Shown in pieces: positions 1-64,000 of a DNA stretch of 64,000 bases. The position numbers and the translations under genes are program-made. The notes beneath the pieces are model-generated. The model was not told the DNA's origin, ran no database searches, and saw only the letters and a list, made by a program, of their open reading frames with translations. Within the stretch, counting starts at the first letter, position 1. Each line of letters begins with the position of its first letter. Origin of the DNA: a bacterium (GTDB lineage: Bacteria; Cyanobacteriota; Vampirovibrionia; Gastranaerophilales; Gastranaerophilaceae); the NCBI GenBank assembly GCA_017941035.1, contig JAGAXG010000003.1, positions 1-64,000 on the forward strand. The letters are read 5' to 3'.

Positions 1-28
1 AGGTTTAATAAAATATATATCTATATTA

Positions 29-499
29 GTGGTAGAAATGTTTCTACCACTAATTTGGCTTGGAATGTTTTTTCTTGGCTTAGGACTTAGTGAAAGTAAT
101 TTAATTATTCCAAATTTTATTGCGATTATTGCGGTTATTATATTTTTTATAACCCCAATTATTTATTTTATACTACCGGTGGTTGTAACAACCAAAGCAA
201 TAAAAAATCACTGGAGTAGTTATTTAGACAGTTTTTTTAATCAACTAAAACTACCCACCTTGGTCTTGCTATTTGGAATCCCGTTATTAATTTTCGGGTA
301 TCGATATGAACGAACTGGCTCATATAACGCAATAAGCTTATATTTGGGGTATTTTCAACTTGTTTTAATTAGTTTAATACCCCCGAGTTGTTTAATTTAT
401 CTTGTAATTTTAATGCATAATATCCGTAAAAAATACCCGAACCAATGCAAAAAAATAACCGATTTTATGAATAAATATAGAGGCATGCATAATGGATGA
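29..499 (+). CDS. small multi-pass membrane protein, possibly 5'-partial
   Basis: I do not recognise the family. The 156 residues are strongly hydrophobic, with about four membrane segments (near residues 5-22, 25-50, 70-90 and 103-128) and a basic cytoplasmic tail containing a KKYPNQCKK-like stretch. The usable start is a GTG at 29, with an ATG three codons later, but the frame has no stop back to base 1, so the gene could begin outside the window. It overlaps the next gene by 8 bases, implying translational coupling. The tail motif recurs in that neighbour, so the two look like diverged tandem paralogues. Confidence 0.55.
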   Translation: MVEMFLPLIWLGMFFLGLGLSESNLIIPNFIAIIAVIIFFITPIIYFILPVVVTTKAIKNHWSSYLDSFFNQLKLPTLVLLFGIPLLIFGYRYERTGSYNAISLYLGYFQLVLISLIPPSCLIYLVILMHNIRKKYPNQCKKITDFMNKYRGMHNG

Positions 500-995
500 A
501 GAAAATAATAAACCTTTAATTATTGCCATTATATTAAATATTGCATTATATTTTAATGTTTTATATTGGTTATTGTTGTTTTTGGTTTTGGTTATCATTT
601 CTATATTAGCAAATTATGATATTATAATAAATTTTCCTGAGGCGGCAATAGTAGGTGCAGGTTTGGCACTAATTTTTTCAATAATTAATTGGATATTAAA
701 ACCGATTATACTAATTCAAACATATAGACATATAATAAAAAAATATCCTAAACATTGTGTATCGTATTGGCTTAAAAATGATATTAAAAATAAAGATACA
801 AAGGATTTTCTAATACCAATTCTTATTGTGTTAGAAATAATATGGTTTACATTTGCATATTTATTTTATAAAACAGGAAATAATGTTGAAAATCCTATTA
901 AATATGCATTAATTTTATATTTAGTTTTCGGTGGCGGACTTTTATGGTCTTATGTTATATTATTTATTCGTAGCATAAAAGGTAGTGAAAAATAG
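492..995 (+). CDS. small multi-pass membrane protein, paralogue-like neighbour
   Basis: A 167-residue protein with about four hydrophobic segments (near residues 10-40, 50-75, 110-130 and 140-160). A basic loop after the second segment contains IIKKYPKHC, close to RKKYPNQC in the upstream protein; this shared motif and the similar topology are my only basis for calling them related. The start ATG overlaps the end of the preceding gene. No enzymatic motif is visible, so no function is assigned. The pair may be cargo of an element lying mostly left of the window. Confidence 0.6.
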   Translation: MDEENNKPLIIAIILNIALYFNVLYWLLLFLVLVIISILANYDIIINFPEAAIVGAGLALIFSIINWILKPIILIQTYRHIIKKYPKHCVSYWLKNDIKNKDTKDFLIPILIVLEIIWFTFAYLFYKTGNNVENPIKYALILYLVFGGGLLWSYVILFIRSIKGSEK

Positions 996-1000
996 TATAT

Positions 1001-1141
1001 TTAATCGTCATAAGTTATTCCTAAAATTTTTTCTTCAATTTCTTTTATGGCTTTAGGAGATAAACCTTCAGGTTTTGTTGCTTCCGGCATGTGTTTCTCG
1101 CTTGTTACTTTATCCTCGTATATTTTTACTTTTTTTAGCAT
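1001..1141 (-). CDS. hypothetical 46-residue protein
   Basis: An ATG-started frame of 46 codons encodes a charged, soluble, lysine- and glutamate-rich peptide (MLKKVKIYED at the N-terminus, ILGITYDD at the end). It sits head-on against the end of the small membrane protein gene at 492-995. No strong Shine-Dalgarno sequence precedes it, and its start lies inside a 40-bp imperfect repeat also found at 4221-4260. It could be a short gene or a chance frame in AT-rich DNA; the even, non-hydrophobic composition slightly favours a gene. Confidence 0.35.
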   Translation of the reverse strand: MLKKVKIYEDKVTSEKHMPEATKPEGLSPKAIKEIEEKILGITYDD

Positions 1142-1170
1142 TGTCAGAATTAAAATAGACATATTTTAAC
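1131..1170. repeat. 40-bp imperfect direct repeat, copy 1
   Basis: Ungapped alignment with 4221-4260 gives 34 identical bases of 40, including a perfect 17-base core at 1151-1167 (TAAAATAGACATATTTT). The two copies have the same orientation and bracket about 3 kb containing the phosphatase gene and a transporter remnant. Confidence 0.6.
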
Positions 1171-1235
1171 ACATATACATGAAAACACTTGATATTCTTT
1201 CAATAGAGAGTTAAATTGTGAATGACAATTAAATA

Positions 1236-1270
1236 TTAGGTCGAGAGTTCCAATCTCTCAACATATACCA
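1236..1270 (+). other. tRNA 3'-end-like sequence (possible attachment-site remnant)
   Basis: The bases read as the last third of a tRNA: a GAGAG/CTCTC T-stem with loop TTCCAAT, seven further bases, one base, then CCA. I cannot find the matching 5' acceptor strand, D-arm or a proper anticodon arm upstream, and loop position 57 is C rather than a purine. Isolated tRNA 3' ends are typical of att sites left by elements that integrate into tRNA genes, but this could be chance. Confidence 0.3.
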
Positions 1271-1279
1271 TTAAATACA

Positions 1280-1502
1280 TGTCCACTTTTTCGGGTACAG
1301 TTCATAGACACACAACTTATCAAAAAAGCATCACTAACTTTGAGAATGAATTATCAGAGAGTTTTGGATATTGTATCATGGAGTTTTGAAATTTTTCCCT
1401 CAAAATGCGTGCAAAATTGAAATTCTCTCATACTTCCGGGGGTAGTATTCTTAGACTAACAGATAATTTACAACCGAAATTTTGTGTGACAGAAAGTGGA
1501 CA
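1280..1502. mobile_element. IS-end-like inverted repeat pair, remnant or MITE-like
   Basis: TGTCCACTTT at 1280-1289 is matched in inverted orientation by AAAGTGGACA at 1493-1502, enclosing 223 bp. The left end continues as a sequence resembling IS3-family termini (TTTTTCGGGTACAG). No open frame of useful length and no clear target-site duplication are present, so this is at most a decayed insertion sequence or a non-autonomous derivative. The remaining bases up to 1638 show nothing recognisable. Confidence 0.35.
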
Positions 1503-1638
1503 AAAAGAGCAGTTCTGTTACATTACAGTCAATTTGTATAAAATCGCTATTCCCTAAACACGAGTAGCGAATGAGGCTAATTAATTACAATTCAAATGTA
1601 TCAAATAAACCCCAATATCATAATAAACTTTGGTGTGG

Positions 1639-3588
1639 TTATAAATATTTTATGTCAAGTATTGTAATATCATCAAATTGAGTTGCTCCGCTAGAAAAAT
1701 CTTTAATATCAATTTCTATATTTTTAATTACTTCTTTCGTATTTTTGGCTTCTTTTGCTTTACTATTTAAAACTTTTAAAAGTCGTTCTTCTCCATAAAA
1801 TTCTTCTTTTATATTTTGGGCTTCTGTTACTCCATCTGTGTATATTAAAATACTGTTTCCATGTTTTAATAATATTTTTTCCGATTTATATTCATAATTT
1901 TCTATCGCAGATAGGACTATATTAGTATTTGATTTTAAATATTCAAATCCGTTATCTAATTTAACGGCAGGAGGATTATGACCCGCATTAACATATTCAA
2001 GTTCTCCTGTTGTAATATTTAGTATTGCAATGAATGCTGTCAGAAACATTCCTGCCTTATTTGTTGCATAAAGATCATTATTGGTTTTGTTTATAGCAAT
2101 ATCTAATGGATAACCGCTTAATAAATTACTTTTTAACAATGATTTTGCATTCATCATAAATAATGCAGCAGGAATACCTTTACCGGAAACATCAGCAATT
2201 AAAAATGCAAAACGATTTTCTTCAACGAAAAAGAAATCATAAAAATCCCCGCCTACTTCTTTTGCCGGCTTCATTGAAGCATATATCTCAAAGTTACTAG
2301 TTTGAGGGAAATTAACCGGTAGAACTGATGCTTGAATTTTGGTTGCAATTTCCAGTTCAGATGATCTTTTTTGCTCTTCTCTCGCATTCTCTTTTTGGAT
2401 TTTTAACAAATTTAAAAGATTATCTCTCATAGTATAAAATGCCTGAGTCAGCACCCCAACTTCATCATTTGATTCTACAAGGGGAAGTTCAGTTTCAAAT
2501 TCCCCTTTCCCATATTTTTCAGCTATTTGCGATAATTTAACAATTGGATTGGTTGTAAATTTACATATCCAATTTATAAATAAAATTAGTAATAAAATCC
2601 CCAATATAGTTACTGACAACAAGATCAACTGAAAATGTTTAACAGGTTTATAGAAATTTGATGATGAATACACTAAATATGAACTCCAGTTTGTTTTTGG
2701 AATTGGAGAATAAACAAACACAACTTCTCCATTGTGAACAGAAGATTTTGGCATTGTCACAAAACCGCTTTTCCCTAGTTTTACCTGTTGTGCTACATAT
2801 TTTAGTTGTTTTGAATTAATCTCGTTTGCAAGCTCTGATATTGTCTTTTTTAATTCAATATTTTTATCAGGATGTATTAAATACAAACCTTTGGCCGAAG
2901 TTAAAAGATACTTTCCATTCGCTTCAAATTTATAGCTATTAAGCCAACTCCGCATTGCATCCAAATTACCTGATGTCCCAATTACTCCAGTCCAACTTGT
3001 GCTATTTTTGAACTTGAAAGGAATAGATACACTTGATGATAGTATTTTCTCTCCATTTTGATCTTCTGCCATATAAGGTTCAGTCCAGTGTATTTTACCT
3101 GTTTTTAGAGCATAATTTAGCCATTCTCGATTTTTTGCAAACCCTGTATCCTTCCAACTTAGAGTCTGCATTTTACCATTTTTCATAGAACTGTAATAAA
3201 AAATGCCATTAGCTAATTCTCCGGACTTGGGTGGAATATATATAAAAAATTCATAGAAATGTCCATACTGCTCTGTTATTGCTTCCAAACCGGCTTGAGC
3301 CAGAACTTCTAAATCCTTATCACTTACGTTATTTTTTAATTCCAGAATTCTCGCTGTATTTACAAGAGTTTGTTCTGCGATATCTGCCCCCTGTGCAATA
3401 TTATGATTTACTTCCCCTAAAGATCTATACGCTTCTGATATAACTTGTTCTTTTAATAATGGCTTAGAATAATTTGATATAAAAATACTTAATGAGAAAG
3501 AGCCTATTAAAATTGTCAAAAGTATGCTGGTACTAAGTTTAAATACTAATGATCTGTTTTTTATAAAACTAATAAACTTGAAAAACAT
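1639..3588 (-). CDS. membrane-bound PP2C-type (SpoIIE/RsbU) serine phosphatase with extracellular sensor
   Basis: The 649-residue protein has an N-terminal membrane helix (about 17-38), a large extracytoplasmic region with dCache-type character (about 40-315), a second helix (about 320-341), a HAMP-like linker (about 342-395), a short coiled coil, and a C-terminal SpoIIE/PP2C domain (about 430-649). The phosphatase metal-site motifs GGDFYD (446-451) and DVSGKG (466-471) are intact, as are NAGHNPP and a C-terminal FDDITIL. Such proteins dephosphorylate anti-anti-sigma factors (STAS domains) in partner-switching pathways. No STAS protein or anti-sigma kinase lies beside it, so the partner must be elsewhere. 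It is transcribed alone. Confidence 0.9.
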   Translation of the reverse strand: MFFKFISFIKNRSLVFKLSTSILLTILIGSFSLSIFISNYSKPLLKEQVISEAYRSLGEVNHNIAQGADIAEQTLVNTARILELKNNVSDKDLEVLAQAGLEAITEQYGHFYEFFIYIPPKSGELANGIFYYSSMKNGKMQTLSWKDTGFAKNREWLNYALKTGKIHWTEPYMAEDQNGEKILSSSVSIPFKFKNSTSWTGVIGTSGNLDAMRSWLNSYKFEANGKYLLTSAKGLYLIHPDKNIELKKTISELANEINSKQLKYVAQQVKLGKSGFVTMPKSSVHNGEVVFVYSPIPKTNWSSYLVYSSSNFYKPVKHFQLILLSVTILGILLLILFINWICKFTTNPIVKLSQIAEKYGKGEFETELPLVESNDEVGVLTQAFYTMRDNLLNLLKIQKENAREEQKRSSELEIATKIQASVLPVNFPQTSNFEIYASMKPAKEVGGDFYDFFFVEENRFAFLIADVSGKGIPAALFMMNAKSLLKSNLLSGYPLDIAINKTNNDLYATNKAGMFLTAFIAILNITTGELEYVNAGHNPPAVKLDNGFEYLKSNTNIVLSAIENYEYKSEKILLKHGNSILIYTDGVTEAQNIKEEFYGEERLLKVLNSKAKEAKNTKEVIKNIEIDIKDFSSGATQFDDITILDIKYL

Positions 3589-3764
3589 AAATAAAAAAGA
3601 TTAACTCCTATATATAATATTATCTACTATATTATTATATATTTTTATCGGTTATGATGCAATATGATAAAACTAATATTTGTTATTAGTTGATTAAAAT
3701 TTATTAAAATAAAACTTTTATGCCGACTATCAAAATTGCTATAACCTATAACATTTATCAATAA

Positions 3765-3965
3765 CTAATTAATATAGAATAATCCTGCAACAGTTCCCGT
3801 AATTAGTGTTGTAATTGTTGCTGCAAGCAAGCTTTTATAACAAATTGATGTTATCAATTCAGTTCTTTCAGGGGCTAAAGAAACCGCTCCTCCAATAGCG
3901 ATACTTAAAGATTCAATACTTGTAAAACCACATAATGCATAAGAAGCAACCATTGCTATCATTCA
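3765..3965 (-). pseudogene. remnant of a concentrative nucleoside transporter (NupC/CNT), C-terminus only
   Basis: The 65 residues match the last segment of CNT-family transporters in character: VASYALCGFTSIESL, then IGGAVSLAPER, then a final hydrophobic helix ending GLFYIN. The Gly-Phe and Ala-Pro-Glu-Arg signatures are typical of this family's C-terminus. A full transporter is about 400 residues. An in-frame stop lies immediately upstream of the apparent Met, so about 85 percent of the gene is missing. This is a decayed gene, not a small protein gene. Confidence 0.7.
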
Positions 3966-4041
3966 ATATCAAAATTTGAGTTGTGTAAAGTTTTTATCCA
4001 TTTCATAATTACAAAAACATAGTATTCTTGTTTGGAAGGGA

Positions 4042-4236
4042 TTGATTCTTGGTATTGAGTGCAAACAAATACATGTAAACTCTTATGTAAAAAGAGATGA
4101 GACTCAAGTAAAAGAACATTTCAGAAATATTGATACGAATAATTATGGGAATGAATTGGGTAACTTTGTAAGTGGGAATTTAAATCAAATAAATAAAGTT
4201 ACTGATTTTAATTTAACAAATTTTTTAACATTGTAA
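4042..4236 (+). CDS. doubtful 64-residue ORF, possible gene fragment
   Basis: The only available start is TTG, directly abutting a GGAAGGG stretch, which is too close for a normal ribosome binding site. The peptide contains VNSYVKRDETQVKEHFRNI, resembling short motifs seen in small proteins with YxRxDGTxVxxHxR repeats, but the rest is unremarkable. It ends inside the second copy of the 40-bp repeat. I regard it as a possible fragment with no assigned role. Confidence 0.25.
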   Translation: MILGIECKQIHVNSYVKRDETQVKEHFRNIDTNNYGNELGNFVSGNLNQINKVTDFNLTNFLTL

Positions 4237-4260
4237 TAAGTAAAATAGACATATTTTGAA
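4221..4260. repeat. 40-bp imperfect direct repeat, copy 2
   Basis: Same orientation as 1131-1170; the perfect core is at 4241-4257. It lies about 70 bp upstream of the glycan-modification genes and may mark an old duplication or insertion boundary. Confidence 0.6.
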
Positions 4261-4332
4261 AAATTTAATTTCGTTTGCTCTTTTACATTTTTATTGTAAA
4301 ATAAATAAGAATTTAGTTTATAAGGATATTTT

Positions 4333-5895
4333 ATGGAAAAGATTTTGGGAAATAAGAAATTACTTTTGTTGGTTATGGTTTTTGTTTTTATTCTAACGTA
4401 TTTAGTTTCATTACATTCATATCCATTACTTGATGTTGATGAAACCAGATATGTAGATATGGCTAAAAAAATGCTTAATACAAATGATTATATGACTCTA
4501 TATTTGAACGGGGAATATTTTTTTGAAAAACCTCCTCTATTTTTTTGGTTAGAATGTTTATCATTTAAGATTTTTGGAGTTAGCGAATTTTCTGCAAGAT
4601 TTCCTATTGTGATGTTGTCATTATTACCTTTAGGTTTGCTATTTGGTCTCTGTAATAAAATAAAGGGATTTTTGTTTGCATTTATTACAACAATAATTTT
4701 AATGACAACTCTTGAATATGCTTTAATAACAAAAATTGCAATTCTTGATAGTGTATTATCAAGTTTTTGTGTAAGCTCTGTTTTGAGTTATTTTTATACA
4801 TTTTTTGTTGAAGATAAAAATAAAAAATGGTTTTGGCTTTTATCTTATATATTTATGGGACTCGCGGTTTTGGCCAAAGGAATTCCCGGATTTGTAATTC
4901 CTGTCGGAACAATATTTATTTCTACTATAATTTTTAAAACATATAAAGAAACTTTGAAGTCTCTGTTATATGGAATTCCGATATTTCTTTTGATTGCTTT
5001 GCCTTGGCATATTTTAATGTTAAAAACATATCCGGGAATATTTTATCAAGAGTATATTTATAAACATCATATACTTAGATTTTTAGGTTCAGAAGTTATA
5101 CATAGAAATGAACCATGGTATTTTTATATTCTTACTCTTATATGGGGACTTATTCCTCATACAATAATGTTTTTTGGAATTAAAAATATAAAAATGGATA
5201 AGTTTTTAAGTTTAAATCTTATTGCCGCATTGACAACTTTGGTGTTTTTTAGTCTTTCAGGGGCAAAATTGATAACTTACATTCTTCCGATTTATCCTTT
5301 TATAGCTGTTATCATTGCGCAAATTTGGTGCCATTATATTGAAAAAGATAATAAATTGATAAAAATGAGTTTACTTATATTAAATTCAATACTTGTATTT
5401 GGTGCGCTTGTTTTCCCATTCGTTGCAATGTATGTATTCAAAGTTAAATTAGACTATATGTATTTAGTTTTGGTAGCTTTATTTATTGTTTCTTTTTATC
5501 TTTTGAGTTGTATTATAAAAAACAAAAGATTCACTTCTTTTGTTCTTCAAAGTGTGTTTTTTGCGCTTTTATTGGGTAGTGAAACTCCGCTTGCATATAA
5601 TGTAGATTATTCTTTTGGACAAAATGATCTTTTAAAGTTTGCAAAAATCGCAAAAGAAAACAAGTTCACTATTTCAGCATATAAAACTGGTACAAGATAT
5701 AGTCTTTTATATTATTCAGACTTACCACAAATAGTTTTTAAAAATGAAGATAATCAAGATTGGTTGAATGAAGAATTGAAGAAAAAGAATAATATTCTAA
5801 TTATGAGAAATAGGGATATTGAAAATTATCCTGTAAAAATCAAAAATAGAGGGGTTAAGTATTCTATAATAGAGAGGTTAGATAATGAAGAATAA
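4333..5895 (+). CDS. ArnT/FlmK-like GT83-type membrane glycosyltransferase
   Basis: A 520-residue polytopic protein with about a dozen membrane helices. The N-terminus carries the ArnT/PMT-type acidic signature LLDVDETRY followed by an aromatic loop with FEKPPLFFW, both typical of undecaprenyl-phosphate-sugar:lipid A transferases of the GT-C fold. Such enzymes move a sugar from a polyprenyl phosphate carrier to lipid A or another envelope acceptor on the periplasmic side of the inner membrane. An AAGGAT ribosome binding site precedes the ATG. The next gene, a GT2 that would charge the carrier, overlaps by 11 bases, and a YdjC-family deacetylase follows; this context favours an amino-sugar donor. 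Confidence 0.82.
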   Translation: MEKILGNKKLLLLVMVFVFILTYLVSLHSYPLLDVDETRYVDMAKKMLNTNDYMTLYLNGEYFFEKPPLFFWLECLSFKIFGVSEFSARFPIVMLSLLPLGLLFGLCNKIKGFLFAFITTIILMTTLEYALITKIAILDSVLSSFCVSSVLSYFYTFFVEDKNKKWFWLLSYIFMGLAVLAKGIPGFVIPVGTIFISTIIFKTYKETLKSLLYGIPIFLLIALPWHILMLKTYPGIFYQEYIYKHHILRFLGSEVIHRNEPWYFYILTLIWGLIPHTIMFFGIKNIKMDKFLSLNLIAALTTLVFFSLSGAKLITYILPIYPFIAVIIAQIWCHYIEKDNKLIKMSLLILNSILVFGALVFPFVAMYVFKVKLDYMYLVLVALFIVSFYLLSCIIKNKRFTSFVLQSVFFALLLGSETPLAYNVDYSFGQNDLLKFAKIAKENKFTISAYKTGTRYSLLYYSDLPQIVFKNEDNQDWLNEELKKKNNILIMRNRDIENYPVKIKNRGVKYSIIERLDNEE

Positions 5896-6826
5896 GTTAA
5901 TTATAATTGCTCCATGTTATAATGAAGAAGCAATAATAGAATATTCTATTCAAAAACTTAATTCAGTTATTGAGGAATTGATTAGCAAAAATTTAGTTTC
6001 TGCTGAAAGTAAAATTTGTTTTGTTGATGACGGAAGTATGGATAAAACAGTTGATATTATTAAAAAAAATTGCGAAACGAATGAAAAAATTTCTCTTATA
6101 GAATTGACAAAAAATTATGGTCAACAAAATGCGATACTTGCCGGATTGAATTCAGTTGATGCTGATATGGTTATTACTATAGATGCTGATTTACAAGATG
6201 ATCTTTTGATTATAAACGAAATGATAAAAAAATATTACGAAGGGTATGAAATAGTTTATGGAGTTAGAAAAAAAAGAGAAACAGATTCTTTCTTAAAAAA
6301 AACTACTGCATTTTTATTTTATAAATTTATGAATTTGATAGGAATAAAAATTCGCCAAAATCATTCAGAATTTAGACTTATGAGCCGTTTTACAATTAAT
6401 CATTTAAAACAATACAAAGAAAAAACTATATTTTTAAGGGGAATAGTCCAAGATTTAGGTTTAAAATCTATTGATTTGTATTATAACGGAACAGAAAGAA
6501 TCGCCGGAGAAACTAAATATTCTGTTTTTAAATTATTTGGACTGGCTTGGACTGCAATAACAAGTTTTTCTGTGTTCCCATTAAGAGTTATAACTTTTGT
6601 AGGTATTCTTACATCTTTTAGTAGTTTAATAATATTAATCTATGCAATGATAAGTTATTTTAAACATTATTCTGTGCCTGGCTGGACTTCAATTATAATA
6701 ACAATCGCATTTTTTGCAGGAATAATTATTATGTCATTAGGCATAATTGGGGAATATTTAGGTAAGATTTTAATTGAAGTTAAAGATAGACCGTTATATC
6801 AGATTAAGGATACTATCAATATATGA
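5885..6826 (+). CDS. GT2 family polyprenyl-phosphate sugar transferase (ArnC/FlmF/GtrB-like)
   Basis: The 313 residues comprise a cytoplasmic GT-A domain (about 1-220) with APCYNEE near the start, VDDGSMDKT and the metal-binding DADLQDD motif, followed by two membrane helices (about 230-255 and 265-290). This is the DPM1/GtrB/ArnC architecture: it attaches a nucleotide-sugar-derived residue to undecaprenyl phosphate at the inner membrane. The substrate cannot be read from the sequence. It overlaps the ArnT-like gene upstream and the deacetylase gene downstream, so the three are almost certainly one operon. Confidence 0.88.
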   Translation: MKNKLIIIAPCYNEEAIIEYSIQKLNSVIEELISKNLVSAESKICFVDDGSMDKTVDIIKKNCETNEKISLIELTKNYGQQNAILAGLNSVDADMVITIDADLQDDLLIINEMIKKYYEGYEIVYGVRKKRETDSFLKKTTAFLFYKFMNLIGIKIRQNHSEFRLMSRFTINHLKQYKEKTIFLRGIVQDLGLKSIDLYYNGTERIAGETKYSVFKLFGLAWTAITSFSVFPLRVITFVGILTSFSSLIILIYAMISYFKHYSVPGWTSIIITIAFFAGIIIMSLGIIGEYLGKILIEVKDRPLYQIKDTINI

Positions 6827-7623
6827 TGAATAAAAAATTTGTATTAAATGCAGATGATTTTGGATTAACTAAATTTCATAATCAAGCAGTGTTAGAAGGT
6901 TGTAGAAATGGATTGATAAGGAGCGCAAGCCTTATAGTTAATGGGGATGCATATTCTGAAGCTGTTGAAATTTCAAACAATTTGTCAATAAGTATTGCCG
7001 TTCATCTTAATATAATGGAAGGGAAAGCTTTAACAAATTGTAATTTATTAACCGATGAAAAAGGCTTTTTTAATAAAGATTATTTATATTTAATAATTAA
7101 TCAGTATAACAAAGAGTTTTTGAAACAGGTAGAGCAGGAATTTGATGCTCAAATAAGAAAGGCATATAATTCCGGAGTAAATGTTGAACGTTTGGATTCA
7201 CATGTTCATACTCATGCAATTCCACAAATTTTTGATATTACTTGTAAACTGGCAGACAAATATCAAATACAAAATATTAGAACTCAATTTGAAAGACCAT
7301 ATTTTTGCAAAAACAAAAATTTAAAACCTATAAATCTTATTAAAGTGTTGTTATTAGAATATTTTACTGTAATAAATAATAAAAACGTAAAAAAATATAA
7401 TTTAAAAACCAATGACTATATTCTTGGTGTTGGATATACCGGAATGATGGATACCGAGACTATAAAAAATGGTTTAGCACATATAAATGAAGGTTTTGTT
7501 GAGTGTTTAATTCATCCTTGTAAATATGACATAAATAGAAAAGATTCCCATTCTATTGAATATGAATCTTCAAAAGATATGTCATTAAAAGAATATATAC
7601 AAACTTTAGGTTTTGAATTATGA
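6823..7623 (+). CDS. YdjC/ChbG (NaxD-type) carbohydrate deacetylase
   Basis: The 266-residue protein has the YdjC-fold metal motifs NADDFG (9-14), His61 in AVHLNI and DSHVHTH (125-131). The family removes N-acetyl groups from sugars; ChbG acts on chitooligosaccharides, and NaxD of Francisella deacetylates undecaprenyl-phosphate-linked GalNAc before transfer to lipid A. The 4-base overlap with a GT2 gene and the ArnT-like gene upstream make a NaxD-like role the best inference. The gene ends in a 6-base convergent overlap with gtrA-like 7618-8043. Confidence 0.85.
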   Translation: MMNKKFVLNADDFGLTKFHNQAVLEGCRNGLIRSASLIVNGDAYSEAVEISNNLSISIAVHLNIMEGKALTNCNLLTDEKGFFNKDYLYLIINQYNKEFLKQVEQEFDAQIRKAYNSGVNVERLDSHVHTHAIPQIFDITCKLADKYQIQNIRTQFERPYFCKNKNLKPINLIKVLLLEYFTVINNKNVKKYNLKTNDYILGVGYTGMMDTETIKNGLAHINEGFVECLIHPCKYDINRKDSHSIEYESSKDMSLKEYIQTLGFEL

Positions 7624-8043
7624 TTTTTTAAATGCAAAATATTTAAATACAATATATGTAAATATTGCAGTTAAGCCGGTAGAAAGTATCTGTGCAATAT
7701 ATATATTTAATCCGATAATTTTAACACATAATTCTAGTAATCCTGCATTTATAAAATAACTGAAAACCCAAGTTATAAAGCACTTTATGTATTCTTTAAA
7801 CCAATTTCCCTGAGTTTGAAAAACCCAGTACTTTTGAACAGAAAAAGAAATAAATGAAGAAAGGAACCAAGATATTGCAAGTGCTACTTGATATAATGTT
7901 TCTCCAAATATAAAACAATAAGCTGCATATATCAGATAAGAAACACCTGCATTAAAACAGCCGGCAATTAAAAATCTAAATTTTCTTGATAGTATTAAGT
8001 TGTACATAAATAATTTTACCTCATTATATGATTTAATATTCAA
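7618..8043 (-). CDS. GtrA family small membrane protein, putative lipid-linked sugar flippase
   Basis: At 141 residues with four hydrophobic helices, a FLIAGCFNAGVSYLIY N-terminal region and an FSVQKYWVFQ loop, this is a typical GtrA protein. The family is thought to move polyprenyl-phosphate-linked sugars across the inner membrane, usually beside a GT2 gene, as here though on the opposite strand. Its start overlaps the end of the secreted-protein gene 8033-9070 by 11 bases, so they are cotranscribed. It could supply the flipping step for the GT2/ArnT-like pair; this is inference. Confidence 0.82.
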   Translation of the reverse strand: MNIKSYNEVKLFMYNLILSRKFRFLIAGCFNAGVSYLIYAAYCFIFGETLYQVALAISWFLSSFISFSVQKYWVFQTQGNWFKEYIKCFITWVFSYFINAGLLELCVKIIGLNIYIAQILSTGLTAIFTYIVFKYFAFKKS

Positions 8044-9070
8044 ATTCGCTTAAAGGAATAAAATTAAATTTTTCATATTTTTCAAAAACTTGTTTTCGTT
8101 CATTAAACGTCTCTTGAGATACATTTTCCCATTTTTTATCCGAATATGACAAAAACCATGGATTTTTAGGGTTTTCGTAACCGTCATATTTAAAACTTAC
8201 TTGAGGGAATAATTCTTTTGAATTTTCAATCAATGCGTAAACTCTCATTCCGTTTTCATTAGCTCCTGATGAATATTCATTACAAATAAAACTATTGTCA
8301 CAAATGTAAAATCTGTTTCTGCTTCCACCGCTAATAACGTGTGTAGGTTTTCTATTGACCATTGTATATATATCATAAATTACACCTTTCCAATCCCCTT
8401 GTGCAATTTCGCCAATCAAAAGTTCCTCAATTCCGTCTGCATTTGTATCATAATATGCGTATCCTATTTTATTTTGAGAAATAATATTATACATATAACT
8501 CATATTTTCTTTTTCGAGTTTTGCAGAATCCCATTTCTCTATTATTGCGGTTTTATGTTTTTTTAAAATATCATTATATAAATCTTTACCTTTCATACCT
8601 TGATTTTTAAAATAAATTGAGCCTTTAATACCTTCAATATTTATTTTTTCACCTAAATTATAAAGAAGTTTAAAAGTTTCAGGGGGTTTTTCACTTTTTG
8701 TATAGTCATATTGAACATCAGTCGGATATTTTAATATGATATCATATAAATTCCCTTTTTTATCTATAAGTTCCCCAATTTTCTTACTCCCTGGGAGAAT
8801 AGCATGGTCTGCTGGATTTTTGTACGCTTTGATCCCAAATGCGAATCCGCCAAATCCTGCCTTTTTGGATTCTTTATGATATATAGAAATTTTGTTTTTC
8901 TCTTTTTTTACATCATAAGTATTTTTTAATTCTTTAGGTATTGCGATAGAAAAGAGCTTATTTTTTATAATATTACTTCCCACTAAATTGTTTCCCGTAT
9001 CAACATTTGCTGAAGCAGAAATGTAGAGAAAAAAATTCAAAAATATTATATAAATTAATACTTTTCGCAT
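8033..9070 (-). CDS. secreted hypothetical protein with Asp-rich calcium-loop-like motif
   Basis: The 345-residue product starts with a clear signal peptide (basic MRKV, hydrophobic core to about residue 20, ASA-N cleavage region). The mature part is lysine-rich with no family I can name. One segment, YYDTNADGIEELLIGE, looks like a DxNxDGxxE calcium loop followed by a strand, as in FG-GAP/VCBS-type repeats. It is probably periplasmic. It is translationally coupled to the downstream GtrA gene by an 11-base overlap, suggesting envelope-related work, but the function is unknown. Confidence 0.6.
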   Translation of the reverse strand: MRKVLIYIIFLNFFLYISASANVDTGNNLVGSNIIKNKLFSIAIPKELKNTYDVKKEKNKISIYHKESKKAGFGGFAFGIKAYKNPADHAILPGSKKIGELIDKKGNLYDIILKYPTDVQYDYTKSEKPPETFKLLYNLGEKINIEGIKGSIYFKNQGMKGKDLYNDILKKHKTAIIEKWDSAKLEKENMSYMYNIISQNKIGYAYYDTNADGIEELLIGEIAQGDWKGVIYDIYTMVNRKPTHVISGGSRNRFYICDNSFICNEYSSGANENGMRVYALIENSKELFPQVSFKYDGYENPKNPWFLSYSDKKWENVSQETFNERKQVFEKYEKFNFIPLSEFEY

Positions 9071-9110
9071 ATATAAATTCCTATATTATTTAGTAATAAT
9101 TTAAACAAAT

Positions 9111-9788
9111 CTACTCAATATCAAAATTAAAATAAGTATCAGGATAAGGTTCATTTTCTAAAGTAAAATGCCACCATTCTGAATCTATTCCTTTAAAACC
9201 TGCTTTAATCATCGCATCATGAAGGATTTGTCTATTTCTTTTTTGTTCCTTTGTTAATTTTTTATAATCAGGATGAGAAATTTGGCTGAATAAATCAAAA
9301 GTTCCACCCATATCAACAAAAGAACCATCTTTTTTAATTATTGTCAAATCAACAGTAGAACCTCTTGTGTGCCCTGATTTTTCTGCAATATATTGCCCCT
9401 TTAGTAATTCAGATTTTTTTAAATCAGGATAAAATGATTTATCTCCAGGGTCTTTTGGATTATTAATCCATTCAACAAAGTTATCAACTGCTTTTTGTGG
9501 TCTGTATGTATCCCAAATTAATAATCTATATCCTTGCTGTCTAAGATCATCTGCTGCAATAGAAAGAGCTTGTAAAGCTTCTTTTGTCATATATGCAATA
9601 GGTGCTTTGTAACCGTTTATTTTGTTTCCGGTAAAATTATTTGATGAATAATATCTTATATCGTATGAAACATCATCAATTACTGTATATACCGGTGCAA
9701 AATCACTTTTATCATAAGAAATTTGTGTACTGTAAGAATAACAAGTTGTACAAAAAATTGTAAGAATGATTAAAAATATTTTTTTCAT
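9111..9788 (-). CDS. D-alanyl-D-alanine dipeptidase (VanX/DdpX family), exported
   Basis: The protein has a signal peptide (about 1-20) followed by a peptidase M15D domain. The zinc ligands and catalytic residues are visible: SGHTRGSTVD gives His140 and Asp147, SEWWHF gives Glu204 and His207, and Arg96 lies in DTYRPQ. Length 225 is usual. The enzyme hydrolyses D-Ala-D-Ala. With an export signal and no vanH/vanA neighbours, a role in peptidoglycan dipeptide salvage, like DdpX or PcgL, is more likely than glycopeptide resistance. A purine-rich ribosome binding site precedes the ATG. Confidence 0.9.
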   Translation of the reverse strand: MKKIFLIILTIFCTTCYSYSTQISYDKSDFAPVYTVIDDVSYDIRYYSSNNFTGNKINGYKAPIAYMTKEALQALSIAADDLRQQGYRLLIWDTYRPQKAVDNFVEWINNPKDPGDKSFYPDLKKSELLKGQYIAEKSGHTRGSTVDLTIIKKDGSFVDMGGTFDLFSQISHPDYKKLTKEQKRNRQILHDAMIKAGFKGIDSEWWHFTLENEPYPDTYFNFDIE

Positions 9789-9871
9789 AAAGTCTCCTTC
9801 TTTTCAATTTAACTTCAAGCAATGGCATAAAGTCAAGTCTTATATAATTTTTAATTATATTCATATAAATA

Positions 9872-9897
9872 AAAGAGGTTAAATAATAAACCTCTTT
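9872..9897 (-). terminator. rho-independent terminator after rnpB
   Basis: AAAGAGGTT and AACCTCTTT form a 9-bp stem. On the minus strand the stem is followed by a T-rich tail, just beyond the RNase P RNA 3' end; A-rich bases on the other side would let it work in both directions. Confidence 0.65.
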
Positions 9898-9907
9898 AAA
9901 AAAATAA

Positions 9908-10258
9908 AGCAGTCCGTAAGCCGTGTTCTGTTTTAGATAATCATCTGTCTGGTCTTGAGATTACTCTCAAGCTCTAGCGATTTTTTCTCAAAGTGGGCGA
10001 ACAACCTTTATAACCTTTGAACTCAATCTTGCATCCGACCTGGGTTTACCTAGCCAAAGCCTTCCGACTTCGCTGGTGAAGCTCTTAACTCACCGTTGCA
10101 CCATCGCCTGTGATTTTGTTAAATCCATCGGCAGTCTACATTTCTGTGGCACTATCCGCCGGCTCACACCGCCCGGAGTTTCTCCGGAGGCCTGTTCTGG
10201 GATGCACGGACTTTCCTCATTTGAAATTACTTTCAAACGCGATTATCCGACTACTTTA
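9908..10258 (-). ncRNA. rnpB: RNase P RNA, bacterial type A
   Basis: Read on the minus strand, the region carries the hallmark conserved blocks of RNase P RNA: GAGGAAAGTCCGTGC near the 5' end, ACAGAAA, the GGTAAACCC region, and ACAGAACACGGCTTACGG near the 3' end, which pairs back to the 5' part (P4). The ribozyme matures tRNA 5' ends. It starts just after the pilin gene 10267-10941 on the same strand and is followed by a hairpin terminator. Ends are estimated from the conserved helices, so allow about 5-10 bases of error. Confidence 0.95.
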
Positions 10259-10266
10259 TTTAATTT

Positions 10267-10941
10267 TCAATCTTCATCACCTGTTATACTTTTTGTGCCG
10301 TCAACTGCATCTATTGCCCATTGATCGACAATTTCAAGTTGCCCGTCAGAATTGATAATTATTAAAAATCTATCAAAACCTTTTTCTCTGTCTGTGCAAA
10401 CTGTTGTAATACTAGAAAATGATTCTTTTTGCATACAATTTGGTTTGTCATCACCATTAACATCTACAATTATATATAAATTGTTTGAATCAATTCCTGC
10501 TTCACCAGTTGGTATAATCCATTCTATTCCATCTTTAGTTTTGAACTTGTAAGGATTATCATTACTATATGTAGTTTGGAAATTTTCATCTGTGAGAGTT
10601 GGTACAGTTCCTTTTATATCTAATTTATCTGCAAATAGTTTGATAAATTTTACATTAGCATTCCCGTCTTCAGTCCATTTTTCACAGTTCGCATAGCCAT
10701 AGCCATTAGAAAAAGCCCCTATTTCTTCATCTTCACTTGTATTTCTTAAATCCGGATAACAATTATCATCATTAATCATGTCGCTAACTATAGTTTGTAC
10801 AGTATAATACGCGCGTTTTGCCATAAGTGCGTTTTGATCAGGCATGATATTAAATATTATAGGCATTAATATCGCTGTCAATATTCCGATAACTGCTAAA
10901 GCAACTAATAATTCTGTTAGTGTAAATGCTATCTTTTTCAT
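10267..10941 (-). CDS. type IV pilin-like / pseudopilin protein
   Basis: The protein begins MKKIAFTLTELLVALAVIG, a short basic leader followed by the prepilin methylation motif with Phe+1 and Glu+5 and a long hydrophobic helix. The residue before the cleavage site is Ala rather than the usual Gly, as in the other prepilins of this window. The C-terminal part has Cys pairs and an Asp/Asn-rich VDVNGDDKPN motif, typical of Gastranaerophilales prepilins. Prepilin peptidase should process it at the inner membrane. Only 8 bases separate it from rnpB, so the two may share transcription. Confidence 0.85.
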   Translation of the reverse strand: MKKIAFTLTELLVALAVIGILTAILMPIIFNIMPDQNALMAKRAYYTVQTIVSDMINDDNCYPDLRNTSEDEEIGAFSNGYGYANCEKWTEDGNANVKFIKLFADKLDIKGTVPTLTDENFQTTYSNDNPYKFKTKDGIEWIIPTGEAGIDSNNLYIIVDVNGDDKPNCMQKESFSSITTVCTDREKGFDRFLIIINSDGQLEIVDQWAIDAVDGTKSITGDED

Positions 10942-11156
10942 AAATTATTACCTTTCTCTTTATAATTATATCATATCAGCTTGTACTTTTCAATAAAATA
11001 TGCTAGTATTTCTCTTAAAATTAGTAAAATATAAATGTAAAAATTTGTTTACATATTAGCAAAATAATACATTCAGACGATTTGATATAATATCGCATGC
11101 TTTATAATAAACGCGATAGAGTGTAAACACGAACAAAAGCAGAAGGTATAAAAAAT

Positions 11157-11528
11157 ATGGTCGATAACAGGTCAGCCGGATTTTTCGGAATCGGAGGCTC
11201 TTTTAATTTTAAAAGTGGTGATATATCCGGAACTGCGGCTAAGCTATCAGATGATAAAATGGGACAAGGTGGGGAATATTTTTCTCAGAGAAATCAAGAA
11301 GAAGAATATGATGAACCTCAACAAAATAAATATATGGACCAAAGTGCCGTTTTGCGCGCAACATTAAATTCTTTAGCGATGATGAATGTCGCAAATGTTT
11401 TGAATAATAATAAAAGAAAGCCTAATATTTTAAGGGATGAAGAAGAAAAAATATCCGAAGATTTGAAAGAAATGTTGAGAGTTAGAAAAATTCAAAGCGA
11501 AAATAAAGAGCAAAATCACAATCAATAA
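11157..11528 (+). CDS. hypothetical 123-residue protein upstream of map
   Basis: I do not recognise this family. The N-terminal half is glycine- and serine-rich (SAGFFGIGGSF); the middle is acidic and glutamine-rich; the C-terminal 40 residues are charged and probably helical (EEKISEDLKEMLRVRK). No signal peptide or membrane segment is seen, so it is likely cytoplasmic. It starts 16 bases after an AGAAGG ribosome binding site. It lies about 50 bases before methionine aminopeptidase and may be its operon partner. Confidence 0.6.
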   Translation: MVDNRSAGFFGIGGSFNFKSGDISGTAAKLSDDKMGQGGEYFSQRNQEEEYDEPQQNKYMDQSAVLRATLNSLAMMNVANVLNNNKRKPNILRDEEEKISEDLKEMLRVRKIQSENKEQNHNQ

Positions 11529-11582
11529 AAATCGACAATTCTTCTCTTTTGTGTTAAAATCTTGTAGAGAGGGTATGTGGAT

Positions 11583-12329
11583 ATGATTACAAGAAAATCT
11601 CGTGATGAAATAAAAAGAATGATTCATGCCGGTCACATTGTTGCACTTGTTCATGAAAAAATGAAAGAAGTTTTAGAGCCTGGTATATCAACAAAAGAGC
11701 TTGATAATATAGCTATGAAAGTTATAAAAGAAAATCATGCAATTCCAACATTTTTAGGTTATTCAGGTTTTCCGGCAAGTATTTGTACTTCAATAAATGA
11801 GCATGTTGTTCATGGTATTCCTTCAGAAGATGAAATTTTAAAAGAAGGTGATATTATAGCTATTGATGTAGGAGCAACATATGGCGGTATGGTAGGAGAT
11901 AGTGCGTGGTCTTATGAAATAGGTAAAGTATCTGATGATGTTCATAAATTAATGGTTACTACTGAAGAATCTTTGTTTGCCGGAATTGAGCAAATGAAAC
12001 CTGGGAACGTTTTAGATGATATTTCAAAAGCTATTGAAGCTGTCGCAAATCGTGAAGGTTATGGTATTGTCCGTCAGTATGGCGGGCATGGTGTCGGACA
12101 TGTAATGCATGAAGATCCGTTTTTGTACAATTACAGTGTAGGGGATAAAACTTTAATAAAATCCAATATGGCAATTGCAATTGAGCCGATGTTAAATTTA
12201 GGTGGGGATGATGTTGTAGTCGCTTCTGATGGATGGAAGGTTACAACAAAAGACGGTAAACCGTCTGCACATTTTGAACATACTGTCATAGCTACGGATG
12301 ATGGACCGATTATTACTACAAAATTATAA
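11583..12329 (+). CDS. map: methionine aminopeptidase, type I
   Basis: The 248-residue metalloprotease removes N-terminal Met from nascent proteins. The five metal ligands sit in recognisable contexts: AIDVGATYGG and VGDSAWS (two Asp), GGHGVGHVMHE (His), AIEPML (Glu) and FEHTVI (Glu). I chose ATG at 11583, nine bases after AGAGGG, over the GTG at 11577, which leaves only three bases of spacing. A 10-base gap leads to the next gene. Confidence 0.95.
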   Translation: MITRKSRDEIKRMIHAGHIVALVHEKMKEVLEPGISTKELDNIAMKVIKENHAIPTFLGYSGFPASICTSINEHVVHGIPSEDEILKEGDIIAIDVGATYGGMVGDSAWSYEIGKVSDDVHKLMVTTEESLFAGIEQMKPGNVLDDISKAIEAVANREGYGIVRQYGGHGVGHVMHEDPFLYNYSVGDKTLIKSNMAIAIEPMLNLGGDDVVVASDGWKVTTKDGKPSAHFEHTVIATDDGPIITTKL

Positions 12330-12339
12330 AGGATATTAA

Positions 12340-12999
12340 ATGAATTATTATATAGGATTGTCATTAGCCTCCAGTTCAAATATTGATTCAGGGGTTGCGG
12401 TTATTGATGAAAATAATAATATTATTGCACTTGATAAATTATATAAAATAAATGATATAATATATTTCTTTGAAAATTTTTCATCTTTAAATAATTCAAA
12501 GATATGTGTATCTGTTCCTAATGACAAAACTATACTCGAAGGGAAATGGCGTGTATTGGGTAAACAATATCTACCTGTAACAAATAATAAAAACTTCCCA
12601 AATAGAGATAATTGGACGCAAAGGCATTCAACAAGGGGTTCTGAATACTTTAAAGATCTTACAGAACGTGGCATTACAGTTAATCGTTTTGATATTTATA
12701 TCACACGACAAAGCTTGCATTTAAATTCTTGTTATAAGGATCGTTCTCCTGCGGATTGCAAATTTTTACAACAAGCTTTGAAATATGAGTGGGGATTTGA
12801 AAATTTGCCTTCAAATATGATGCCGATGTCTCATATGGAAGCTGTTTTGGGTGCTATTCTAGCAAAAGAGTTTGAAAAAAATCCGCAAAGAATAAGGAGA
12901 TTATATTCTTTTAGAGGTCTTGATGTTATTGATATTAAGAAGTGCTTAAACGTTTCGACTGATGTTTATAAATTTTACTGTGAAGGTGTATTATGCTAG
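12340..12999 (+). CDS. RNase H-fold protein, DUF429-like (uncertain)
   Basis: The N-terminus, YIGLSLASSSNIDSGVAVID, has the strand-turn-strand layout of actin/RNase H-like folds, and the later SHMEAVLGAILA segment resembles the C-terminal acidic helix of DUF429 proteins, a family predicted to be nucleases. The rest of the 219 residues match nothing I know. It lies 10 bases after map and overlaps the following TPR gene by 7 bases. Family placement is a guess from motif spacing. Confidence 0.55.
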   Translation: MNYYIGLSLASSSNIDSGVAVIDENNNIIALDKLYKINDIIYFFENFSSLNNSKICVSVPNDKTILEGKWRVLGKQYLPVTNNKNFPNRDNWTQRHSTRGSEYFKDLTERGITVNRFDIYITRQSLHLNSCYKDRSPADCKFLQQALKYEWGFENLPSNMMPMSHMEAVLGAILAKEFEKNPQRIRRLYSFRGLDVIDIKKCLNVSTDVYKFYCEGVLC

Positions 13000-14189
13000 A
13001 GAAATTGTACAATCCACTTTTATATTATGTTGATAAAGAAGGTAATTCTGTTTTTAGAAATTATTGTCTTTTTGCTAAAGACGGGTGTTTGTATCGTGAG
13101 ACATTGTCTATTGAAAAAGCAGGGATTGGTCTTGAATATAGATTAGAGCAAAATAGAAGACTTAAGATTATATATATTGTTATAAGTTTTATTGTATATT
13201 TTGTATTGATAAGTCATAAGATTAATTTTTTGAATATTATAGAATGTGAGTTTTTGTGGCTTTTTCTTGTTTCTATTGTAAGGATTTTTTCTGCAAAGAA
13301 GTATTCTGATTATTTGATAAAAACTTATGGTCAATATGAACTTGTTGAATTTGAACCGGTATTAACGAGTGAAAAAAAAGCTAATTTTGCACGTGATTTT
13401 AAATTAAAAATAGCTTTGTTTATTATAACAATAGGACTTTTATTTACTCCATCACTTATTTTGCTTGGAATAATTAAACATGATATTAAATCCGTAAATC
13501 CGCATTTTAAATTAGATATTGTATTATCAAAATTATATACGGTATTTTATCCCGAAAGACCTGAACTTTATGATATTAGAGCATATGCAAAATACAGAAT
13601 AGGAGATTTTGAGGGCTCTTTAAAAGATTATAAAACTGTACTTCAATATACAGGTAAAAATTTTAAAAAGGCTGATTTCACAAGGTTGGCAAATTTATTA
13701 TATTTAGAGAAAAAACTTTACGGTTCTCAAGAAGCAATTGATGTATTTAATGAATTTGTAACGAACAAAAAATTATCTGTTCTTCAGCAATCACAAGTAT
13801 TGTGGATGAAATCAATATTTAGTATAAGTAATAATATTTATGAAGTTGTGATTTCGGATTATGATAATTTATTGGCATCTTTGAATAAAAATGATTATAA
13901 AAATGAATTTTATATTTCATCAGATAAAGCTTATATGCTTTATTTAATGGGATATTATGAGCAAGCTTTGAAATTGTACAGTGAACTTATTGATTTCGCA
14001 GAATTGAATGGAAAAAAATACCGTAAAGAACTCCCGAGACTGTATGCAGAAAGAGGTTTTACCAAACGTAAAATGGGAGATTATTTAAGCTCTGATGGAG
14101 ATTTTATTCAGTCAAAAATAGATATGTATGAGATAGGGAAATACGAACCTGTTTTATCTACTCAAGGTTTCATTGAAGATAAGTTTTAA
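12993..14189 (+). CDS. membrane-anchored TPR-repeat protein
   Basis: The 398 residues contain two to three hydrophobic helices in the N-terminal third (about 52-68, 76-95 and 138-160) and a helical-repeat region from about 185 to the end. TPR-like units are suggested by YDIRAYAKYRIGDFEGSLKDY and YMLYLMGYYEQALKLYSEL. Such proteins usually scaffold complexes on the cytoplasmic membrane. It overlaps the upstream RNase H-fold gene by 7 bases and runs 36 bases into the convergent tmk gene. Its specific partner is unknown. Confidence 0.7.
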   Translation: MLEKLYNPLLYYVDKEGNSVFRNYCLFAKDGCLYRETLSIEKAGIGLEYRLEQNRRLKIIYIVISFIVYFVLISHKINFLNIIECEFLWLFLVSIVRIFSAKKYSDYLIKTYGQYELVEFEPVLTSEKKANFARDFKLKIALFIITIGLLFTPSLILLGIIKHDIKSVNPHFKLDIVLSKLYTVFYPERPELYDIRAYAKYRIGDFEGSLKDYKTVLQYTGKNFKKADFTRLANLLYLEKKLYGSQEAIDVFNEFVTNKKLSVLQQSQVLWMKSIFSISNNIYEVVISDYDNLLASLNKNDYKNEFYISSDKAYMLYLMGYYEQALKLYSELIDFAELNGKKYRKELPRLYAERGFTKRKMGDYLSSDGDFIQSKIDMYEIGKYEPVLSTQGFIEDKF

Positions 14190-14771
14190 ATCATTGAATA
14201 CTTCTTCAATTGTCTTGGTCGCATCTAGTATTTTAACTCTTTGTGGATCTTTTTTTGCTATTTCAAGATATCCTTGTCTTACTCTATTGAAAAATTCTTT
14301 GCCGGCACTTTCCATTCTGTCCTTTTGATTTCCAACACGACTCATAGAAGTTTCTATATCTACATCAAAAACAAATGTCAAATCAGGTTTTCTTCCATTT
14401 GTCGCAAGGTTATTTAGCATATTTATCTGTTCAATATTTAATCCTCTTCCATATCCTTGATAAGCAACAGTTGAATCTGTATGCCTGTCACAAAGTACAA
14501 TTTTACCTTTTTTTATAGCAGGATTTACTATAATATCAATGTGTTGTGCTCTATCTGCAAGGAATAAAAATGATTCGCATCTATCAGAAACTTCTCCATC
14601 ATAATTTAAAAGTATTTCTCTAACTTTTTCTCCAAGCCCTTTTGCTCCGGGTTCTCTTGTTACTAATACATCAAATCCTTCTGCTTCAAGATAATTTTTT
14701 AATAAATTAAGCTGAGTTGTTTTACCACAACCATCAGCACCTTCAAATGTTATAAATAAACCTTTTTGCAT
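14154..14771 (-). CDS. tmk: thymidylate kinase
   Basis: The 205-residue P-loop kinase phosphorylates dTMP to dTDP. EGADGCGKTTQ is the Walker A motif, REPGAKGLGEKVRE replaces the usual REPGGT motif, and CDRHTDSTVAYQGYGRG is the DR(Y/H) substrate-binding motif. The length is normal. It lies 23 bases after ldpA on the same strand and overlaps the convergent TPR gene by 36 bases, an unusually long tail-to-tail overlap. Confidence 0.95.
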   Translation of the reverse strand: MQKGLFITFEGADGCGKTTQLNLLKNYLEAEGFDVLVTREPGAKGLGEKVREILLNYDGEVSDRCESFLFLADRAQHIDIIVNPAIKKGKIVLCDRHTDSTVAYQGYGRGLNIEQINMLNNLATNGRKPDLTFVFDVDIETSMSRVGNQKDRMESAGKEFFNRVRQGYLEIAKKDPQRVKILDATKTIEEVFNDLKLIFNETLSR

Positions 14772-14794
14772 AAATCCCCTCTTGTATAATTAAA

Positions 14795-15739
14795 TTATAA
14801 AATTACTGTATCGACAAGCGGTTTGGCAACCTCTAACGCATTTTGTATCACATTATCATTTGTCCAAAAATCAGGACGTTCTATGTATTTTCTTACAATT
14901 TTTCTTGCATATGAACCAATTGCAACGGCATTATAATTTATTTCACAAATATGTGCGAGTTCAGATGTCTTCCCGTTAGTACCTCCTGAAAGTATTAAAT
15001 GCACGGGCAATTTTGCATTTTGAATAATTTCTGCGATTGCAACTGTTTGTAGTGTAGATTTGTAATTGTCATCTCCTCCGCTCATAGGGAAACCATCTGC
15101 TTGAATAATTGTAGAAAAAGGTTTTCTCCCTTCAATCATTTTTTTTAATGTGTTGATTAATGCCTCATCTCCCAACTTAGCTCGTGAAATACATATACTT
15201 AAATCCCCGTCATAAATTTCATTTATATAGTGCCATTTTGAAAAAATTTCATTTTCATCTTGACCTATTACATGAAATTCTATGCAATCTATTCCCCTTT
15301 TTATAATTGGTGGAAGAACTTCATCAAGTTTTTTTTCTTCTGATATATAAGAGATAGCATTTTTGGGACATACTTTTTCACATCTTGCACATCCTATGCA
15401 TTTTGTTTTGTTAATTTTTGCATAATGTATGGCTTTTTGAGGACAAATAGCTTCACAAGAACCACAGTTTATACATTTATCATAATCTATTATTGCTTTA
15501 TTTGAATGAGGGTCATTTTTTATCCCAACACTTACGCATATATAGGAATCTAATGCGTGAGCTTGTTCCAGAACCTCTTTAGCAGAATCTATTATTGCAA
15601 TATTAGCTGATAGATCAAAAAATCTGCATCCTGCAAGTGCATAAAGATAAACAAGTCTTCTAACTTCTTCAATATCTTCGTTTCCTGCTCCGCATATTAA
15701 TTTAAAACAATGTTTTGTTTCTAATAAATCTTTCAACAT
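14795..15739 (-). CDS. ldpA: LdpA-like iron-sulfur protein (cyanobacterial light-dependent period protein family)
   Basis: The 314-residue protein has an N-terminal region (FKLICGAGNEDIEEVRRLV, then ALAGCRFFDLSA) typical of LdpA, two adjacent 4Fe-4S motifs (Cys89/92/95/99 and Cys114/117/120/124) and a C-terminal LdpA_C-like domain. In Synechococcus elongatus LdpA senses redox state and affects circadian period. No kai gene or photosystem gene is visible here, so a general redox role is more likely. The start overlaps the stop of the beta-lactamase-like gene by one base (TAATG), so they are coupled; tmk follows. Confidence 0.85.
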   Translation of the reverse strand: MLKDLLETKHCFKLICGAGNEDIEEVRRLVYLYALAGCRFFDLSANIAIIDSAKEVLEQAHALDSYICVSVGIKNDPHSNKAIIDYDKCINCGSCEAICPQKAIHYAKINKTKCIGCARCEKVCPKNAISYISEEKKLDEVLPPIIKRGIDCIEFHVIGQDENEIFSKWHYINEIYDGDLSICISRAKLGDEALINTLKKMIEGRKPFSTIIQADGFPMSGGDDNYKSTLQTVAIAEIIQNAKLPVHLILSGGTNGKTSELAHICEINYNAVAIGSYARKIVRKYIERPDFWTNDNVIQNALEVAKPLVDTVIL

Positions 15740-16884
15740 TATTTCACCATATAACTATAAATAATTTTAGATGCTTTTACTATAAAATCCTTACCAGCAA
15801 TAGAATTATGAGGGCGTCTTGCGAATATAACAACAATATATTTCTTCCCATTTGGTGTTATAACAATTCCTGCATCTCCAAGCATAGAACCTATATCACC
15901 GGTTTTGTGATAAAATTTAGCTCCTGCCCCAAGTCCTGCTTGTATTAAGCGGTCATTGTGAACATGCCCCATATATTCAAAAATTTTGTTTCTTGAAGTT
16001 TGTGTGAGGAATTTTTCATTACTATCTATGTTGTAAAGCATTGTACCCATTTCTCGTGCAGTTGAAAAATTCGTTCCTTTTAAATCAGGGAGCCAAGTAT
16101 GGACTTCTGTATTTTTTAATCCCCAACTCCTTGCTTGTGCGTTTACATCTGGCATTCCGCCAATTTTTGACATGAGCATATTTGTTGCAGAATTATCTGA
16201 TTCTGTAATCATTCTGTTTGCAAGTTCGTCAATAGTGTATTTTGAATTTTCTGCTTTAAATTGTAAACTTCCTGAGCCTTCTGTTCTGTAATATTCTGTT
16301 AAAGACATAACATCATCCAATGCAACTTGGTTATTTTCAATTGATTTAAATAAATCAATAAGTACCGGAATTTTAATTATACTGGCGGTAGGATATGTTT
16401 GTGAAGCATTTATATCAATATAATTGCCTGTATCATAATCCCAAACATATATAGCAGGTATTACTGTTTTATATTCATCCATAAGCAGTTTTAAACTGTT
16501 TCCCAAAACAGGCATATTAGTATTTTCTTCAGGTTTAATCATTTGAGCTTCTTTCCCTTCTGAAGCATACTCAAATAAATGTGTTCCTAAGAAAATTGAA
16601 TTTGACAAATATGATGGATGTACAAACTCTTTTAAATCTATATTCACATTCTTATAAGGAGTAGGATTTAAAAAAGTTTTTGTTATATTTTTATAATAAA
16701 CAGGTATTGTCGTAATACTTATTAAAATTAAAATTATTGAGGAAATAATTAATTGTAAAAGATTTTTTTTCTTTTTTACTTTTGGTCTCGTTTCGTGGTA
16801 TTGACGTGCATAATATATATCATAAACCTTAGCATACGGAGATGAATATTCATATCCTTGATATTTTCCGGCTAATCTCGGCAT
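15739..16884 (-). CDS. membrane-anchored class A beta-lactamase-like serine hydrolase
   Basis: A basic cytoplasmic N-terminus (about 1-41) precedes one membrane helix (about 42-62) and a periplasmic serine-hydrolase domain. The three active-site elements are present: Ser168-x-x-Lys171, Ser-Asp-Asn at 229-231 and Lys-Thr-Gly at 327-329. I cannot see a clean ExxLN omega-loop motif (Glu166 of class A enzymes), so beta-lactam hydrolysis is uncertain and a peptidoglycan-related activity is equally possible. The long N-terminal extension is unlike secreted class A enzymes. Coupled to ldpA downstream. Confidence 0.8.
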   Translation of the reverse strand: MPRLAGKYQGYEYSSPYAKVYDIYYARQYHETRPKVKKKKNLLQLIISSIILILISITTIPVYYKNITKTFLNPTPYKNVNIDLKEFVHPSYLSNSIFLGTHLFEYASEGKEAQMIKPEENTNMPVLGNSLKLLMDEYKTVIPAIYVWDYDTGNYIDINASQTYPTASIIKIPVLIDLFKSIENNQVALDDVMSLTEYYRTEGSGSLQFKAENSKYTIDELANRMITESDNSATNMLMSKIGGMPDVNAQARSWGLKNTEVHTWLPDLKGTNFSTAREMGTMLYNIDSNEKFLTQTSRNKIFEYMGHVHNDRLIQAGLGAGAKFYHKTGDIGSMLGDAGIVITPNGKKYIVVIFARRPHNSIAGKDFIVKASKIIYSYMVK

Positions 16885-16960
16885 TTAGCTGTCTTCCTCC
16901 CCAATTTATTTACCATTATACTACAATAAATTTGTCTGATCGGCAAATTATGAAGAAGAA

Positions 16961-16981
16961 GTTTACATTTCGAATGTAAAC
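16961..16981. promoter_or_regulatory. palindrome upstream of 17072 gene, possible operator
   Basis: GTTTACATT and AATGTAAAC form a perfect 9-bp inverted repeat around TCG, in the divergent region between the beta-lactamase-like gene and the coiled-coil gene. No T-run follows, so an operator or cruciform fits better than a terminator. Confidence 0.35.
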
Positions 16982-17071
16982 TAATGTTACAAAAAATACG
17001 TTTATTGAAATTTGAGATTTTGTAAAAACTTTATAACAGTGAGAGCAATTTAAAATAAGGAGACGAGAGAT

Positions 17072-17407
17072 ATGTCATTTTTAGCATTAGCAAGCCAAAA
17101 AGCGATGTTAGGCTTACAAAAAAACTTTTTACAATTACAGTTAACCCATGTTCAAAATCAGGTCAATTACTATTCTGCAGAAATGGCTACTATTCAAAAA
17201 CAATATCAAGCTGATGGTAAAGGTTCTGATTATGATACTGACCCTATGTATATTGAGTACGAACAGTTAGATGAAGCATTAGAATCGGAAAAAGATTCTA
17301 TCGAATCGCAATTAACAGTAATTGAAAACGAAATTTCTTCAATGAAGACACTTGTAAATAACAATATTAAAGCTAGTTGTACATTAAACCTTGCTTCAGG
17401 GGGCTAA
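17072..17407 (+). CDS. hypothetical coiled-coil protein, 111 residues
   Basis: I do not recognise the family. The sequence is soluble and helical throughout: FLALASQKAMLGLQKNFLQL at the start, then glutamine-rich and acidic heptad-like stretches (EQLDEALESEKDSIESQL), ending in a small-residue tail. A strong GGAGACGAGAG ribosome binding site precedes the ATG, and the gene is alone between divergent and convergent neighbours, so it probably has its own promoter. A filament or structural role is possible but not shown. Confidence 0.65.
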   Translation: MSFLALASQKAMLGLQKNFLQLQLTHVQNQVNYYSAEMATIQKQYQADGKGSDYDTDPMYIEYEQLDEALESEKDSIESQLTVIENEISSMKTLVNNNIKASCTLNLASGG

Positions 17408-17411
17408 TAAC

Positions 17412-18257
17412 TCAGAATTTTTCTGAATGTTTGGCAAAAAGTTCAACAGTATTTAGCATCAATGACGTAATGGTCATTGGTCCTATCCCTCCTGGAACAG
17501 GTGAGATATATGATGCGATTTTCGAAGCACTTTCAAAGTCTACGTCTCCTCGGGTTTTCCCGTTATTATCTTTGAAAATACCGACATCAACAACTACACA
17601 ATCAGATTTTAACATTTCCCCTTTAATAATATTTTTCCCCACTGCAGAAATCACAACATCTGCAGTTTTTATTATGTCAGAAAGATTTTTTGTTTTGCTG
17701 TGGCAAATTGTAACTGTTGCATTACGATTCAAAAGCATTTGTGCCATAGGCCGTCCTACGATGTTTGATCTGCCAATTACAACAGCGTGCTTCCCTTCAA
17801 GGTTAATTTCGTACTCATCTAATAAAAGTAAAACACCTTTAGGGGTGCAAGGATAAACTATAGGCTTTTCTCCTGAAAAAAGTTTGCCGAAATTGTAAGG
17901 AGTAAAACCGTCAACGTCTTTTGAAGGTGATATTGCATTAATAATTTTTTCTTTTGAAATGTTATCCGGTAAAGGTAATTGAACTAAAATTGCTGTTATA
18001 TTTTTATCATTATTTAATTCCTCTATCTTTGACAATATTTCTTGTTCGGTTACATTAGACGAATAATTTATAACTGTTGAATTTATACCGATTTTTTCGG
18101 CAATTTTTTTCTTGTTGTTAACATAAATTTTACTTGCAGGATTGTCTCCGACCAAAATTACAACAAGTGTCGGTTTTTTTTCAAATTTGTCAATTTGAAT
18201 TCTCAATTCTTCTAAAATTTTATCTCTTAATTTTTTCCCGTCTAATATTATTGCCAT
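17412..18257 (-). CDS. folD: methylenetetrahydrofolate dehydrogenase / cyclohydrolase FolD
   Basis: The bifunctional enzyme interconverts 5,10-methylene-, 5,10-methenyl- and 10-formyl-tetrahydrofolate. Visible motifs are VGDNPASKIYVNNKKK (with the catalytic lysine), QLPLPDNI, PCTPKGV, the Rossmann motif GRSNIVGRPMAQ and the C-terminal PVPGGIGPMT. Length 281 is typical. It follows the CooC-like and MetE-like genes on the same strand, separated by an 82-base gap carrying an inverted repeat, so it may join a one-carbon gene group. Confidence 0.96.
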   Translation of the reverse strand: MAIILDGKKLRDKILEELRIQIDKFEKKPTLVVILVGDNPASKIYVNNKKKIAEKIGINSTVINYSSNVTEQEILSKIEELNNDKNITAILVQLPLPDNISKEKIINAISPSKDVDGFTPYNFGKLFSGEKPIVYPCTPKGVLLLLDEYEINLEGKHAVVIGRSNIVGRPMAQMLLNRNATVTICHSKTKNLSDIIKTADVVISAVGKNIIKGEMLKSDCVVVDVGIFKDNNGKTRGDVDFESASKIASYISPVPGGIGPMTITSLMLNTVELFAKHSEKF

Positions 18258-18273
18258 ATTTTTTCTTTATCTT

Positions 18274-18336
18274 AGATTCTTCTTTTTTTTATTCTGAGTT
18301 GAAGTGAAGAATCTCATTGCTTATCGTCTCAGAATG
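18274..18336. repeat. interspersed inverted repeat (ATTCTGAG/GAAGAATCT type)
   Basis: AGATTCTTC at 18274-18282 pairs with GAAGAATCT at 18305-18313, and ATTCTGAG at 18291-18298 with CTCAGAAT at 18328-18335. The same motif family (CATTCTGAG..CAGAATCT) appears inside the prepilin leader near 24400. It looks like a short dispersed intergenic repeat filling the cooC-like/folD gap. Confidence 0.5.
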
Positions 18337-18339
18337 TTA

Positions 18340-19083
18340 TTATTGTGGTAAATTTAATCTTGAATAAAATTCTTTTATTGCATTTTGAACAATTTGAGAT
18401 TCTCTGGTTATAGGATTTTGTTCTAATTTTTCATCATAAGGAATGACACCAAGAATATCTAAATCATATTTTCTTAAAAGCTCGGAAAGATATGATAATT
18501 TGCTATTATCCACTTTATTAATTACTACTCCGAGTTGATTGCCTGCAGAGTATTTTGAACTGAATTCTTTAATACGTTTAGCAAGGTGAGCAGATTCTTC
18601 TGACGGATTTGCCACGATAATTGTTGAATCAACTTCAATATCTACCAATTGTGTTAAATATTTTAAGTCAAATTCGCAATCAAAAATCACAAAATCATAT
18701 CGATTAATTAATTTTTCTACTGCATCATTTATCAATTTTGTGATAGGGCATCTGCAATCTTTAGAACCCACAAACCAAGATTCAATGATATCAACACTAT
18801 CGTTAATTGGTACAATAATATCTTCCATTGCCCATTCGATAAATTCCTGTTTACTCATATCTTTTGGAATCCCAGTTTTGTATTCGTGTTTCCCACTTCT
18901 GATACCGTAAATTGTATTTCTAATATCAAGTCCAAAACTATGTGCAAGTTCGCTTGTTAAATCATTATCAAAAAGCAAAATAGTTTTTTCAGGATACATT
19001 TCCTGAAAAATTTCCATAAAAGCTTTAACTATTGTTGTTTTCCCGCTTCCGCCTTTTCCTGTAATTGCAAGTTTTACTGTCAA
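18340..19083 (-). CDS. CooC-like nucleotide-dependent metal-center assembly ATPase
   Basis: The 247-residue MinD/SIMIBI-type ATPase begins with the deviant Walker A motif GKGGSGKTT. It contains Cys110-x-Cys112 in GSKDCRCP, at the same place as the metal-binding CxC of CooC1, the nickel-insertion ATPase of carbon monoxide dehydrogenase. No CODH, ACS or corrinoid protein is in the window. Its start overlaps the MetE-like gene by 4 bases (ATGA), so the two are co-translated, and it may serve that pathway instead. The family call is firm; the client protein is not known. Confidence 0.8.
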   Translation of the reverse strand: MTVKLAITGKGGSGKTTIVKAFMEIFQEMYPEKTILLFDNDLTSELAHSFGLDIRNTIYGIRSGKHEYKTGIPKDMSKQEFIEWAMEDIIVPINDSVDIIESWFVGSKDCRCPITKLINDAVEKLINRYDFVIFDCEFDLKYLTQLVDIEVDSTIIVANPSEESAHLAKRIKEFSSKYSAGNQLGVVINKVDNSKLSYLSELLRKYDLDILGVIPYDEKLEQNPITRESQIVQNAIKEFYSRLNLPQ

Positions 19084-20135
19084 AATATCTCCCTTAATTT
19101 CTTAGATAAACCGTAAAGTAAGTTCATTGCACATTCTGCTCCGTTAATACTTAATTCTCCAGCTCCACATGATGTCGTAACTAATGAATTATCTAAAATA
19201 AGTTTCTCATCAATTCCTTTTTTAGTCAAATCATTAACTGAATTTTTGAATTTATCAACAAGTTGTTCAATTGTTAATTTTTCTAAAATACTATTGTCTA
19301 TGGTAGGAACAAGCCCCCAAGCTATTTTCCCGTTATTATTTAAAAATTCCCTAACTTCGTTATAATATATGCTGAAATTATTATAAAAACTGTAAGCATC
19401 AAAATTTATTATATTAACTTCTGATTTTATTGGAATTCTCCAATCACATTTCCCACAGCAATGGATTGCACTAATCCCTCCGTAAATTTTGATTGCATTG
19501 GATATTTCTTTTAGCATCGCAACAACTTCGGCTTCGGTAATCGTTAAATATGCTGATGTCCCAAGTTGTGAAATAGTCGGTTCATCCATAAAGATTATTG
19601 GTGTAGTCCCTGGATTTGCTTCTTTAATCCTTTTTATCTGCCATAAAGCCTTAAGTGTCAGAAGTTTTACTATTATGTCACGCAATGTTTCATCGTAAAT
19701 GGCAGGAACCCCATTTTTTGTATTAAGAGCACTCGAAAGTGTAAAAGGGCCTACAATTTGACTTTTTGCATAATCAGGTTTCTTGTTTTGAATAATTCTT
19801 TCAAATTCAGAGAAAGCACAAGAACATTTTTCAGAGATAGCATATTTTTCAAGATTTTTTATTTCATAATCCTCAAAAAATGTTTCTAAATTCAAAAGAA
19901 ATTCTTCATTTTCAAGATCCAAAGAAAAATTTTCAATGTTATCAATAGAAAACGAAGGCATGCCCTCTAAAAATTGAGTAATCATGTCTTCGTTTTTTGA
20001 AATATTTGTAAGCTGCGGCAAAAACGGAATGTCATATTTCTTTGTAATATTAACCGCATCTTCTATATTTTTGTGCGGAAGTGAACCGATTGCCAATGCT
20101 TGAAATTTTAATTTTTGGTTCATTCGGTTCTCCAA
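19080..20135 (-). CDS. core MetE-like methyltransferase (UroD/MetE superfamily)
   Basis: At 351 residues this is a single TIM-barrel resembling the C-terminal half of cobalamin-independent methionine synthase. The expected zinc site is present as His225-x-Cys227 (AIHCCGKC) and Cys323 (TTSCGAGE), with Asp246 where MetE uses Glu; IGSLPH and DEP are also typical. Core-MetE proteins lack the folate-binding half and, where studied in anaerobes and archaea, take methyl groups from corrinoid proteins. Coupling to a CooC-like ATPase suggests a metalloprotein methyl donor. A role as a UroD-like corrinoid methyltransferase is the alternative. Confidence 0.72.
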   Translation of the reverse strand: MENRMNQKLKFQALAIGSLPHKNIEDAVNITKKYDIPFLPQLTNISKNEDMITQFLEGMPSFSIDNIENFSLDLENEEFLLNLETFFEDYEIKNLEKYAISEKCSCAFSEFERIIQNKKPDYAKSQIVGPFTLSSALNTKNGVPAIYDETLRDIIVKLLTLKALWQIKRIKEANPGTTPIIFMDEPTISQLGTSAYLTITEAEVVAMLKEISNAIKIYGGISAIHCCGKCDWRIPIKSEVNIINFDAYSFYNNFSIYYNEVREFLNNNGKIAWGLVPTIDNSILEKLTIEQLVDKFKNSVNDLTKKGIDEKLILDNSLVTTSCGAGELSINGAECAMNLLYGLSKKLREIF

Positions 20136-20141
20136 GAAATA

Positions 20142-20642
20142 CTATTCAGCTGCTTCTTCTGTAACTTCTTCTTCAACAGATTCTTTAACTACTTCAGAAG
20201 CTGTAACATTTAGAGCCAATTCACATTTAACTTTTGAAGTTAATTTAATAAGCATTTTGTATTCGCCGATTTTGTTAACAGGGGAATTAAGTGAAATAGA
20301 CTTTCTATCAACTTCAACACCTGTCTTAGCAAGTATTTCTTCAGCCAATTTTTTAGTTGTAATTGTACCGAATAATTTACCTGATTCACCTGCTTTTGCA
20401 GATAATTCCAAAATCCCTGATGCGGTAATTTTTTGAGCTTTTTCTTCAGCTTCTGCATTTAATTTTTCTTGTTTTGCTTTAATACGTGCAATATTCTTTT
20501 CTCTATTTTCTAATGCACCCTTAGTGGCAACTTCAGCTGAACCTTGAGGTAATAAAAAATTTCTTGCATAGCCGTCTTTAACATTAACTATATCTCCGGC
20601 TTCACCTAAATTTTGTACATCTTTTTTTAATATAATCTGCAT
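20142..20642 (-). CDS. rplI: 50S ribosomal protein L9
   Basis: The N-terminal domain starts MQIILKKDVQNLGEAGDIV and includes VKDGYARNFLLPQG, the L9 signature. A connecting helix and C-terminal RNA-binding domain follow (GKLFGTITTKKLAEEI). At 166 residues it is slightly longer than usual, owing to an acidic tail (VEEEVTEEAAE). It leads the minus-strand group with the MetE-like and CooC-like genes, 6 bases away. Confidence 0.97.
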   Translation of the reverse strand: MQIILKKDVQNLGEAGDIVNVKDGYARNFLLPQGSAEVATKGALENREKNIARIKAKQEKLNAEAEEKAQKITASGILELSAKAGESGKLFGTITTKKLAEEILAKTGVEVDRKSISLNSPVNKIGEYKMLIKLTSKVKCELALNVTASEVVKESVEEEVTEEAAE

Positions 20643-20739
20643 TTTACCATTCTCCTTTGTATTTATATTTCTGCGTTTGTTCTAACCCTATAACAAACAA
20701 AACTGTTTGTCGAGTTTTTTTGTAATTTTGTAAAGAAAA

Positions 20740-20764
20740 GGATTGTTCATTTTGCAAACAATCC
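20740..20764. promoter_or_regulatory. hairpin upstream of rplI
   Basis: GGATTGTT and AACAATCC form an 8-bp stem about 100 bases upstream of the rplI start. It could be a leader structure or a terminator without a clear T-tail; its role is not readable. Confidence 0.3.
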
Positions 20765-20837
20765 ACGGAAGTTTATATGAAAAGATTTTATATTCATTTA
20801 TTATTTACTTTCAAATATTAATATAAACTTTAAAATT

Positions 20838-20853
20838 TGACGGTCATCCGTCA
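20838..20853. promoter_or_regulatory. palindrome upstream of HTH gene, candidate operator
   Basis: TGACGG-TCAT-CCGTCA, a 6-bp inverted repeat with a 4-base centre, lies 60 bases before the small HTH protein at 20913. The position suits autoregulation; this is inference from geometry only. Confidence 0.35.
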
Positions 20854-20912
20854 TATTTTAAATATATTATAAACAATGTGCAACTAAAAATCAATATTTC
20901 TATAATTATTTT

Positions 20913-21125
20913 ATGACTACAAGAACAAGGAATAAAATAAAATCATTTATTGCTTTGAATGGAACTTATATAAAGGACTTAGCGGCATTAATGAGCCAAA
21001 AAAGCAGTAAAAAATATACAGAAGATTCTCTCGGCGGGAAAATTCGTCGTGAAAGTTTAACATTTAAAGAAGCGGAGCTTATGGCAGATGTTTTAGGTTA
21101 TAATTTAGAATTTATAAAAAGATAA
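20913..21125 (+). CDS. small helix-turn-helix protein
   Basis: A 70-residue protein with HTH-like helices: a first helix with IKSFIALNGTYIKDLAALMS, a recognition-helix region (SSKKYTEDSLGGKIRRE) and a closing FKEAELMADVLGYNLEFIKR. The layout matches small Xre-like regulators in which the last element is the LxxLGYxLEF strand. It is a lone plus-strand gene facing zupT, preceded by a palindrome at 20838-20853 that may be its operator. Confidence 0.65.
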   Translation: MTTRTRNKIKSFIALNGTYIKDLAALMSQKSSKKYTEDSLGGKIRRESLTFKEAELMADVLGYNLEFIKR

Positions 21126-21130
21126 AGTTT

Positions 21131-21937
21131 TTATCCAAGTAAAATTAAGCTCAGCCAAATGAACAATATACCTGACATTATTCCGACAATAGATAAATGC
21201 CAGTTTCCATACTCTTTAGCTAGCGGGAGTAAAGTATCAAAAGATATGTAGGTCATAATACCTGCAACTGTAGCCATTAAAAAGCCAACAAGTGTTTGCG
21301 GTAATAGTAGTCCAAAAAGCATCATTCCCACAACTGCTCCTATTGGTTCGGTTATTCCTGATAAACCTGCATAAAGCATTGCATATCTTCTTTTCCCTGT
21401 AACATGATATATCGGAAGTGCAACAGCAATTCCTTCAGGAATATTATGTATTGCGATAGCAATTGCTACTGAAATACCAAGTGTAATATTTTGAGTAGTT
21501 GTTAAAAAGGTTGCTATACCTTCAGGGAAATTATGGATACAAATAGCTAGTGCTGTGAGCATCCCTGCTCGTTTTAGTTTATAGTGTTTATAGTTATTTT
21601 CTTCTGAAGCATCAGGATGTAAAAGTTCCTCTGTATCAATATGATCAGGTAAAAAATAGTCAATTAGAACTGATACTAAAAGACCTAAAATAAATCCTCC
21701 AAATACAAGCCATTCAAAATGATTTGGGAAATTCACTTCAAGCATTTTTTTAGCTTCTGGAACGATATCCACAAGAGAAATAAATATCATTACCCCTGCG
21801 CTAAACCCTAATCCCAGTGATAAAACTTTTAAATTATCTTTTTTTGTTATAAATGCTATTGCTCCGCCGATAGCTGTTGTCAATCCGGCAAGTACTGTAA
21901 GCGAAAACGCCATTCCGAAATTTTCAGGTAAATTCAT
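21131..21937 (-). CDS. zupT: ZIP family zinc transporter ZupT
   Basis: The 268-residue polytopic protein has eight predicted helices and the two ZIP metal-site motifs HNFPEGIA and HNIPEGIAVA in helices IV and V. ZupT imports zinc and other divalent cations across the cytoplasmic membrane. A cytoplasmic acidic/His loop (PDHIDTEELLHPDASEE) may bind metal. Transcribed alone; the upstream region has two palindromes but no motif I can assign to Zur. Confidence 0.92.
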   Translation of the reverse strand: MNLPENFGMAFSLTVLAGLTTAIGGAIAFITKKDNLKVLSLGLGFSAGVMIFISLVDIVPEAKKMLEVNFPNHFEWLVFGGFILGLLVSVLIDYFLPDHIDTEELLHPDASEENNYKHYKLKRAGMLTALAICIHNFPEGIATFLTTTQNITLGISVAIAIAIHNIPEGIAVALPIYHVTGKRRYAMLYAGLSGITEPIGAVVGMMLFGLLLPQTLVGFLMATVAGIMTYISFDTLLPLAKEYGNWHLSIVGIMSGILFIWLSLILLG

Positions 21938-22252
21938 CTATTTAATATTCCTCTAGCAAATAAATGATATCACAAAAAAAATATTAATTCTTTGGATCGA
22001 TGTTATTTAATTTAAAAGGCATGCCTTTTTGTCATTACAAGGTTTTTACCCCGCAACATTTTTTGTTTGTAAAGTTATGTTAAGCTGTTCATGAATTATG
22101 TATAAACGCTGAAATCATGTCAGTGACATGGTTTCAGCGAAATTTATAAAATTATAAAACCTCATTAAAACAATTATTTGGACATAGCAAAAAGTTAGAG
22201 TAATATTTAAATATGCTCATTATTGAGCTTTTCTTGTAGAGGTGAATGATTT
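21938..22252. promoter_or_regulatory. divergent intergenic region with two palindromes
   Basis: Between zupT (leftward) and yggS (rightward). AAAAGGCATGCCTTTT at 22014-22029 is a perfect 16-bp palindrome. 22107-22139 is a near-perfect 33-bp palindrome, a 16-bp stem with one T-G pair around a single base. Neither is followed by a T-run. No small ORF or known riboswitch is seen. Confidence 0.5.
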
Positions 22253-22915
22253 ATGTATGACAATGTAGGAGCAAATCTTTTACGGATACGGGAAGAAATT
22301 GAACCTTGTAAACCTAGAATAATTGCTGTTACCAAGTATTTTGGCAAAGATGCGATAATTAAAGCTTTTGAATCCGGAATTCGTGATTTTGGTGAATCTA
22401 GAGCAATTGAAGCTTGTGAAAAGATTAATAATCTTCCACAGGAAATAAAAGAAAATTCAACTTTTCATTTTATTGGTCATTTGCAAACAAACAAAGTCAA
22501 GCATGTTGTAAAAGTTTTTGATTATATACATTCGGTAGATAGCTTCAAGCTTGCTGAAAGTATTTCGTTTCATGCCAAAGAAATTGGTAAAGTTCAAAAA
22601 ATCCTAATTCAAATCAATAATGCGAATGAAGAGCAAAAGTTTGGATTTTCGAAAGAAGAAGTTTTTAAATTTTTTGGCGAAATTTTAAAACTCGAAGGGC
22701 TTGAAATTGCTGGAGTTATGAATATGGCTCCGTTTGGTATAGAAGAAGGTGAAATTAAACGATTGTTTAATGAAATTCGAAATATCAAATCAGATTTGGA
22801 AAAAGAATTTGACTGCAATTTGAAAGAAATTTCAATGGGAATGAGTCAGGATTACAAAATCGCAGCACATTCAGGTTCAACAATGTTAAGGATAGGTAGA
22901 AAATTATTTGAATAA
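22253..22915 (+). CDS. yggS: YggS family pyridoxal phosphate homeostasis protein
   Basis: The 220-residue PLP-binding TIM-barrel protein has the lysine for PLP in IIAVTKYFGK, then HFIGHLQTNKVKHVV, and the phosphate-binding SMGMSQDYKIA..GSTMLRIG region. It has no known catalytic activity and maintains PLP balance. A GAGGTGAATGATTT ribosome binding region precedes the ATG. It is followed 18 bases later by sepF, the same pairing seen in Gram-positive bacteria and cyanobacteria. Confidence 0.95.
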   Translation: MYDNVGANLLRIREEIEPCKPRIIAVTKYFGKDAIIKAFESGIRDFGESRAIEACEKINNLPQEIKENSTFHFIGHLQTNKVKHVVKVFDYIHSVDSFKLAESISFHAKEIGKVQKILIQINNANEEQKFGFSKEEVFKFFGEILKLEGLEIAGVMNMAPFGIEEGEIKRLFNEIRNIKSDLEKEFDCNLKEISMGMSQDYKIAAHSGSTMLRIGRKLFE

Positions 22916-22933
22916 TATCGGAGGAGATTTAAG

Positions 22934-23437
22934 GTGGCAATAGCAGACAGTTTCAAAAAAGTTGTAGATTTCGTAATGGATGGATTCCGCGGGGAAGACG
23001 ATCCTTTTAATATGATGAACGAAGAAGATGAATACTATGAAATTGAGGATGGTAACGCTGTAAGAGTTCCTGATTATGCACCTGTTACAATGCCTGAGAG
23101 ACATCAGGAAGCAAAAGTTCTTAATCATCCTAGTTTTAACAGAGGTGGCAATGAAGTTGTAGTAGTTGAGCCTCGTTCATTTGATGATGCGGCTGCTATT
23201 GTTCAACATCTTAAAGATAGAAAAATTGTTATGCTAAACCTTCATTTACTTGACAACAGCCAATCTCAAAGAACAGTTGACTTTGTTTGCGGTGCTTCTC
23301 AAGCTTTGAATGGTCAGCCAAAAAAAGTTAGTGATGGAGTATTTGTTTTCGCTCCACATAATGTTACTTTATCAGCAGATATTACTGCTCAGCAAAACAA
23401 ATTTAACGATTCATTGTGGAGAACTTCTTTACAATAG
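22934..23437 (+). CDS. sepF: cell division protein SepF
   Basis: The 167 residues have an N-terminal amphipathic membrane-binding helix (AIADSFKKVVDFVMDGF), an acidic linker and the DUF552 SepF core (FDDAAAIVQHLKDRKIVMLNL, FVCGASQALNG). SepF anchors FtsZ at the division site. The start is a GTG, well placed after GGAGGAGA. SepF is shared by Gram-positives and Cyanobacteria; this gene together with MinCDE in the window supports a cyanobacterial affiliation. Confidence 0.96.
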   Translation: MAIADSFKKVVDFVMDGFRGEDDPFNMMNEEDEYYEIEDGNAVRVPDYAPVTMPERHQEAKVLNHPSFNRGGNEVVVVEPRSFDDAAAIVQHLKDRKIVMLNLHLLDNSQSQRTVDFVCGASQALNGQPKKVSDGVFVFAPHNVTLSADITAQQNKFNDSLWRTSLQ

Positions 23438-23482
23438 AATTGAATGGTATGAGAAGAGAGAAGAGATAGTTTGAAAAAACAG

Positions 23483-23511
23483 GCGGATATAATTTATCCG
23501 CTTTTTTTTTA
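23483..23511 (+). terminator. rho-independent terminator after sepF
   Basis: GCGGATA..TATCCGC stem followed by nine T residues, about 45 bases after the sepF stop. Confidence 0.85.
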
Positions 23512-23577
23512 TATTGTTGAATTTCATTATAGCTTGTATTAAAATGAATCTGTATTTAATAATGGAGAGCAAAAGTC

Positions 23578-24234
23578 ATGAAGAAAGAACTAATATTTTT
23601 AGGCCCGCCGGCTTGTGGAAAAGGAACTCAAACATCAAAATTATCAGTACACTTGAACTTACCGCATGTTGACACAGGTTCACTTTTAAGGGCAGAAATT
23701 TCTGCAGGGACTGAAAATGGTAAAATTGCTAAATCGTTTATTGATAAAGGGAATCTTGTTCCTGTAGAGTTGGTTGCATCAATTATTAAAGACAGACTTT
23801 CTCAAAGTGATTGCAAAAATGGTTATATTCTTGATGGTTATCCTCGAAGTGTTGAACAAGCAGATATGCTAACAAAAATAAATGAAGAGATAGATGGGGA
23901 TGCAGAAAGAGATTTTAGAGCAATTTATTTTGATATTGATGAAAAAATACTGATTTCCAGAATCGTAAATCGTCGTTCTTGTGCCGTTTGCGGAGAAATT
24001 TATAATTTAAAATATCATCCGCCAAAGAAGGATGGAGTTTGCGATAAATGCGGTGCAAAACTTATTCAGCGTAAAGATGATAACGAAAAAACCGCGACAG
24101 CAAGATTTAATACTTATTTTAACGAAACAGCTCCTTTGATTGATTATTATAAAAATAAGAATCTTTTGCGCACAATTGATGCTGATGGCTCAATAAATGA
24201 AGTGTGGGAAAGACTTTTAAAAGTTGTGGAGTAA
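23578..24234 (+). CDS. adk: adenylate kinase with zinc-binding lid
   Basis: The 218-residue enzyme interconverts ATP, AMP and ADP. It has the P-loop GPPACGKGTQ, the AMP-site DTGSLLRAEI, DGYPRS, and a long-form lid carrying CAVC and CDKC, the four-Cys zinc motif. Start ATG follows GGAGAGC. It is monocistronic, bounded by the sepF terminator and the pilin promoter. secY and other usual neighbours are absent. Confidence 0.96.
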   Translation: MKKELIFLGPPACGKGTQTSKLSVHLNLPHVDTGSLLRAEISAGTENGKIAKSFIDKGNLVPVELVASIIKDRLSQSDCKNGYILDGYPRSVEQADMLTKINEEIDGDAERDFRAIYFDIDEKILISRIVNRRSCAVCGEIYNLKYHPPKKDGVCDKCGAKLIQRKDDNEKTATARFNTYFNETAPLIDYYKNKNLLRTIDADGSINEVWERLLKVVE

Positions 24235-24240
24235 CCACTC

Positions 24241-24310
24241 TTGCGAAAAATAAAAACATAGTTTATAATAAGAATACAGAGGAATTAACGGAATAAAAGG
24301 AGATGAAACA
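24241..24310 (+). promoter_or_regulatory. pilin-family promoter and 5' leader, copy A
   Basis: TTGCGA at 24241-24246 and TATAAT at 24264-24269 are 17 bases apart. The block AACATAGTTTATAATAAGAA and the following GAATTAACGG recur upstream of the truncated pilin (46870-46908), and TAGTTTATAATAAGAATA recurs before the poly-G pilin (56290-56307). An AAAGGAGA ribosome binding site ends the leader. Confidence 0.75.
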
Positions 24311-25738
24311 ATGCTAAAACGCAGTCACAGAGCCAATTTCTGGGGAGGGGTATTTTTAGTTAATCTCCTTCAGCCAAGGAATTTGAACGATAATAATTGT
24401 CATTCTGAGTTTATTTCAGAATCTAACCCTGATACACAGGGATTGAATTGGAAGTTTTTAGAAGTTTCCTCCCTTATGAGGGAGGAATTAAAGGTGGGTG
24501 CCGGTAGTTCAAATTATATCCCTAACGGGACGAGACCCCTCCCAACCCTCCCCAGCCGGAGAGGGCTATCTACTTCTCTCGTAAGGAAACGCGTTGCTTT
24601 TACTTTAGCAGAGACATTAATCGCATTAGGCATAATCGGAATAGTGGCAGCGTTAACTTTACCGACATTAATTGCGACGATTTCAAATATAGTTAAAGAA
24701 AATCAAATGGCTGTATTTGAGCGCAAACTTGGCAAAGGTGCTGATTTATTAAATATAGACAATGGTATCGGCCCATATTATGATACTACAGAACAGTTTG
24801 TAAGACGTTTATCCGAAAATTTAAAAATTGTAACAATCTGTGGAAAAGATAATTTAAAAAACTGCTTACCGTATGAAACAATTCAACAGGATGATGTAGA
24901 ACCGTTCAAAGTAGATGATATTAAAACATCTGCATTTACAGGGATTGATACTGACAAATATTTGGATGCTGCTGGTTTTGTACTGGGTGACGGTACACCA
25001 ATGATACTTGCTTATATGAATAAAGCAAATTGTCCTGTATCAGACCCTGATTCTTTGGAATATAAAGGTCAGAAAAAAGATGCAAGGTCTTTAAATACAA
25101 GATGCATAGCTGGGTTTTACGATATAAACGGAGCAAAAGGTCCTAATAAGTTTGGAAAAGATATTGTGCCTTTTAATGGGGTTGCAGGGCTTGCTGATGG
25201 TTGGATATCTTTTGCAGGATTGAAAATAACGCCTCCATTTGTCCCAGATCGAATAAAGAGATCTGATTATTGTACAGGATCAGGGTATAAATGGGAAGTT
25301 AAATCTAATTATAAAACAAAATATGGCATACAGAGTTGTTGTTTGTGGGATGAGTGTGAAAGAGACGGTGATGCTTGGGTTGGGGCAATGGTTCAGTGTA
25401 TAGATGCAGGTGGACATGTGGCTTCTTTGGAAGATTTAGCTAAATTAGCGACATATCTTTTTGATGCTCCAAATGATATTGCTGTTTCAGAAACCTATTC
25501 AGGAACTTTGAATAAATCAAGACTAGGAAATCTTTTTGCAGGTTTAGGTGATGGTACAGATTGGATGACAATTTACTCAAATTCTGAAAACTATTCTTAT
25601 AGTGTATCTGCACGTTCTTTTAATCAAAATTATTTTTTAAATCCTGCTAATACTCCTTCAATAACGTTTATAATTAATGCTGAACGTGCCGGGAATGATC
25701 AAGGTCGATTATTTAAAGCTTTTTGTGTAAAAAATTAA
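24311..25738 (+). CDS. prepilin-like protein with a 96-residue leader
   Basis: The methylation/cleavage motif KRVAFTLAETLI begins at residue 92, so the leader is about 96 residues instead of about 10. Its first 20 residues (MLKRSHRANFWGGVFLVNLL) are conserved in the gene at 56349. The next 70 read like translated intergenic repeat (CHSEFISES; PLPTLPSRRG), and the DNA contains a CCTCCCTTATGAGGGAGG palindrome. The C-terminal 200 residues form a Cys-containing pilin head homologous to the fragment at 46919-47416. Ribosome binding site and promoter are good, so the long start is credible. It is unclear whether such a leader is processed. Confidence 0.8.
   Translation: MLKRSHRANFWGGVFLVNLLQPRNLNDNNCHSEFISESNPDTQGLNWKFLEVSSLMREELKVGAGSSNYIPNGTRPLPTLPSRRGLSTSLVRKRVAFTLAETLIALGIIGIVAALTLPTLIATISNIVKENQMAVFERKLGKGADLLNIDNGIGPYYDTTEQFVRRLSENLKIVTICGKDNLKNCLPYETIQQDDVEPFKVDDIKTSAFTGIDTDKYLDAAGFVLGDGTPMILAYMNKANCPVSDPDSLEYKGQKKDARSLNTRCIAGFYDINGAKGPNKFGKDIVPFNGVAGLADGWISFAGLKITPPFVPDRIKRSDYCTGSGYKWEVKSNYKTKYGIQSCCLWDECERDGDAWVGAMVQCIDAGGHVASLEDLAKLATYLFDAPNDIAVSETYSGTLNKSRLGNLFAGLGDGTDWMTIYSNSENYSYSVSARSFNQNYFLNPANTPSITFIINAERAGNDQGRLFKAFCVKN
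24397..24590 (+). repeat. dispersed repeat inserted in prepilin leader
   Basis: The stretch contains the CATTCTGAG..CAGAATCT arms also seen at 18274-18336, a CCTCCCTTATGAGGGAGG palindrome and a CCTCCCAACCCTCCCC segment, and is more GC-rich than its surroundings. It has no counterpart in the otherwise similar leader at 56349, so it is best explained as a repeat inserted in frame. Confidence 0.6.
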
Positions 25739-25829
25739 TTAAAAAGAGTAAAAACGTGGAGAATATTCTAATTTTCCGCTTTGTTTCTTAACAAATTGAT
25801 AATCGTTTAAAAATCACTATAATATAGTT

Positions 25830-27182
25830 ATGGTTGATCAGCAGATAGACAAAAGCTATATAAATAATTTAAAGCAGCGTGTAAAGCAAAAACTTGAGCA
25901 GACAAGTCTTTATTCTTATAAGGGTTCAGTTTCAAAGCTTTTAGGTTTGACTGTTGAAGTTAAATTACCAGGGCTGAAAATTGGGGATTTGTGTTTTATT
26001 GAAACATATGACGGCAGACAAAAACCTGCTGAGGTTCAGGCTTTTAAGGGTGAAGTTGCACAATTGTCTTTACTTTTGGATGGCGAAGGAATAGGTCAAG
26101 GAAGTTTAGTCACTTCAACCGGAAAGCCAATTATTATACCAGTCGGAGATTTTTTGCTTGGAAGGTTGATTGACCCTATGGGTAATCCTATTGACGGAAA
26201 ACCTCTCAATACAATTAATGCGGAATGGAGACCTATTGAAGGACCTCCTCCCGGGCCTTTTGAGAGACCAATTATTACAGAACAGTTTTCAACAGGTGTT
26301 CGTGCTATTGACGGCTGTATGACAATGGGCTGCGGTCAGAGATTGGGACTTTTTGCCGGTTCAGGTGTTGGTAAAAGTACACTTTTGGGTATGATTGCAC
26401 GAAATTCTGATGCGGATGTAAACGTGGTAGCACTTATTGGAGAACGTGGAAGGGAAGTTAAAGAATTCGTCGAAGATGCACTTGGACCTGAAGGTATGGC
26501 TCGCTCAGTTTTGGTTTGTTCAACAGGTGATAAGCCTCCTTTAATACGTCAAAAATGCCTATTGGCAGCAACTGCTGTTTGCGAATATTTTAGAGATCAG
26601 GGTAAAAAGGTTTTCTTAATGACTGATACTGTAACAAGATGTGCAATGGCTGGCCGTGAAGTGGGATTGTCTTTAGGTGAACCCCCAACTATGAAAGGAT
26701 ATCCTCCATCAATATTTTCATGGCTTCAAAAAGTTCTTGAAAGAGCAGGCAATAGTGAAAAAGGTTCTATTACAGCTCTTTATACTGTACTTATGGAAGG
26801 TGATGATATCACAGACCCTATTGTTGATATCGTAAGAGGTATTGTCGACGGCCATATTTTCTTATCAAGAAAAGTCGCAGAATCAAATCATTATCCTGCG
26901 ATTGATGTTTTGGGCAGTATTTCACGTTTAATGAGTGCAATTGCTGAACCTGAACATAAAAAAGCTGCTGCAAAAATGAGGACAATTATGTCTTTGTATC
27001 GTGAAAATAAAGATTTGATTGATGTAGGTATGTATCAACCAGGTTCAAACCCAAGGCTTGATACTGCAATTGAAATGATGCCGAAAGTCAATGCTTTCTT
27101 ACAACAAAGAACTGATGAAAGTGTAACTATGGAAGGTACTATTTCCCAGCTTGTAGATATGATGAAAGATGTTGATATTTAA
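25830..27182 (+). CDS. FliI/SctN-type secretion ATPase (orphan)
   Basis: The 450-residue ATPase has the F1-like layout of flagellar and type III export ATPases: Walker A AGSGVGKS (176-183), GERGREVKEF and the conserved SLGEPPTMKGYPPS region. The PPGPFERP linker before the Walker A domain separates this family from F1 alpha/beta and Rho. In flagella it energises export with FliH and FliJ. No flagellar or injectisome gene lies nearby; neighbours are a prepilin gene and pheT. It may serve a dispersed flagellar system or a different secretion system. Confidence 0.85.
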   Translation: MVDQQIDKSYINNLKQRVKQKLEQTSLYSYKGSVSKLLGLTVEVKLPGLKIGDLCFIETYDGRQKPAEVQAFKGEVAQLSLLLDGEGIGQGSLVTSTGKPIIIPVGDFLLGRLIDPMGNPIDGKPLNTINAEWRPIEGPPPGPFERPIITEQFSTGVRAIDGCMTMGCGQRLGLFAGSGVGKSTLLGMIARNSDADVNVVALIGERGREVKEFVEDALGPEGMARSVLVCSTGDKPPLIRQKCLLAATAVCEYFRDQGKKVFLMTDTVTRCAMAGREVGLSLGEPPTMKGYPPSIFSWLQKVLERAGNSEKGSITALYTVLMEGDDITDPIVDIVRGIVDGHIFLSRKVAESNHYPAIDVLGSISRLMSAIAEPEHKKAAAKMRTIMSLYRENKDLIDVGMYQPGSNPRLDTAIEMMPKVNAFLQQRTDESVTMEGTISQLVDMMKDVDI

Positions 27183-27247
27183 GTTTACAACCAAATTCTT
27201 TTGTAATAAAATCTTTTCAGAGATTATATAATAAGAGGAAAAATATA

Positions 27248-29728
27248 ATGCAAGTATCTTTGAATTGGTTAAATGAATTGGTGGATTTATCTGATATAGA
27301 GCCTGAACAAATTGCGCATGAACTTACTATGAGCGGGCTTGAAGTTGAGGCAATAGAAGAATTAAAACCTCAATTTACTGATATAAAAACTGTTAAAATT
27401 GAAAAAATTGATGCTCATCCAAATTCTGACAGACTTCATCTCGTTACCGTTAATACGGGTTCAGGTTTGAAAACTGTCGTTTGCGGTGCGCAGAATATCG
27501 AAGAAGGTCAAATTGTCCCTTACGCAAGTGTAGGTTCAAAAGTTTTAGACCGTAAAACAGGAGAACAGTTTGAACTTACCCCTGCTGTAATTCGCGGTGT
27601 TGAATCTCAGGGGATGTTATGTTCTGCTGATGAACTAGGGGTTTCTGAAAGAAACTATCAAAAAGAGGATGGAATCCTTATTTTAAACAGAATTTTCCCA
27701 AATGTTGAAATTGGTTGTGACGTAAAAGATGTTTTGGGATTTGAAAAAGATATAATCATTGATGTTGCTCCTACTGCAAACCGTGGAGATCAAATGTCTG
27801 TTATAGGAGTCGCTCGAGAATTAAGTGCATTATTTAATAAACCTTTGAAATTTAATCCTATCGAATGTACAAAAGATTTGACAACAGATAAATTTAAAGT
27901 TGAAATCAAAGATAAAGATGTTTGTAAATATTATTCTGTTGGACTTTTGAAAGGTATTAAAATTAAATCTTCTCCTGAGTGGATGCAAAAAAGACTTGTT
28001 GCTTCTGGTATGCGTGCAATAAATAATGTTGTAGATATTACAAACTATGTAATGCTTGAATATGGATGCCCTTTACATGCTTTTGATGCTGATAAATTAG
28101 AAGGATATTTATGTGTAAGGCGTGCAAATGAAGGTGAAAAAATTGTTACTCTTGATGGAGTTGAAAGGGTACTTACGCATGAAAGCGTTTTGATTGCTAC
28201 AAAAGAGAATGGTGTCTGTTTGGCAGGCGTTTTTGGCGGCGAAAATTCCGAAATTGATGATAATACAACAAATATGGCTTTAGAAGCAGCGTACTTCCCT
28301 CCTGCTTCTAACAGAAAATCTGCGAGAAGTGTTGGTTATAGAAGCGAGGCAAGTGCAAGATTTGAACGTGGTATTGATATAGAAGCTGTAAAACCTGCGT
28401 TAATGCGCGCAATGCAATTATTAATTCAATACGCTGATGCTGAAGTTATCGGTGTTGTTGAAGATGGAGAAAATAAACTTCCTTCATTAGAAATTACTTT
28501 AAGATACCCTCAAATAAAAAGAATTTTAGGATGTGAAATACAAAAAGAAAAATGCGATAGTATATTAGAAAAATTAGGATTTAAAAAACTTGGAGGAAAC
28601 GAAGTTGCATCTAAATTTGCGGTACCTAGTTTCAGAGCTTATGATGTCACTAGAGAAATAGATTTAATTGAAGAAATTTCTCGTATTAACGGTTTTGACA
28701 AAATTTCTCCAACTTTACCTTCAAAATCTGAACTGCCTGAAATCACTATAGAAGAAAAAGTTTTGTCAAAAGTTCATGAAATTATGCTTTCATCCGGGCT
28801 GACAGAAATTCAGACAAGTTCTTTAATTGGAAAATCTTTGCTTGATAAATTTAAAATTGGTTATGACGAAGAAAATGCCGTAAGGGTTCAAAACCCTGCA
28901 AGTGAAGAATATTCTATGCTTCGCCAGACTTTGGCTGCAAGTGTTTTAAATTGCATGAAGAATAATTTTGACAACGGGCAAAAGACATTCTGGGCATACG
29001 AAATTGGTAAAACCTATAACAAAATTAGCGAAGCCGACGAGAAAAATACCGGTGTAAAGGAAACAAGAGTTTTAGAAGGCATTTTAACAGGTGAGGTGCA
29101 AAATTCAAAATGGGAAGTTAAAACTTCAACAGACTTTTTCTATGTAAAAGGTCTTATTGAAAACTTGCTAAATGAGCTTGAAATAATGCGTAGAATTAAA
29201 TTTGTTCCAATTGAACAAACTGAGCTTGCTAAAACTCATACTGTTATGCATCCATATAGAACAGGGGTTATATTACTTTTGGGTAAAAAACCTCAGCCTA
29301 TCGGTTATTTTGGCCAAATTCATCCAAATTTAGAAGATAAATTAAAACTAAATCAACGTGCATTTTTATTTAAACTTGATTTAAATGAAATTATTTCTGC
29401 TATAAAAGAAACAATACCAAAATTTAAACATATACCTCAATATCCAGAGGTTCGCAGAGATATAGCATTTATTATTAACAATGATGTATCTTGTGATGAT
29501 ATTCAAAAAGTAATAAAAAGTTCTGTAAAACAAAATATCTTTAAAGGTTCTGAAATTTTTGATGTATATCAAGGAGAACACGTTGAAGATGGATTTAAAT
29601 CTGTTGCTTTTAGAATAAAAATGCAGGATGAAAATGCAACTTTGACTGATGAAATTATTGAGCAGCAAATGACTTCTGTTCGTGAGAAATTACAAAAAGC
29701 TTATGCACAAATAAGTTTTAGAGAATAG
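27248..29728 (+). CDS. pheT: phenylalanyl-tRNA synthetase beta subunit
   Basis: The 826-residue protein has the N-terminal fold and tRNA-binding OB domain (VKIEKIDAHPNSDRLHLV), the B3/B4 editing domain, B5, the catalytic-like core (YRSEASARFERGID) and a C-terminal FDX-ACB anticodon domain (YPEVRRDIAF). It pairs with PheS to charge tRNA-Phe. In this window pheS is 25 kb away, unlike the usual pheST operon but as in cyanobacteria. AGAGGAAAAAT precedes the ATG. Confidence 0.97.
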   Translation: MQVSLNWLNELVDLSDIEPEQIAHELTMSGLEVEAIEELKPQFTDIKTVKIEKIDAHPNSDRLHLVTVNTGSGLKTVVCGAQNIEEGQIVPYASVGSKVLDRKTGEQFELTPAVIRGVESQGMLCSADELGVSERNYQKEDGILILNRIFPNVEIGCDVKDVLGFEKDIIIDVAPTANRGDQMSVIGVARELSALFNKPLKFNPIECTKDLTTDKFKVEIKDKDVCKYYSVGLLKGIKIKSSPEWMQKRLVASGMRAINNVVDITNYVMLEYGCPLHAFDADKLEGYLCVRRANEGEKIVTLDGVERVLTHESVLIATKENGVCLAGVFGGENSEIDDNTTNMALEAAYFPPASNRKSARSVGYRSEASARFERGIDIEAVKPALMRAMQLLIQYADAEVIGVVEDGENKLPSLEITLRYPQIKRILGCEIQKEKCDSILEKLGFKKLGGNEVASKFAVPSFRAYDVTREIDLIEEISRINGFDKISPTLPSKSELPEITIEEKVLSKVHEIMLSSGLTEIQTSSLIGKSLLDKFKIGYDEENAVRVQNPASEEYSMLRQTLAASVLNCMKNNFDNGQKTFWAYEIGKTYNKISEADEKNTGVKETRVLEGILTGEVQNSKWEVKTSTDFFYVKGLIENLLNELEIMRRIKFVPIEQTELAKTHTVMHPYRTGVILLLGKKPQPIGYFGQIHPNLEDKLKLNQRAFLFKLDLNEIISAIKETIPKFKHIPQYPEVRRDIAFIINNDVSCDDIQKVIKSSVKQNIFKGSEIFDVYQGEHVEDGFKSVAFRIKMQDENATLTDEIIEQQMTSVREKLQKAYAQISFRE

Positions 29729-29733
29729 CATTT

Positions 29734-32001
29734 TCATTTTTTAACAGGTATGGTAGGTCTTGTAAGAGAAAGAACTATTTCATTAGGAACATAGAAATCT
29801 ATCATGCCAAAGTTTGCATTGATAAATAAAAATTCTAAAGTTTCCCCTTCTTGAATATCAATTGCATCAAAAGGAATTTTTAAATCAAGTACTTCATCGT
29901 ATGCGGTTTCAATTACTTTGTGATTTTCCATAACCCACATATCTCCAGGTATTGCCTTAATAAGACGCATGAATCTTAATTCATCATCTCTTATTGAAAC
30001 TTGTATTTCGTTATGAAATTTTTCCATTGCAATAGGAGAAACATTTTGCGATTTATTTATTAACCTTATCGGAGAAAGAGCTTGTTTTCTCCCTGCTTTT
30101 CTCATGTATATATACATTTGATACGTGTGCTTTAAAGTAGTTTGACTTGTTTTAATATATTTATTCAAGTGAAATTTGAGATAAAAATTGTCCTTATCAT
30201 TTCCGAAACGTATTTTCTCAAACAATTTAGATTCTTTTAAAACAGGACCGTCAGGAATATCAATACATCCACTGTTATTCCAATCATTTTCTTTATTTAT
30301 AATATCTTTCCCGTCAATTTTTGGAGAAATAAGTGCCCTAGGATAATTTGACGGCTGTGAAGGAGATAAATTTGTCAAAGGTTCATCCAAAAAATCAGGG
30401 TATTCAAGATCAAAATATTTGTATATATTTTTTAAATGTGTTCTGTACAAAAAATCAAAAATGTTGTCTCTACCTGAGTAATTCGGTTCTCCATACCACC
30501 AAAACCAATCACTTCCTTCACAAATAAAAAGTTCTTTTCTCGCTTTTTCTATATGCGGATTTAAAGGTTCTCGCTTTACAAAATCTGAGAAATCCTGTCT
30601 GGCACGTTTCAAATATGTCCATGCTAAATCTTTTACAGGCTCATTAATCCATAATTTTAAATTACGGTTAAAATTTGCTCCTGAAGCTATTCGTTTTAGT
30701 TCTTTGTGTTCTTTTGTTTTTTCTATGTAATTGCTAATTAATACTGTTTCAAGAGTTTTATCTTCTGTTATTAAGGTATAAAGAGCTTTAAGAAATGTAT
30801 TACCATCTTCCAAGTAGTTTTCCCAGCAATTTTCTCCATCCATAGCAATTGTTAAAATATGATCTTTGTCAGGAGATGATAAAATTTTACTTTGTATAAC
30901 TTTTATTCTGTCATAAAGATCATTTGCTGTTGCAATAGGATTATGGTGTGAGTATTCAAAACTTATTAAACTGTGAATTGTTGAATCCCGAAATATCATT
31001 TTTATATCAGAATTTTTCGTTTTATAATTATAAGTTTTCAAAAGATGATAAGGATCTTGAAGGTAACCTTTAAAATCATGAATAAATTCAAAATTTATTG
31101 AATTTGCTAAAATCCCTTCATCAGAAATTGTCCATTTAATTCCTAAATCACTTAGCATTTCAAGAGTTTTTTCGCTTACACAGTATTCAGAAGGCCAAAT
31201 ACCTTTTGGTCGTACTCCAAATATTTCTTCTACTCTATCAAGAGCCATTTTTGTTTGAATTTTTGCATCTAAATCTGTTTTTAATGATGCAATTTCATCA
31301 TCTAAAGGTGCATTTTTTCTTATGCCTTTGTAATCAAGTAATATTGGTAAAATAGGATGATAGTATGCACTTGTTGTTATTTCAATTTTACCTTTTTTGA
31401 TTAATTTTTTTACGGAAGGAATAATTTTTGAAATTATTTCACGATGAATTTTTATTATTTCAATTCTATCTTGGAGAGTATAATTCTTACCTTTTTTTAC
31501 AAGTTTTTTCAATTCTCTGTTTGAAGTTTTAAATGAAGGATCAATCCATGCAAGGTTGAAAAGCGCCATTATATCAGAATATTCTTGGTCTGAAAATATA
31601 TTAGTGTCGCTTGTCCCATTTGCCAAAATTACTTTGTAAAGCCTATGATATTCTTCATTTGTGAGAATCATAGTTTGATAATTTGAATCAAAAAAATTAT
31701 TTAAAATAAAGATTTTATCTTCATGTGTAAGATTTTCAACAGATGTTGTTGTAAGTTTAGAATGAATATCGTGTGCTCCGTTTTCGTAATCAATGAGCGC
31801 ATCTAAAAGTACAGGTACAAAATCAAAATTCAATTTCAAATTGTCAAATTTTTCGACCCATAAAACCATGTCAAGATAATCTTTAACGGCATGAAGTCTA
31901 ACCCAAGGCATTAAATAATCTCCGTCAGGTGTAAGTTGATACACGGGCTGATGCATATGATAATAAAATGCTATTGATAGCTTTTTGGTTTGACTCATCA
32001 T
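29734..32001 (-). CDS. GH57 family alpha-glucan-acting enzyme
   Basis: The 755-residue protein begins with the GH57 signature YYHMHQPVYQ. It contains a GIWPSEYCVSE segment matching the region holding the catalytic nucleophile Glu, and LTIAMDGENCWENY corresponding to the acid/base Asp region. The catalytic part spans roughly 1-460; the C-terminal 200 residues resemble the beta-sandwich seen in glucodextranase/amylase proteins. No signal peptide is present, so it likely acts on cytoplasmic glycogen-like glucan. Specificity cannot be read. It is convergent with pheT, 5 bases apart. Confidence 0.88.
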   Translation of the reverse strand: MMSQTKKLSIAFYYHMHQPVYQLTPDGDYLMPWVRLHAVKDYLDMVLWVEKFDNLKLNFDFVPVLLDALIDYENGAHDIHSKLTTTSVENLTHEDKIFILNNFFDSNYQTMILTNEEYHRLYKVILANGTSDTNIFSDQEYSDIMALFNLAWIDPSFKTSNRELKKLVKKGKNYTLQDRIEIIKIHREIISKIIPSVKKLIKKGKIEITTSAYYHPILPILLDYKGIRKNAPLDDEIASLKTDLDAKIQTKMALDRVEEIFGVRPKGIWPSEYCVSEKTLEMLSDLGIKWTISDEGILANSINFEFIHDFKGYLQDPYHLLKTYNYKTKNSDIKMIFRDSTIHSLISFEYSHHNPIATANDLYDRIKVIQSKILSSPDKDHILTIAMDGENCWENYLEDGNTFLKALYTLITEDKTLETVLISNYIEKTKEHKELKRIASGANFNRNLKLWINEPVKDLAWTYLKRARQDFSDFVKREPLNPHIEKARKELFICEGSDWFWWYGEPNYSGRDNIFDFLYRTHLKNIYKYFDLEYPDFLDEPLTNLSPSQPSNYPRALISPKIDGKDIINKENDWNNSGCIDIPDGPVLKESKLFEKIRFGNDKDNFYLKFHLNKYIKTSQTTLKHTYQMYIYMRKAGRKQALSPIRLINKSQNVSPIAMEKFHNEIQVSIRDDELRFMRLIKAIPGDMWVMENHKVIETAYDEVLDLKIPFDAIDIQEGETLEFLFINANFGMIDFYVPNEIVLSLTRPTIPVKK

Positions 32002-32160
32002 ACTAAAAACTTAACTCACTTTGCTTATATACTAGCATAAAATAGCTGAAATAGTAAAGATATTTTAACGATTTTCTGCATGTTTTTTATGTTTTTGCTA
32101 TACTTTTAGTAGTGAAAGCAGGTTGGTTTACCTATTAAAAGCTGAAAGGATAAATAGTAG

Positions 32161-33711
32161 ATGAAAAGAATTATAATTTCGTTAATGACATTTTTATTAT
32201 CCGCTTTGCAAGGCGCAAATGCTATGAGCGTTGATGCATTTATGGATAAGCATATCGCACCGATTTCTGATGCTGTTGCGAAATTTATATTTTTTCCTGT
32301 AAATATTTTTGGTAATCAGGTTCCTATAATTATATTTTGGATTTTATTTGCAGGTATTTTCTTTACATTTTATTTCAGAGGTATTGCAGTATGGGGATTC
32401 AAGCATGCTGTTGATTTAATTGCGAAACCTTCTAAAACAGGTGAAGGTGGAGATGGTGAAGTTTCTTCATTTCAGGCTCTTGCAACTGCCCTTTCCGGAA
32501 CTATTGGTATAGGCAGTATAGCCGGTGTTGCAATTTCAATTTCTATTGGTGGTCCGGGGGCGGCTTTTTGGATATTTTTCGGAGCAATTTTAGGAATGTC
32601 TATAAAATTTGTAGAAGCAACTTTAGCTGTAAAATATAGAAGATTTAATCTTGACGGTTCAATTTCCGGTGGTCCAATGCATTATATAGCTCATGGCCTT
32701 ACTCGAAAAAATATGCGTTGGTTAGGGCAACCATTATCTGTAATTTTTGCTATTCTTTGTATCGGTGGAGGTATTACAGGCGGGAATATGATACAAATTA
32801 ATCAAACCGCACACCAAATTATATTTATAACAGGTGGGGAACATAGTATTTTCCACGGTTTTACATGGGTAATTGGCTTAATTGCAGCGATTTTGATCGG
32901 TTTGGTCGTTGTTGGAGGTATCAAAAGTATTGCAAAGGTTACGACTATTCTTACTCCTTCAATGTGTTTAATGTATATAATTTCAGGATTAATAGTTATT
33001 TGTGCGAACATTCCTCAAATCCCACACGCAATATCATTAATTGTAAGTGAAGCTTTTCATCCTACTGCAGTTGCAGGGGGATTTTTTGGGGTAATAATTA
33101 TAGGCTTAAGACGTTCGGTTCAGTCTAATGAAGCAGGAACTGGCGCTGCTGCTATCGTTTATGCGACAGCGCAGACAAAAGAACCGGTTTCGCAAGGCTT
33201 TGTTGCTTTATTAGAAACATTTTTAACCGGTGTTCTTTGTTTATTTACATCCTGCGCAATAGTATTTTCCGGAGTGTTGGATAAAACTACAATAGGTAAA
33301 ATTTCAGGAATTGAGCTGGCGTCTAATGCTTTTCAGACGGTTATTCCGTTTTTCCCTATTATTCTTTCAATAATTGCTGTATTATTTGCGATGTCAACGT
33401 TGATTTCTTGGGCATATTACGGTCAAAAAGCTTGGACATTTCTTTTAGGTGAAGGTAAAAAACGAGTTTTAACTTTTAATATAATTTATTGTGTATTTAT
33501 TATTATCGGCTCTTGTATGAATGTTCAATCAATTATAGATATTACAGATGCAATGATGATAGCAATGTGTGTTCCAAATATTATTGTTCTTTATATTCTT
33601 TGCGGAGATGTTAAAAAAGAACTCAAAAATTATTGCCGCGAGAAAAATTTAGGGAAACTTATTTATCGCAAATGGTTTAAAGAACAACCTATTATAGCGG
33701 AGAATAACTAA
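32161..33711 (+). CDS. alanine or glycine:sodium symporter (AGCS family)
   Basis: A 516-residue transporter with about eleven helices and the AGCS signatures SGTIGIGSIAGVA, GGPGAAFWIF and SNEAGTGAAAIVYA. It imports small neutral amino acids with sodium. The N-terminus (MKRIIISLMTFLLSALQGANA) looks like a signal peptide, which is unusual but known for this family. The stop codon overlaps the start of the ACT gene by one base (TAATG). A strong GAAAGGA ribosome binding site is present. Confidence 0.93.
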   Translation: MKRIIISLMTFLLSALQGANAMSVDAFMDKHIAPISDAVAKFIFFPVNIFGNQVPIIIFWILFAGIFFTFYFRGIAVWGFKHAVDLIAKPSKTGEGGDGEVSSFQALATALSGTIGIGSIAGVAISISIGGPGAAFWIFFGAILGMSIKFVEATLAVKYRRFNLDGSISGGPMHYIAHGLTRKNMRWLGQPLSVIFAILCIGGGITGGNMIQINQTAHQIIFITGGEHSIFHGFTWVIGLIAAILIGLVVVGGIKSIAKVTTILTPSMCLMYIISGLIVICANIPQIPHAISLIVSEAFHPTAVAGGFFGVIIIGLRRSVQSNEAGTGAAAIVYATAQTKEPVSQGFVALLETFLTGVLCLFTSCAIVFSGVLDKTTIGKISGIELASNAFQTVIPFFPIILSIIAVLFAMSTLISWAYYGQKAWTFLLGEGKKRVLTFNIIYCVFIIIGSCMNVQSIIDITDAMMIAMCVPNIIVLYILCGDVKKELKNYCREKNLGKLIYRKWFKEQPIIAENN

Positions 33712-33986
33712 TGTCAAATAAAATATTTGTTACAGTTTCAGGTATTGATAAAGTTGGAATAGTCGCAAAAGTTACGACTGCTTTGGCACAATACGAAGTT
33801 AATATTGAAGATATTAAACAGACTTTAATGCAGGGACATTTTGTAATGTTTATGCTTTGTGACATAGAAAAATCTACTTATTCTTTTAAAGAAATAAAAG
33901 ACTCAATAATTAAAATTGGTGCCGAAATGGGCATGGAAGTCTGGGTTCAGAAAAAAGAAATTTTTGATAATATGCATAAAATTTAG
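33711..33986 (+). CDS. ACT domain protein (UPF0237-like)
   Basis: The 91-residue single ACT domain has the beta-alpha-beta start KIFVTVSGIDKVGIVAKVTTAL followed by NIEDIKQTLMQGHFVMFML, like the UPF0237/GcvR-type regulators. ACT domains bind amino acids. Coupling to an alanine/glycine symporter by a one-base overlap makes amino-acid sensing linked to uptake a sensible inference. Confidence 0.85.
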   Translation: MSNKIFVTVSGIDKVGIVAKVTTALAQYEVNIEDIKQTLMQGHFVMFMLCDIEKSTYSFKEIKDSIIKIGAEMGMEVWVQKKEIFDNMHKI

Positions 33987-34029
33987 TAAATTTATTGTGT
34001 TTGTATTAAAAATTTTTATTTAAAATGGT

Positions 34030-34165
34030 GGGCAAGACAAGGTTTGTCTTGGCTTCGCTTCTTGAGCCTTATATGTTTTCCTGCTTTGAGCGCCTATATA
34101 TAAGGCTTAAATTACCTCTCGCAAAACAATTTACTGGATTGTTTTGCTCGGCAGAGTGTACTTTG
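34030..34165. repeat. cluster of three perfect inverted repeats
   Basis: Between the ACT gene and tRNA-Val: CAAGACAA..TTGTCTTG around 34032-34051, AGCCTTATAT..ATATAAGGCT around 34065-34108 (10-bp arms), and GCAAAACAAT..ATTGTTTTGC around 34121-34147 (10-bp arms). No credible reading frame covers them. They may be a composite intergenic element or structured RNA. Confidence 0.5.
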
Positions 34166-34213
34166 CTCGCTCGCGCCGAACTTGAAATAACAAATTTTCT
34201 TCAAAATATCACC

Positions 34214-34240
34214 AATAAAAAAAGAGCCTTTTGGCTCTTT
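34214..34240 (-). terminator. terminator downstream of tRNA-Val
   Basis: On the minus strand AAAGAGCC-AAAA-GGCTCTTT forms an 8-bp stem followed by a run of T, seven bases after the tRNA 3' end. Confidence 0.8.
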
Positions 34241-34247
34241 GTTTTAT

Positions 34248-34323
34248 TGGTGGGCGATACAAGGCTCGAACTTGTGACCCCTTGAATGTCGTTCAAGTGC
34301 GCTACCAACTGCGCCAAACGCCC
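34248..34323 (-). tRNA. tRNA-Val (GAC), atypical
   Basis: The fold is complete: acceptor GGGCGTT/ATCGCCC, D-arm GCGC-AGTTGGTA-GCGC, anticodon stem CTTGA/TCAAG, five-base variable loop, T-arm ACAAG-TTCGAGC-CTTGT, discriminator A and encoded CCA. The loop ACGACAT puts GAC at the anticodon. Two oddities: position 33 is C instead of the near-universal U, and acceptor pair 6-67 is a U-U mismatch. It could be a functional variant or a decaying copy. It follows rplA on the same strand. Confidence 0.8.
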
Positions 34324-34324
34324 A

Positions 34325-34357
34325 AAATAAACGACAGTACATAACTGCCGTTTATTT
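34325..34357 (-). terminator. hairpin after rplA
   Basis: AAATAAACGRCAG-type arms form a 13-bp stem (one G-U pair) between the rplA stop and the tRNA-Val 5' end. T-rich sequence lies on both sides, so it may act in either direction. Confidence 0.6.
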
Positions 34358-34366
34358 TTTTTAAAT

Positions 34367-35089
34367 TTAAACCAATTCTTTTACTTCAGCTGCAAAAGTC
34401 TTTGGATCTAATTTGATTCCAGGACCCATTGTAGTTGATAAATAAACTGATTTAACGAATGTTCCTTTTGCTGAAGACGGTTTTGATTTTAAAACTGCAT
34501 CTGCCAAAGTTGCATAGTTTTTAATCAAATCTTCTTCGCTAAATTGAATTTTACCTATTGGGCAGTGAATCATACCCTGTTTGTCAGCCCTGTATTCAAC
34601 TTTACCTGCTTTAGCATCTTTAACTGCTTTTGCAATATCCATTGTTACAGTTCCTGTTTTAGGGTTTGGCATTAAACCTTTAGGCCCTAATACACGACCT
34701 AATTTACCTAACATACCCATACAATCAGGTGTTGCAATCAATGTATCAAATTCAAACCAACCGTCTGAAATTTTATCAATAATTTCTTCTGCTCCAGCAA
34801 AATCAGCGCCTGCTTCAGTAGCTTCAGATGCTTTTGCACCTTTTGCAATAACACAAACTCTGACTGTCTTACCCAAACCAGCCGGTAAAACTACTGTAGA
34901 ACGAATTTGTTGGTCAGCTTGACGAACATCAATACCTAATCTCATATGGCATTCTACTGTTTCGTTAAATTTTGAAACTTCTTTTGAAATTTCTTGCAAT
35001 TTTTTTATTGCATCAACAGCTGTTGCAGGTTGATTAAAACCTTCCATTAACTGTTGAGTCTTTTGTTGTTTTTTTGTTAATTTTGACAT
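34367..35089 (-). CDS. rplA: 50S ribosomal protein L1
   Basis: The 240-residue protein has the L1 motifs [30 protein letters not shown] and the signature [19 protein letters not shown]1 binds 23S rRNA at the L1 stalk and, in many bacteria, its own mRNA leader. It follows rplK by about 140 bases. The usual next genes rplJ and rplL are not downstream; a hairpin and tRNA-Val are there instead. Confidence 0.98.
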
Positions 35090-35231
35090 TTTAAATTTTT
35101 CCTTTCGTGGTATTAACGGATGGCTTTTTAAAGCTGTTAAGTCAACAAATCATCAAAGTTTATAATTTTTTTGAATATTAAATGCCTTATTGCCTTAATG
35201 CCTTAAAAAGACATTATCCTTCCATCTTGTA

Positions 35232-35660
35232 CTAATCTTCTTTAACGGTAACACCCATTGCTCTGCATGAACCTGCTATCATTTTTACTGCAGCATCCAT
35301 TGTAGTCGCATTAAGGTCATCCATTTTTGTTTTTGCAATTTCTTCCAACTGTGCTCTTGTAATTTCACCAACTTTGTCTTTGTTAGGAACTGAAGAACCT
35401 TTTGGAATATTTAATGCTTTTTTAATCAAAACAGGAGCCGGAGGTGATTTAATCACAAATGTGAAGCTTCTATCTTCATAAACATCAATGATAACAGGAA
35501 TAATATAACCTGCTTTGTCTTGGGTTTTAGCATTGAACTGTTTACAAAAATCCATAATGTTAACACCGTGCTGACCTAATGCCGGACCGACAGGAGGTGA
35601 CGGATTTGCTTTCCCTGCTTCAATCTGAAGCTTGATTTTTCCTACTACTTTTTTTGCCAT
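35232..35660 (-). CDS. rplK: 50S ribosomal protein L11
   Basis: The 142 residues include the N-terminal methylation/thiostrepton-region motif [21 protein letters not shown] and the C-terminal rRNA-binding domain with [17 protein letters not shown]. Length and motifs are standard. It follows nusG by 62 bases; a GGAG ribosome binding site is present. Confidence 0.98.
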
Positions 35661-35722
35661 TTTTTTTCTCCTTTTGTGGTAATAGCGAGTTTTTAAACCT
35701 CTTCCACAGTTATTTGTACTAA

Positions 35723-36340
35723 CTATAATTTATTAATTTGATTATATTCTAATTCTACCGGTGTTTCACGACCGAAGATTGAAACATTTGCACGAAGTTT
35801 AGATTTGTCAGGGTAAACTTCAATAATATCTGCATCAAAGTCAGCAAACGGTCCTGATATAATTCTGATTTTGTCACCAACTTTAACATCCAATTCGACT
35901 TTTTCAACCTGTGACGATGTTCTGTGCAATATTCTTTTAATTTCACTCTCACGAACAGGTATAGGTTTCTTAACTGATCCTACAAATTTAGAAACACCGG
36001 TTGTGTGTCTAACTACATACCAGCTATCCTCATCCATAATCATTTCAACAAGAACATAACCAGGGAATATTTTTTCTTCTTTTTCTTGTTTTTTACCTGC
36101 TTTTACTTGTACAACAGTTTTTTGGGGTACTTCAATTCTGAAAATTTTATCAGCCATATTCATATATTCAATACGTTTTTCAAGGTTTACTTTAACCTTG
36201 TTTTCGTATCCAGAATATGTATGAACAATGTACCATCTTTTTTTGTTCTTTTTTGCTTCTTGAGCTTGAACTTCTGCCGCTTTTTCTGCTGCAATATCTT
36301 CGTTCAATTGTTCTTCCATTGTTTTTTCTTGTTTAGTCAT
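35723..36340 (-). CDS. nusG: transcription termination/antitermination factor NusG
   Basis: At 205 residues it has the NGN domain ([21 protein letters not shown], then FPGYVLVEM) and a C-terminal KOW domain ([19 protein letters not shown]). An acidic, alanine-rich extension of about 35 residues precedes the NGN domain. NusG binds RNA polymerase and links it to Rho or ribosomes. It lies 18 bases after secE, the standard order. Confidence 0.98.
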
Positions 36341-36358
36341 AAGCCACCTTTTATAAAC

Positions 36359-36550
36359 TTACTTGATAAAACTCAATAACCCTTTAAAAATAAGGTCTAT
36401 TACATAAATAGCAATAGTAAACGCAAATACAATGGCAACTACAGCCATTGTCTCAGCTGCAACTTGATTCTTCTCCGGCCAACTGATTCTTCCCCATTCG
36501 GCTTTTACACCCTTAAAGTATGTTTTTATTGCTTCTACTGCTTGATTCAT
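36359..36550 (-). CDS. secE: preprotein translocase subunit SecE
   Basis: The 63-residue short-form SecE has an amphipathic region with KAEWGRISWPEKNQV and one membrane helix (about 36-58). It stabilises SecY in the Sec channel. I start at the ATG giving MNQAVEAIK, which follows AAGGAATT. A longer frame to 36634 would run through tRNA-Trp and is rejected. Confidence 0.95.
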   Translation of the reverse strand: MNQAVEAIKTYFKGVKAEWGRISWPEKNQVAAETMAVVAIVFAFTIAIYVIDLIFKGLLSFIK

Positions 36551-36576
36551 TTTTAATTCCTTTATACTGTATAAAT

Positions 36577-36649
36577 CGCGCCCTGAAGGACTCGAACCCT
36601 CGACATCCGGTTTTGGAGACCGACGTTCTACCAACTGAACTAAGGACGC
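36577..36649 (-). tRNA. tRNA-Trp (CCA)
   Basis: Cloverleaf of 73 bases: acceptor GCGTCCT/AGGGCGC with one G-U pair, D-arm GTTC/GAAC, anticodon stem TCGGT/ACCGG with loop CTCCAAA giving anticodon CCA, T-arm GAGGG-TTCGAGT-CCTTC, discriminator G. CCA is not encoded. It lies between rpmG and secE, its usual place. Confidence 0.96.
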
Positions 36650-36734
36650 TTATTTGAGATACTAAGACCTCAGATACTAAGGCAGTAAGAGTATAATTCT
36701 TATTATCCTAATGCCTTAGTTCCTTAGTTCTTTT

Positions 36735-36902
36735 TTACTTCGTTTCCTTATGTGTTGTGTGTTTTTTACATTTAGGACAATATTTGCTTAATTCCATTCT
36801 TTCCTTAATGTTTTTTTTGTTTTTAGTTGTAGTGTAGTTTCTTTCTTTGCAATCTTCACATGCAAGAACTACCATTCTGTCATTTTTTCCTTTGATACCC
36901 AT
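36735..36902 (-). CDS. rpmG: 50S ribosomal protein L33
   Basis: The 55-residue protein reads [19 protein letters not shown], then [10 protein letters not shown], then [15 protein letters not shown]. This is the zinc-binding form with four cysteines in two CxxC pairs. It precedes tRNA-Trp-secE-nusG-rplK-rplA, the common order. TAAAGGAAATAAAACA supplies the ribosome binding site. The 36-base leader is preceded by a strong hairpin at 36938-36974. Confidence 0.96.
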
Positions 36903-36937
36903 TGTTTTATTTCCTTTATTTTTTTTGTTATTTGACC

Positions 36938-36974
36938 TTTAAAAAAGAATGTGGGGCTCACATTCTTTTTTAAA
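36938..36974. promoter_or_regulatory. 16-bp perfect hairpin in front of rpmG
   Basis: TTTAAAAAAGAATGTG and its exact complement flank the 5-base loop GGGCT (plus strand). On the minus strand it ends 35 bases before the rpmG start and is T-rich on its 3' side. No gene ends here, so a leader attenuator or transcription-processing hairpin is possible. Confidence 0.5.
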
Positions 36975-37162
36975 TTCGGCTTATACGATAATTTTATATC
37001 AAACAAAAAAAATTGCAAATGTATTGTAAACAAATTATACAATACTTGACAAAATAAAAACAAAAATTTTGTAACTTTATTAAATATAAATTATGATTTA
37101 GTATTTTATTGTAAATTTTATTAAAGAAAATGAAATGTGTGTTGGGGGTAATTGATTACAAA

Positions 37163-37203
37163 ATAAAACTCTCCATAATTATTATGGTAACGGAGAGTTT
37201 TAT
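37163..37203 (-). terminator. terminator after DivIVA-like gene
   Basis: ATAAAACTCTCC and GGAGAGTTTTAT form a 12-bp stem with a 17-base loop, 16 bases beyond the stop of the gene at 37220, followed by a T-rich tail on the minus strand. Confidence 0.65.
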
Positions 37204-37219
37204 CTTATAGAATTTTTTT

Positions 37220-37807
37220 TTATCTGTTTATCGGTTGTTGAATGTTATTTTGTGTAGAATATTTTCCGATAGCGTCATTACGTATCTGTTCCATATAAAT
37301 TTGACCATTTTTAACAACTTGCTGTAATTGTGTCAAATTATCTTCAAGACTTGTCAGCACTTGTTTTGCGTATAATTCTGCGCCTTCTCTTATTTTCATT
37401 GCTTCATCTGTTGCTTGAAGTCTTATTTTTTCAGAATCTTGAAGAGCGTTGTGTTTAATGTTTTCACAATCTGCAACGACTTCGTTTTTAATACGAATTC
37501 CTTCACGTTCAATAGCTTTAATTCTATCTGATTCTGAAAGCATTCTATCTGCTTCATTTTGAGCATCTTGAACAATTTTGGCAGCTTTCTGCTGAGCTTC
37601 ATTTTGAAGTTCTTCTTTACGTTTTAAGAAAAGTCTCGATTCTTGGACTTCTACAGGCAGTGCTGCATATATTCTATCAATAAGTGTTTCAATTTCCCTT
37701 TTGTTTACTACTGTGTATTTAAATACCGAATAGCCTTCATCGAGAGCTATTTCAAGCATTTTGAGTAAATCATATACTCCTGTTTGTGGCATGTTTATAT
37801 CCCTCAC
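37220..37807 (-). CDS. DivIVA/Cdv3-like coiled-coil protein
   Basis: The 195 residues have a short N-terminal region (TGVYDLLKMLEIALDEGYSVF) followed by a long charged coiled coil (about 60-175) with repeated AAKIVQDAQNEADRML-type heptads, and a Gln-rich end. This composition matches DivIVA-like or ATP-synthase-b-like proteins of cyanobacteria; as I recall, the DivIVA-like Cdv3 gene neighbours coaD in some of them, as here. A role in cell division or polar organisation is inferred. It lies downstream of coaD and a 58-residue gene. Confidence 0.65.
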   Translation of the reverse strand: MRDINMPQTGVYDLLKMLEIALDEGYSVFKYTVVNKREIETLIDRIYAALPVEVQESRLFLKRKEELQNEAQQKAAKIVQDAQNEADRMLSESDRIKAIEREGIRIKNEVVADCENIKHNALQDSEKIRLQATDEAMKIREGAELYAKQVLTSLEDNLTQLQQVVKNGQIYMEQIRNDAIGKYSTQNNIQQPINR

Positions 37808-37888
37808 GTTTATATTAATAATATATTACATAAGCATTTTTCAATTGTCAAATAATTTCATTTCAGATAATTACATATTTTAACATGG

Positions 37889-38065
37889 TTACTCAAGCTG
37901 TTTTTTAGCTTTTTCTATATCTTTATCAAGTGTTGAATAGATTTCTTCAATAATTTTTTTTGCACCTGTTTCTTTTTTTGCTGTATAGCCTTTAAAAATA
38001 GGGAGTTTGTACCCTTTAAAGATTGTTTCTTCAAATTTTTTAATGTATTCACGAAAATTAAACAT
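37889..38065 (-). CDS. conserved-looking 58-residue protein overlapping coaD
   Basis: The frame reads MFNFREYIKKFEE, then GYKLPIFKGYTAKKETG, then EEIYSTLDKDIEKAKKQLE. It is short, basic and helical at the C-terminus, with no known family. A GGAGAAAA ribosome binding site sits six bases before the ATG, inside the end of coaD, and the start overlaps coaD by 8 bases, so it is translationally coupled. It lies between coaD and the DivIVA-like gene and may act with the latter. Confidence 0.75.
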   Translation of the reverse strand: MFNFREYIKKFEETIFKGYKLPIFKGYTAKKETGAKKIIEEIYSTLDKDIEKAKKQLE

Positions 38066-38537
38066 TTTTCTCCTTTAAGTATTTAAATACCGGTTCTGGT
38101 ACAAATTTAGAAATATCGCCTCCGTTAAAGAGAATTTCTTTTATTGTAGATGAAGATATAAAATTGTACTCTGGTTTTGTTGTTAAGAAAACAGTTTTAA
38201 TATCTTCGCAAAGTGTGCTGTTTGTTTGAGATAATTGCATTTCAAATTCAAAATCAGAAACTGCTCTCAAGCCTCGAATTAAAACATTTGCACCTATTTT
38301 TTTCGCGTATTCAATAGTCAAACCTTCGAAAGAATCTACATCGGCATTTGCTATGTTTTTAATGCTTTGTTTTATAAGTTTAATTCTTTCTTCTGTCGTT
38401 AAGAAGCCTGATTTAGCACTATTATGTGCAACAGCGATAATGACTTTGTCAAAAATAGAACAAGCATTTTTGAGAATATCTAAATGCCCATATGTAATTG
38501 GGTCAAAACTTCCCGGATAAATTGCAATTTTCATCAA
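38058..38537 (-). CDS. coaD: phosphopantetheine adenylyltransferase
   Basis: The 159-residue nucleotidyltransferase catalyses the fourth step of coenzyme A synthesis. The N-terminal YPGSFDPITYGHLDI motif (with TxGH), RGLRAVSDFEFEMQ and the C-terminal ISSSTIKEI are all present. It has normal length and lies upstream of the 58-residue gene on the same strand. Confidence 0.97.
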   Translation of the reverse strand: MMKIAIYPGSFDPITYGHLDILKNACSIFDKVIIAVAHNSAKSGFLTTEERIKLIKQSIKNIANADVDSFEGLTIEYAKKIGANVLIRGLRAVSDFEFEMQLSQTNSTLCEDIKTVFLTTKPEYNFISSSTIKEILFNGGDISKFVPEPVFKYLKEKNV

Positions 38538-38720
38538 TAATACCTCTTATAGAAATTATACATGGAATATATTGGTTGTAAACAATTGTAACAACATGAT
38601 TACATGTCTGCAATTTTTAAAACCAAGAATACTTAAATAATATATACAAAGTATATATTACTACCTTCTACTTTCTACCTACTAACCTTTTACACGAGGA
38701 ATTGTAAAAAATTCCAAGGA

Positions 38721-38748
38721 AGCTTCTTATTAAAGAAGCTTTTTTTTT
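38721..38748 (+). terminator. hairpin with T-run, plus-strand orientation
   Basis: AGCTTCTT-ATTA-AAGAAGCT is followed by eight T. No plus-strand gene ends nearby, so it may end an unannotated transcript or belong to the repeat region. Confidence 0.5.
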
Positions 38749-38756
38749 ACGCCCGA

Positions 38757-38802
38757 GCAGAGCCACGAGCGAAGCGAGAGATGAAGCAGAAACAGCGACA
38801 CG
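38757..38802 (+). repeat. 46-bp perfect direct repeat, copy 1
   Basis: Identical to 38860-38905. It contains CGAGCGAAGCGAG, is more GC-rich than the surroundings, and lies 103 bp from the second copy. Confidence 0.85.
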
Positions 38803-38859
38803 TCTGTGGCGGTGTTGCAAGCATAATCGTTGGCGTTTACTGCGAGGGCGTATTTGATA

Positions 38860-38905
38860 GCAGAGCCACGAGCGAAGCGAGAGATGAAGCAGAAACAGCG
38901 ACACG
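38860..38905 (+). repeat. 46-bp perfect direct repeat, copy 2
   Basis: Second exact copy of 38757-38802. The spacer between them is also GC-rich (GTGGCGGTGTTGCAAG). Confidence 0.85.
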
Positions 38906-38951
38906 AGTTTGTCAATGAAAAAGTGTAGACGCAGGTGTTTATTGTTAGAGC

Positions 38952-41345
38952 CTATTTTGCATCATATTTTTCTAGAAATCTGTACTTTTTATTGTGCGGA
39001 TTAAAAGAATAAACTTGATATTCTTTTCCGTCTGTAGTTATTTTTATCGAATTTAGAAAATCTGTCCGTAGGATATTTGTTTTTCTTAAAATATCAAGAG
39101 TTCCTTTATTAGGATGCCCAAAATAGTTTATTCCTGTTGAAATAATGGAAATTGTGTTATTCAAATATTTAATCATATTGTCATCGACAACTTGAGGACC
39201 TCCGTGGTGACCGACTTTCAAAACCTCAATATTATGTGGTAAATATTTTTTTATAAGCTCAAATGAAGTTATTCCTGCATCTGCCATAAAAAGTGTTTCA
39301 AAATTTTTGTATTTTAACAATGTAATGGTAGAAGAATCGTTGCTTGAATTTTTCCCATTGATATTAGTTTTATATGTTATAATCTTCAATTCATTTTCTT
39401 GGTAAATTGTTTCGTTATTTTCAGTAATTTTGATATTTTGATTTATTTCCCTTGCGGTTTTAAAAATATTACGTGCAGTCTGTGTTTGAGTATCTTTTGT
39501 ATTAAGATATAGGGTTTTAACATTTGTGTTTTTAATAAAATCAGAGGCCCCGCCTGAGTGGTCATTGTCGAAATGTGTCACAATAATTCCTTCAATATTT
39601 TTAATCCCACGATCTTTTAAGTATTTAAGCATAATAATTTTAGCTTGAGAATTCTCGCTTTTGTATGTCGATTTGCCCGTATCTATAAAGAAATATTTAT
39701 TTAGGGGAGTTTTTATCATAAAACAATCGGCATTTCCTACGTCAAATGCAGTTATTTCAAGATCTTTTGGTACAGGATGCAGAGTGGTGCAAATTAAAAT
39801 TATTGAAATTCCTACAATTGTGCAGAATGCTTGCTTCAATTTGTTATATTTTATTAAATAGGTCCCTATGATAAGCATTGTATAGTATAAAATGAGTTGA
39901 ATAATATTTGGATGTGAAGTTTCGAGGATGCAGAAAGGAAGATTTCCAAAGAAATTCGAAATTAAAACAAGAATATTTAGAAGATAATTGACAAAGAAAT
40001 CGAAAATAAGACATACGAAATTAGCGATAGGTTTTATTATTGCTAGAACCGAGCTTACAAAACCGAAAAAACTTATAACGGATAATAAAGTTCCCGCTGA
40101 AATATTGGCAAATATTGAATAAAGACTTATGGTATTAAAGTAGAACATTTGAATAGGTGCAATCCAAATTTGAGCGGTTAATGGGATTAAAATTGGAATT
40201 TTAAACCAATTTGGAACATTTTCAATTTTTTCATTAATAGTTTGGGCAGTTGTAATAAGCCCAAAAGTTACTAAAAAAGATAATTGAAAACTAACATCAT
40301 TTATATATGCGGGATTATAGATAAGCATAAGAACAGCAACAAGTGACAATAATGAGATACTATGCGTGTCACGGTCTATGAGTTTTCCTACCAATACAAA
40401 AATTAACATAATTGATGCACGAATAACGGATGGCCCAAGACCTGTCATAAGTGTATATGCAATAATTACAAGTATTCCTGATAAAACTCTTGCTTTAAAA
40501 GGGATTCCCAAAAACCTTAGAATAAAAAACCAGAAAGTATAAATAAACGCAACATTCATTCCAGAAGCTGCAAGTATATGTAATAATCCTGAATTTATAA
40601 ATGATTTTTTAATTTCATTTGTTGGAGCAACAGCATCTTGTCCAAAAACAATACCACCCAGAATTTCAAGATTTGGACTTTTTAAATATTGAGAATGAAC
40701 TTTTATAATTTCTTTTCTTGTATTATTTAGCTTGCTTAAAAATTTCCATTTAATTGAAGATTTATCTTTTAGAATTTTGAAATTTCCATCGTTAGAGTAA
40801 ATTACAGTAAATATGTTAAAATTTCTCAAATAAGCGCTGTAGTCAAATTGAGATGGATTTGTGGAATAAAAGGGTTTCCTTAAACTCCCTTTCTCAATAA
40901 TAATTTTTTGACCAACATTAAGTTTATCTAAATTGTTACCTGTAATGGTAACAAGAGCTTTCCCTTTAGTTTTATGCTTTCCGATATTTTCAACTTCCAT
41001 AAAAAATCTGACTTTATCTGCCTCTGCGGAATTTGGAACGCTTACAATTCTTCCTGTAAATGATGAATTTATAGGTGCGAATGTAATAAGTTGATCTGAA
41101 GTTTTTACTTTAAATGAAGTTAAGAAAAATGCTCCGTAAAATATTAATCCGAAAATTATAACTTTCTTAACATTAAATAGCTTAAAAATTAATGTTATGA
41201 ACAAAAATGCCGTAAATATAATTGCAAATAAAATTTCATAAGAACTAAAAAAAGCTAAAACTCCAGTCATAAATATGATTGAAGTCAGGCACATTAAAAC
41301 ATTTCTATTCTGCAAAATATCGTTTAAAAATTCTTTGTTAATCAT
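38952..41345 (-). CDS. comEC: DNA internalization protein ComEC/Rec2
   Basis: The 797-residue protein has an N-terminal membrane/DUF4131 region, the Competence domain (about 230-500; LHILAASGMNVAFIY and GLGPSVIRASIM) and a C-terminal metallo-beta-lactamase domain with THFDNDHSGG. ComEC forms the inner-membrane channel for single-stranded DNA during natural transformation. It diverges from pilT 86 bases away, and prepilin genes occur elsewhere in the window, so a competence pilus pathway is plausible. Confidence 0.94.
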   Translation of the reverse strand: MINKEFLNDILQNRNVLMCLTSIIFMTGVLAFFSSYEILFAIIFTAFLFITLIFKLFNVKKVIIFGLIFYGAFFLTSFKVKTSDQLITFAPINSSFTGRIVSVPNSAEADKVRFFMEVENIGKHKTKGKALVTITGNNLDKLNVGQKIIIEKGSLRKPFYSTNPSQFDYSAYLRNFNIFTVIYSNDGNFKILKDKSSIKWKFLSKLNNTRKEIIKVHSQYLKSPNLEILGGIVFGQDAVAPTNEIKKSFINSGLLHILAASGMNVAFIYTFWFFILRFLGIPFKARVLSGILVIIAYTLMTGLGPSVIRASIMLIFVLVGKLIDRDTHSISLLSLVAVLMLIYNPAYINDVSFQLSFLVTFGLITTAQTINEKIENVPNWFKIPILIPLTAQIWIAPIQMFYFNTISLYSIFANISAGTLLSVISFFGFVSSVLAIIKPIANFVCLIFDFFVNYLLNILVLISNFFGNLPFCILETSHPNIIQLILYYTMLIIGTYLIKYNKLKQAFCTIVGISIILICTTLHPVPKDLEITAFDVGNADCFMIKTPLNKYFFIDTGKSTYKSENSQAKIIMLKYLKDRGIKNIEGIIVTHFDNDHSGGASDFIKNTNVKTLYLNTKDTQTQTARNIFKTAREINQNIKITENNETIYQENELKIITYKTNINGKNSSNDSSTITLLKYKNFETLFMADAGITSFELIKKYLPHNIEVLKVGHHGGPQVVDDNMIKYLNNTISIISTGINYFGHPNKGTLDILRKTNILRTDFLNSIKITTDGKEYQVYSFNPHNKKYRFLEKYDAK

Positions 41346-41431
41346 AATTCCAACGGGAAAATGATATCATGAATTAACATATTGTCCAAAAGAAAAAATA
41401 ATGTTATAGTTTATAAAAAGGAATTAAATTA

Positions 41432-42532
41432 ATGGCAAATGGTTTTTATATTGAAGATTTTTTGAAACAATCAGTATCAGTTGGAGCATCTGATATACAT
41501 TTATGTGAAGGAGAACGCCCTTCAATAAGGGTTTCAGGACAAATTATGAGAATTAATGTACCTCCTTTAACAAATGAAGATATGGAGTTTGTTATAAGGA
41601 CGGTCGCTCCTTCTCATTTAAAGGATAGAATTTCAAGATTTTTTGATATTGATTTTTCCTATGAAATAGAAGGAGTTTCACGTTTTCGTGTAAATATGAG
41701 TCATCAGTTAGGGAAAAATGCAATGGTATTTCGTGCAATTCCTTACCATATTAAGAATTTTAAAGAATTGGGATTGCCAAATACCTTGGAAGAATTTGCA
41801 AGATTCAATAATGGTCTTATTTTGGTAACAGGACCTACCGGTTCAGGTAAATCAACAACTATAGCATCTTTGATAGATTATATAAATGCTACTTTTTCAA
41901 AACATATAATTACTGTTGAAGATCCCGTTGAATTTATATATACGAATAAAAAGTCAATTGTTTCTCAAAGGCAGTTGTTAATAGACACTCCATCATTTTC
42001 AGATGGTATAAAATATGCATTACGACAAGATCCTGATGTTATATTTATTGGTGAAATTCGTGACAGAGATACAATAGAAGCGGCTTTAAATGCAGCAGAG
42101 ACTGGTCACTTAGTAGTTTCAACCATTCATACAAATGATGCTGTACAAACAGTAACAAGAGTTATAAATCTTTTTGAACCCGCTGAAAGAAACTTTATTA
42201 GAAGTCAAGTGGCATCAACTTTAAAAGGTACGATTGCTCAAAAACTTATCCCTTCCAAGGATGAAACTTCAAGGTATCCTGCTCCGGAAATCCTTGTTGT
42301 TACACCTACAGTACAAGATTTTATTGAAAAGGATGAACTTGATAAAGTTTATGATTTAGTAAGAAACGGATCATTTAATAATATGACTACTATGAATATG
42401 TCTTTGTACAGATTGTATAAAGATGATAAAATTACAAAAGAAATGGCTTTGGCTTATTCGGATAACAAGTCGGAATTGGAACAATTAATTAGGGGAGTTT
42501 ATCACGGTACCGGGGTAAACAATAATCAGTAA
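41432..42532 (+). CDS. pilT: type IV pilus retraction ATPase PilT
   Basis: The 366-residue hexameric ATPase has a PAS-like N-domain (ASDIHLCEGERPSIRVSG), Walker A GPTGSGKST, the Asp box TVEDPVEF, Walker B RQDPDVIFIGEIRD and the His box HLVVSTIHTNDA. It powers pilus retraction. The last third is more divergent than usual PilT. It lies 3 bases upstream of recO and divergent from comEC. Confidence 0.92.
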   Translation: MANGFYIEDFLKQSVSVGASDIHLCEGERPSIRVSGQIMRINVPPLTNEDMEFVIRTVAPSHLKDRISRFFDIDFSYEIEGVSRFRVNMSHQLGKNAMVFRAIPYHIKNFKELGLPNTLEEFARFNNGLILVTGPTGSGKSTTIASLIDYINATFSKHIITVEDPVEFIYTNKKSIVSQRQLLIDTPSFSDGIKYALRQDPDVIFIGEIRDRDTIEAALNAAETGHLVVSTIHTNDAVQTVTRVINLFEPAERNFIRSQVASTLKGTIAQKLIPSKDETSRYPAPEILVVTPTVQDFIEKDELDKVYDLVRNGSFNNMTTMNMSLYRLYKDDKITKEMALAYSDNKSELEQLIRGVYHGTGVNNNQ

Positions 42533-42535
42533 AAT

Positions 42536-43309
42536 ATGCAAAATAGTTTCGTAACTGATGCTATCAATCTAAAATCCTATAATTTAAGTGAATCAGATAA
42601 AATTATTGTCATGTATTCAAAAGACAAAGGATTGATAAAGGGTGTAGCAAAGGGAGTAAAAAAAACAAAAAGTAAATTAGGTGCAAGGATGGATATGCTT
42701 GTAGCAAACACTGTTATGCTTCACAAGGGTAAAAATCTTAATACAATCTGTCAAGCAGAAGTTTTAAATACTTTTAGCCGTACAAGAACTGATTTAGACA
42801 AAATTTTTTATTCAATGTATATAACAGAGGTTGTGAACAATTTTGGACTTGAAGAAGATCCGAGTTCAAATGAAATTTATGATATTTTGTACAAATCTTT
42901 AAATGCAGTATCAAATGCCAAATCAAAAATTGAAATATTGCTTATTGTTATCAAATTTCAGTTAAAAATTATGAAAATATCAGGTTTTTCACTAGAATTT
43001 GATAATTGTCTTCACTGTCATGAAAAAGTTGAAGATACTACTATGTTTTTTGTTTCGGAACTCGGTGGAGTTGTATGTGAACAATGCTCAAAATTTATTC
43101 CTTATAAAAAGAAACAAATGCCGTACAAATTGAGAAATTTTTTTAGAGAAATGGCATTAAATGAATTTGATTATATTGGAGAATATGAAATTAAAGCTAA
43201 TGAAAAAGTTTGTACAGTTACATTTGATGTTTTAAAGGAGTATATAGAATTAAAATCTCCCAAAAAACTTAAATCAACAAGTGTTTTAAGCGAATTAACC
43301 GCAGTTTAA
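42536..43309 (+). CDS. recO: DNA repair protein RecO
   Basis: The 257 residues have the RecO OB-fold N-terminus (DAINLKSYNLSESDKIIVMYSKDKGLI), a helical middle and a zinc-finger pair CLHCHEK and CEQC. RecO loads RecA at gaps with RecF/RecR. It is three bases after pilT, so likely cotranscribed. The ATG overlaps no strong ribosome binding site, suggesting coupling. Confidence 0.93.
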   Translation: MQNSFVTDAINLKSYNLSESDKIIVMYSKDKGLIKGVAKGVKKTKSKLGARMDMLVANTVMLHKGKNLNTICQAEVLNTFSRTRTDLDKIFYSMYITEVVNNFGLEEDPSSNEIYDILYKSLNAVSNAKSKIEILLIVIKFQLKIMKISGFSLEFDNCLHCHEKVEDTTMFFVSELGGVVCEQCSKFIPYKKKQMPYKLRNFFREMALNEFDYIGEYEIKANEKVCTVTFDVLKEYIELKSPKKLKSTSVLSELTAV

Positions 43310-43386
43310 TAAAAATAAACAATTTCTTGAAGAATTGTATTTTTTCATGTACCCTTTTGTAAGTAAGGATTTTAAGAAAGGAAATC

Positions 43387-44247
43387 ATGGAAAAGGGATA
43401 CGTAGAAAATGGTTTTATTGTAGATTTAGCCCATGCTTCAAAAACTTCTGAAATAATTTATGAACTTTCACGAGTTCTCGATATGCCTGAAGCAGGAGGG
43501 AAACATATTTACTTAAAACTTGGTTCTGTTGATTTAGGGGAAAATGAATTAACAAGCATAAAAGCACTTGTAGAGCTTTTAGAGTCTCAAATTGAATGTA
43601 TAAGTACAAGTTCTTCAGTTACTCTTGAATCTGCACAAAAACTCGATATTAAAGTTTCTGAGTTTACAAATGAAATAGAAGCGCCGAAATTTGAGCCAAA
43701 AGAAGAAGTTACTCCTGAAGTTACAAAAGCACTTGATCATATTTTTGGAAATTCTGAGAGTAATCAAGTAGAAATAAAAAATGAATTGCCTTCAGATAAA
43801 ATAACAGTTGTCAAACAAGAAGAAGATGTTGTATTCGGACATAAAGATGAGGATAGTGACGATGTAAAAGAATTGAAAGCAGAAGCTGAGAATCTTCCGA
43901 CTTTGTACATAAGAAGAACAGTTCGTTCAGGACAAAGTATTAAGTCTGCTGGTAATATTATAATTATTGGAGATGTAAATCCGGGCGCAGAAATTATTGC
44001 GCAAGGTGATATTACTGTTTGGGGAATATTAGGCGGTATTGCCCATGCAGGATCAGAAGGAAATAATTATGCGAGAATAAGAGCTCTAAAATTAAATCCT
44101 GTTCAAATCAGGATAGGAGAGATTTTTGCAAGACGTCCTGATACGGTTAATATGCCGTATATTCAGAAAACAAGTGAATATACTCCGGAGGAAGCGTTTG
44201 CACATAACGGAAGTATAGTTATAAGAAAAATACACGAAGAAAGTTAA
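43387..44247 (+). CDS. minC: septum site-determining protein MinC
   Basis: The 286 residues include an N-terminal MinC-like domain (to about 110), an acidic linker (about 110-165) and the C-terminal beta-helix (VRSGQSIKSAGNIIIIGDVN, then GILGGIAHAGSEGN). MinC blocks FtsZ assembly away from midcell and binds MinD. It heads the minC-minD-minE operon, 10 bases before minD. An AAGGAAATC ribosome binding site is present. Confidence 0.95.
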   Translation: MEKGYVENGFIVDLAHASKTSEIIYELSRVLDMPEAGGKHIYLKLGSVDLGENELTSIKALVELLESQIECISTSSSVTLESAQKLDIKVSEFTNEIEAPKFEPKEEVTPEVTKALDHIFGNSESNQVEIKNELPSDKITVVKQEEDVVFGHKDEDSDDVKELKAEAENLPTLYIRRTVRSGQSIKSAGNIIIIGDVNPGAEIIAQGDITVWGILGGIAHAGSEGNNYARIRALKLNPVQIRIGEIFARRPDTVNMPYIQKTSEYTPEEAFAHNGSIVIRKIHEES

Positions 44248-44257
44248 GGAGATATAA

Positions 44258-45079
44258 ATGACCGGTAGAGTAATAGTAATAACATCTGGTAAAGGCGGAG
44301 TAGGAAAAACTACTACTAACGCCAACATTGGTACAGCTCTTGCAAGAGCCGGCAAAAAAGTCGTTATGATTGATACAGATTTGGGTCTTAGAAATCTTGA
44401 TCTTTTGCTTGGTTTGGAAAACAGAATTGTTTATACCATTGTTGATGTTGTAGAAGAACGCTGTAAATTAAAACAGGCACTTGTAAAAGATAAGAAAAAT
44501 CCAAATCTTTGCTTGCTGGCCGCAGCTCAAACAAGAGATAAAACAGCTGTAACAGAAGAACAATTGAAAGATATTTGTAATCAACTAAAAGAAAAATTTG
44601 ATTTTGTGCTTGTAGATTGTCCTGCGGGAATTGAGCAAGGCTTCCAAAACGCTGTTGCCGGTGCATCAGAAGCTATTGTTGTAACAACACCTGAGATGTC
44701 TGCAGTACGTGATGCTGATAGGATTATTGGGCTTTTGGATGCAAAAGAAGAAATCAAATCATATAAATTACTGTTAAATAGATACCGACCAAATATGGTT
44801 GATTCAAAAGATATGATGAGTGTTGATGATGTAACTGAAATTCTTTCTACGTCTCTTATTGGTATTATTCCTGAAGATGCCGGAATTATTACATCAACAA
44901 ACAAAGGCGAACCTATAGTAAATGATGAAAAATCACTTGCAGGGCGTGCGTACAAAAATGTTGCAGAACGTATTATGGGTAATGATGTTCCGTTAATTGA
45001 CTTTGAGCAAGAAACAAAATTGATGCCTAAAATTAAAAAGTTCTTTGCAAAACTTTTGAAAAAAGGGGAGGAGAACTAA
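44258..45079 (+). CDS. minD: septum site-determining ATPase MinD
   Basis: The 273-residue ATPase has the deviant Walker A SGKGGVGKTT (10-19), switch I/II motifs (DTDLGLRNLD, VDCPAGIE) and an amphipathic C-terminal membrane-targeting helix (LMPKIKKFFAKLLKK). It recruits MinC to the membrane and is cycled by MinE. It sits between minC and minE. Confidence 0.98.
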   Translation: MTGRVIVITSGKGGVGKTTTNANIGTALARAGKKVVMIDTDLGLRNLDLLLGLENRIVYTIVDVVEERCKLKQALVKDKKNPNLCLLAAAQTRDKTAVTEEQLKDICNQLKEKFDFVLVDCPAGIEQGFQNAVAGASEAIVVTTPEMSAVRDADRIIGLLDAKEEIKSYKLLLNRYRPNMVDSKDMMSVDDVTEILSTSLIGIIPEDAGIITSTNKGEPIVNDEKSLAGRAYKNVAERIMGNDVPLIDFEQETKLMPKIKKFFAKLLKKGEEN

Positions 45080-45080
45080 G

Positions 45081-45626
45081 ATGAGTGATAATATTTTTAC
45101 AGAAATTTATAATAAAATCTTAGGCCTTTTTGGACAGAATGCCACGAAAGAAGAAGATTCAAAGGATACGGCTGTAAATAGACTTCGCCTTGTTCTTATG
45201 CAAGACAGAACAAATTTAACTCCGGAGATTATGCACAGAATGAGAACAGAACTTATAGAAGTTCTTTCCAAATATGTTGAACTTGATAAAGAAGCTTTGG
45301 AATTGAATTTTGAACAAGAGGGTGAGCAAATGGCTTTAATGCTCTCTATTCCTGTTGTCAGGGCAAAAGACGAAGAAGAAATTCAAGAAGTCCTTAAAAA
45401 AGAGGACGAAGCTAAAAAAGTTTCTGAAAAAGATGAAATATCTGAAACTGATGAAATGGATGCAGACGAAGTTGACGAAGAAGAAGCTGAAACAGAAACA
45501 GAAACAGAGGAAACTGTTATTATAGAAGAAACAACTGCAAAAGTTTTAGATGAAAACGTTGAGGGAGAAGAAATTACTGAACTAATTGTTGAAGAACTTC
45601 CTTCAGAAAAAGAAAATGAGAAATAG
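45081..45626 (+). CDS. minE: cell division topological specificity factor MinE with long acidic tail
   Basis: The first about 100 residues are a normal MinE: an N-terminal amphipathic helix (IFTEIYNKILGLFGQ), the MinD-contact region (VNRLRLVLMQDR) and the beta-stranded dimerisation part. MinE is usually about 90 residues; this one has 181 because of a highly acidic Glu/Asp-rich tail from about residue 105. No family I know explains the tail. It lies one base after minD. Confidence 0.93.
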   Translation: MSDNIFTEIYNKILGLFGQNATKEEDSKDTAVNRLRLVLMQDRTNLTPEIMHRMRTELIEVLSKYVELDKEALELNFEQEGEQMALMLSIPVVRAKDEEEIQEVLKKEDEAKKVSEKDEISETDEMDADEVDEEEAETETETEETVIIEETTAKVLDENVEGEEITELIVEELPSEKENEK

Positions 45627-45663
45627 TTTGTTGTTTTTAAAACATAAAAAAGAATAAAAAATT

Positions 45664-45693
45664 ATCATCCTTGTCCAATCGGGCAAGGATGAT
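45664..45693 (+). terminator. hairpin after minE
   Basis: ATCATCCTTG and CAAGGATGAT form a 10-bp stem with a 10-base loop, 38 bases beyond the minE stop. The following sequence is not a clean T-run. Confidence 0.5.
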
Positions 45694-45759
45694 TAACTAA
45701 TTGCAAAATTTGTTTTCTCACATAATTAATGTGATATAATAAATAAAAGAGGTAAAAAA

Positions 45760-46143
45760 ATGAGTAAAAAAACAATTTGGACAATTATAGCAATTATAGT
45801 TATACCGGTACTTGCTTTTTGCGTTTTAACGTTTAATAAAGATTCTGCGATAGCACAGAGCGGAAAACCGCAGATTTTGAAATTTTCATCAACGATGTGT
45901 CTTGAGTGTAAAGAAGTCGAAAAAATTTTTGGTGAAATTATGCCGAAATATCAAGGAGATATTGAATATGTTTCAATTATTGTTGATAGTGGTAAAGATA
46001 TGAATAATAAACTTATTAAAAAATATAACATAAAGCTTGTTCCTACTGTAGTTATGATAAATTCTGACGGAACAACAGCAAAAATAATTGAAGGCGCAAT
46101 TGCAAAAGAAGAATATGAAAAATGTATTAAAGGTTTGAAATAA
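45760..46143 (+). CDS. membrane-anchored thioredoxin-family protein
   Basis: The 127-residue protein has a signal anchor (about 5-25) and a thioredoxin fold with the redox motif Cys47-Leu-Glu-Cys50 and the cis-Pro region LVPTVVMI. It probably faces the periplasm and keeps envelope thiols reduced. It overlaps the CcdA-like gene by one base (TAATG), which would supply electrons. Confidence 0.85.
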   Translation: MSKKTIWTIIAIIVIPVLAFCVLTFNKDSAIAQSGKPQILKFSSTMCLECKEVEKIFGEIMPKYQGDIEYVSIIVDSGKDMNNKLIKKYNIKLVPTVVMINSDGTTAKIIEGAIAKEEYEKCIKGLK

Positions 46144-46841
46144 TGGAAGAATTGCTTAGTCTTTTTTCAAATCAATCAAGTATTTACCTTCTTTTTGGAT
46201 TATCGTTTTTAGGCGGGTTAATTTCTTCAATATCGCCATGTTCTTTATCTATGCTTCCATTGATTGTGGGTTATGTTGGCGGGTATTCAGAAGAAAAACC
46301 TTCAAAAACTTTGGTACAAATGATTTTCTTTGTTCTTGGTGCAAGCATTGTTTTTTCAGTAATTGGAGTAATTTGTGCTTTAACAGGGAAAATTTTTATA
46401 GGAAATCCTTATTTTGCGTTGATTGTTGCGTCAATTATTTTAATTATGGGATTAAATATTTTGGGATTACTCGATATTCAGCTTCCGGTTTTAATTAAAG
46501 AAATTCCTAAGAATAATTTTAACAATGAATTTTTATATCCAATATTATTGGGCGCTGTATTTGCGATAATCGGAACTCCTTGTTCTACACCTATTTTGGC
46601 AAGTATAATGGCATTTGCATCTATCTCAGCGAATTTAGTGAATGCTGTAATTATGCTGTTTTTATTCTCTTTAGGTCAGGGAATAATTTTTATTATTGCA
46701 GGATTTGTAACATCAAAATTAAAAAATTCGAGCGAAAAATTTTATCAAATTTCAGAGTGGATTATGAAAATAAGCGGAATATTATTGATATTTGTGGCAT
46801 TGTATATTTATTATAAGATTTTCAGCGGAGTTTTGGCATAA
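46143..46841 (+). CDS. CcdA/DsbD-like thiol-disulfide membrane transporter
   Basis: The 232-residue protein has six membrane helices and the two signature cysteines in SISPCSLSMLP (Cys33) and IGTPCSTPIL (Cys147). CcdA moves reducing equivalents from cytoplasmic thioredoxin to periplasmic thioredoxin-like proteins, here most likely the product of the coupled upstream gene. No cytochrome c maturation genes are beside it. Confidence 0.92.
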   Translation: MEELLSLFSNQSSIYLLFGLSFLGGLISSISPCSLSMLPLIVGYVGGYSEEKPSKTLVQMIFFVLGASIVFSVIGVICALTGKIFIGNPYFALIVASIILIMGLNILGLLDIQLPVLIKEIPKNNFNNEFLYPILLGAVFAIIGTPCSTPILASIMAFASISANLVNAVIMLFLFSLGQGIIFIIAGFVTSKLKNSSEKFYQISEWIMKISGILLIFVALYIYYKIFSGVLA

Positions 46842-46869
46842 AAACTTAAATCCACTCTTTCGGAAATTC

Positions 46870-46908
46870 AAAACATAGTTTATAATAAGAATACAGGGGA
46901 ATTAACGG
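46870..46908 (+). promoter_or_regulatory. pilin-family promoter/leader, copy B (remnant)
   Basis: The block differs from copy A at 24253-24291 by one base and has TATAAT at 46881-46886. The -35 region is degraded to TTTCGG. It leads directly into a pilin C-terminal fragment, without a start codon or leader. Confidence 0.8.
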
Positions 46909-46918
46909 TGCTAATTTA

Positions 46919-47416
46919 TGGATCGAAGTTGAAGGTTTAAAAATAGGGACAGTTTTTAAACCAGTTCCAATAAAAATAGCTGATTATTGTGTAAATAATA
47001 ACGGTACTTGGACAGTAAAATCTGATATTCAAGCGAAATATAACATAAGTTATTGTTGTACAGGTTCTTGTGACTCTCAAGGTGATTATTGGGCAGGGGC
47101 TGTTACAACTTGTAAAGATTCTGGTGGACATCTTGCAACAGCAACAGACTTAGCCACGATAGCAGCCTATCTCTATGATGCACCAAGCAGAATAGGTGAG
47201 AGCGCAACTTATGGTTTTAATGATGGTGCGCAAAGATTAAACACTTCAAGACTAGGCACTACTTTTGCCGGTTTAGGCTCGTCCTGGAGTGATTTGTGGT
47301 CTTTCAGCTTATCTAGTGTAAGCAGTGCGTATATACGTGTATTCTACAATTCTTATACATATAGCTCAGCAAGCAGTCGCGGCAGTTCGAAATATATGGC
47401 AGTTTGTGTAAAGTGA
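46919..47416 (+). pseudogene. 5'-deleted pilin C-terminal fragment
   Basis: In the frame ending at TGA 47414-47416 it reads LWIEVEGLKIGTV, then IADYCVNNNGTWTVKS, then WAGAVTTCKDSGGHLATATD, then TFAGLGSSWS, then YMAVCVK. Aligned to the 24311-25738 protein it matches the last 170 residues, with the same Cys and AGLG motifs. No start codon, leader or methylation motif precedes it. The promoter block is fused to the middle of the gene through TTAACGG/TAAACGG-like microhomology, consistent with an internal deletion. Confidence 0.85.
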
Positions 47417-47519
47417 TTTTTTGTAAATATTAAAAATTTTCTTAACATAAAAAAGCTTTTAGCCTTGTAAAATAACCTTTTATGTAGTATTATGTGCTTA
47501 AAGATTAGGAGAAAGTATT

Positions 47520-47984
47520 ATGAAAACTATTGAAGGACAGTTAGTTGCGTCTGATAGTGATAAATTTTGTATTATTCTTGCCAGATTCAACGATTTTATC
47601 GGAGCGAAATTATTATCCGGTGCTGTTGACGAATTAAAGCGCCACGGTGTAAAGGATGAAAACATTGATGTTGTAAGGGTTCCTGGAGCATTTGAAATTC
47701 CTGTTATAGCACAAAAAGTTGCATCTTCAAATAAATATAATGCAGTAATTACTCTTGGGGCTGTTATTAAGGGTGCAACTCCTCATTTTGATTATGTTTC
47801 TAATGAAGTTGCAAAAGGTGTAGCTCAAGTTAGTTTAAATACAGGAGTCCCTGTTGCTTTCGGTGTTTTGACAACTGACAATATAGAACAAGCAATTGAA
47901 AGAGCAGGAACAAAATCAGGAAACAAAGGTTCTGATGCCGCAAGAACAGCAATTGAAATGGCTAATTTAATAAAAGAGATATAG
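47520..47984 (+). CDS. ribH: 6,7-dimethyl-8-ribityllumazine synthase
   Basis: The 154-residue enzyme condenses ribityl-amino-uracil with dihydroxybutanone phosphate in riboflavin synthesis. Motifs [22 protein letters not shown] (with the catalytic His) and [15 protein letters not shown] are present. It starts after AGGAGAAAG and lies 24 bases before murQ. Other rib genes are absent, and I see no FMN riboswitch in its 100-base leader. Confidence 0.97.
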
Positions 47985-48008
47985 TTTTTTGTATAAAGGA
48001 GTATGAAT

Positions 48009-48908
48009 ATGAGCGAAGTTATCACCGAGTACAGAAATGAAAACACAAAAGATATTGATTTATTGTCAACAATTGATATGGTACGTAAAATGAACGAAGA
48101 AGACCAAATTGTTGCAAAAGTAGTTGGTGATGTTGCGCCGGATATTGCTTATGCAATAGATATGATTGCAAAAGCTTTTTTAAAGGGTGGAAGATTATTC
48201 TACTTTGGAGCAGGAACATCAGGCAGGCTTGGAATTTTAGATGCTTCAGAGTGTCCTCCTACTTTTAGTGTTGATCCTTTAATGGTGCAGGGAAGAATTG
48301 CAGGTGGTAAAGAGGCTCTTTTAAATGCTGTTGAAGGGGCAGAAGATAATTTTGAAGCAGGGAAAGAAGATGCGGAAATTCTTACTAATAAAGATGTATG
48401 TGTTGTAATTTCGGCAAGTGGAAATCCAAAATATTTACTTGGGGTTTTAGAACAAGCTGATAAAGTAGATTGTGCAACAATAGCTATTACTTGTAATTCC
48501 ATGGGCAGGATAGCCCAAGAAGCAGGTCATGTTATTTGTACAGAAGTGGGACCTGAAGTAATAGCAGGTTCAAGCAGATTGAAAGCCGGTACGGCACAAA
48601 AAATGGTATTAAATATGCTTTCAACAGGTTCTATGATTAAAATTGGTAAAACTTACGAGAATTTTATGATAGATTTAAAAGCTGTCAATGAAAAACTCAA
48701 GGATAGAGCTATAAGAATTGTTTCTCAGATTGCAGGTGTTTCAAATAGCGAAGCCTTAAGTGCTCTTTTAAAATGTAATTGGGAAATAAAAACTGCTATA
48801 ATAATGAATAAGATGAGTATTGATGCAAATTTGGCGCGATTAGAGTTGAAAAAATACGGAGGAGTTTTACGTAAACTTCTAAATGAACAAAGCGCAATAG
48901 GAGGATAG
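48009..48908 (+). CDS. murQ: N-acetylmuramic acid 6-phosphate etherase
   Basis: The SIS-domain enzyme cleaves the lactyl ether of MurNAc-6-P to give GlcNAc-6-P in cell wall recycling or uptake. Visible motifs are RLFYFGAGTSGRLGILDASECPPTF and SSRLKAGTAQKMVLNM. I start at 48009, seven bases after AAAGGAG, instead of the ATG at 48003, which leaves only one base. gpsA follows three bases later. Confidence 0.96.
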   Translation: MSEVITEYRNENTKDIDLLSTIDMVRKMNEEDQIVAKVVGDVAPDIAYAIDMIAKAFLKGGRLFYFGAGTSGRLGILDASECPPTFSVDPLMVQGRIAGGKEALLNAVEGAEDNFEAGKEDAEILTNKDVCVVISASGNPKYLLGVLEQADKVDCATIAITCNSMGRIAQEAGHVICTEVGPEVIAGSSRLKAGTAQKMVLNMLSTGSMIKIGKTYENFMIDLKAVNEKLKDRAIRIVSQIAGVSNSEALSALLKCNWEIKTAIIMNKMSIDANLARLELKKYGGVLRKLLNEQSAIGG

Positions 48909-48911
48909 TAG

Positions 48912-49913
48912 ATGAAATTAACAGTTTTAGGAGCAGGGTGCTGGGGGTTAACACTTGCATGGCTTTTAACAAATAATTTTGATAATATAACTGTATGGGG
49001 TAGAGCGCAAGATTTAAGTGACGATTTAATAAATAATAAACACACTTCAAAACCATTAGAGGTTCAACTAGATAAAAAAATTGAAGTTACTTCCGATTTA
49101 TCACATGCAATAAATGATGCAGATATTATACTTTCTGTCATTGCGACTTCCGGAACTCGAGATGTTTGCGAAAATCTTAAAAAAGCAGGAATTAAATCCG
49201 AACAAATTTTAGTAAATGCATCAAAGGGTATAGAACTTCCTTCTTTAATGAGAATGTCTGAAGTTATCAAAGATGTACTGCCTGAACAAAAACTCGTTAT
49301 TCTTTCAGGTCCTACACTTGCTAAGGAAGTTTTGCAGGGTAAACCTACTGCGGCTTGTGTTGCTTGTGAAGATATCGAAACGGCTCAAATTGTTCAAAAA
49401 GCAATGAATGTTACAGACAGATTTAGACTTTATACAAATACCGATGTTATAGGAGTTGAACTTGGAGGTAGTTTAAAAAATGTTATTGCAATAGCTTCAG
49501 GTTTTGCTCACGAAATGGGTTTAGGTGACAATTGTTCAGGTGCTCTTTTAACACGAGGTATGGCTGAAATCATAAGAGTGAGTCTTCAATTAGGCGCAAA
49601 TCCTTCTACGTTATATGGATTATCCGGTATGGGGGATTTGATTGCAACTTGTTCATCTCCTATGTCAAGAAATTATACAGTTGGATCTATGTTAGCAAGA
49701 GGCAAAAAAATCAGTGATATTCTTTCTGAGTTGGGTTCAGTAGCTGAAGGTGTTAAAACTTCAAAAGCGATATGTGAACTTGCTAAAAAATTGAATATAG
49801 ATGTACCTGTTTCAAATGCTATATATGAAGCAGTATATACTGATATTACTCCCAAAGAATTACTGTCAAAATTAATGAACAGAGAATTAAAAGAAGAAGA
49901 AAGATACGTATAA
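48912..49913 (+). CDS. gpsA: glycerol-3-phosphate dehydrogenase (NAD(P)+)
   Basis: The 333-residue enzyme makes glycerol-3-phosphate for phospholipids. It has a Rossmann motif VLGAGCWGLTLAWLL, SGPTLAKEVLQGKPTA and the substrate-binding GGSLKNVIAIASGF..MGLGDN region. Its stop is directly followed by the ATG of the PSP1 gene, and it sits 3 bases after murQ. Confidence 0.97.
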   Translation: MKLTVLGAGCWGLTLAWLLTNNFDNITVWGRAQDLSDDLINNKHTSKPLEVQLDKKIEVTSDLSHAINDADIILSVIATSGTRDVCENLKKAGIKSEQILVNASKGIELPSLMRMSEVIKDVLPEQKLVILSGPTLAKEVLQGKPTAACVACEDIETAQIVQKAMNVTDRFRLYTNTDVIGVELGGSLKNVIAIASGFAHEMGLGDNCSGALLTRGMAEIIRVSLQLGANPSTLYGLSGMGDLIATCSSPMSRNYTVGSMLARGKKISDILSELGSVAEGVKTSKAICELAKKLNIDVPVSNAIYEAVYTDITPKELLSKLMNRELKEEERYV

Positions 49914-50843
49914 ATGAAATATGCAGTAAGATATTTAAAAAATACATTTTATCCGATAGAAGTTTCGCAAAATGTGAAATTGCAGGATGGTCAAATGGTT
50001 GTTGTCAGAACTGAAAAAGGAGAAGAAGCTCTTAAAGTTTTTATAGTAAATTCTGAAATTGAAAAAATTTGGGAAAATTCTAAAAATAAGCCTCAACCGC
50101 TTCCTTTATTAAAAGTTATGACCCAACGTGATTTACAAACATTGGATGATATTAAAAAAGACGAAGTTACGTCATTTTTTAAATGTCAGGCACTTGTTAA
50201 ACAGCACAAGTTGGTTATGAATCTTGTTCAGTGCAGAATAACTTTTGACAGACGAAAAATTACTTTCTATTACACAGCTCCTGAAAGAGTCGATTTTAGG
50301 TCGCTTTTGAAGGATTTGACTCAAACTTTCCCAAAAGTAAGAATTGATTTGAGGCATATTGGGGTAAGAGATGAAACCTCAATACTTGATGGATGCGGTA
50401 TTTGTGGGAAACCTTTCTGCTGTGGAAGTTGCCTTAAAAAATTCCCTAATATAAATATAAAATTGGCAAAAGATCAGGGTATGCCTATCGCTCCTGGGAA
50501 AATTTCCGGAACTTGCGGTCGTTTGTTGTGCTGTTTGAATTATGAATATTCGAATTATATTGATGCTGCAAAAGGCATGCCTCCTATCGGATCTTCTGTT
50601 ATGACTACAGAAGGTTTAGGGAAAGTGTGCTCTCTGCATTTTATGTGTGGAAAAGTTTCTGTCAAAATGGAAGATGGTAAAACAAAAGAATTTGACAAAA
50701 ACGATATAGAAATGGTTGATGCAGAAGTTAATGTAGAAATAGATACAAATGTTTCAAACATTAATAATTACGTCGAAGATGATCAAAATATTGACATTCA
50801 TCAACTGGAAGATGATCGTAACAGTTCAACTGGTAATATATAA
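49914..50843 (+). CDS. PSP1 / YaaT (RicT) family iron-sulfur protein
   Basis: The 309-residue protein has the PSP1 domain with DETSILDGCGICGKPFCCG and SGTCGRLLCCLNYEY, clusters of cysteines typical of YaaT/RicT. In Bacillus, RicT with RicA and RicF forms an Fe-S complex acting with RNase Y in RNA maturation. A C-terminal acidic tail of about 45 residues is added. It abuts gpsA with no gap. Confidence 0.9.
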   Translation: MKYAVRYLKNTFYPIEVSQNVKLQDGQMVVVRTEKGEEALKVFIVNSEIEKIWENSKNKPQPLPLLKVMTQRDLQTLDDIKKDEVTSFFKCQALVKQHKLVMNLVQCRITFDRRKITFYYTAPERVDFRSLLKDLTQTFPKVRIDLRHIGVRDETSILDGCGICGKPFCCGSCLKKFPNINIKLAKDQGMPIAPGKISGTCGRLLCCLNYEYSNYIDAAKGMPPIGSSVMTTEGLGKVCSLHFMCGKVSVKMEDGKTKEFDKNDIEMVDAEVNVEIDTNVSNINNYVEDDQNIDIHQLEDDRNSSTGNI

Positions 50844-50940
50844 TTTTTAACAAATTCTTTTATACTCGTAATATTCTTTATGTAAAATAATACACTCAGG
50901 TTTACTTGCTTATTATCTTTATTTCTTATACAATCACGAT

Positions 50941-51768
50941 ATGAGTATTAAGAAAATTAAATTAAGAGATTTTGAAATTGGTGGAGATAAATTGACTATT
51001 TTAGCTGGCCCTTGTGCTATTGAAAGTCAAGATATCCTGAATGAAACAGCTGATGGTTTAAAAGAAATTGCTGAAAAATTAGATATAAATTTTGTATTTA
51101 AATCATCCTTTGATAAGGCTAATCGTTCTTCTATAACATCTTTTCGCGGTCCTGGAATGAAAAAAGGACTTCAAATGTTATCTCAAGTAAAAGAGAAATA
51201 CGATTTACCTATTGTAACAGATATTCATACTCCACAGCAGGCGAAGCCTGTATCAGAAATTGCTGATATAATTCAAATACCTGCATTTTTATGCCGTCAA
51301 ACAGATTTGCTTGTAGAAGCCGGCAAGGCAGGTAAAATTGTTAATATAAAAAAGGGGCAGTTTCTTGCTCCGAGCCAGATGAAATCTTTAATAAAAAAGG
51401 TCGAAGATTCAGGTAATACAAATATAATGGTAACAGATAGAGGCACAAGTTTTGGTTATAACAATTTAGTTGTAGATTTTCGTGCAATACCTATAATGAA
51501 GGAATTTGGTTATCCTGTTGTATTTGATGCCACTCATAGTGTTCAATTACCAGGCGCAAACGGGACTTCTTCAGGAGGAGAGAGAAAATTTGTTCCGACT
51601 TTGGCAAAATCTGCAGTGGCGTCAGGAGCTGATGTTTTGTTTTTTGAAGTTCATCCTGAACCGGACAAGGCGCTTTGCGACGGAGCTAATATGATAGCTT
51701 TAAAAGATGCAGAAGAATTGTTCTCAATATGTAACAAAATTTTTAAACTCGTAAGAGGTATTGAGTAA
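50941..51768 (+). CDS. kdsA: 2-dehydro-3-deoxyphosphooctonate aldolase (KDO-8-P synthase)
   Basis: The 275-residue enzyme condenses arabinose-5-P and PEP. Signature motifs GPCAIESQD, FKSSFDKANRSS, TDIHTPQQ, RGTSFGYNNLVVDFR and FDATHSVQLPG are present. It indicates KDO and thus an LPS-type outer membrane. It overlaps the next gene by one base. It is separated from the PSP1 gene by about 100 bases that likely hold its promoter. Confidence 0.97.
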   Translation: MSIKKIKLRDFEIGGDKLTILAGPCAIESQDILNETADGLKEIAEKLDINFVFKSSFDKANRSSITSFRGPGMKKGLQMLSQVKEKYDLPIVTDIHTPQQAKPVSEIADIIQIPAFLCRQTDLLVEAGKAGKIVNIKKGQFLAPSQMKSLIKKVEDSGNTNIMVTDRGTSFGYNNLVVDFRAIPIMKEFGYPVVFDATHSVQLPGANGTSSGGERKFVPTLAKSAVASGADVLFFEVHPEPDKALCDGANMIALKDAEELFSICNKIFKLVRGIE

Positions 51769-52388
51769 TGATATTAAAAACTTTTGTTAAAGGACCTATT
51801 GATGCAAATAATTATTTATTAATTGATGAAAATACAAATAATGCTATTTTAATTGATTGCTCGGATGATTATGCAGACGAAATTAAACGACTAGGAATTA
51901 ATTTAAAATATATATTGCTTACTCATGGCCATTTCGATCATATTTTAGGTTGTAATAGCTTTTTTGAAACTTTTGGATGTGATATTTATGTATCGCAAGA
52001 TGATATTGAACAAATAGAATATGCTCCTGAAATGACTTATATGCTTGGTGGAGTTAGAATTCCTAAAATTACAAGTGTTAAAAAAAATGTAAAAGATGGT
52101 GATGTGTTTGAACTTGGTGATGTTAAGATTAAAGCGATTTCTACAGCAGGTCACACTGAAGGTGGAATGTGTTATTTGACAAATAATAATGAATTATTTA
52201 GCGGAGATACAATATTTCATGGAAGTGTTGGAAGAACAGATTTTAAAGGCGGAGATTTTGAAAAGCTTTCTCATAGTGTAAAAGATGTTTTGTTTAGGCT
52301 TCCTGAAGAAACGATTGTATATCCCGGGCATGGAGCTAAAACATCAATAAAATTTGAAAAAAAATTTAATGAAATTATAAGAGGTTAA
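51768..52388 (+). CDS. MBL-fold hydrolase (glyoxalase II-like)
   Basis: The 206-residue metallo-beta-lactamase-fold protein has the THGHFDHILG metal motif, AGHTEGGMCY, and FSGDTIFHGSVGRTDF, then YPGHGAKT. These match small GloB-like thioesterases. It is coupled to kdsA by a one-base overlap and precedes pheS by two bases. The true substrate is unknown. Confidence 0.9.
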   Translation: MILKTFVKGPIDANNYLLIDENTNNAILIDCSDDYADEIKRLGINLKYILLTHGHFDHILGCNSFFETFGCDIYVSQDDIEQIEYAPEMTYMLGGVRIPKITSVKKNVKDGDVFELGDVKIKAISTAGHTEGGMCYLTNNNELFSGDTIFHGSVGRTDFKGGDFEKLSHSVKDVLFRLPEETIVYPGHGAKTSIKFEKKFNEIIRG

Positions 52389-52390
52389 AA

Positions 52391-53428
52391 ATGAAAGAAC
52401 AATTAGAAAAAATTTATTCCAGCGCTTCAGCTGAAATTGAAAATTCAAATAGCGTAAAAGACTTGGAAGAAGTTAAGGCAAAATATCTTAGTCGTAAAGG
52501 TGAATTTAATGAAATAAAAAAAGGCTTGAAAGATTTATCAATTGAAGATAAGAAAATTGTTGGAGCTTTGGCGAATGAAATTACTCAAAAACTGGAGTTA
52601 TCAATCTCTGAAAAATTTAAATTATTTTATGAAAAAGAATTAAATGAAAAATTGGCAAAAGAACGTATAGATGTGACTTTACCAGGACAATTTATACCAA
52701 GAGGTCATACTCATCTTTTAACTTCTACAACTAATGAAATTTGTTCAATATTTAAAAGTTTAGGATTTTCGGTTGTTCCGGATGAATTTGCACCTGAAGT
52801 AGAAACAGAATATTACAATTTTGATATGCTGAACGTTCCGAAAGATCATCCGGCACGTGATGTTCAGGATACATTTTTTACAAATATTGCACCGAATGTT
52901 GTTCTGAGAAGTCAAACTTCCGGCGCACAAATTCATGCAATGGAAGCTAAGAAGCCTCCTATAAGAATGGTAGCTCCTGGACGTGTTTATCGTAATGAAA
53001 ATATAAATTCAAGAAAAAATAATTTTTTCCATCAAATAGAAGGTCTTTATGTTGATAAAGGTATAACTTTTGGTGATTTGAAAGGTGTTTTGAATGAATT
53101 TATCAGAATTTATTTTGGGGAAAGTCGTCCGACAAGATTTAGAAGTAGTTTTTTCCCGTTTACAGAACCTTCTGCTGAAATTGATGTTCAGTGTATAATG
53201 TGTCAAGGCAAAGGTTGCAGAACATGTTCAGGAACAGGATGGCTTGAAATTCTTGGCGCAGGTATGGTTGATCCAAATGTTTTAAGAGGCGTTGGAATTG
53301 ATCCTGATGTATATTCTGGATTCGCATTTGGGATGGGTGTTGAAAGGCTTGCTATGCTAAAATATGCAATTGATGATATTCGTTTATTTTTTAACAATGA
53401 TGTCAGATTTTCACAACAGTTTAAATAA
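52391..53428 (+). CDS. pheS: phenylalanyl-tRNA synthetase alpha subunit
   Basis: The 345 residues include the N-terminal coiled coil (about 1-90) and the class II core with motif 1 (HPARDVQDTFF), motif 2 (VYRNENINSRKNNFFHQIEGL) and motif 3 (GFAFGMGVERLAMLKY). An insert CIMCQGKGCRTC suggests a zinc-binding knuckle in the core. It pairs with PheT, encoded 25 kb away. Confidence 0.97.
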   Translation: MKEQLEKIYSSASAEIENSNSVKDLEEVKAKYLSRKGEFNEIKKGLKDLSIEDKKIVGALANEITQKLELSISEKFKLFYEKELNEKLAKERIDVTLPGQFIPRGHTHLLTSTTNEICSIFKSLGFSVVPDEFAPEVETEYYNFDMLNVPKDHPARDVQDTFFTNIAPNVVLRSQTSGAQIHAMEAKKPPIRMVAPGRVYRNENINSRKNNFFHQIEGLYVDKGITFGDLKGVLNEFIRIYFGESRPTRFRSSFFPFTEPSAEIDVQCIMCQGKGCRTCSGTGWLEILGAGMVDPNVLRGVGIDPDVYSGFAFGMGVERLAMLKYAIDDIRLFFNNDVRFSQQFK

Positions 53429-53475
53429 TAATATTTCTTCTTCTGTATAGAGAAGGATAGGGTGAGGGTTTAATA

Positions 53476-54843
53476 ATGTCTATAGTCATAATGATTTTGT
53501 TATTAAGTTTTTTAATTCTTGTGCATGAAGCAGGTCATTTTTTTGCAGCTCGTGCATTAGGTATTAAAGTTGACAAATTTGGTTTTGGTCTTCCTATAGG
53601 TCCGACATTATGGAGTAAAAAAGTCGGAGAAGTTGAGGTTTTGGTTCATGCTTGTTTATTAGGCGGGTATGTAGCATTTCCTGATGATAATAAAGATTCT
53701 AATCTCCCAATGGATTCTAAAGACAGGTTTGCAAATCGTCCTGTATGGCAGAGAATGATTGTCATTTCTGCAGGAGTGATTATGAATATTATAGCTGCGA
53801 TTCTTATTGTAATTATGACAGCTTCTGTTTGGGGGAAATTGCCTTCTGGGAGTTACGATGTTTATGTAAATAAAATTGCGCAAGAAGCAAATCAATCTGT
53901 TTTAGATAGCGGGCTTCAAAAAGGTGATAAAATTTTAAAAGTTAACGGTTCTGATATAAATTCGACTTATGCACTTTCGTTATACTCTAAGAATAGTGCA
54001 AGATTTGACGGGAAAGTTAATTCTGATTTTGTTAAAGAAAATCTCTCAAATTTGCAAAAATTGAATCCTGAATATTCTGCCGAACAAAAAATATCTTCTG
54101 GTTTAGTTGTAAAACTTCCTGAAATTGTAAATGAACCGCAATTAAAAATTGCCGATGAAGAATTAAAAGGATATTCAATTTTTAAAAATAATGAAGAAAA
54201 TTTAAATTCTGAACAAATAAAGTTGAGAAAAGTAATTCAAGGAAAAACATCTGTTACTTCTGATGGGAATTTGACATTAAATGATTTGGCTTATGCCCTT
54301 TCTGATAGTTTAAAATCTTTAAATATTGTTGTTTTGAGAGATGGAAAAGAAATTGAATTAAAGCCACTTTATCCTAACGAAAAAGGGTTAATTGGGATAA
54401 TGATGGATGCAAGAGAAAAACTTGTTCCGACTAAAAATCCAAAAAGTATTATAAAAGGGAGCTGTTCATATCTTTGGGAACAGACTTATATGTTAGTTTA
54501 TGGTCTATGGCAATTATTCACAGGTAAAATTCCTGCAAAAGATATGCACGGTATTGTTGTTATTGCTAAAATTGGAGGAGATGTAATTCAAAACAGCGGA
54601 ATATTTTCAGGATTACTATTAACTGCTCTTATTTCAATGGATTTGGCTTTAGTGAACTTTTTACCGATACCTGCATTAGACGGCGGACATTTTATGTTCT
54701 TGATGATAGAACTTTTAAGAGGTAAACCGGTTAAACAAGAAACAATAGATAAAGTTAGTACATTCTTTTTCTTATTATTAATTATATTTATGGTTTTAAT
54801 AATTTTTAATGATATTTATGCAATTGTTAAACACCAGTTGTAA
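53476..54843 (+). CDS. rseP: site-2 protease RseP
   Basis: The 455-residue intramembrane metalloprotease has HEAGH (17-21) in the first helix, the C-terminal ALDGGHFMF metal motif, and a central periplasmic PDZ-like region (about 120-300; LDSGLQKGDKILKVNG). It cleaves anti-sigma factors or signal-peptide remnants. The PDZ region is interrupted by a long lysine/serine-rich insert. Start ATG follows AGGGTGAGGG. Confidence 0.93.
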   Translation: MSIVIMILLLSFLILVHEAGHFFAARALGIKVDKFGFGLPIGPTLWSKKVGEVEVLVHACLLGGYVAFPDDNKDSNLPMDSKDRFANRPVWQRMIVISAGVIMNIIAAILIVIMTASVWGKLPSGSYDVYVNKIAQEANQSVLDSGLQKGDKILKVNGSDINSTYALSLYSKNSARFDGKVNSDFVKENLSNLQKLNPEYSAEQKISSGLVVKLPEIVNEPQLKIADEELKGYSIFKNNEENLNSEQIKLRKVIQGKTSVTSDGNLTLNDLAYALSDSLKSLNIVVLRDGKEIELKPLYPNEKGLIGIMMDAREKLVPTKNPKSIIKGSCSYLWEQTYMLVYGLWQLFTGKIPAKDMHGIVVIAKIGGDVIQNSGIFSGLLLTALISMDLALVNFLPIPALDGGHFMFLMIELLRGKPVKQETIDKVSTFFFLLLIIFMVLIIFNDIYAIVKHQL

Positions 54844-54895
54844 ATATTTGTGATATAATAAATCCGTACATTTACATATATGGAGAGAAAGAAGG

Positions 54896-56230
54896 ATGTT
54901 AGATTTTATTCAATCGAACGCGATGTTGATTTCTGGGTTAATTCTTGTAATTGCTTATGTTTTCATCGCAAGTGAAAAGATCCAAAAATCAGTAGTAGCT
55001 CTTTTTGGGGCTTCTTTGACTATGCTTTTGGGTTTAATTCCGTTTGAAGGTCATATTGATTCACAAACCGGAGTATACATTAAAGGTGTTTTTGAACACG
55101 TTGATTTTCAGGTTATTTTCTTGCTTATCGGAATGATGATTATTGTCCACATTTCAAGCAGAAGTGGTGTTTTTAAATGGCTCGCTTTAGAATTATTGCA
55201 CCTTACAAAGGGGCATCCAAAAACTGTATTATTTGCTCTTGCTGCGTTTACGGCTATAGCATCTGCGTTTTTGGATAATGTAACGACTGTTGTTTTGATG
55301 ATGCCGATTACTTTTGTTATTGCAAAAGAATTTGAGACTGACCCTGTGCCGTTTTTAATAACTGAGGTTATGGCTTCGAATATCGGAGGAACAGCTACTT
55401 TAATAGGAGATCCGCCAAATATTATTATTGGAACACGTGCAGGATTAAGTTTTATGGATTTTGTTGCCGAGTTAACTCCGATTGTTGTGATTATTTTCTT
55501 AGTTGCTATAAGTATTTTAGTATTTTTATTCAGAAAGGGTTTGAAGGCAACTCCTGAAAAAATGGAACACATAGCAAAAATTGATAATTCACAAACTATT
55601 ACTGATAAAAAATTGATGATAAGATCTGTTGTGACTATCGGCCTTGTAATATTAGGTTTTGTAACTCATGATATTACTCATATCCCTGCTTATGTATTTG
55701 CAGTTGCAGGAGCATCGTTCTTATTATTGTTTGAAAAACCGAAAGAGATATATCGTGATGTAGAGTGGTTAACTATTTTCTTTTTTGTCGGATTGTTTAT
55801 TATAATCGGCGGTTTTGAAGCGAATGGCGGTATAAAATTTTTGGCAGACGGATTAATTAAATTGACTCACGGAAGTCTTGAAATGGCTTCAATGATTATA
55901 CTTTGGGCTTCAGGAATTTTATCCGGAATTATAGATAATATCCCTTATACAGCAACAATGGCGCCGTTGATTTCGGAATTAATAAATCCCGCAAATCCAA
56001 ATGCTATAACAGGTCATACTCATGCGTTGTGGTGGGCATTGTCACTTGGTGCATGTTTAGGTGGAAATTTCACGATTATTGGTGCGGCAGCAAATGTTTT
56101 AGTTAGTGAAACTTCTGCTTCTCATGGTCATAAGATTTCATTTTTTAGATTTATGAAATACGGCGCTTTGGTAACGTTTATTTCACTCGTACTTTCAAGT
56201 ATTTATATCTTTTTAAGATATTTGACATAA
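54896..56230 (+). CDS. NhaD/ArsB-type ion transporter (IT superfamily)
   Basis: The 444 residues form about eleven helices with the IT-superfamily motifs LLIGMMIIVHI, SAFLDNVTTVVLMMPI and GGTATLIGDPPNIIIG. This family includes ArsB, NhaD and citrate transporters; the DNVTT and GDPPN motifs favour a NhaD/ArsB-like anion or Na+/H+ exchanger. No arsenic genes are nearby, so substrate is unassigned. An AGAAAGAAGG ribosome binding region precedes the ATG. Confidence 0.87.
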   Translation: MLDFIQSNAMLISGLILVIAYVFIASEKIQKSVVALFGASLTMLLGLIPFEGHIDSQTGVYIKGVFEHVDFQVIFLLIGMMIIVHISSRSGVFKWLALELLHLTKGHPKTVLFALAAFTAIASAFLDNVTTVVLMMPITFVIAKEFETDPVPFLITEVMASNIGGTATLIGDPPNIIIGTRAGLSFMDFVAELTPIVVIIFLVAISILVFLFRKGLKATPEKMEHIAKIDNSQTITDKKLMIRSVVTIGLVILGFVTHDITHIPAYVFAVAGASFLLLFEKPKEIYRDVEWLTIFFFVGLFIIIGGFEANGGIKFLADGLIKLTHGSLEMASMIILWASGILSGIIDNIPYTATMAPLISELINPANPNAITGHTHALWWALSLGACLGGNFTIIGAAANVLVSETSASHGHKISFFRFMKYGALVTFISLVLSSIYIFLRYLT

Positions 56231-56232
56231 TT

Positions 56233-56268
56233 AAAAGACCTTTCCTTAAGGAAAGGTCTTTTTTTACA
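56233..56268 (+). terminator. rho-independent terminator after NhaD/ArsB-type gene
   Basis: AAAAGACCTTTCC-TTAA-GGAAAGGTCTTTT, a 13-bp perfect stem followed by T residues, directly after the stop at 56230. Confidence 0.9.
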
Positions 56269-56272
56269 TATA

Positions 56273-56348
56273 TTGCAAAAATCAAGAGATAGTTTATAAT
56301 AAGAATATAAATGTTATGGTATAATTTAAATTGAAAGGAGATATAACA
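56273..56348 (+). promoter_or_regulatory. pilin-family promoter and leader, copy C
   Basis: TTGCAA at 56273-56278 and TATAAT at 56295-56300 are 16 bases apart, with the shared TAGTTTATAATAAGAATA block (56290-56307). A GAAAGGAGA ribosome binding site lies ahead of the leader ATG. It follows immediately after the upstream terminator, so the gene has its own transcript. Confidence 0.75.
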
Positions 56349-57501
56349 ATGCTAAAATGCAGTCGCAGAGCCAATTTCGGGGGGGGGGGGCTTTTTAGCT
56401 AATCTCCTTGACAAAAAGAAAACAGCATTTACCTTAGCTGAAACTTTAATATCTTTGGCAATAATTGGTATAATTGCCGCAATGACCTTGCCTTCATTGA
56501 TGCAAAATCTTGGTGAACGTTCAAATTCCGAACGAGCAGCAAATACTGTTCAAAAAATAGCACAATCTATGGATCTAATGCGTGTAGATGGTGAACTGCT
56601 TACTACCTACCAAACAACAGATCAATTTGTGGATGAATTGGCAAAACATTTAAAAATTGTAACTCGATGTGATAAGAATCATTTGACAAACTGCTGGCCT
56701 GTTGAAAAAGTATTGACAGGCAGCGGGGATGAGGTTAATGTTGCTGATATCAAAACAGGAGAGCAATTGGGATTGAATACAAAAACGGATAATGTGGGCC
56801 TTGTTTTAGCAACGGGTGTTCCTATCATTTTAAATTACAATCCTGATGCAGGGATAGTTAGTGACACAGATACAACAACTCAAAATAAAATAAAACTTCC
56901 TGCAGGGTGGGGAAGATACAAAGAATATGTATGGGGTAATAATACTATGGGTTCTGTTGCATTTGTAATGGATGTGAACGGCCCTCGTGGACCTAATAAA
57001 GGTATTGAAACTATTGAGAATAAATTGATATACCATGATATAAGAAGTTTTGGCGGTGCTTCTTTACAGGGAGATAAATGTGATGGATGCTTAACATCTA
57101 CGGCTTATGGAAAATATAAATTATTAAATGATGGAGCTGTTTGGACTTCTTCAATTGATTGTTCTGATAACGCAAATAAAGATTATTGCGATGAGCAAAC
57201 CGGCGCTAGTAAATGGGCAGCTGCGAATAAAGCTTGTCAAGATTTAGGATTATCATTACCTTGGAAAACTGGAGAGGATGAAGCTTTGCCTGCGGGTAAT
57301 TTTGTAAAATTTAATAAAGAAAATCCTGATTTATTGCCAAGTGACGGTTGTGTTTGGACTGCATATAAAAAAGATGATGGTAGTCATCTTTCATTCCCTT
57401 TAAATTATAAAAATAAATTGATGAAGCTAATGTCTAGTATGGGTTCTCAAAGTGCAAGAGGTCAAAATGACGAGTGCTATGCACTATGCGTTGAAAAATA
57501 A
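56349..57501 (+). CDS. prepilin-like protein, off-frame through a 12-G tract (possible phase-variable gene)
   Basis: Translation from ATG 56349 (MLKCSRRANF) enters a run of 12 G and stops at TAA 56400 after 17 residues. Removing one G gives GGGGFLANLLDKKKTAFTLAETLI, aligning exactly in length with the leader of the 24311 gene. The pilin frame as it stands has no ATG, GTG or TTG ahead of the cleavage motif; the first is TTG at 56455, inside the hydrophobic helix. With 11 or 14 G the product would be a prepilin of about 384 residues. The head region has many Cys pairs and VMDVNGPRGPNK. Confidence 0.8.
56379..56390 (+). repeat. poly-G tract (12 G), candidate slippage site
   Basis: The longest homopolymer of G I saw in this AT-rich window, placed ten codons after the prepilin start codon. 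The 11-G length restores frame; 12 G switches it off. An assembly or sequencing miscount is the main alternative. Confidence 0.9.
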
Positions 57502-57522
57502 AATTTTATAAATTAAATAAGC

Positions 57523-57560
57523 AAAAAACGGGTTTGGGATAAACCAAGCCCGTTTTTTTT
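57523..57560. terminator. bidirectional terminator between pilin and SLH genes
   Basis: ACGGGTTTGG and CCAAGCCCGT form a 10-bp stem flanked by A-runs on the left and T-runs on the right, so it can end both the plus-strand pilin transcript and the minus-strand SLH transcript. Confidence 0.85.
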
Positions 57561-57578
57561 GCGAAAGGTAAAAATACT

Positions 57579-59546
57579 CTATTCGTTACAGCCAAAGGCG
57601 ATTGTAATATGTTCTCTAGGGTTAACCGCTGAGATTTTGTAACCTCTTGGATCAACAAGATATGCAAATTCGTCACCGGTAGTTTGGAATAAGCCCATTG
57701 TACCTGAAACTGCTGTTCTTGTTACGTCAATTGGAGCTTTAACTGTTTCGTAAATACCATCCCCTAAGTTTCTGGCTGCTGCACCAAATTGACCTTGGAA
57801 TGCGTGTCCTAACATGTAACCTGCGTTATTTGATACGTTTTCTGCTGCGTTACCAACGTTAGTCAATATACCACCTGCGGTTCTACCTACTACACCGATT
57901 AATGAACCTGCCCAAGTAAACGGCATTTCAACAAGTCTTGCTACTGGGTTTACATTTTTTTGACGATTTACTTCTGCCTGCAAAATCTGTTTTGGTAATT
58001 TTGCTTTGCATTTGTTGTGTGAGATGCTTGTAAATGCAAGTTTTAATGCACCTTTATTACATCCTGAAGGTCTTATTACTTCTACAACCTGACCTGTTAC
58101 GGTTGATCCGCAAGGATAAGTAACACCATTGATGGTTACATCTTCAAGTGTGTTTGCTCTAAAGTATTGACCTACGTGAGAAGATTTTGCTGTTAATTGG
58201 TCTATCATTGATAATTTTAATGTAGGAATTTTAACGATTTCTTCTTGTTCAATTAAAGCTTTTTTTTCAATTGGGCAAACAGGGCATGCTGCATTTGCTG
58301 TTGTAGGATTTGTATCGTAACCTAGAGCAACGCGTGCAGTTTGAAGCATTGAAGCAATTTCAGCTCTTGTTGCATCTTTGTTTGGCATAATCATATTAGG
58401 ATTTGGAGAATCTTTTAAAGCTCCGCTTTCTAATGATTTTGCAACAGGTATTCTTGCCCATCCGGGAACTTTGTTTCCATCCGCGTATTGACTAAGAATT
58501 TGGTCTGCTTTTGCACTATCAATGTTGCAATTCATCCCTTTTGCAATTGAAGTTAATGCTTCTACACGTGTTACATTTGAATTAGGCTTGAATGTATGGT
58601 TTGGATAACCTCTCAAAAGATCTTCATTAACAGCTTTTGCTATTGCTGCGTTAGCCCAGTTGCTTTGTGCTACATCTGAGAATTGAGTTGTAGTTGCCCC
58701 GTGAGCATTCATATTAAAACCTTTAACTAACATTGTTGCAAATTCTGCTCGAGAAATGTTTCTGTTTGGTTTGAACATTCCGTCTGGATATCCGACAACA
58801 ACATCATTAATAGCTAATTTATCAATTCCGCATGCTGCCCAGTATCCGTTTGGAACATCAGGGAACATACATCCGCCGTTGAATGCAGGAGCTGCTGCTC
58901 CGGTGATGTTTTCTTTAATAGTATAAGGAACTAAAGATTTTTTAACAGCATTAATAGAATTTGCTGATTGAAAATCAATCGGACAAGCTTTTACACCATC
59001 ACGATTTACGAAACTTCCGTTATTACACTGTGGAAGTTCATTCAAACATGGCATTTGTCCGTTTACACCTGCAGCAGCACCGGTTGTTAAACCTTGTGTT
59101 GAAATAGTTGCACCACTTATTGCTGATGACATCATTGATGCAGGACAAGGTGTCATAGCAGTATCTGTTGAGAAAATTGAATTAGCCGGCTCTCCCACAT
59201 AATTGTTTGTACCGTAAACAGCTTGTGGATAACCGTAAACCTGTTTCATCTGGCCTCTGTCAGGTTTTCCTGCCTGAGGGCATAATGCGTTCGATGGAAC
59301 TGCAGGTTTATCACAGCTGATCTCATCATTACATTTTGTACGTGTTGGACAAGCTCGTTTCTTTTTACAGCCGCAAGATGACTTTCTTTGTTTTTGACAT
59401 TGTGGTTTTGCACAATCTGATGGACCTGTAACTACCGGCAATGCCTCATTTTGAGTACAAGGGCAGGCTGCCATCGCAGTATTCAAGGAACCCGTTGCCA
59501 TTCCTACAGCAATCGCAGCTGCCAAAGTTAGTTTTTTAATTGACAT
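57579..59546 (-). CDS. SLH-domain envelope protein with Cys-rich N-terminus
   Basis: The exported protein has a signal peptide (MSIKKLTLAAAIAVGMATGSLNTAMA), a cysteine-rich region with CxxC pairs (about 28-95), and three SLH domains in the middle (FPDVPNGYWA, FSDVAQSNWA and the VPGWARIPVAK unit). A C-terminal part follows with the short motif TSISHNKCKAKLPKQIL. SLH domains attach proteins to peptidoglycan-linked polymers. I start at 59546, after AAGGAGG, giving 655 residues; the longer frame lacks a ribosome binding site. This is likely an abundant envelope protein. Confidence 0.85.
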   Translation of the reverse strand: MSIKKLTLAAAIAVGMATGSLNTAMAACPCTQNEALPVVTGPSDCAKPQCQKQRKSSCGCKKKRACPTRTKCNDEISCDKPAVPSNALCPQAGKPDRGQMKQVYGYPQAVYGTNNYVGEPANSIFSTDTAMTPCPASMMSSAISGATISTQGLTTGAAAGVNGQMPCLNELPQCNNGSFVNRDGVKACPIDFQSANSINAVKKSLVPYTIKENITGAAAPAFNGGCMFPDVPNGYWAACGIDKLAINDVVVGYPDGMFKPNRNISRAEFATMLVKGFNMNAHGATTTQFSDVAQSNWANAAIAKAVNEDLLRGYPNHTFKPNSNVTRVEALTSIAKGMNCNIDSAKADQILSQYADGNKVPGWARIPVAKSLESGALKDSPNPNMIMPNKDATRAEIASMLQTARVALGYDTNPTTANAACPVCPIEKKALIEQEEIVKIPTLKLSMIDQLTAKSSHVGQYFRANTLEDVTINGVTYPCGSTVTGQVVEVIRPSGCNKGALKLAFTSISHNKCKAKLPKQILQAEVNRQKNVNPVARLVEMPFTWAGSLIGVVGRTAGGILTNVGNAAENVSNNAGYMLGHAFQGQFGAAARNLGDGIYETVKAPIDVTRTAVSGTMGLFQTTGDEFAYLVDPRGYKISAVNPREHITIAFGCNE

Positions 59547-59775
59547 TTTTACCTCCTTGTTATGTACCGGTTTTTGCTTTAACCAACAAAAACCATATTT
59601 AAAAAACAAACACCTAATTATGTACTTTTAAGTGTTTTTTACACATTAGAAATTTGACTTATTCAACCGGATAATTTTTTAAATTACTAACTTTGTAACA
59701 TTTTGTGAAAATTGGGCAATATTTTATAATTTATTGTTTTATTATATATGTGTGAAGTAAAAATTTGGTGTGTTT

Positions 59776-59919
59776 ATGTATAGCAAAGAATTTATGAAAT
59801 TTATTTATAATTACCAGAAAGATGATTTTAAACCTCAAGAATCAACAGTGAGAGAAATACGTTTTAAAAATCGTCGTGGAGGTAAATTAGCAGAAATTTT
59901 CTTGACCATAAAAAAATAA
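59776..59919 (+). CDS. hypothetical 47-residue basic protein
   Basis: The frame reads MYSKEFMKFIYNYQKDDF, then STVREIRFKNRRGGKLAEIF. It is basic with a possible helical core and no known family. No strong ribosome binding site is seen. It lies alone between the SLH gene start and a gene-poor stretch. It may be real or chance. Confidence 0.35.
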   Translation: MYSKEFMKFIYNYQKDDFKPQESTVREIRFKNRRGGKLAEIFLTIKK

Positions 59920-60459
59920 TACTATTTTAGGTAGAAGTAATTTTTAACTTCGGCTTTTATATTTATAGCTGTTTCTATGACTAGATAGTTTAAGATAAAA
60001 AGTTCTTTTTTGGAAAATTTTTTATTAGATTCTTGGATATGATGTTCAGTTTATAAAAGAAATATCTTAGCAAGCTTTGTCAAAACATAAAAAAAAGAGT
60101 CTTATAATAAGACCCTTTGGAATGTAAACTTTGTATCATTCCTCGTAATAGTGAAGTGTGAAGTGTGTGCTTAAAGTCTGAGTTTAATCCTCATTTTAAA
60201 AGCATCCTCGTGTTTACATGTATATAAAGTTTTTTGAGTATATAAAATTGCTATATTTTTTAAATCTTGCTTTACAATACTTTACATATGGAGGCATAAT
60301 TATATAGTTGTACCTAATAATATCGAGGGTTTAATACCTAAGAATAATTAATTTATTATATAATTTTTATAAATCACTACTTTTTTATTAATAATTTTTT
60401 AGCTTAAAAAAGTGTAAAACATGTATTATAATATATTTGAGCGGGATAAAGGGATTTAT
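59920..60459. other. gene-poor region with a minus-strand hairpin terminator
   Basis: No convincing coding frame. Around 60090-60118 GTCTTA-TAA-TAAGAC with flanking pairs and an A-run forms a terminator when read on the minus strand. Just right of it are GTGAAGT tandem copies (60150-60167) and a GAGGATTAAACTCAGAC-like stretch. A small RNA on the minus strand from roughly 60300 to 60090 is possible. Confidence 0.4.
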
Positions 60460-60654
60460 ATGTACGAAAGTTCTGATGATGAAATATTATCAATAGAGAA
60501 TGATATTGGTATTATTGAAAACAATCCAATGGGGCTTTGTAAGGCTGAAGAGAATTGTTTTTCAGATTTTATTTACAAAAAATGTGTAAATTTAGAATTT
60601 GACGTAAATTTAAATGTTTATTCTTATAATCCATTCAAACTTATAAGTCTATAG
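60460..60654 (+). CDS. hypothetical 64-residue acidic protein
   Basis: From ATG 60460 the product starts MYESSDDEILSIENDIGIIE and is strongly acidic in its first half. AAAGGGA lies 5 bases upstream, so I prefer this start to the ATG at 60421. Two cysteines and a C-terminal FKLISL end are present; no family is recognised. Confidence 0.5.
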   Translation: MYESSDDEILSIENDIGIIENNPMGLCKAEENCFSDFIYKKCVNLEFDVNLNVYSYNPFKLISL

Positions 60655-60776
60655 TTATTTTTTGTTCTTTCATTATTAAGTTAAGTTATGTTAACTTTTT
60701 TATTTTAAAAAAGCAATTCCTCTAAAAAAAAATACTTTATATAAATGTATATAGGAAAAGAGGATTTCAAAAAATT

Positions 60777-60980
60777 ATGAAAGAACAAGAATTGAATACA
60801 TTAATGTCTGTAGTTTCCGATCCGGAAAATAATGTATATAGAATTGATACATATAAAGATTTAGCTGAAATTCAACGTATGGTACGTATTTTCAATATTT
60901 CTAAGGAACAGCAAAACCACCATGTAATGTTATCAATCGAAAACCTTGCTACATTACGTTTGGTTTTAAGTAATAATTAA
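60777..60980 (+). CDS. hypothetical 67-residue protein
   Basis: Sequence runs MKEQELNTLMSVVSDPENNVY, then YKDLAEIQRMVRIFNISKEQ, then SIENLATLRLVLSNN. It is soluble and mostly helical, without known motifs. AGAGGAT lies ahead of the ATG. A strong terminator follows, supporting a short independent transcript. Confidence 0.6.
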   Translation: MKEQELNTLMSVVSDPENNVYRIDTYKDLAEIQRMVRIFNISKEQQNHHVMLSIENLATLRLVLSNN

Positions 60981-61008
60981 TTCGCAATCCCGAAATTGCG
61001 CTAGATTT

Positions 61009-61040
61009 AGCTTCTGCAGTTTTTTTTGCAGAAGCTTTTT
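61009..61040 (+). terminator. rho-independent terminator
   Basis: AGCTTCTGCA and TGCAGAAGCT form a 10-bp stem around a T-rich 8-base loop, with a T tail, 30 bases after the stop of the 67-residue gene. A second small hairpin, CGCAAT..ATTGCG, sits just before it. Confidence 0.85.
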
Positions 61041-61219
61041 GTATGTGTTTTAGACAATAAAAAAGCCACAATCTTTTGTGACTTGAACAATAATCTTGGG
61101 AGGAGATTTTGGGATAGTTTGTACATGCATGTTACAACAACATGTCAAATTTGTAACATTACTAAATAAAAATCGTAACAAAAGTTTACATTTATTATTT
61201 TTTATGATATAATGCGAGC

Positions 61220-61675
61220 ATGGTTAAAGATTTAAATATTTTAGTAATAAATGGTCCTAATTTGAATATGCTTGGGGTCAGAGAACCTGAACAATACGGT
61301 TCAAAGTCATATAAGGATATTGAAATGGAATTGCATGAATATTCTTTTGAATTAGGTGTAAATTTAGAAATTTTCCAGAGCAATTTTGAAGGCGAAATAG
61401 TTGAAAAAATACAATATGCTCTAGGTAATTTTGATGGAATAATAATTAATGCCGGAGCATATACTCATACGAGTGTTGCCATTCGTGATGCTCTTTTAGC
61501 GGTAAAAATACCGACTGTAGAGATACATATTTCCAATATATATCGTCGTGAAGAATTTCGTCATGAGTCTATGTTTGCGGATGTTTGTGTCGGTCAGATT
61601 TGCGGGTTTAAAATAGATAGTTATAAATTGGGTTTGCAAGGATTGGTTAATTTTTTAACCAGTGCAAATGATTAA
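61220..61675 (+). CDS. aroQ: 3-dehydroquinate dehydratase, type II
   Basis: The 151-residue enzyme converts 3-dehydroquinate to 3-dehydroshikimate. [17 protein letters not shown] carries the catalytic-loop Tyr and Arg, [16 protein letters not shown] contains the substrate-binding residues, and [17 protein letters not shown] has the catalytic His. It is monocistronic with a bidirectional terminator after it. Little leader sequence and no strong ribosome binding site are seen. Confidence 0.96.
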
Positions 61676-61708
61676 AAAAAAGCGATGCTTATGCATCGCT
61701 TTTTTTTA
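61673..61708. terminator. bidirectional terminator between aroQ and 61724 gene
   Basis: AGCGATGC-TTAT-GCATCGCT stem flanked by A-run and T-run. Confidence 0.9.
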
Positions 61709-61723
61709 TGTGTATTTTATTTA

Positions 61724-62053
61724 TTATTTTTTTGCAAACTCTTGTTGTATTTGTTCCATAAATTTAAGGGTATCTTCTTCAGAATGTTCTGAGGCATATT
61801 TATCAATAGCATCATTTAATGTTTGAACTAATTCAGGATGTTTTTCCATGAATTTAATATCATTTTCAATAGTATCAGCTGTCGCAATTTGGGATTTTCC
61901 TAATGATGCAGCAGGCATGTTTTTCAAATCATTAATTTCTTTCTTTTCTTCGGAAATCGGTTCTGCAACCGGAGCTGCCTGTTCTTCAACAGTAGGTGCT
62001 GGTTGTAAGTTTTTAAAGTTTACGTTGTTTAAATTGTTGTCAATTTCTCTCAT
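61724..62053 (-). CDS. hypothetical 109-residue soluble protein
   Basis: The sequence starts MREIDNNLNNVNFKNLQPAP, has an Ala/Pro/Glu-rich linker, then a helical C-terminus (IKFMEKHPELVQTLNDAIDKY, then TLKFMEQIQQEF). No signal peptide. I do not know the family. The gene is convergent with aroQ and divergent from the kinase-like gene. The linker suggests an intrinsically disordered N-terminal half. Confidence 0.65.
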   Translation of the reverse strand: MREIDNNLNNVNFKNLQPAPTVEEQAAPVAEPISEEKKEINDLKNMPAASLGKSQIATADTIENDIKFMEKHPELVQTLNDAIDKYASEHSEEDTLKFMEQIQQEFAKK

Positions 62054-62217
62054 ATTTTACCTGCTTTCGGTTTTTTCATGTATTTTACGTGTCCGTTCTT
62101 TATAAACCCGTAAATATTTTTTTTTGCTACTTTTGTTTAAAAAAAATTACAAAAATTTACACAAATATTTTTCATGTTATTATGAATTATATAATATAAT
62201 AGGAAGTGATGCAAATT

Positions 62218-63324
62218 ATGAACTTGGATAAACTTTTTAAAAGATTTGAACGTTTTATTGGTGCATCGAAAGTTGTTAAAGATTTCCCGGATTCAGTTAT
62301 TTTTGTTGATGGGGAAGGCTATATTACTGATGCAAACAATAAGGCATGTGAATGTTTTAATTTGCATAGTGGAATAAATCTTGTAAAATTAAGTGATTTT
62401 ATTGAAAATGGAATGAATTGTGCAAAAGATTCAGTAAAATTAAAGAAACCTGTTTTGGCAAGTGTTAGAGTTGATGGTAAAGAATATTTTGTTGAAATAA
62501 ATGCTTCAAAACGCCGAAGTGGTTATTGTTTAGCAATAAGAGATATAACCAAACTTACAAATGAAAGTTTGAAAGAGAAAAAAATAGAACAATTTAACGG
62601 TGAAAAAAATGCAATGATTGTTAAAATTGAAGATGAAATTAAATCTCCGATAAATTCAATATTAGGGTTCTCAAAATCTCTATTAGAAGATGAAAATATT
62701 ACTGAAAAACAACGGAAATATTTAGGCATAATACGTTCAAATGCACAGGATTTATATGATTATTTGGATAAATTTATAGAATTTACTTATGCGGAATCTT
62801 TGTTATATGAACCTGAAATGCAAAGATTTGATGTTGTTTTAGTGCTTAAAAATATTCTAAAAGGATTTGAATTACAATTTAGAGAAAAGAATTTGGAATT
62901 AGTTTTTGATGCTGATTTGTGGGAAAAACGTACTATTTATACCGATATAAAGGCTTTAAAAAAATATTTAAAAAATATAATTGAAGTTTCATTGTCAATG
63001 ACAAAATCCGGTGGTATAACTATTCGTCTGAGTGCTCCTGACGAAGCAGTTTCTTTTGGATATGGTTTAAAAGAACATGTCCCTTATTTGCAGATATCAA
63101 TACAGGATACCGGAGAAGGAATTGAACAAGAAAATAAAAAATATTTATGTAATCCTTATTTTTGGATTGAAAAAGGCAAAAAATATTTTACCAGAGCTTT
63201 GAAACTTGGCTCTGCAAGTATTTTGATCAAGAGGTCAGAGGGATATTTTGATATCTCCTCCGAAGTAATGCAAGGAACACTTTTTAATATTATTATTCCG
63301 GTTGAAAAGGATGAAAATGAGTAA
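62218..63324 (+). CDS. PAS-containing histidine-kinase-like protein lacking the phosphoacceptor His
   Basis: An N-terminal PAS domain ([20 protein letters not shown]) is followed by a dimerisation helix region and an HATPase-like fold. The segment that should be HELRTPLN reads DEIKSPIN: Asp (codon 62632-62634) replaces His. The N box reads [10 protein letters not shown], lacking the usual second Asn and Lys. The G1 box DTGEGIE is intact, while the G2 region reads RALKLGSA. So it is probably a pseudokinase or sensor scaffold. ATG 62218 fits AGGAAG spacing better than GTG 62206 or ATG 62209. It overlaps the next gene by 8 bases. Confidence 0.8.
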
Positions 63325-64000
63325 AGTAATTTTAAAAAATATAAAAAAAGCTTATGATAACAATAAAGTAGTAATTAATAATGTTAATCTTGAAATAAAA
63401 GACAAGGAATTTATAGTTCTTGTTGGTGCTTCAGGTTGTGGCAAATCTACACTTTTAAGAATGATTGCCGGATTAGAAGATATTACAAGCGGTGAAATTT
63501 ATATTGGGGATAAAAAAGTAAATAATATACCTCCAAAAGACAGAGATATTGCTTTTGTATTTCAAAGTTACGCATTGTATCCGCATATGACTGTCAGAGA
63601 GAATATAGCTTTTGGACTAAAAATGCGAAAAGTTTCAAAAGCAGAAATTGAAAGAAAAGTTAAAGAAGCCTCAGAAATTTTGAATTTAACTGAATATTTA
63701 GACCGCAAACCGAAACAATTATCAGGAGGTCAAAGGCAGAGAGTTGCTTTGGGGCGTGCAATTGTTCGTAATCCAAAGGTATTTTTAATGGATGAACCTT
63801 TATCAAATTTAGATGCAAAATTACGAGTCCAAATGCGTTCAGAAATAAAAAAACTTCATGAAAAATTGCAAACTACATTTATTTATGTTACTCACGATCA
63901 AACAGAAGCTTTGACTATGGGAGATAGAATTGTTGTTTTAAATAACGGTGATATTCAGCAGGTAGATAGTCCTGATGAAATTTATAATAATCCGAAAAAT
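63317..64000 (+). CDS. ABC transporter ATP-binding protein (MalK/UgpC-type), 3'-truncated by window end
   Basis: The 228 visible codons give a complete ABC domain: Walker [11 protein letters not shown]-loop [12 protein letters not shown], signature LSGGQRQRV, Walker [17 protein letters not shown], and VTHDQTEAL. The SNLDAKLR and YALYPHMTV wording is typical of the MalK/UgpC/MsmK group, which power carbohydrate importers and usually carry a C-terminal regulatory domain, cut off here. The start overlaps the kinase-like gene by 8 bases, so they are co-translated. Confidence 0.92.

Follow-up and report, generated by a model that had tools for sequence, protein, structure and literature searches.

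The window, the 64-kb stretch of DNA analysed here, belongs to a genome of 1.8 Mb in 48 contigs from Candidatus Gastranaerophilales, a gut Melainabacterium. At the locus of interest a clear ribosome binding site, AAAGGAGAT, lies 5' of an ATG at 56349, and ten codons beyond this ATG stands a run of 12 G at 56379-56390. The frame opened by the ATG encodes only 17 residues, MLKCSRRANFGGGGLFS, before a stop codon at 56400-56402. The pilin frame is the +1 frame, which runs from an FTLAETL motif at 56428 to a stop at 57501. It contains no ATG, GTG or TTG upstream of FTLAETL, and the earliest start listed for it, a TTG at 56455, falls within the mature part. A first-pass annotation of this DNA had described the 12 G ten codons past the ATG, the 17-residue leader, the ribosome binding site and the intact but start-less downstream frame, and reading of the frames agrees with it on each; that the poly-G run sets the frame of the window pilin is confirmed. 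The features discussed below are as follows.

24311-25738, + strand: paralog with the same leader and an interrupted G run (TGGGGAGGGG), in frame (ON), with a repeat-like insertion in the leader
41432-42532, + strand: PilT/T2SSE-family ATPase gene (PF00437, 168 bits at C36:41450-42295)
56335-56342, + strand: Shine-Dalgarno sequence AAGGAGAT, 5' arm of a hairpin predicted by folding, complementary to 56402-56409
56349-56402, + strand: leader ORF as assembled with 12 G, reading MLKCSRRANFGGGGLFS and then TAA, the OFF frame
56351-56357, + strand: GCTAAAA, inner 5' arm of the predicted hairpin, pairing with TTTTAGC at 56393-56399
56379-56390, + strand: G12 tract that sets the reading frame, one of the 16 G9+ tracts of the genome
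56402-56409, + strand: anti-Shine-Dalgarno sequence ATCTCCTT, 3' arm of the predicted hairpin, from folding and complementarity statistics
56428-57501, + strand: intact out-of-frame pilin ORF (FTLAETLISLAIIGIIAAM..., 357 amino acids and stop) with a type IV prepilin N-terminal motif

The G12 tract is the sole run of seven or more G or C across the window, in which about 8e-5 runs of this length would be expected from base composition (31.5% GC). The promoter, also held to be intact by the first-pass annotation, found no support, since a scan returned 6 promoter-like sites against 5.9 expected in shuffled sequence. The proposal that the leader equals that of the gene at 24311 in length holds only in part. 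The two leaders are alike up to ...FLVNLL, but they are unequal overall because in the latter (24311-24600) the G run is separated from FTLAETL by about 70 additional codons, with the look of an inserted repeat (CHSEFISES...). Other insertions occur at the same point in the leaders of L036, L029 and L225, and this spot may thus be an insertion hot spot.

The window pilin passes the cut-offs of PF07963 (24.6 bits, cut-off 21.2) and TIGR02532 (18.2 bits, cut-off 16.3), and an AlphaFold model places a helix at 3-53, albeit with low confidence (mean pLDDT 49). A prepilin peptidase match in the genome lies just above its threshold (PF01478, 26.9 bits, cut-off 26.5), and four matches to the pilus ATPase family PF00437 exceed theirs, one of them inside the window. 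By these matches the ORF has the N-terminal features of a type IV pilin or pseudopilin, and the pilus machinery is present in the genome; assembly of a surface filament has not been shown.

The leader cassette and its distribution

The first 30 bases of the leader recur in 29-30 copies in the source genome (reversed control, 0). In almost every copy a G run and then C(A)TTTTTAGCTAATCTCCTT come next, and a pilin follows in most of them. All 16 G9+ runs found on the two strands lie within this shared leader, and most precede pilin frames. Paralog tracts with near-identical flanks span G10 to G13. Three of the 14 readable long tracts are in frame (L019, L020 and L023), and the other 11, the window gene included, are out of frame. 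In the in-frame alleles L020, L023 and L033 the leader is fused to the pilin unbroken. Paralogs with short or interrupted runs are in frame in five cases (24311, L033, L034, L035 and L058) and otherwise out of frame or broken. L009 and L031 have an interrupted tract and are OFF, and their pilin frames are still intact; L024 is truncated, and L028, L032 and L036 combine interrupted or short tracts with broken pilin frames. Among OFF copies of this genome about 6 long-tract genes are intact to 1 broken, versus 2 to 5 for interrupted tracts (p near 0.1; the truncated L024 and copies at contig ends were not counted as intact), which is only suggestive of faster decay behind interrupted OFF tracts.

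Some copies are unusual in other ways. L037 (G000:C36:82797-82826, beyond the window) is a leader copy with an interrupted G run that precedes a non-pilin frame (MAGIGQARMYEIQQQN...). Contigs C17 and C19 of the source genome (L011 and L012) terminate exactly at the G run, and in a second genome, G001, the tract of L174 (G001:C62) contains an assembler gap (NN). Such ends and gaps are expected if tract lengths were mixed in the sample or if G runs fail in sequencing.

Within the family, a pattern search detected a run of G8 or longer followed by FTLAE in 84 of 334 genomes, representing 13 of 41 genera (reversed control, 0). A phylum-wide sample gave matches in 57 of 386 genomes, all within the family of the window genome, and the pattern was absent from about 200 sampled genomes outside it. 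Relatives carrying such genes are labelled Candidatus Gastranaerophilales or Melainabacteria MAGs. In a named collection, which apparently holds one genome per species and so permits no strain comparison, nearly all of the matches listed bear the labels Gastranaerophilales, Melainabacteria or Scatousia or are gut MAGs, and a few labels look wrong (Fibrobacter, Fusobacterium, Muribaculaceae). A single G8-FTLAE match, L345 (MFRL01000072.1, Melainabacteria GWF2_37_15), is an outlier among the matches listed, apart from the gut Gastranaerophilales records, and suggests that the device may have an earlier origin or may have moved by transfer. No copies of the leader/pilin device were found in IMG/VR viral contigs, and a search of a contig collection with the window gene's own protein as query found no relative. 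At least about 90 pilin-like matches were counted in each of G005, G007, G013, G033, G038 and G043, all species of the genus. Two of these pilin-rich genomes, G005 and G007, lack a G8 leader by the pattern search; large pilin repertoires thus also exist without the poly-G switch.

The leader sequence differs by species, for example CACCGTTAAAGCTCTCC in G001 and TAACTTTTTAAGCTCC in G038, and the layout is common to them: Shine-Dalgarno sequence, ATG, about ten codons, G run, anti-Shine-Dalgarno sequence and FTLAE. In the window gene the predicted hairpin encloses the G12 tract through AAGGAGAT/ATCTCCTT together with GCTAAAA/TTTTAGC. A perfect stem of at least 6 including the Shine-Dalgarno core was present at 123 of 242 loci, versus 8 and 16 in downstream control regions. 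The number fell to 71 when each Shine-Dalgarno sequence was paired with the leader of another genome, so that Shine-Dalgarno sequence and leader are matched preferentially when they come from one genome, as in GGAGAG/CTCTCC, TAAGGAGCT/AGCTCCTTA and GGAGGTTAA/TTAACCTCC. Leaders folded one by one give only weak z-scores (-1.85 in the window, near 0 for some species), and the case for the hairpin rests on the locus-wide complementarity count instead. Its role in translation is inferred.

Reading frame, tract length and pilin integrity

Frames were compared at 273 loci from 75 genomes, 242 of them with a clear Shine-Dalgarno sequence and ATG. Start codons were set by an automatic rule, and systematic sampling covered G8+ loci only. 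Tract lengths range from 8 to 13, with one tract of 15. The in-frame loci number only 30 of the 242 (binomial test against one third, p 1e-13), and when each genome contributes one locus 8.7 of 62 are in frame where 20.7 would be expected (p=0.001). P-values across genomes are guides only, the genomes being related. A smaller first set, with 7 of 30 in frame, had allowed frames to be random at one third; this was rejected on the larger set. Leaders open in frame at 15 of 20 loci with no G run longer than 6, versus 28 of 246 where the longest run is 8 or more.

The direction of the shift required for the ON state depends on length. Genomes with a usual length of 10 or less mostly need the gain of one G (27 versus 9 genomes), and those with a usual length of 11 or more mostly need the loss of one (2 versus 18 genomes, in the same order). 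The coupling of length and frame per genome is supported by a Fisher test (p=3e-6), an optimistic value because the genomes are related. Lengths are near-constant in some genomes (28 of 36 at G11 in G001, 8 of 8 and 6 of 6 at G10 in CALUVV and CAG:439, 10 of 11 at G8 in G038) and variable within others (G000, G043 and G066). All eight CALUVV loci fall in frame 2, although the distances on either side of the tract vary modulo 3, and this shared offset points to selection on the offset itself. In G001 loci of equal tract length fall in frames 0, 1 and 2.

The out-of-frame genes do not resemble debris. At least 80 codons follow FTLAE in 104 of the 107 pilin frames behind G8+ tracts, and seven ortholog pairs of equal tract length that are OFF in both species have dN/dS values of 0.12-0.33, from which it is concluded that such genes are live. 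A further pair, L275/L299, gave 0.50 at a protein identity of only 36%. The first-pass annotation had favoured an off-switched live gene over decay, and the many paralogs and relatives that combine an out-of-frame tract with an intact pilin under purifying selection support it. So do alleles with matching flanks that differ in G number, with the predicted ON/OFF flips. L293 (G11, ON) and L337 (G10, OFF) differ by one G and have equal distances on both sides of the tract, as do L366 (G12, OFF) and L398 (G11, ON). L236 (13, ON) and L237 (12, OFF) also flip frame, but their leader lengths differ. Across two species, L252 and L387 show no mismatch over about 600 bp around a tract that reads G10A in one and G9 in the other, and L255 and L402 are 99.5% identical, with the difference at and just past the tract, non-G bases included, and an OFF versus ON prediction. 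Tract length is equal in eight ortholog-like pairs, about half, despite 5-20% divergence. The differing pairs thus indicate that tract length changes over evolutionary time and that the predicted state flips with it, without giving a rate per generation. The window gene, which the first-pass annotation saw singly, is one member of a family-wide repertoire.

Proposed slippage in DNA and competing explanations

The reading favoured here is slipped-strand phase variation of a large, mostly OFF type IV pilin repertoire, to which a probability of roughly 0.7 is assigned; switching within one population has not been observed. Under this model the length of the poly-G run inside the prepilin leader would switch translation of each pilin. 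Tracts would gain or lose G's through slipped-strand errors during DNA replication. With most of the assembled lengths, ribosomes starting at the strong ATG would meet a stop soon past the tract (OFF), and a single step, to 11 G in the window gene, would join leader to pilin (ON). The hairpin between the Shine-Dalgarno sequence and the leader may damp initiation further. The usual length in each species lies one slip away from ON, so that at any moment the majority of copies would be OFF and any one pilin would be made by a minority of cells, giving many surface combinations. The tract, the frame, the intact pilins under selection, the differences in length between paralogs and orthologs with their flips, and the spread across the family are all observed. 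Three features expected of a poly-G contingency locus are thereby present: a long tract within the reading frame, far beyond chance; a length that decides between short leader and full protein, the rest of the gene being intact; and length variation, with a change of frame, among related alleles whose flanks otherwise match. That slippage occurs in DNA, at a rate high enough for reversible switching in a single clonal population, is inferred. Since no switching has been seen within one population, DNA slippage is the likeliest mechanism and not the only possible one.

If the out-of-frame copies were simply pseudogenes, as the truncated L024 and the broken frames of L028, L032 and L036 might suggest, neither the near-universal integrity of pilin frames behind G8+ tracts nor the low dN/dS of OFF/OFF pairs would be expected, and decay is thought very improbable. 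Scarcely any weight, less still, is given to a regulatory upstream ORF, in which the pilin would start at a non-canonical leader codon and the G run would serve as a Shine-Dalgarno-like element. Poly-G could pair with the anti-Shine-Dalgarno sequence of 16S rRNA and the leader ORFs do end near the pilin start, but the window gene offers no ATG, GTG or TTG from tract to motif, the in-frame alleles L020, L023 and L033 fuse leader to pilin, and where the G run is short, most leaders are open in frame from the same Shine-Dalgarno sequence and ATG. Miscounting of G's, with the true length in frame everywhere, has more to recommend it, as G runs are hard for Illumina sequencing owing to the 'G's end' effect (PMC9187656), two source contigs end at the tract and a G001 tract holds an N gap. 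It remains a slim prospect, given that out-of-frame tracts occur in dozens of assemblies from different projects and in both directions (+1 and -1), that loci of equal length in the same genome (G001) sit in different frames, and that the L255/L402 difference includes non-G bases.

A more serious competitor, though an unlikely one, places the slippage in RNA: RNA polymerase or the ribosome would slip on a fixed OFF tract and yield a low, steady level of pilin from every copy. The near-constant length per genome, the ortholog-like pairs, of which about half do not differ in length, the strong excess of out-of-frame loci, the constant CALUVV offset and the few interrupted OFF tracts with intact genes all suit it. 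Against this, DNA lengths differ among paralogs and orthologs with the same flanks, all three frames are found, in-frame alleles among them, the shift needed is not the same in all species (+1 or -1), and the tract lies inside the hairpin and not downstream of it. RNA-level slippage remains possible, suits the species of near-constant length and is not excluded without reads. The same constancy, together with the many equal-length pairs, counts against phase variation, which then requires either that slippage settle into a narrow equilibrium or that selection act on length; further points against it are the in-frame share, well under one third, and L009 and L031, interrupted and OFF yet intact. 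A stronger form of the phase-variation model may be entertained, tentatively and at somewhat less than even odds, as a tuned family-wide lottery: selection would hold dozens of tracts one slip from ON, with the direction of slip matched to length and coupled to the hairpin at the ribosome binding site, and each cell would draw a small random subset of its pilins.

Known systems and the biology of the family

The closest proven case is the pilin G-tract of Bifidobacterium breve UCC2003, a gut commensal in which a run of about 11 G lies between the secretion signal and the rest of the pilin (PMC9187656). Out-of-frame lengths are frequent in cultured cells and the mouse gut enriches for in-frame ones; deep sequencing, which measured G11/G12 mixtures at the tract, showed replication slippage to be the mechanism (PMC9187656). 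The parallels are the gut commensal lifestyle, the G run within the start region of a pilin and the prevalence of out-of-frame lengths. However, the B. breve pili are sortase-assembled LPXTG pili encoded by two operons of a Gram-positive organism, whereas Gastranaerophilales, of a cyanobacterial sister lineage, have type IV pilin-like genes at dozens of separate loci, and the hairpin of Shine-Dalgarno and anti-Shine-Dalgarno sequences around the tract is a feature of theirs.

Campylobacter jejuni carries 12-29 G/C tracts of at least 7 per genome, which switch reading frames at frequencies from 0.004 (G8) to 0.02 (G11) (PMC4965091). Its genome is likewise AT-rich, with long G runs that are conspicuous and similar in length and number. 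Its phase-variable loci are varied, in contrast to the window genome, where all tracts lie in one gene class behind a shared leader. In Neisseria gonorrhoeae, pilC is a type IV pilus gene turned ON and OFF by frame shifts at a G run in the region coding for the signal peptide; PilC is a pilus-associated adhesin present in one or two copies. The frame switch in the signal region is alike, but the window genome has a repertoire of pilins. Leader-peptide repeats are found with Pil1 of Streptococcus gallolyticus. Phase variation of this pilus has been described (PMC3894217). The systems are alike in that leader repeats control a pilus in combination with RNA structure. They differ in that Pil1 is governed by attenuation-like transcriptional control upstream of the operon, whereas the repeat of Gastranaerophilales sits within the coding frame of the pilin itself and the predicted structure extends over the ribosome binding site.

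Little is known of the surface biology of Gastranaerophilales, which are common in the gut and uncultured, and the literature searched yielded no account of phase variation in them. Poly-G phase variation is itself a known device in other lineages. Pilin genes in such genomes will appear truncated or start-less, which should be borne in mind in annotation. If the model is correct, a quarter of the sampled genomes of the family bear a poly-G-switched type IV pilin repertoire, with dozens of loci in some, and these bacteria probably switch many surface fibres by the gain or loss of single G's. The state of the switch would be readable in existing metagenome reads without the need for culture, so that surface variation in gut commensals can already be put to the test.
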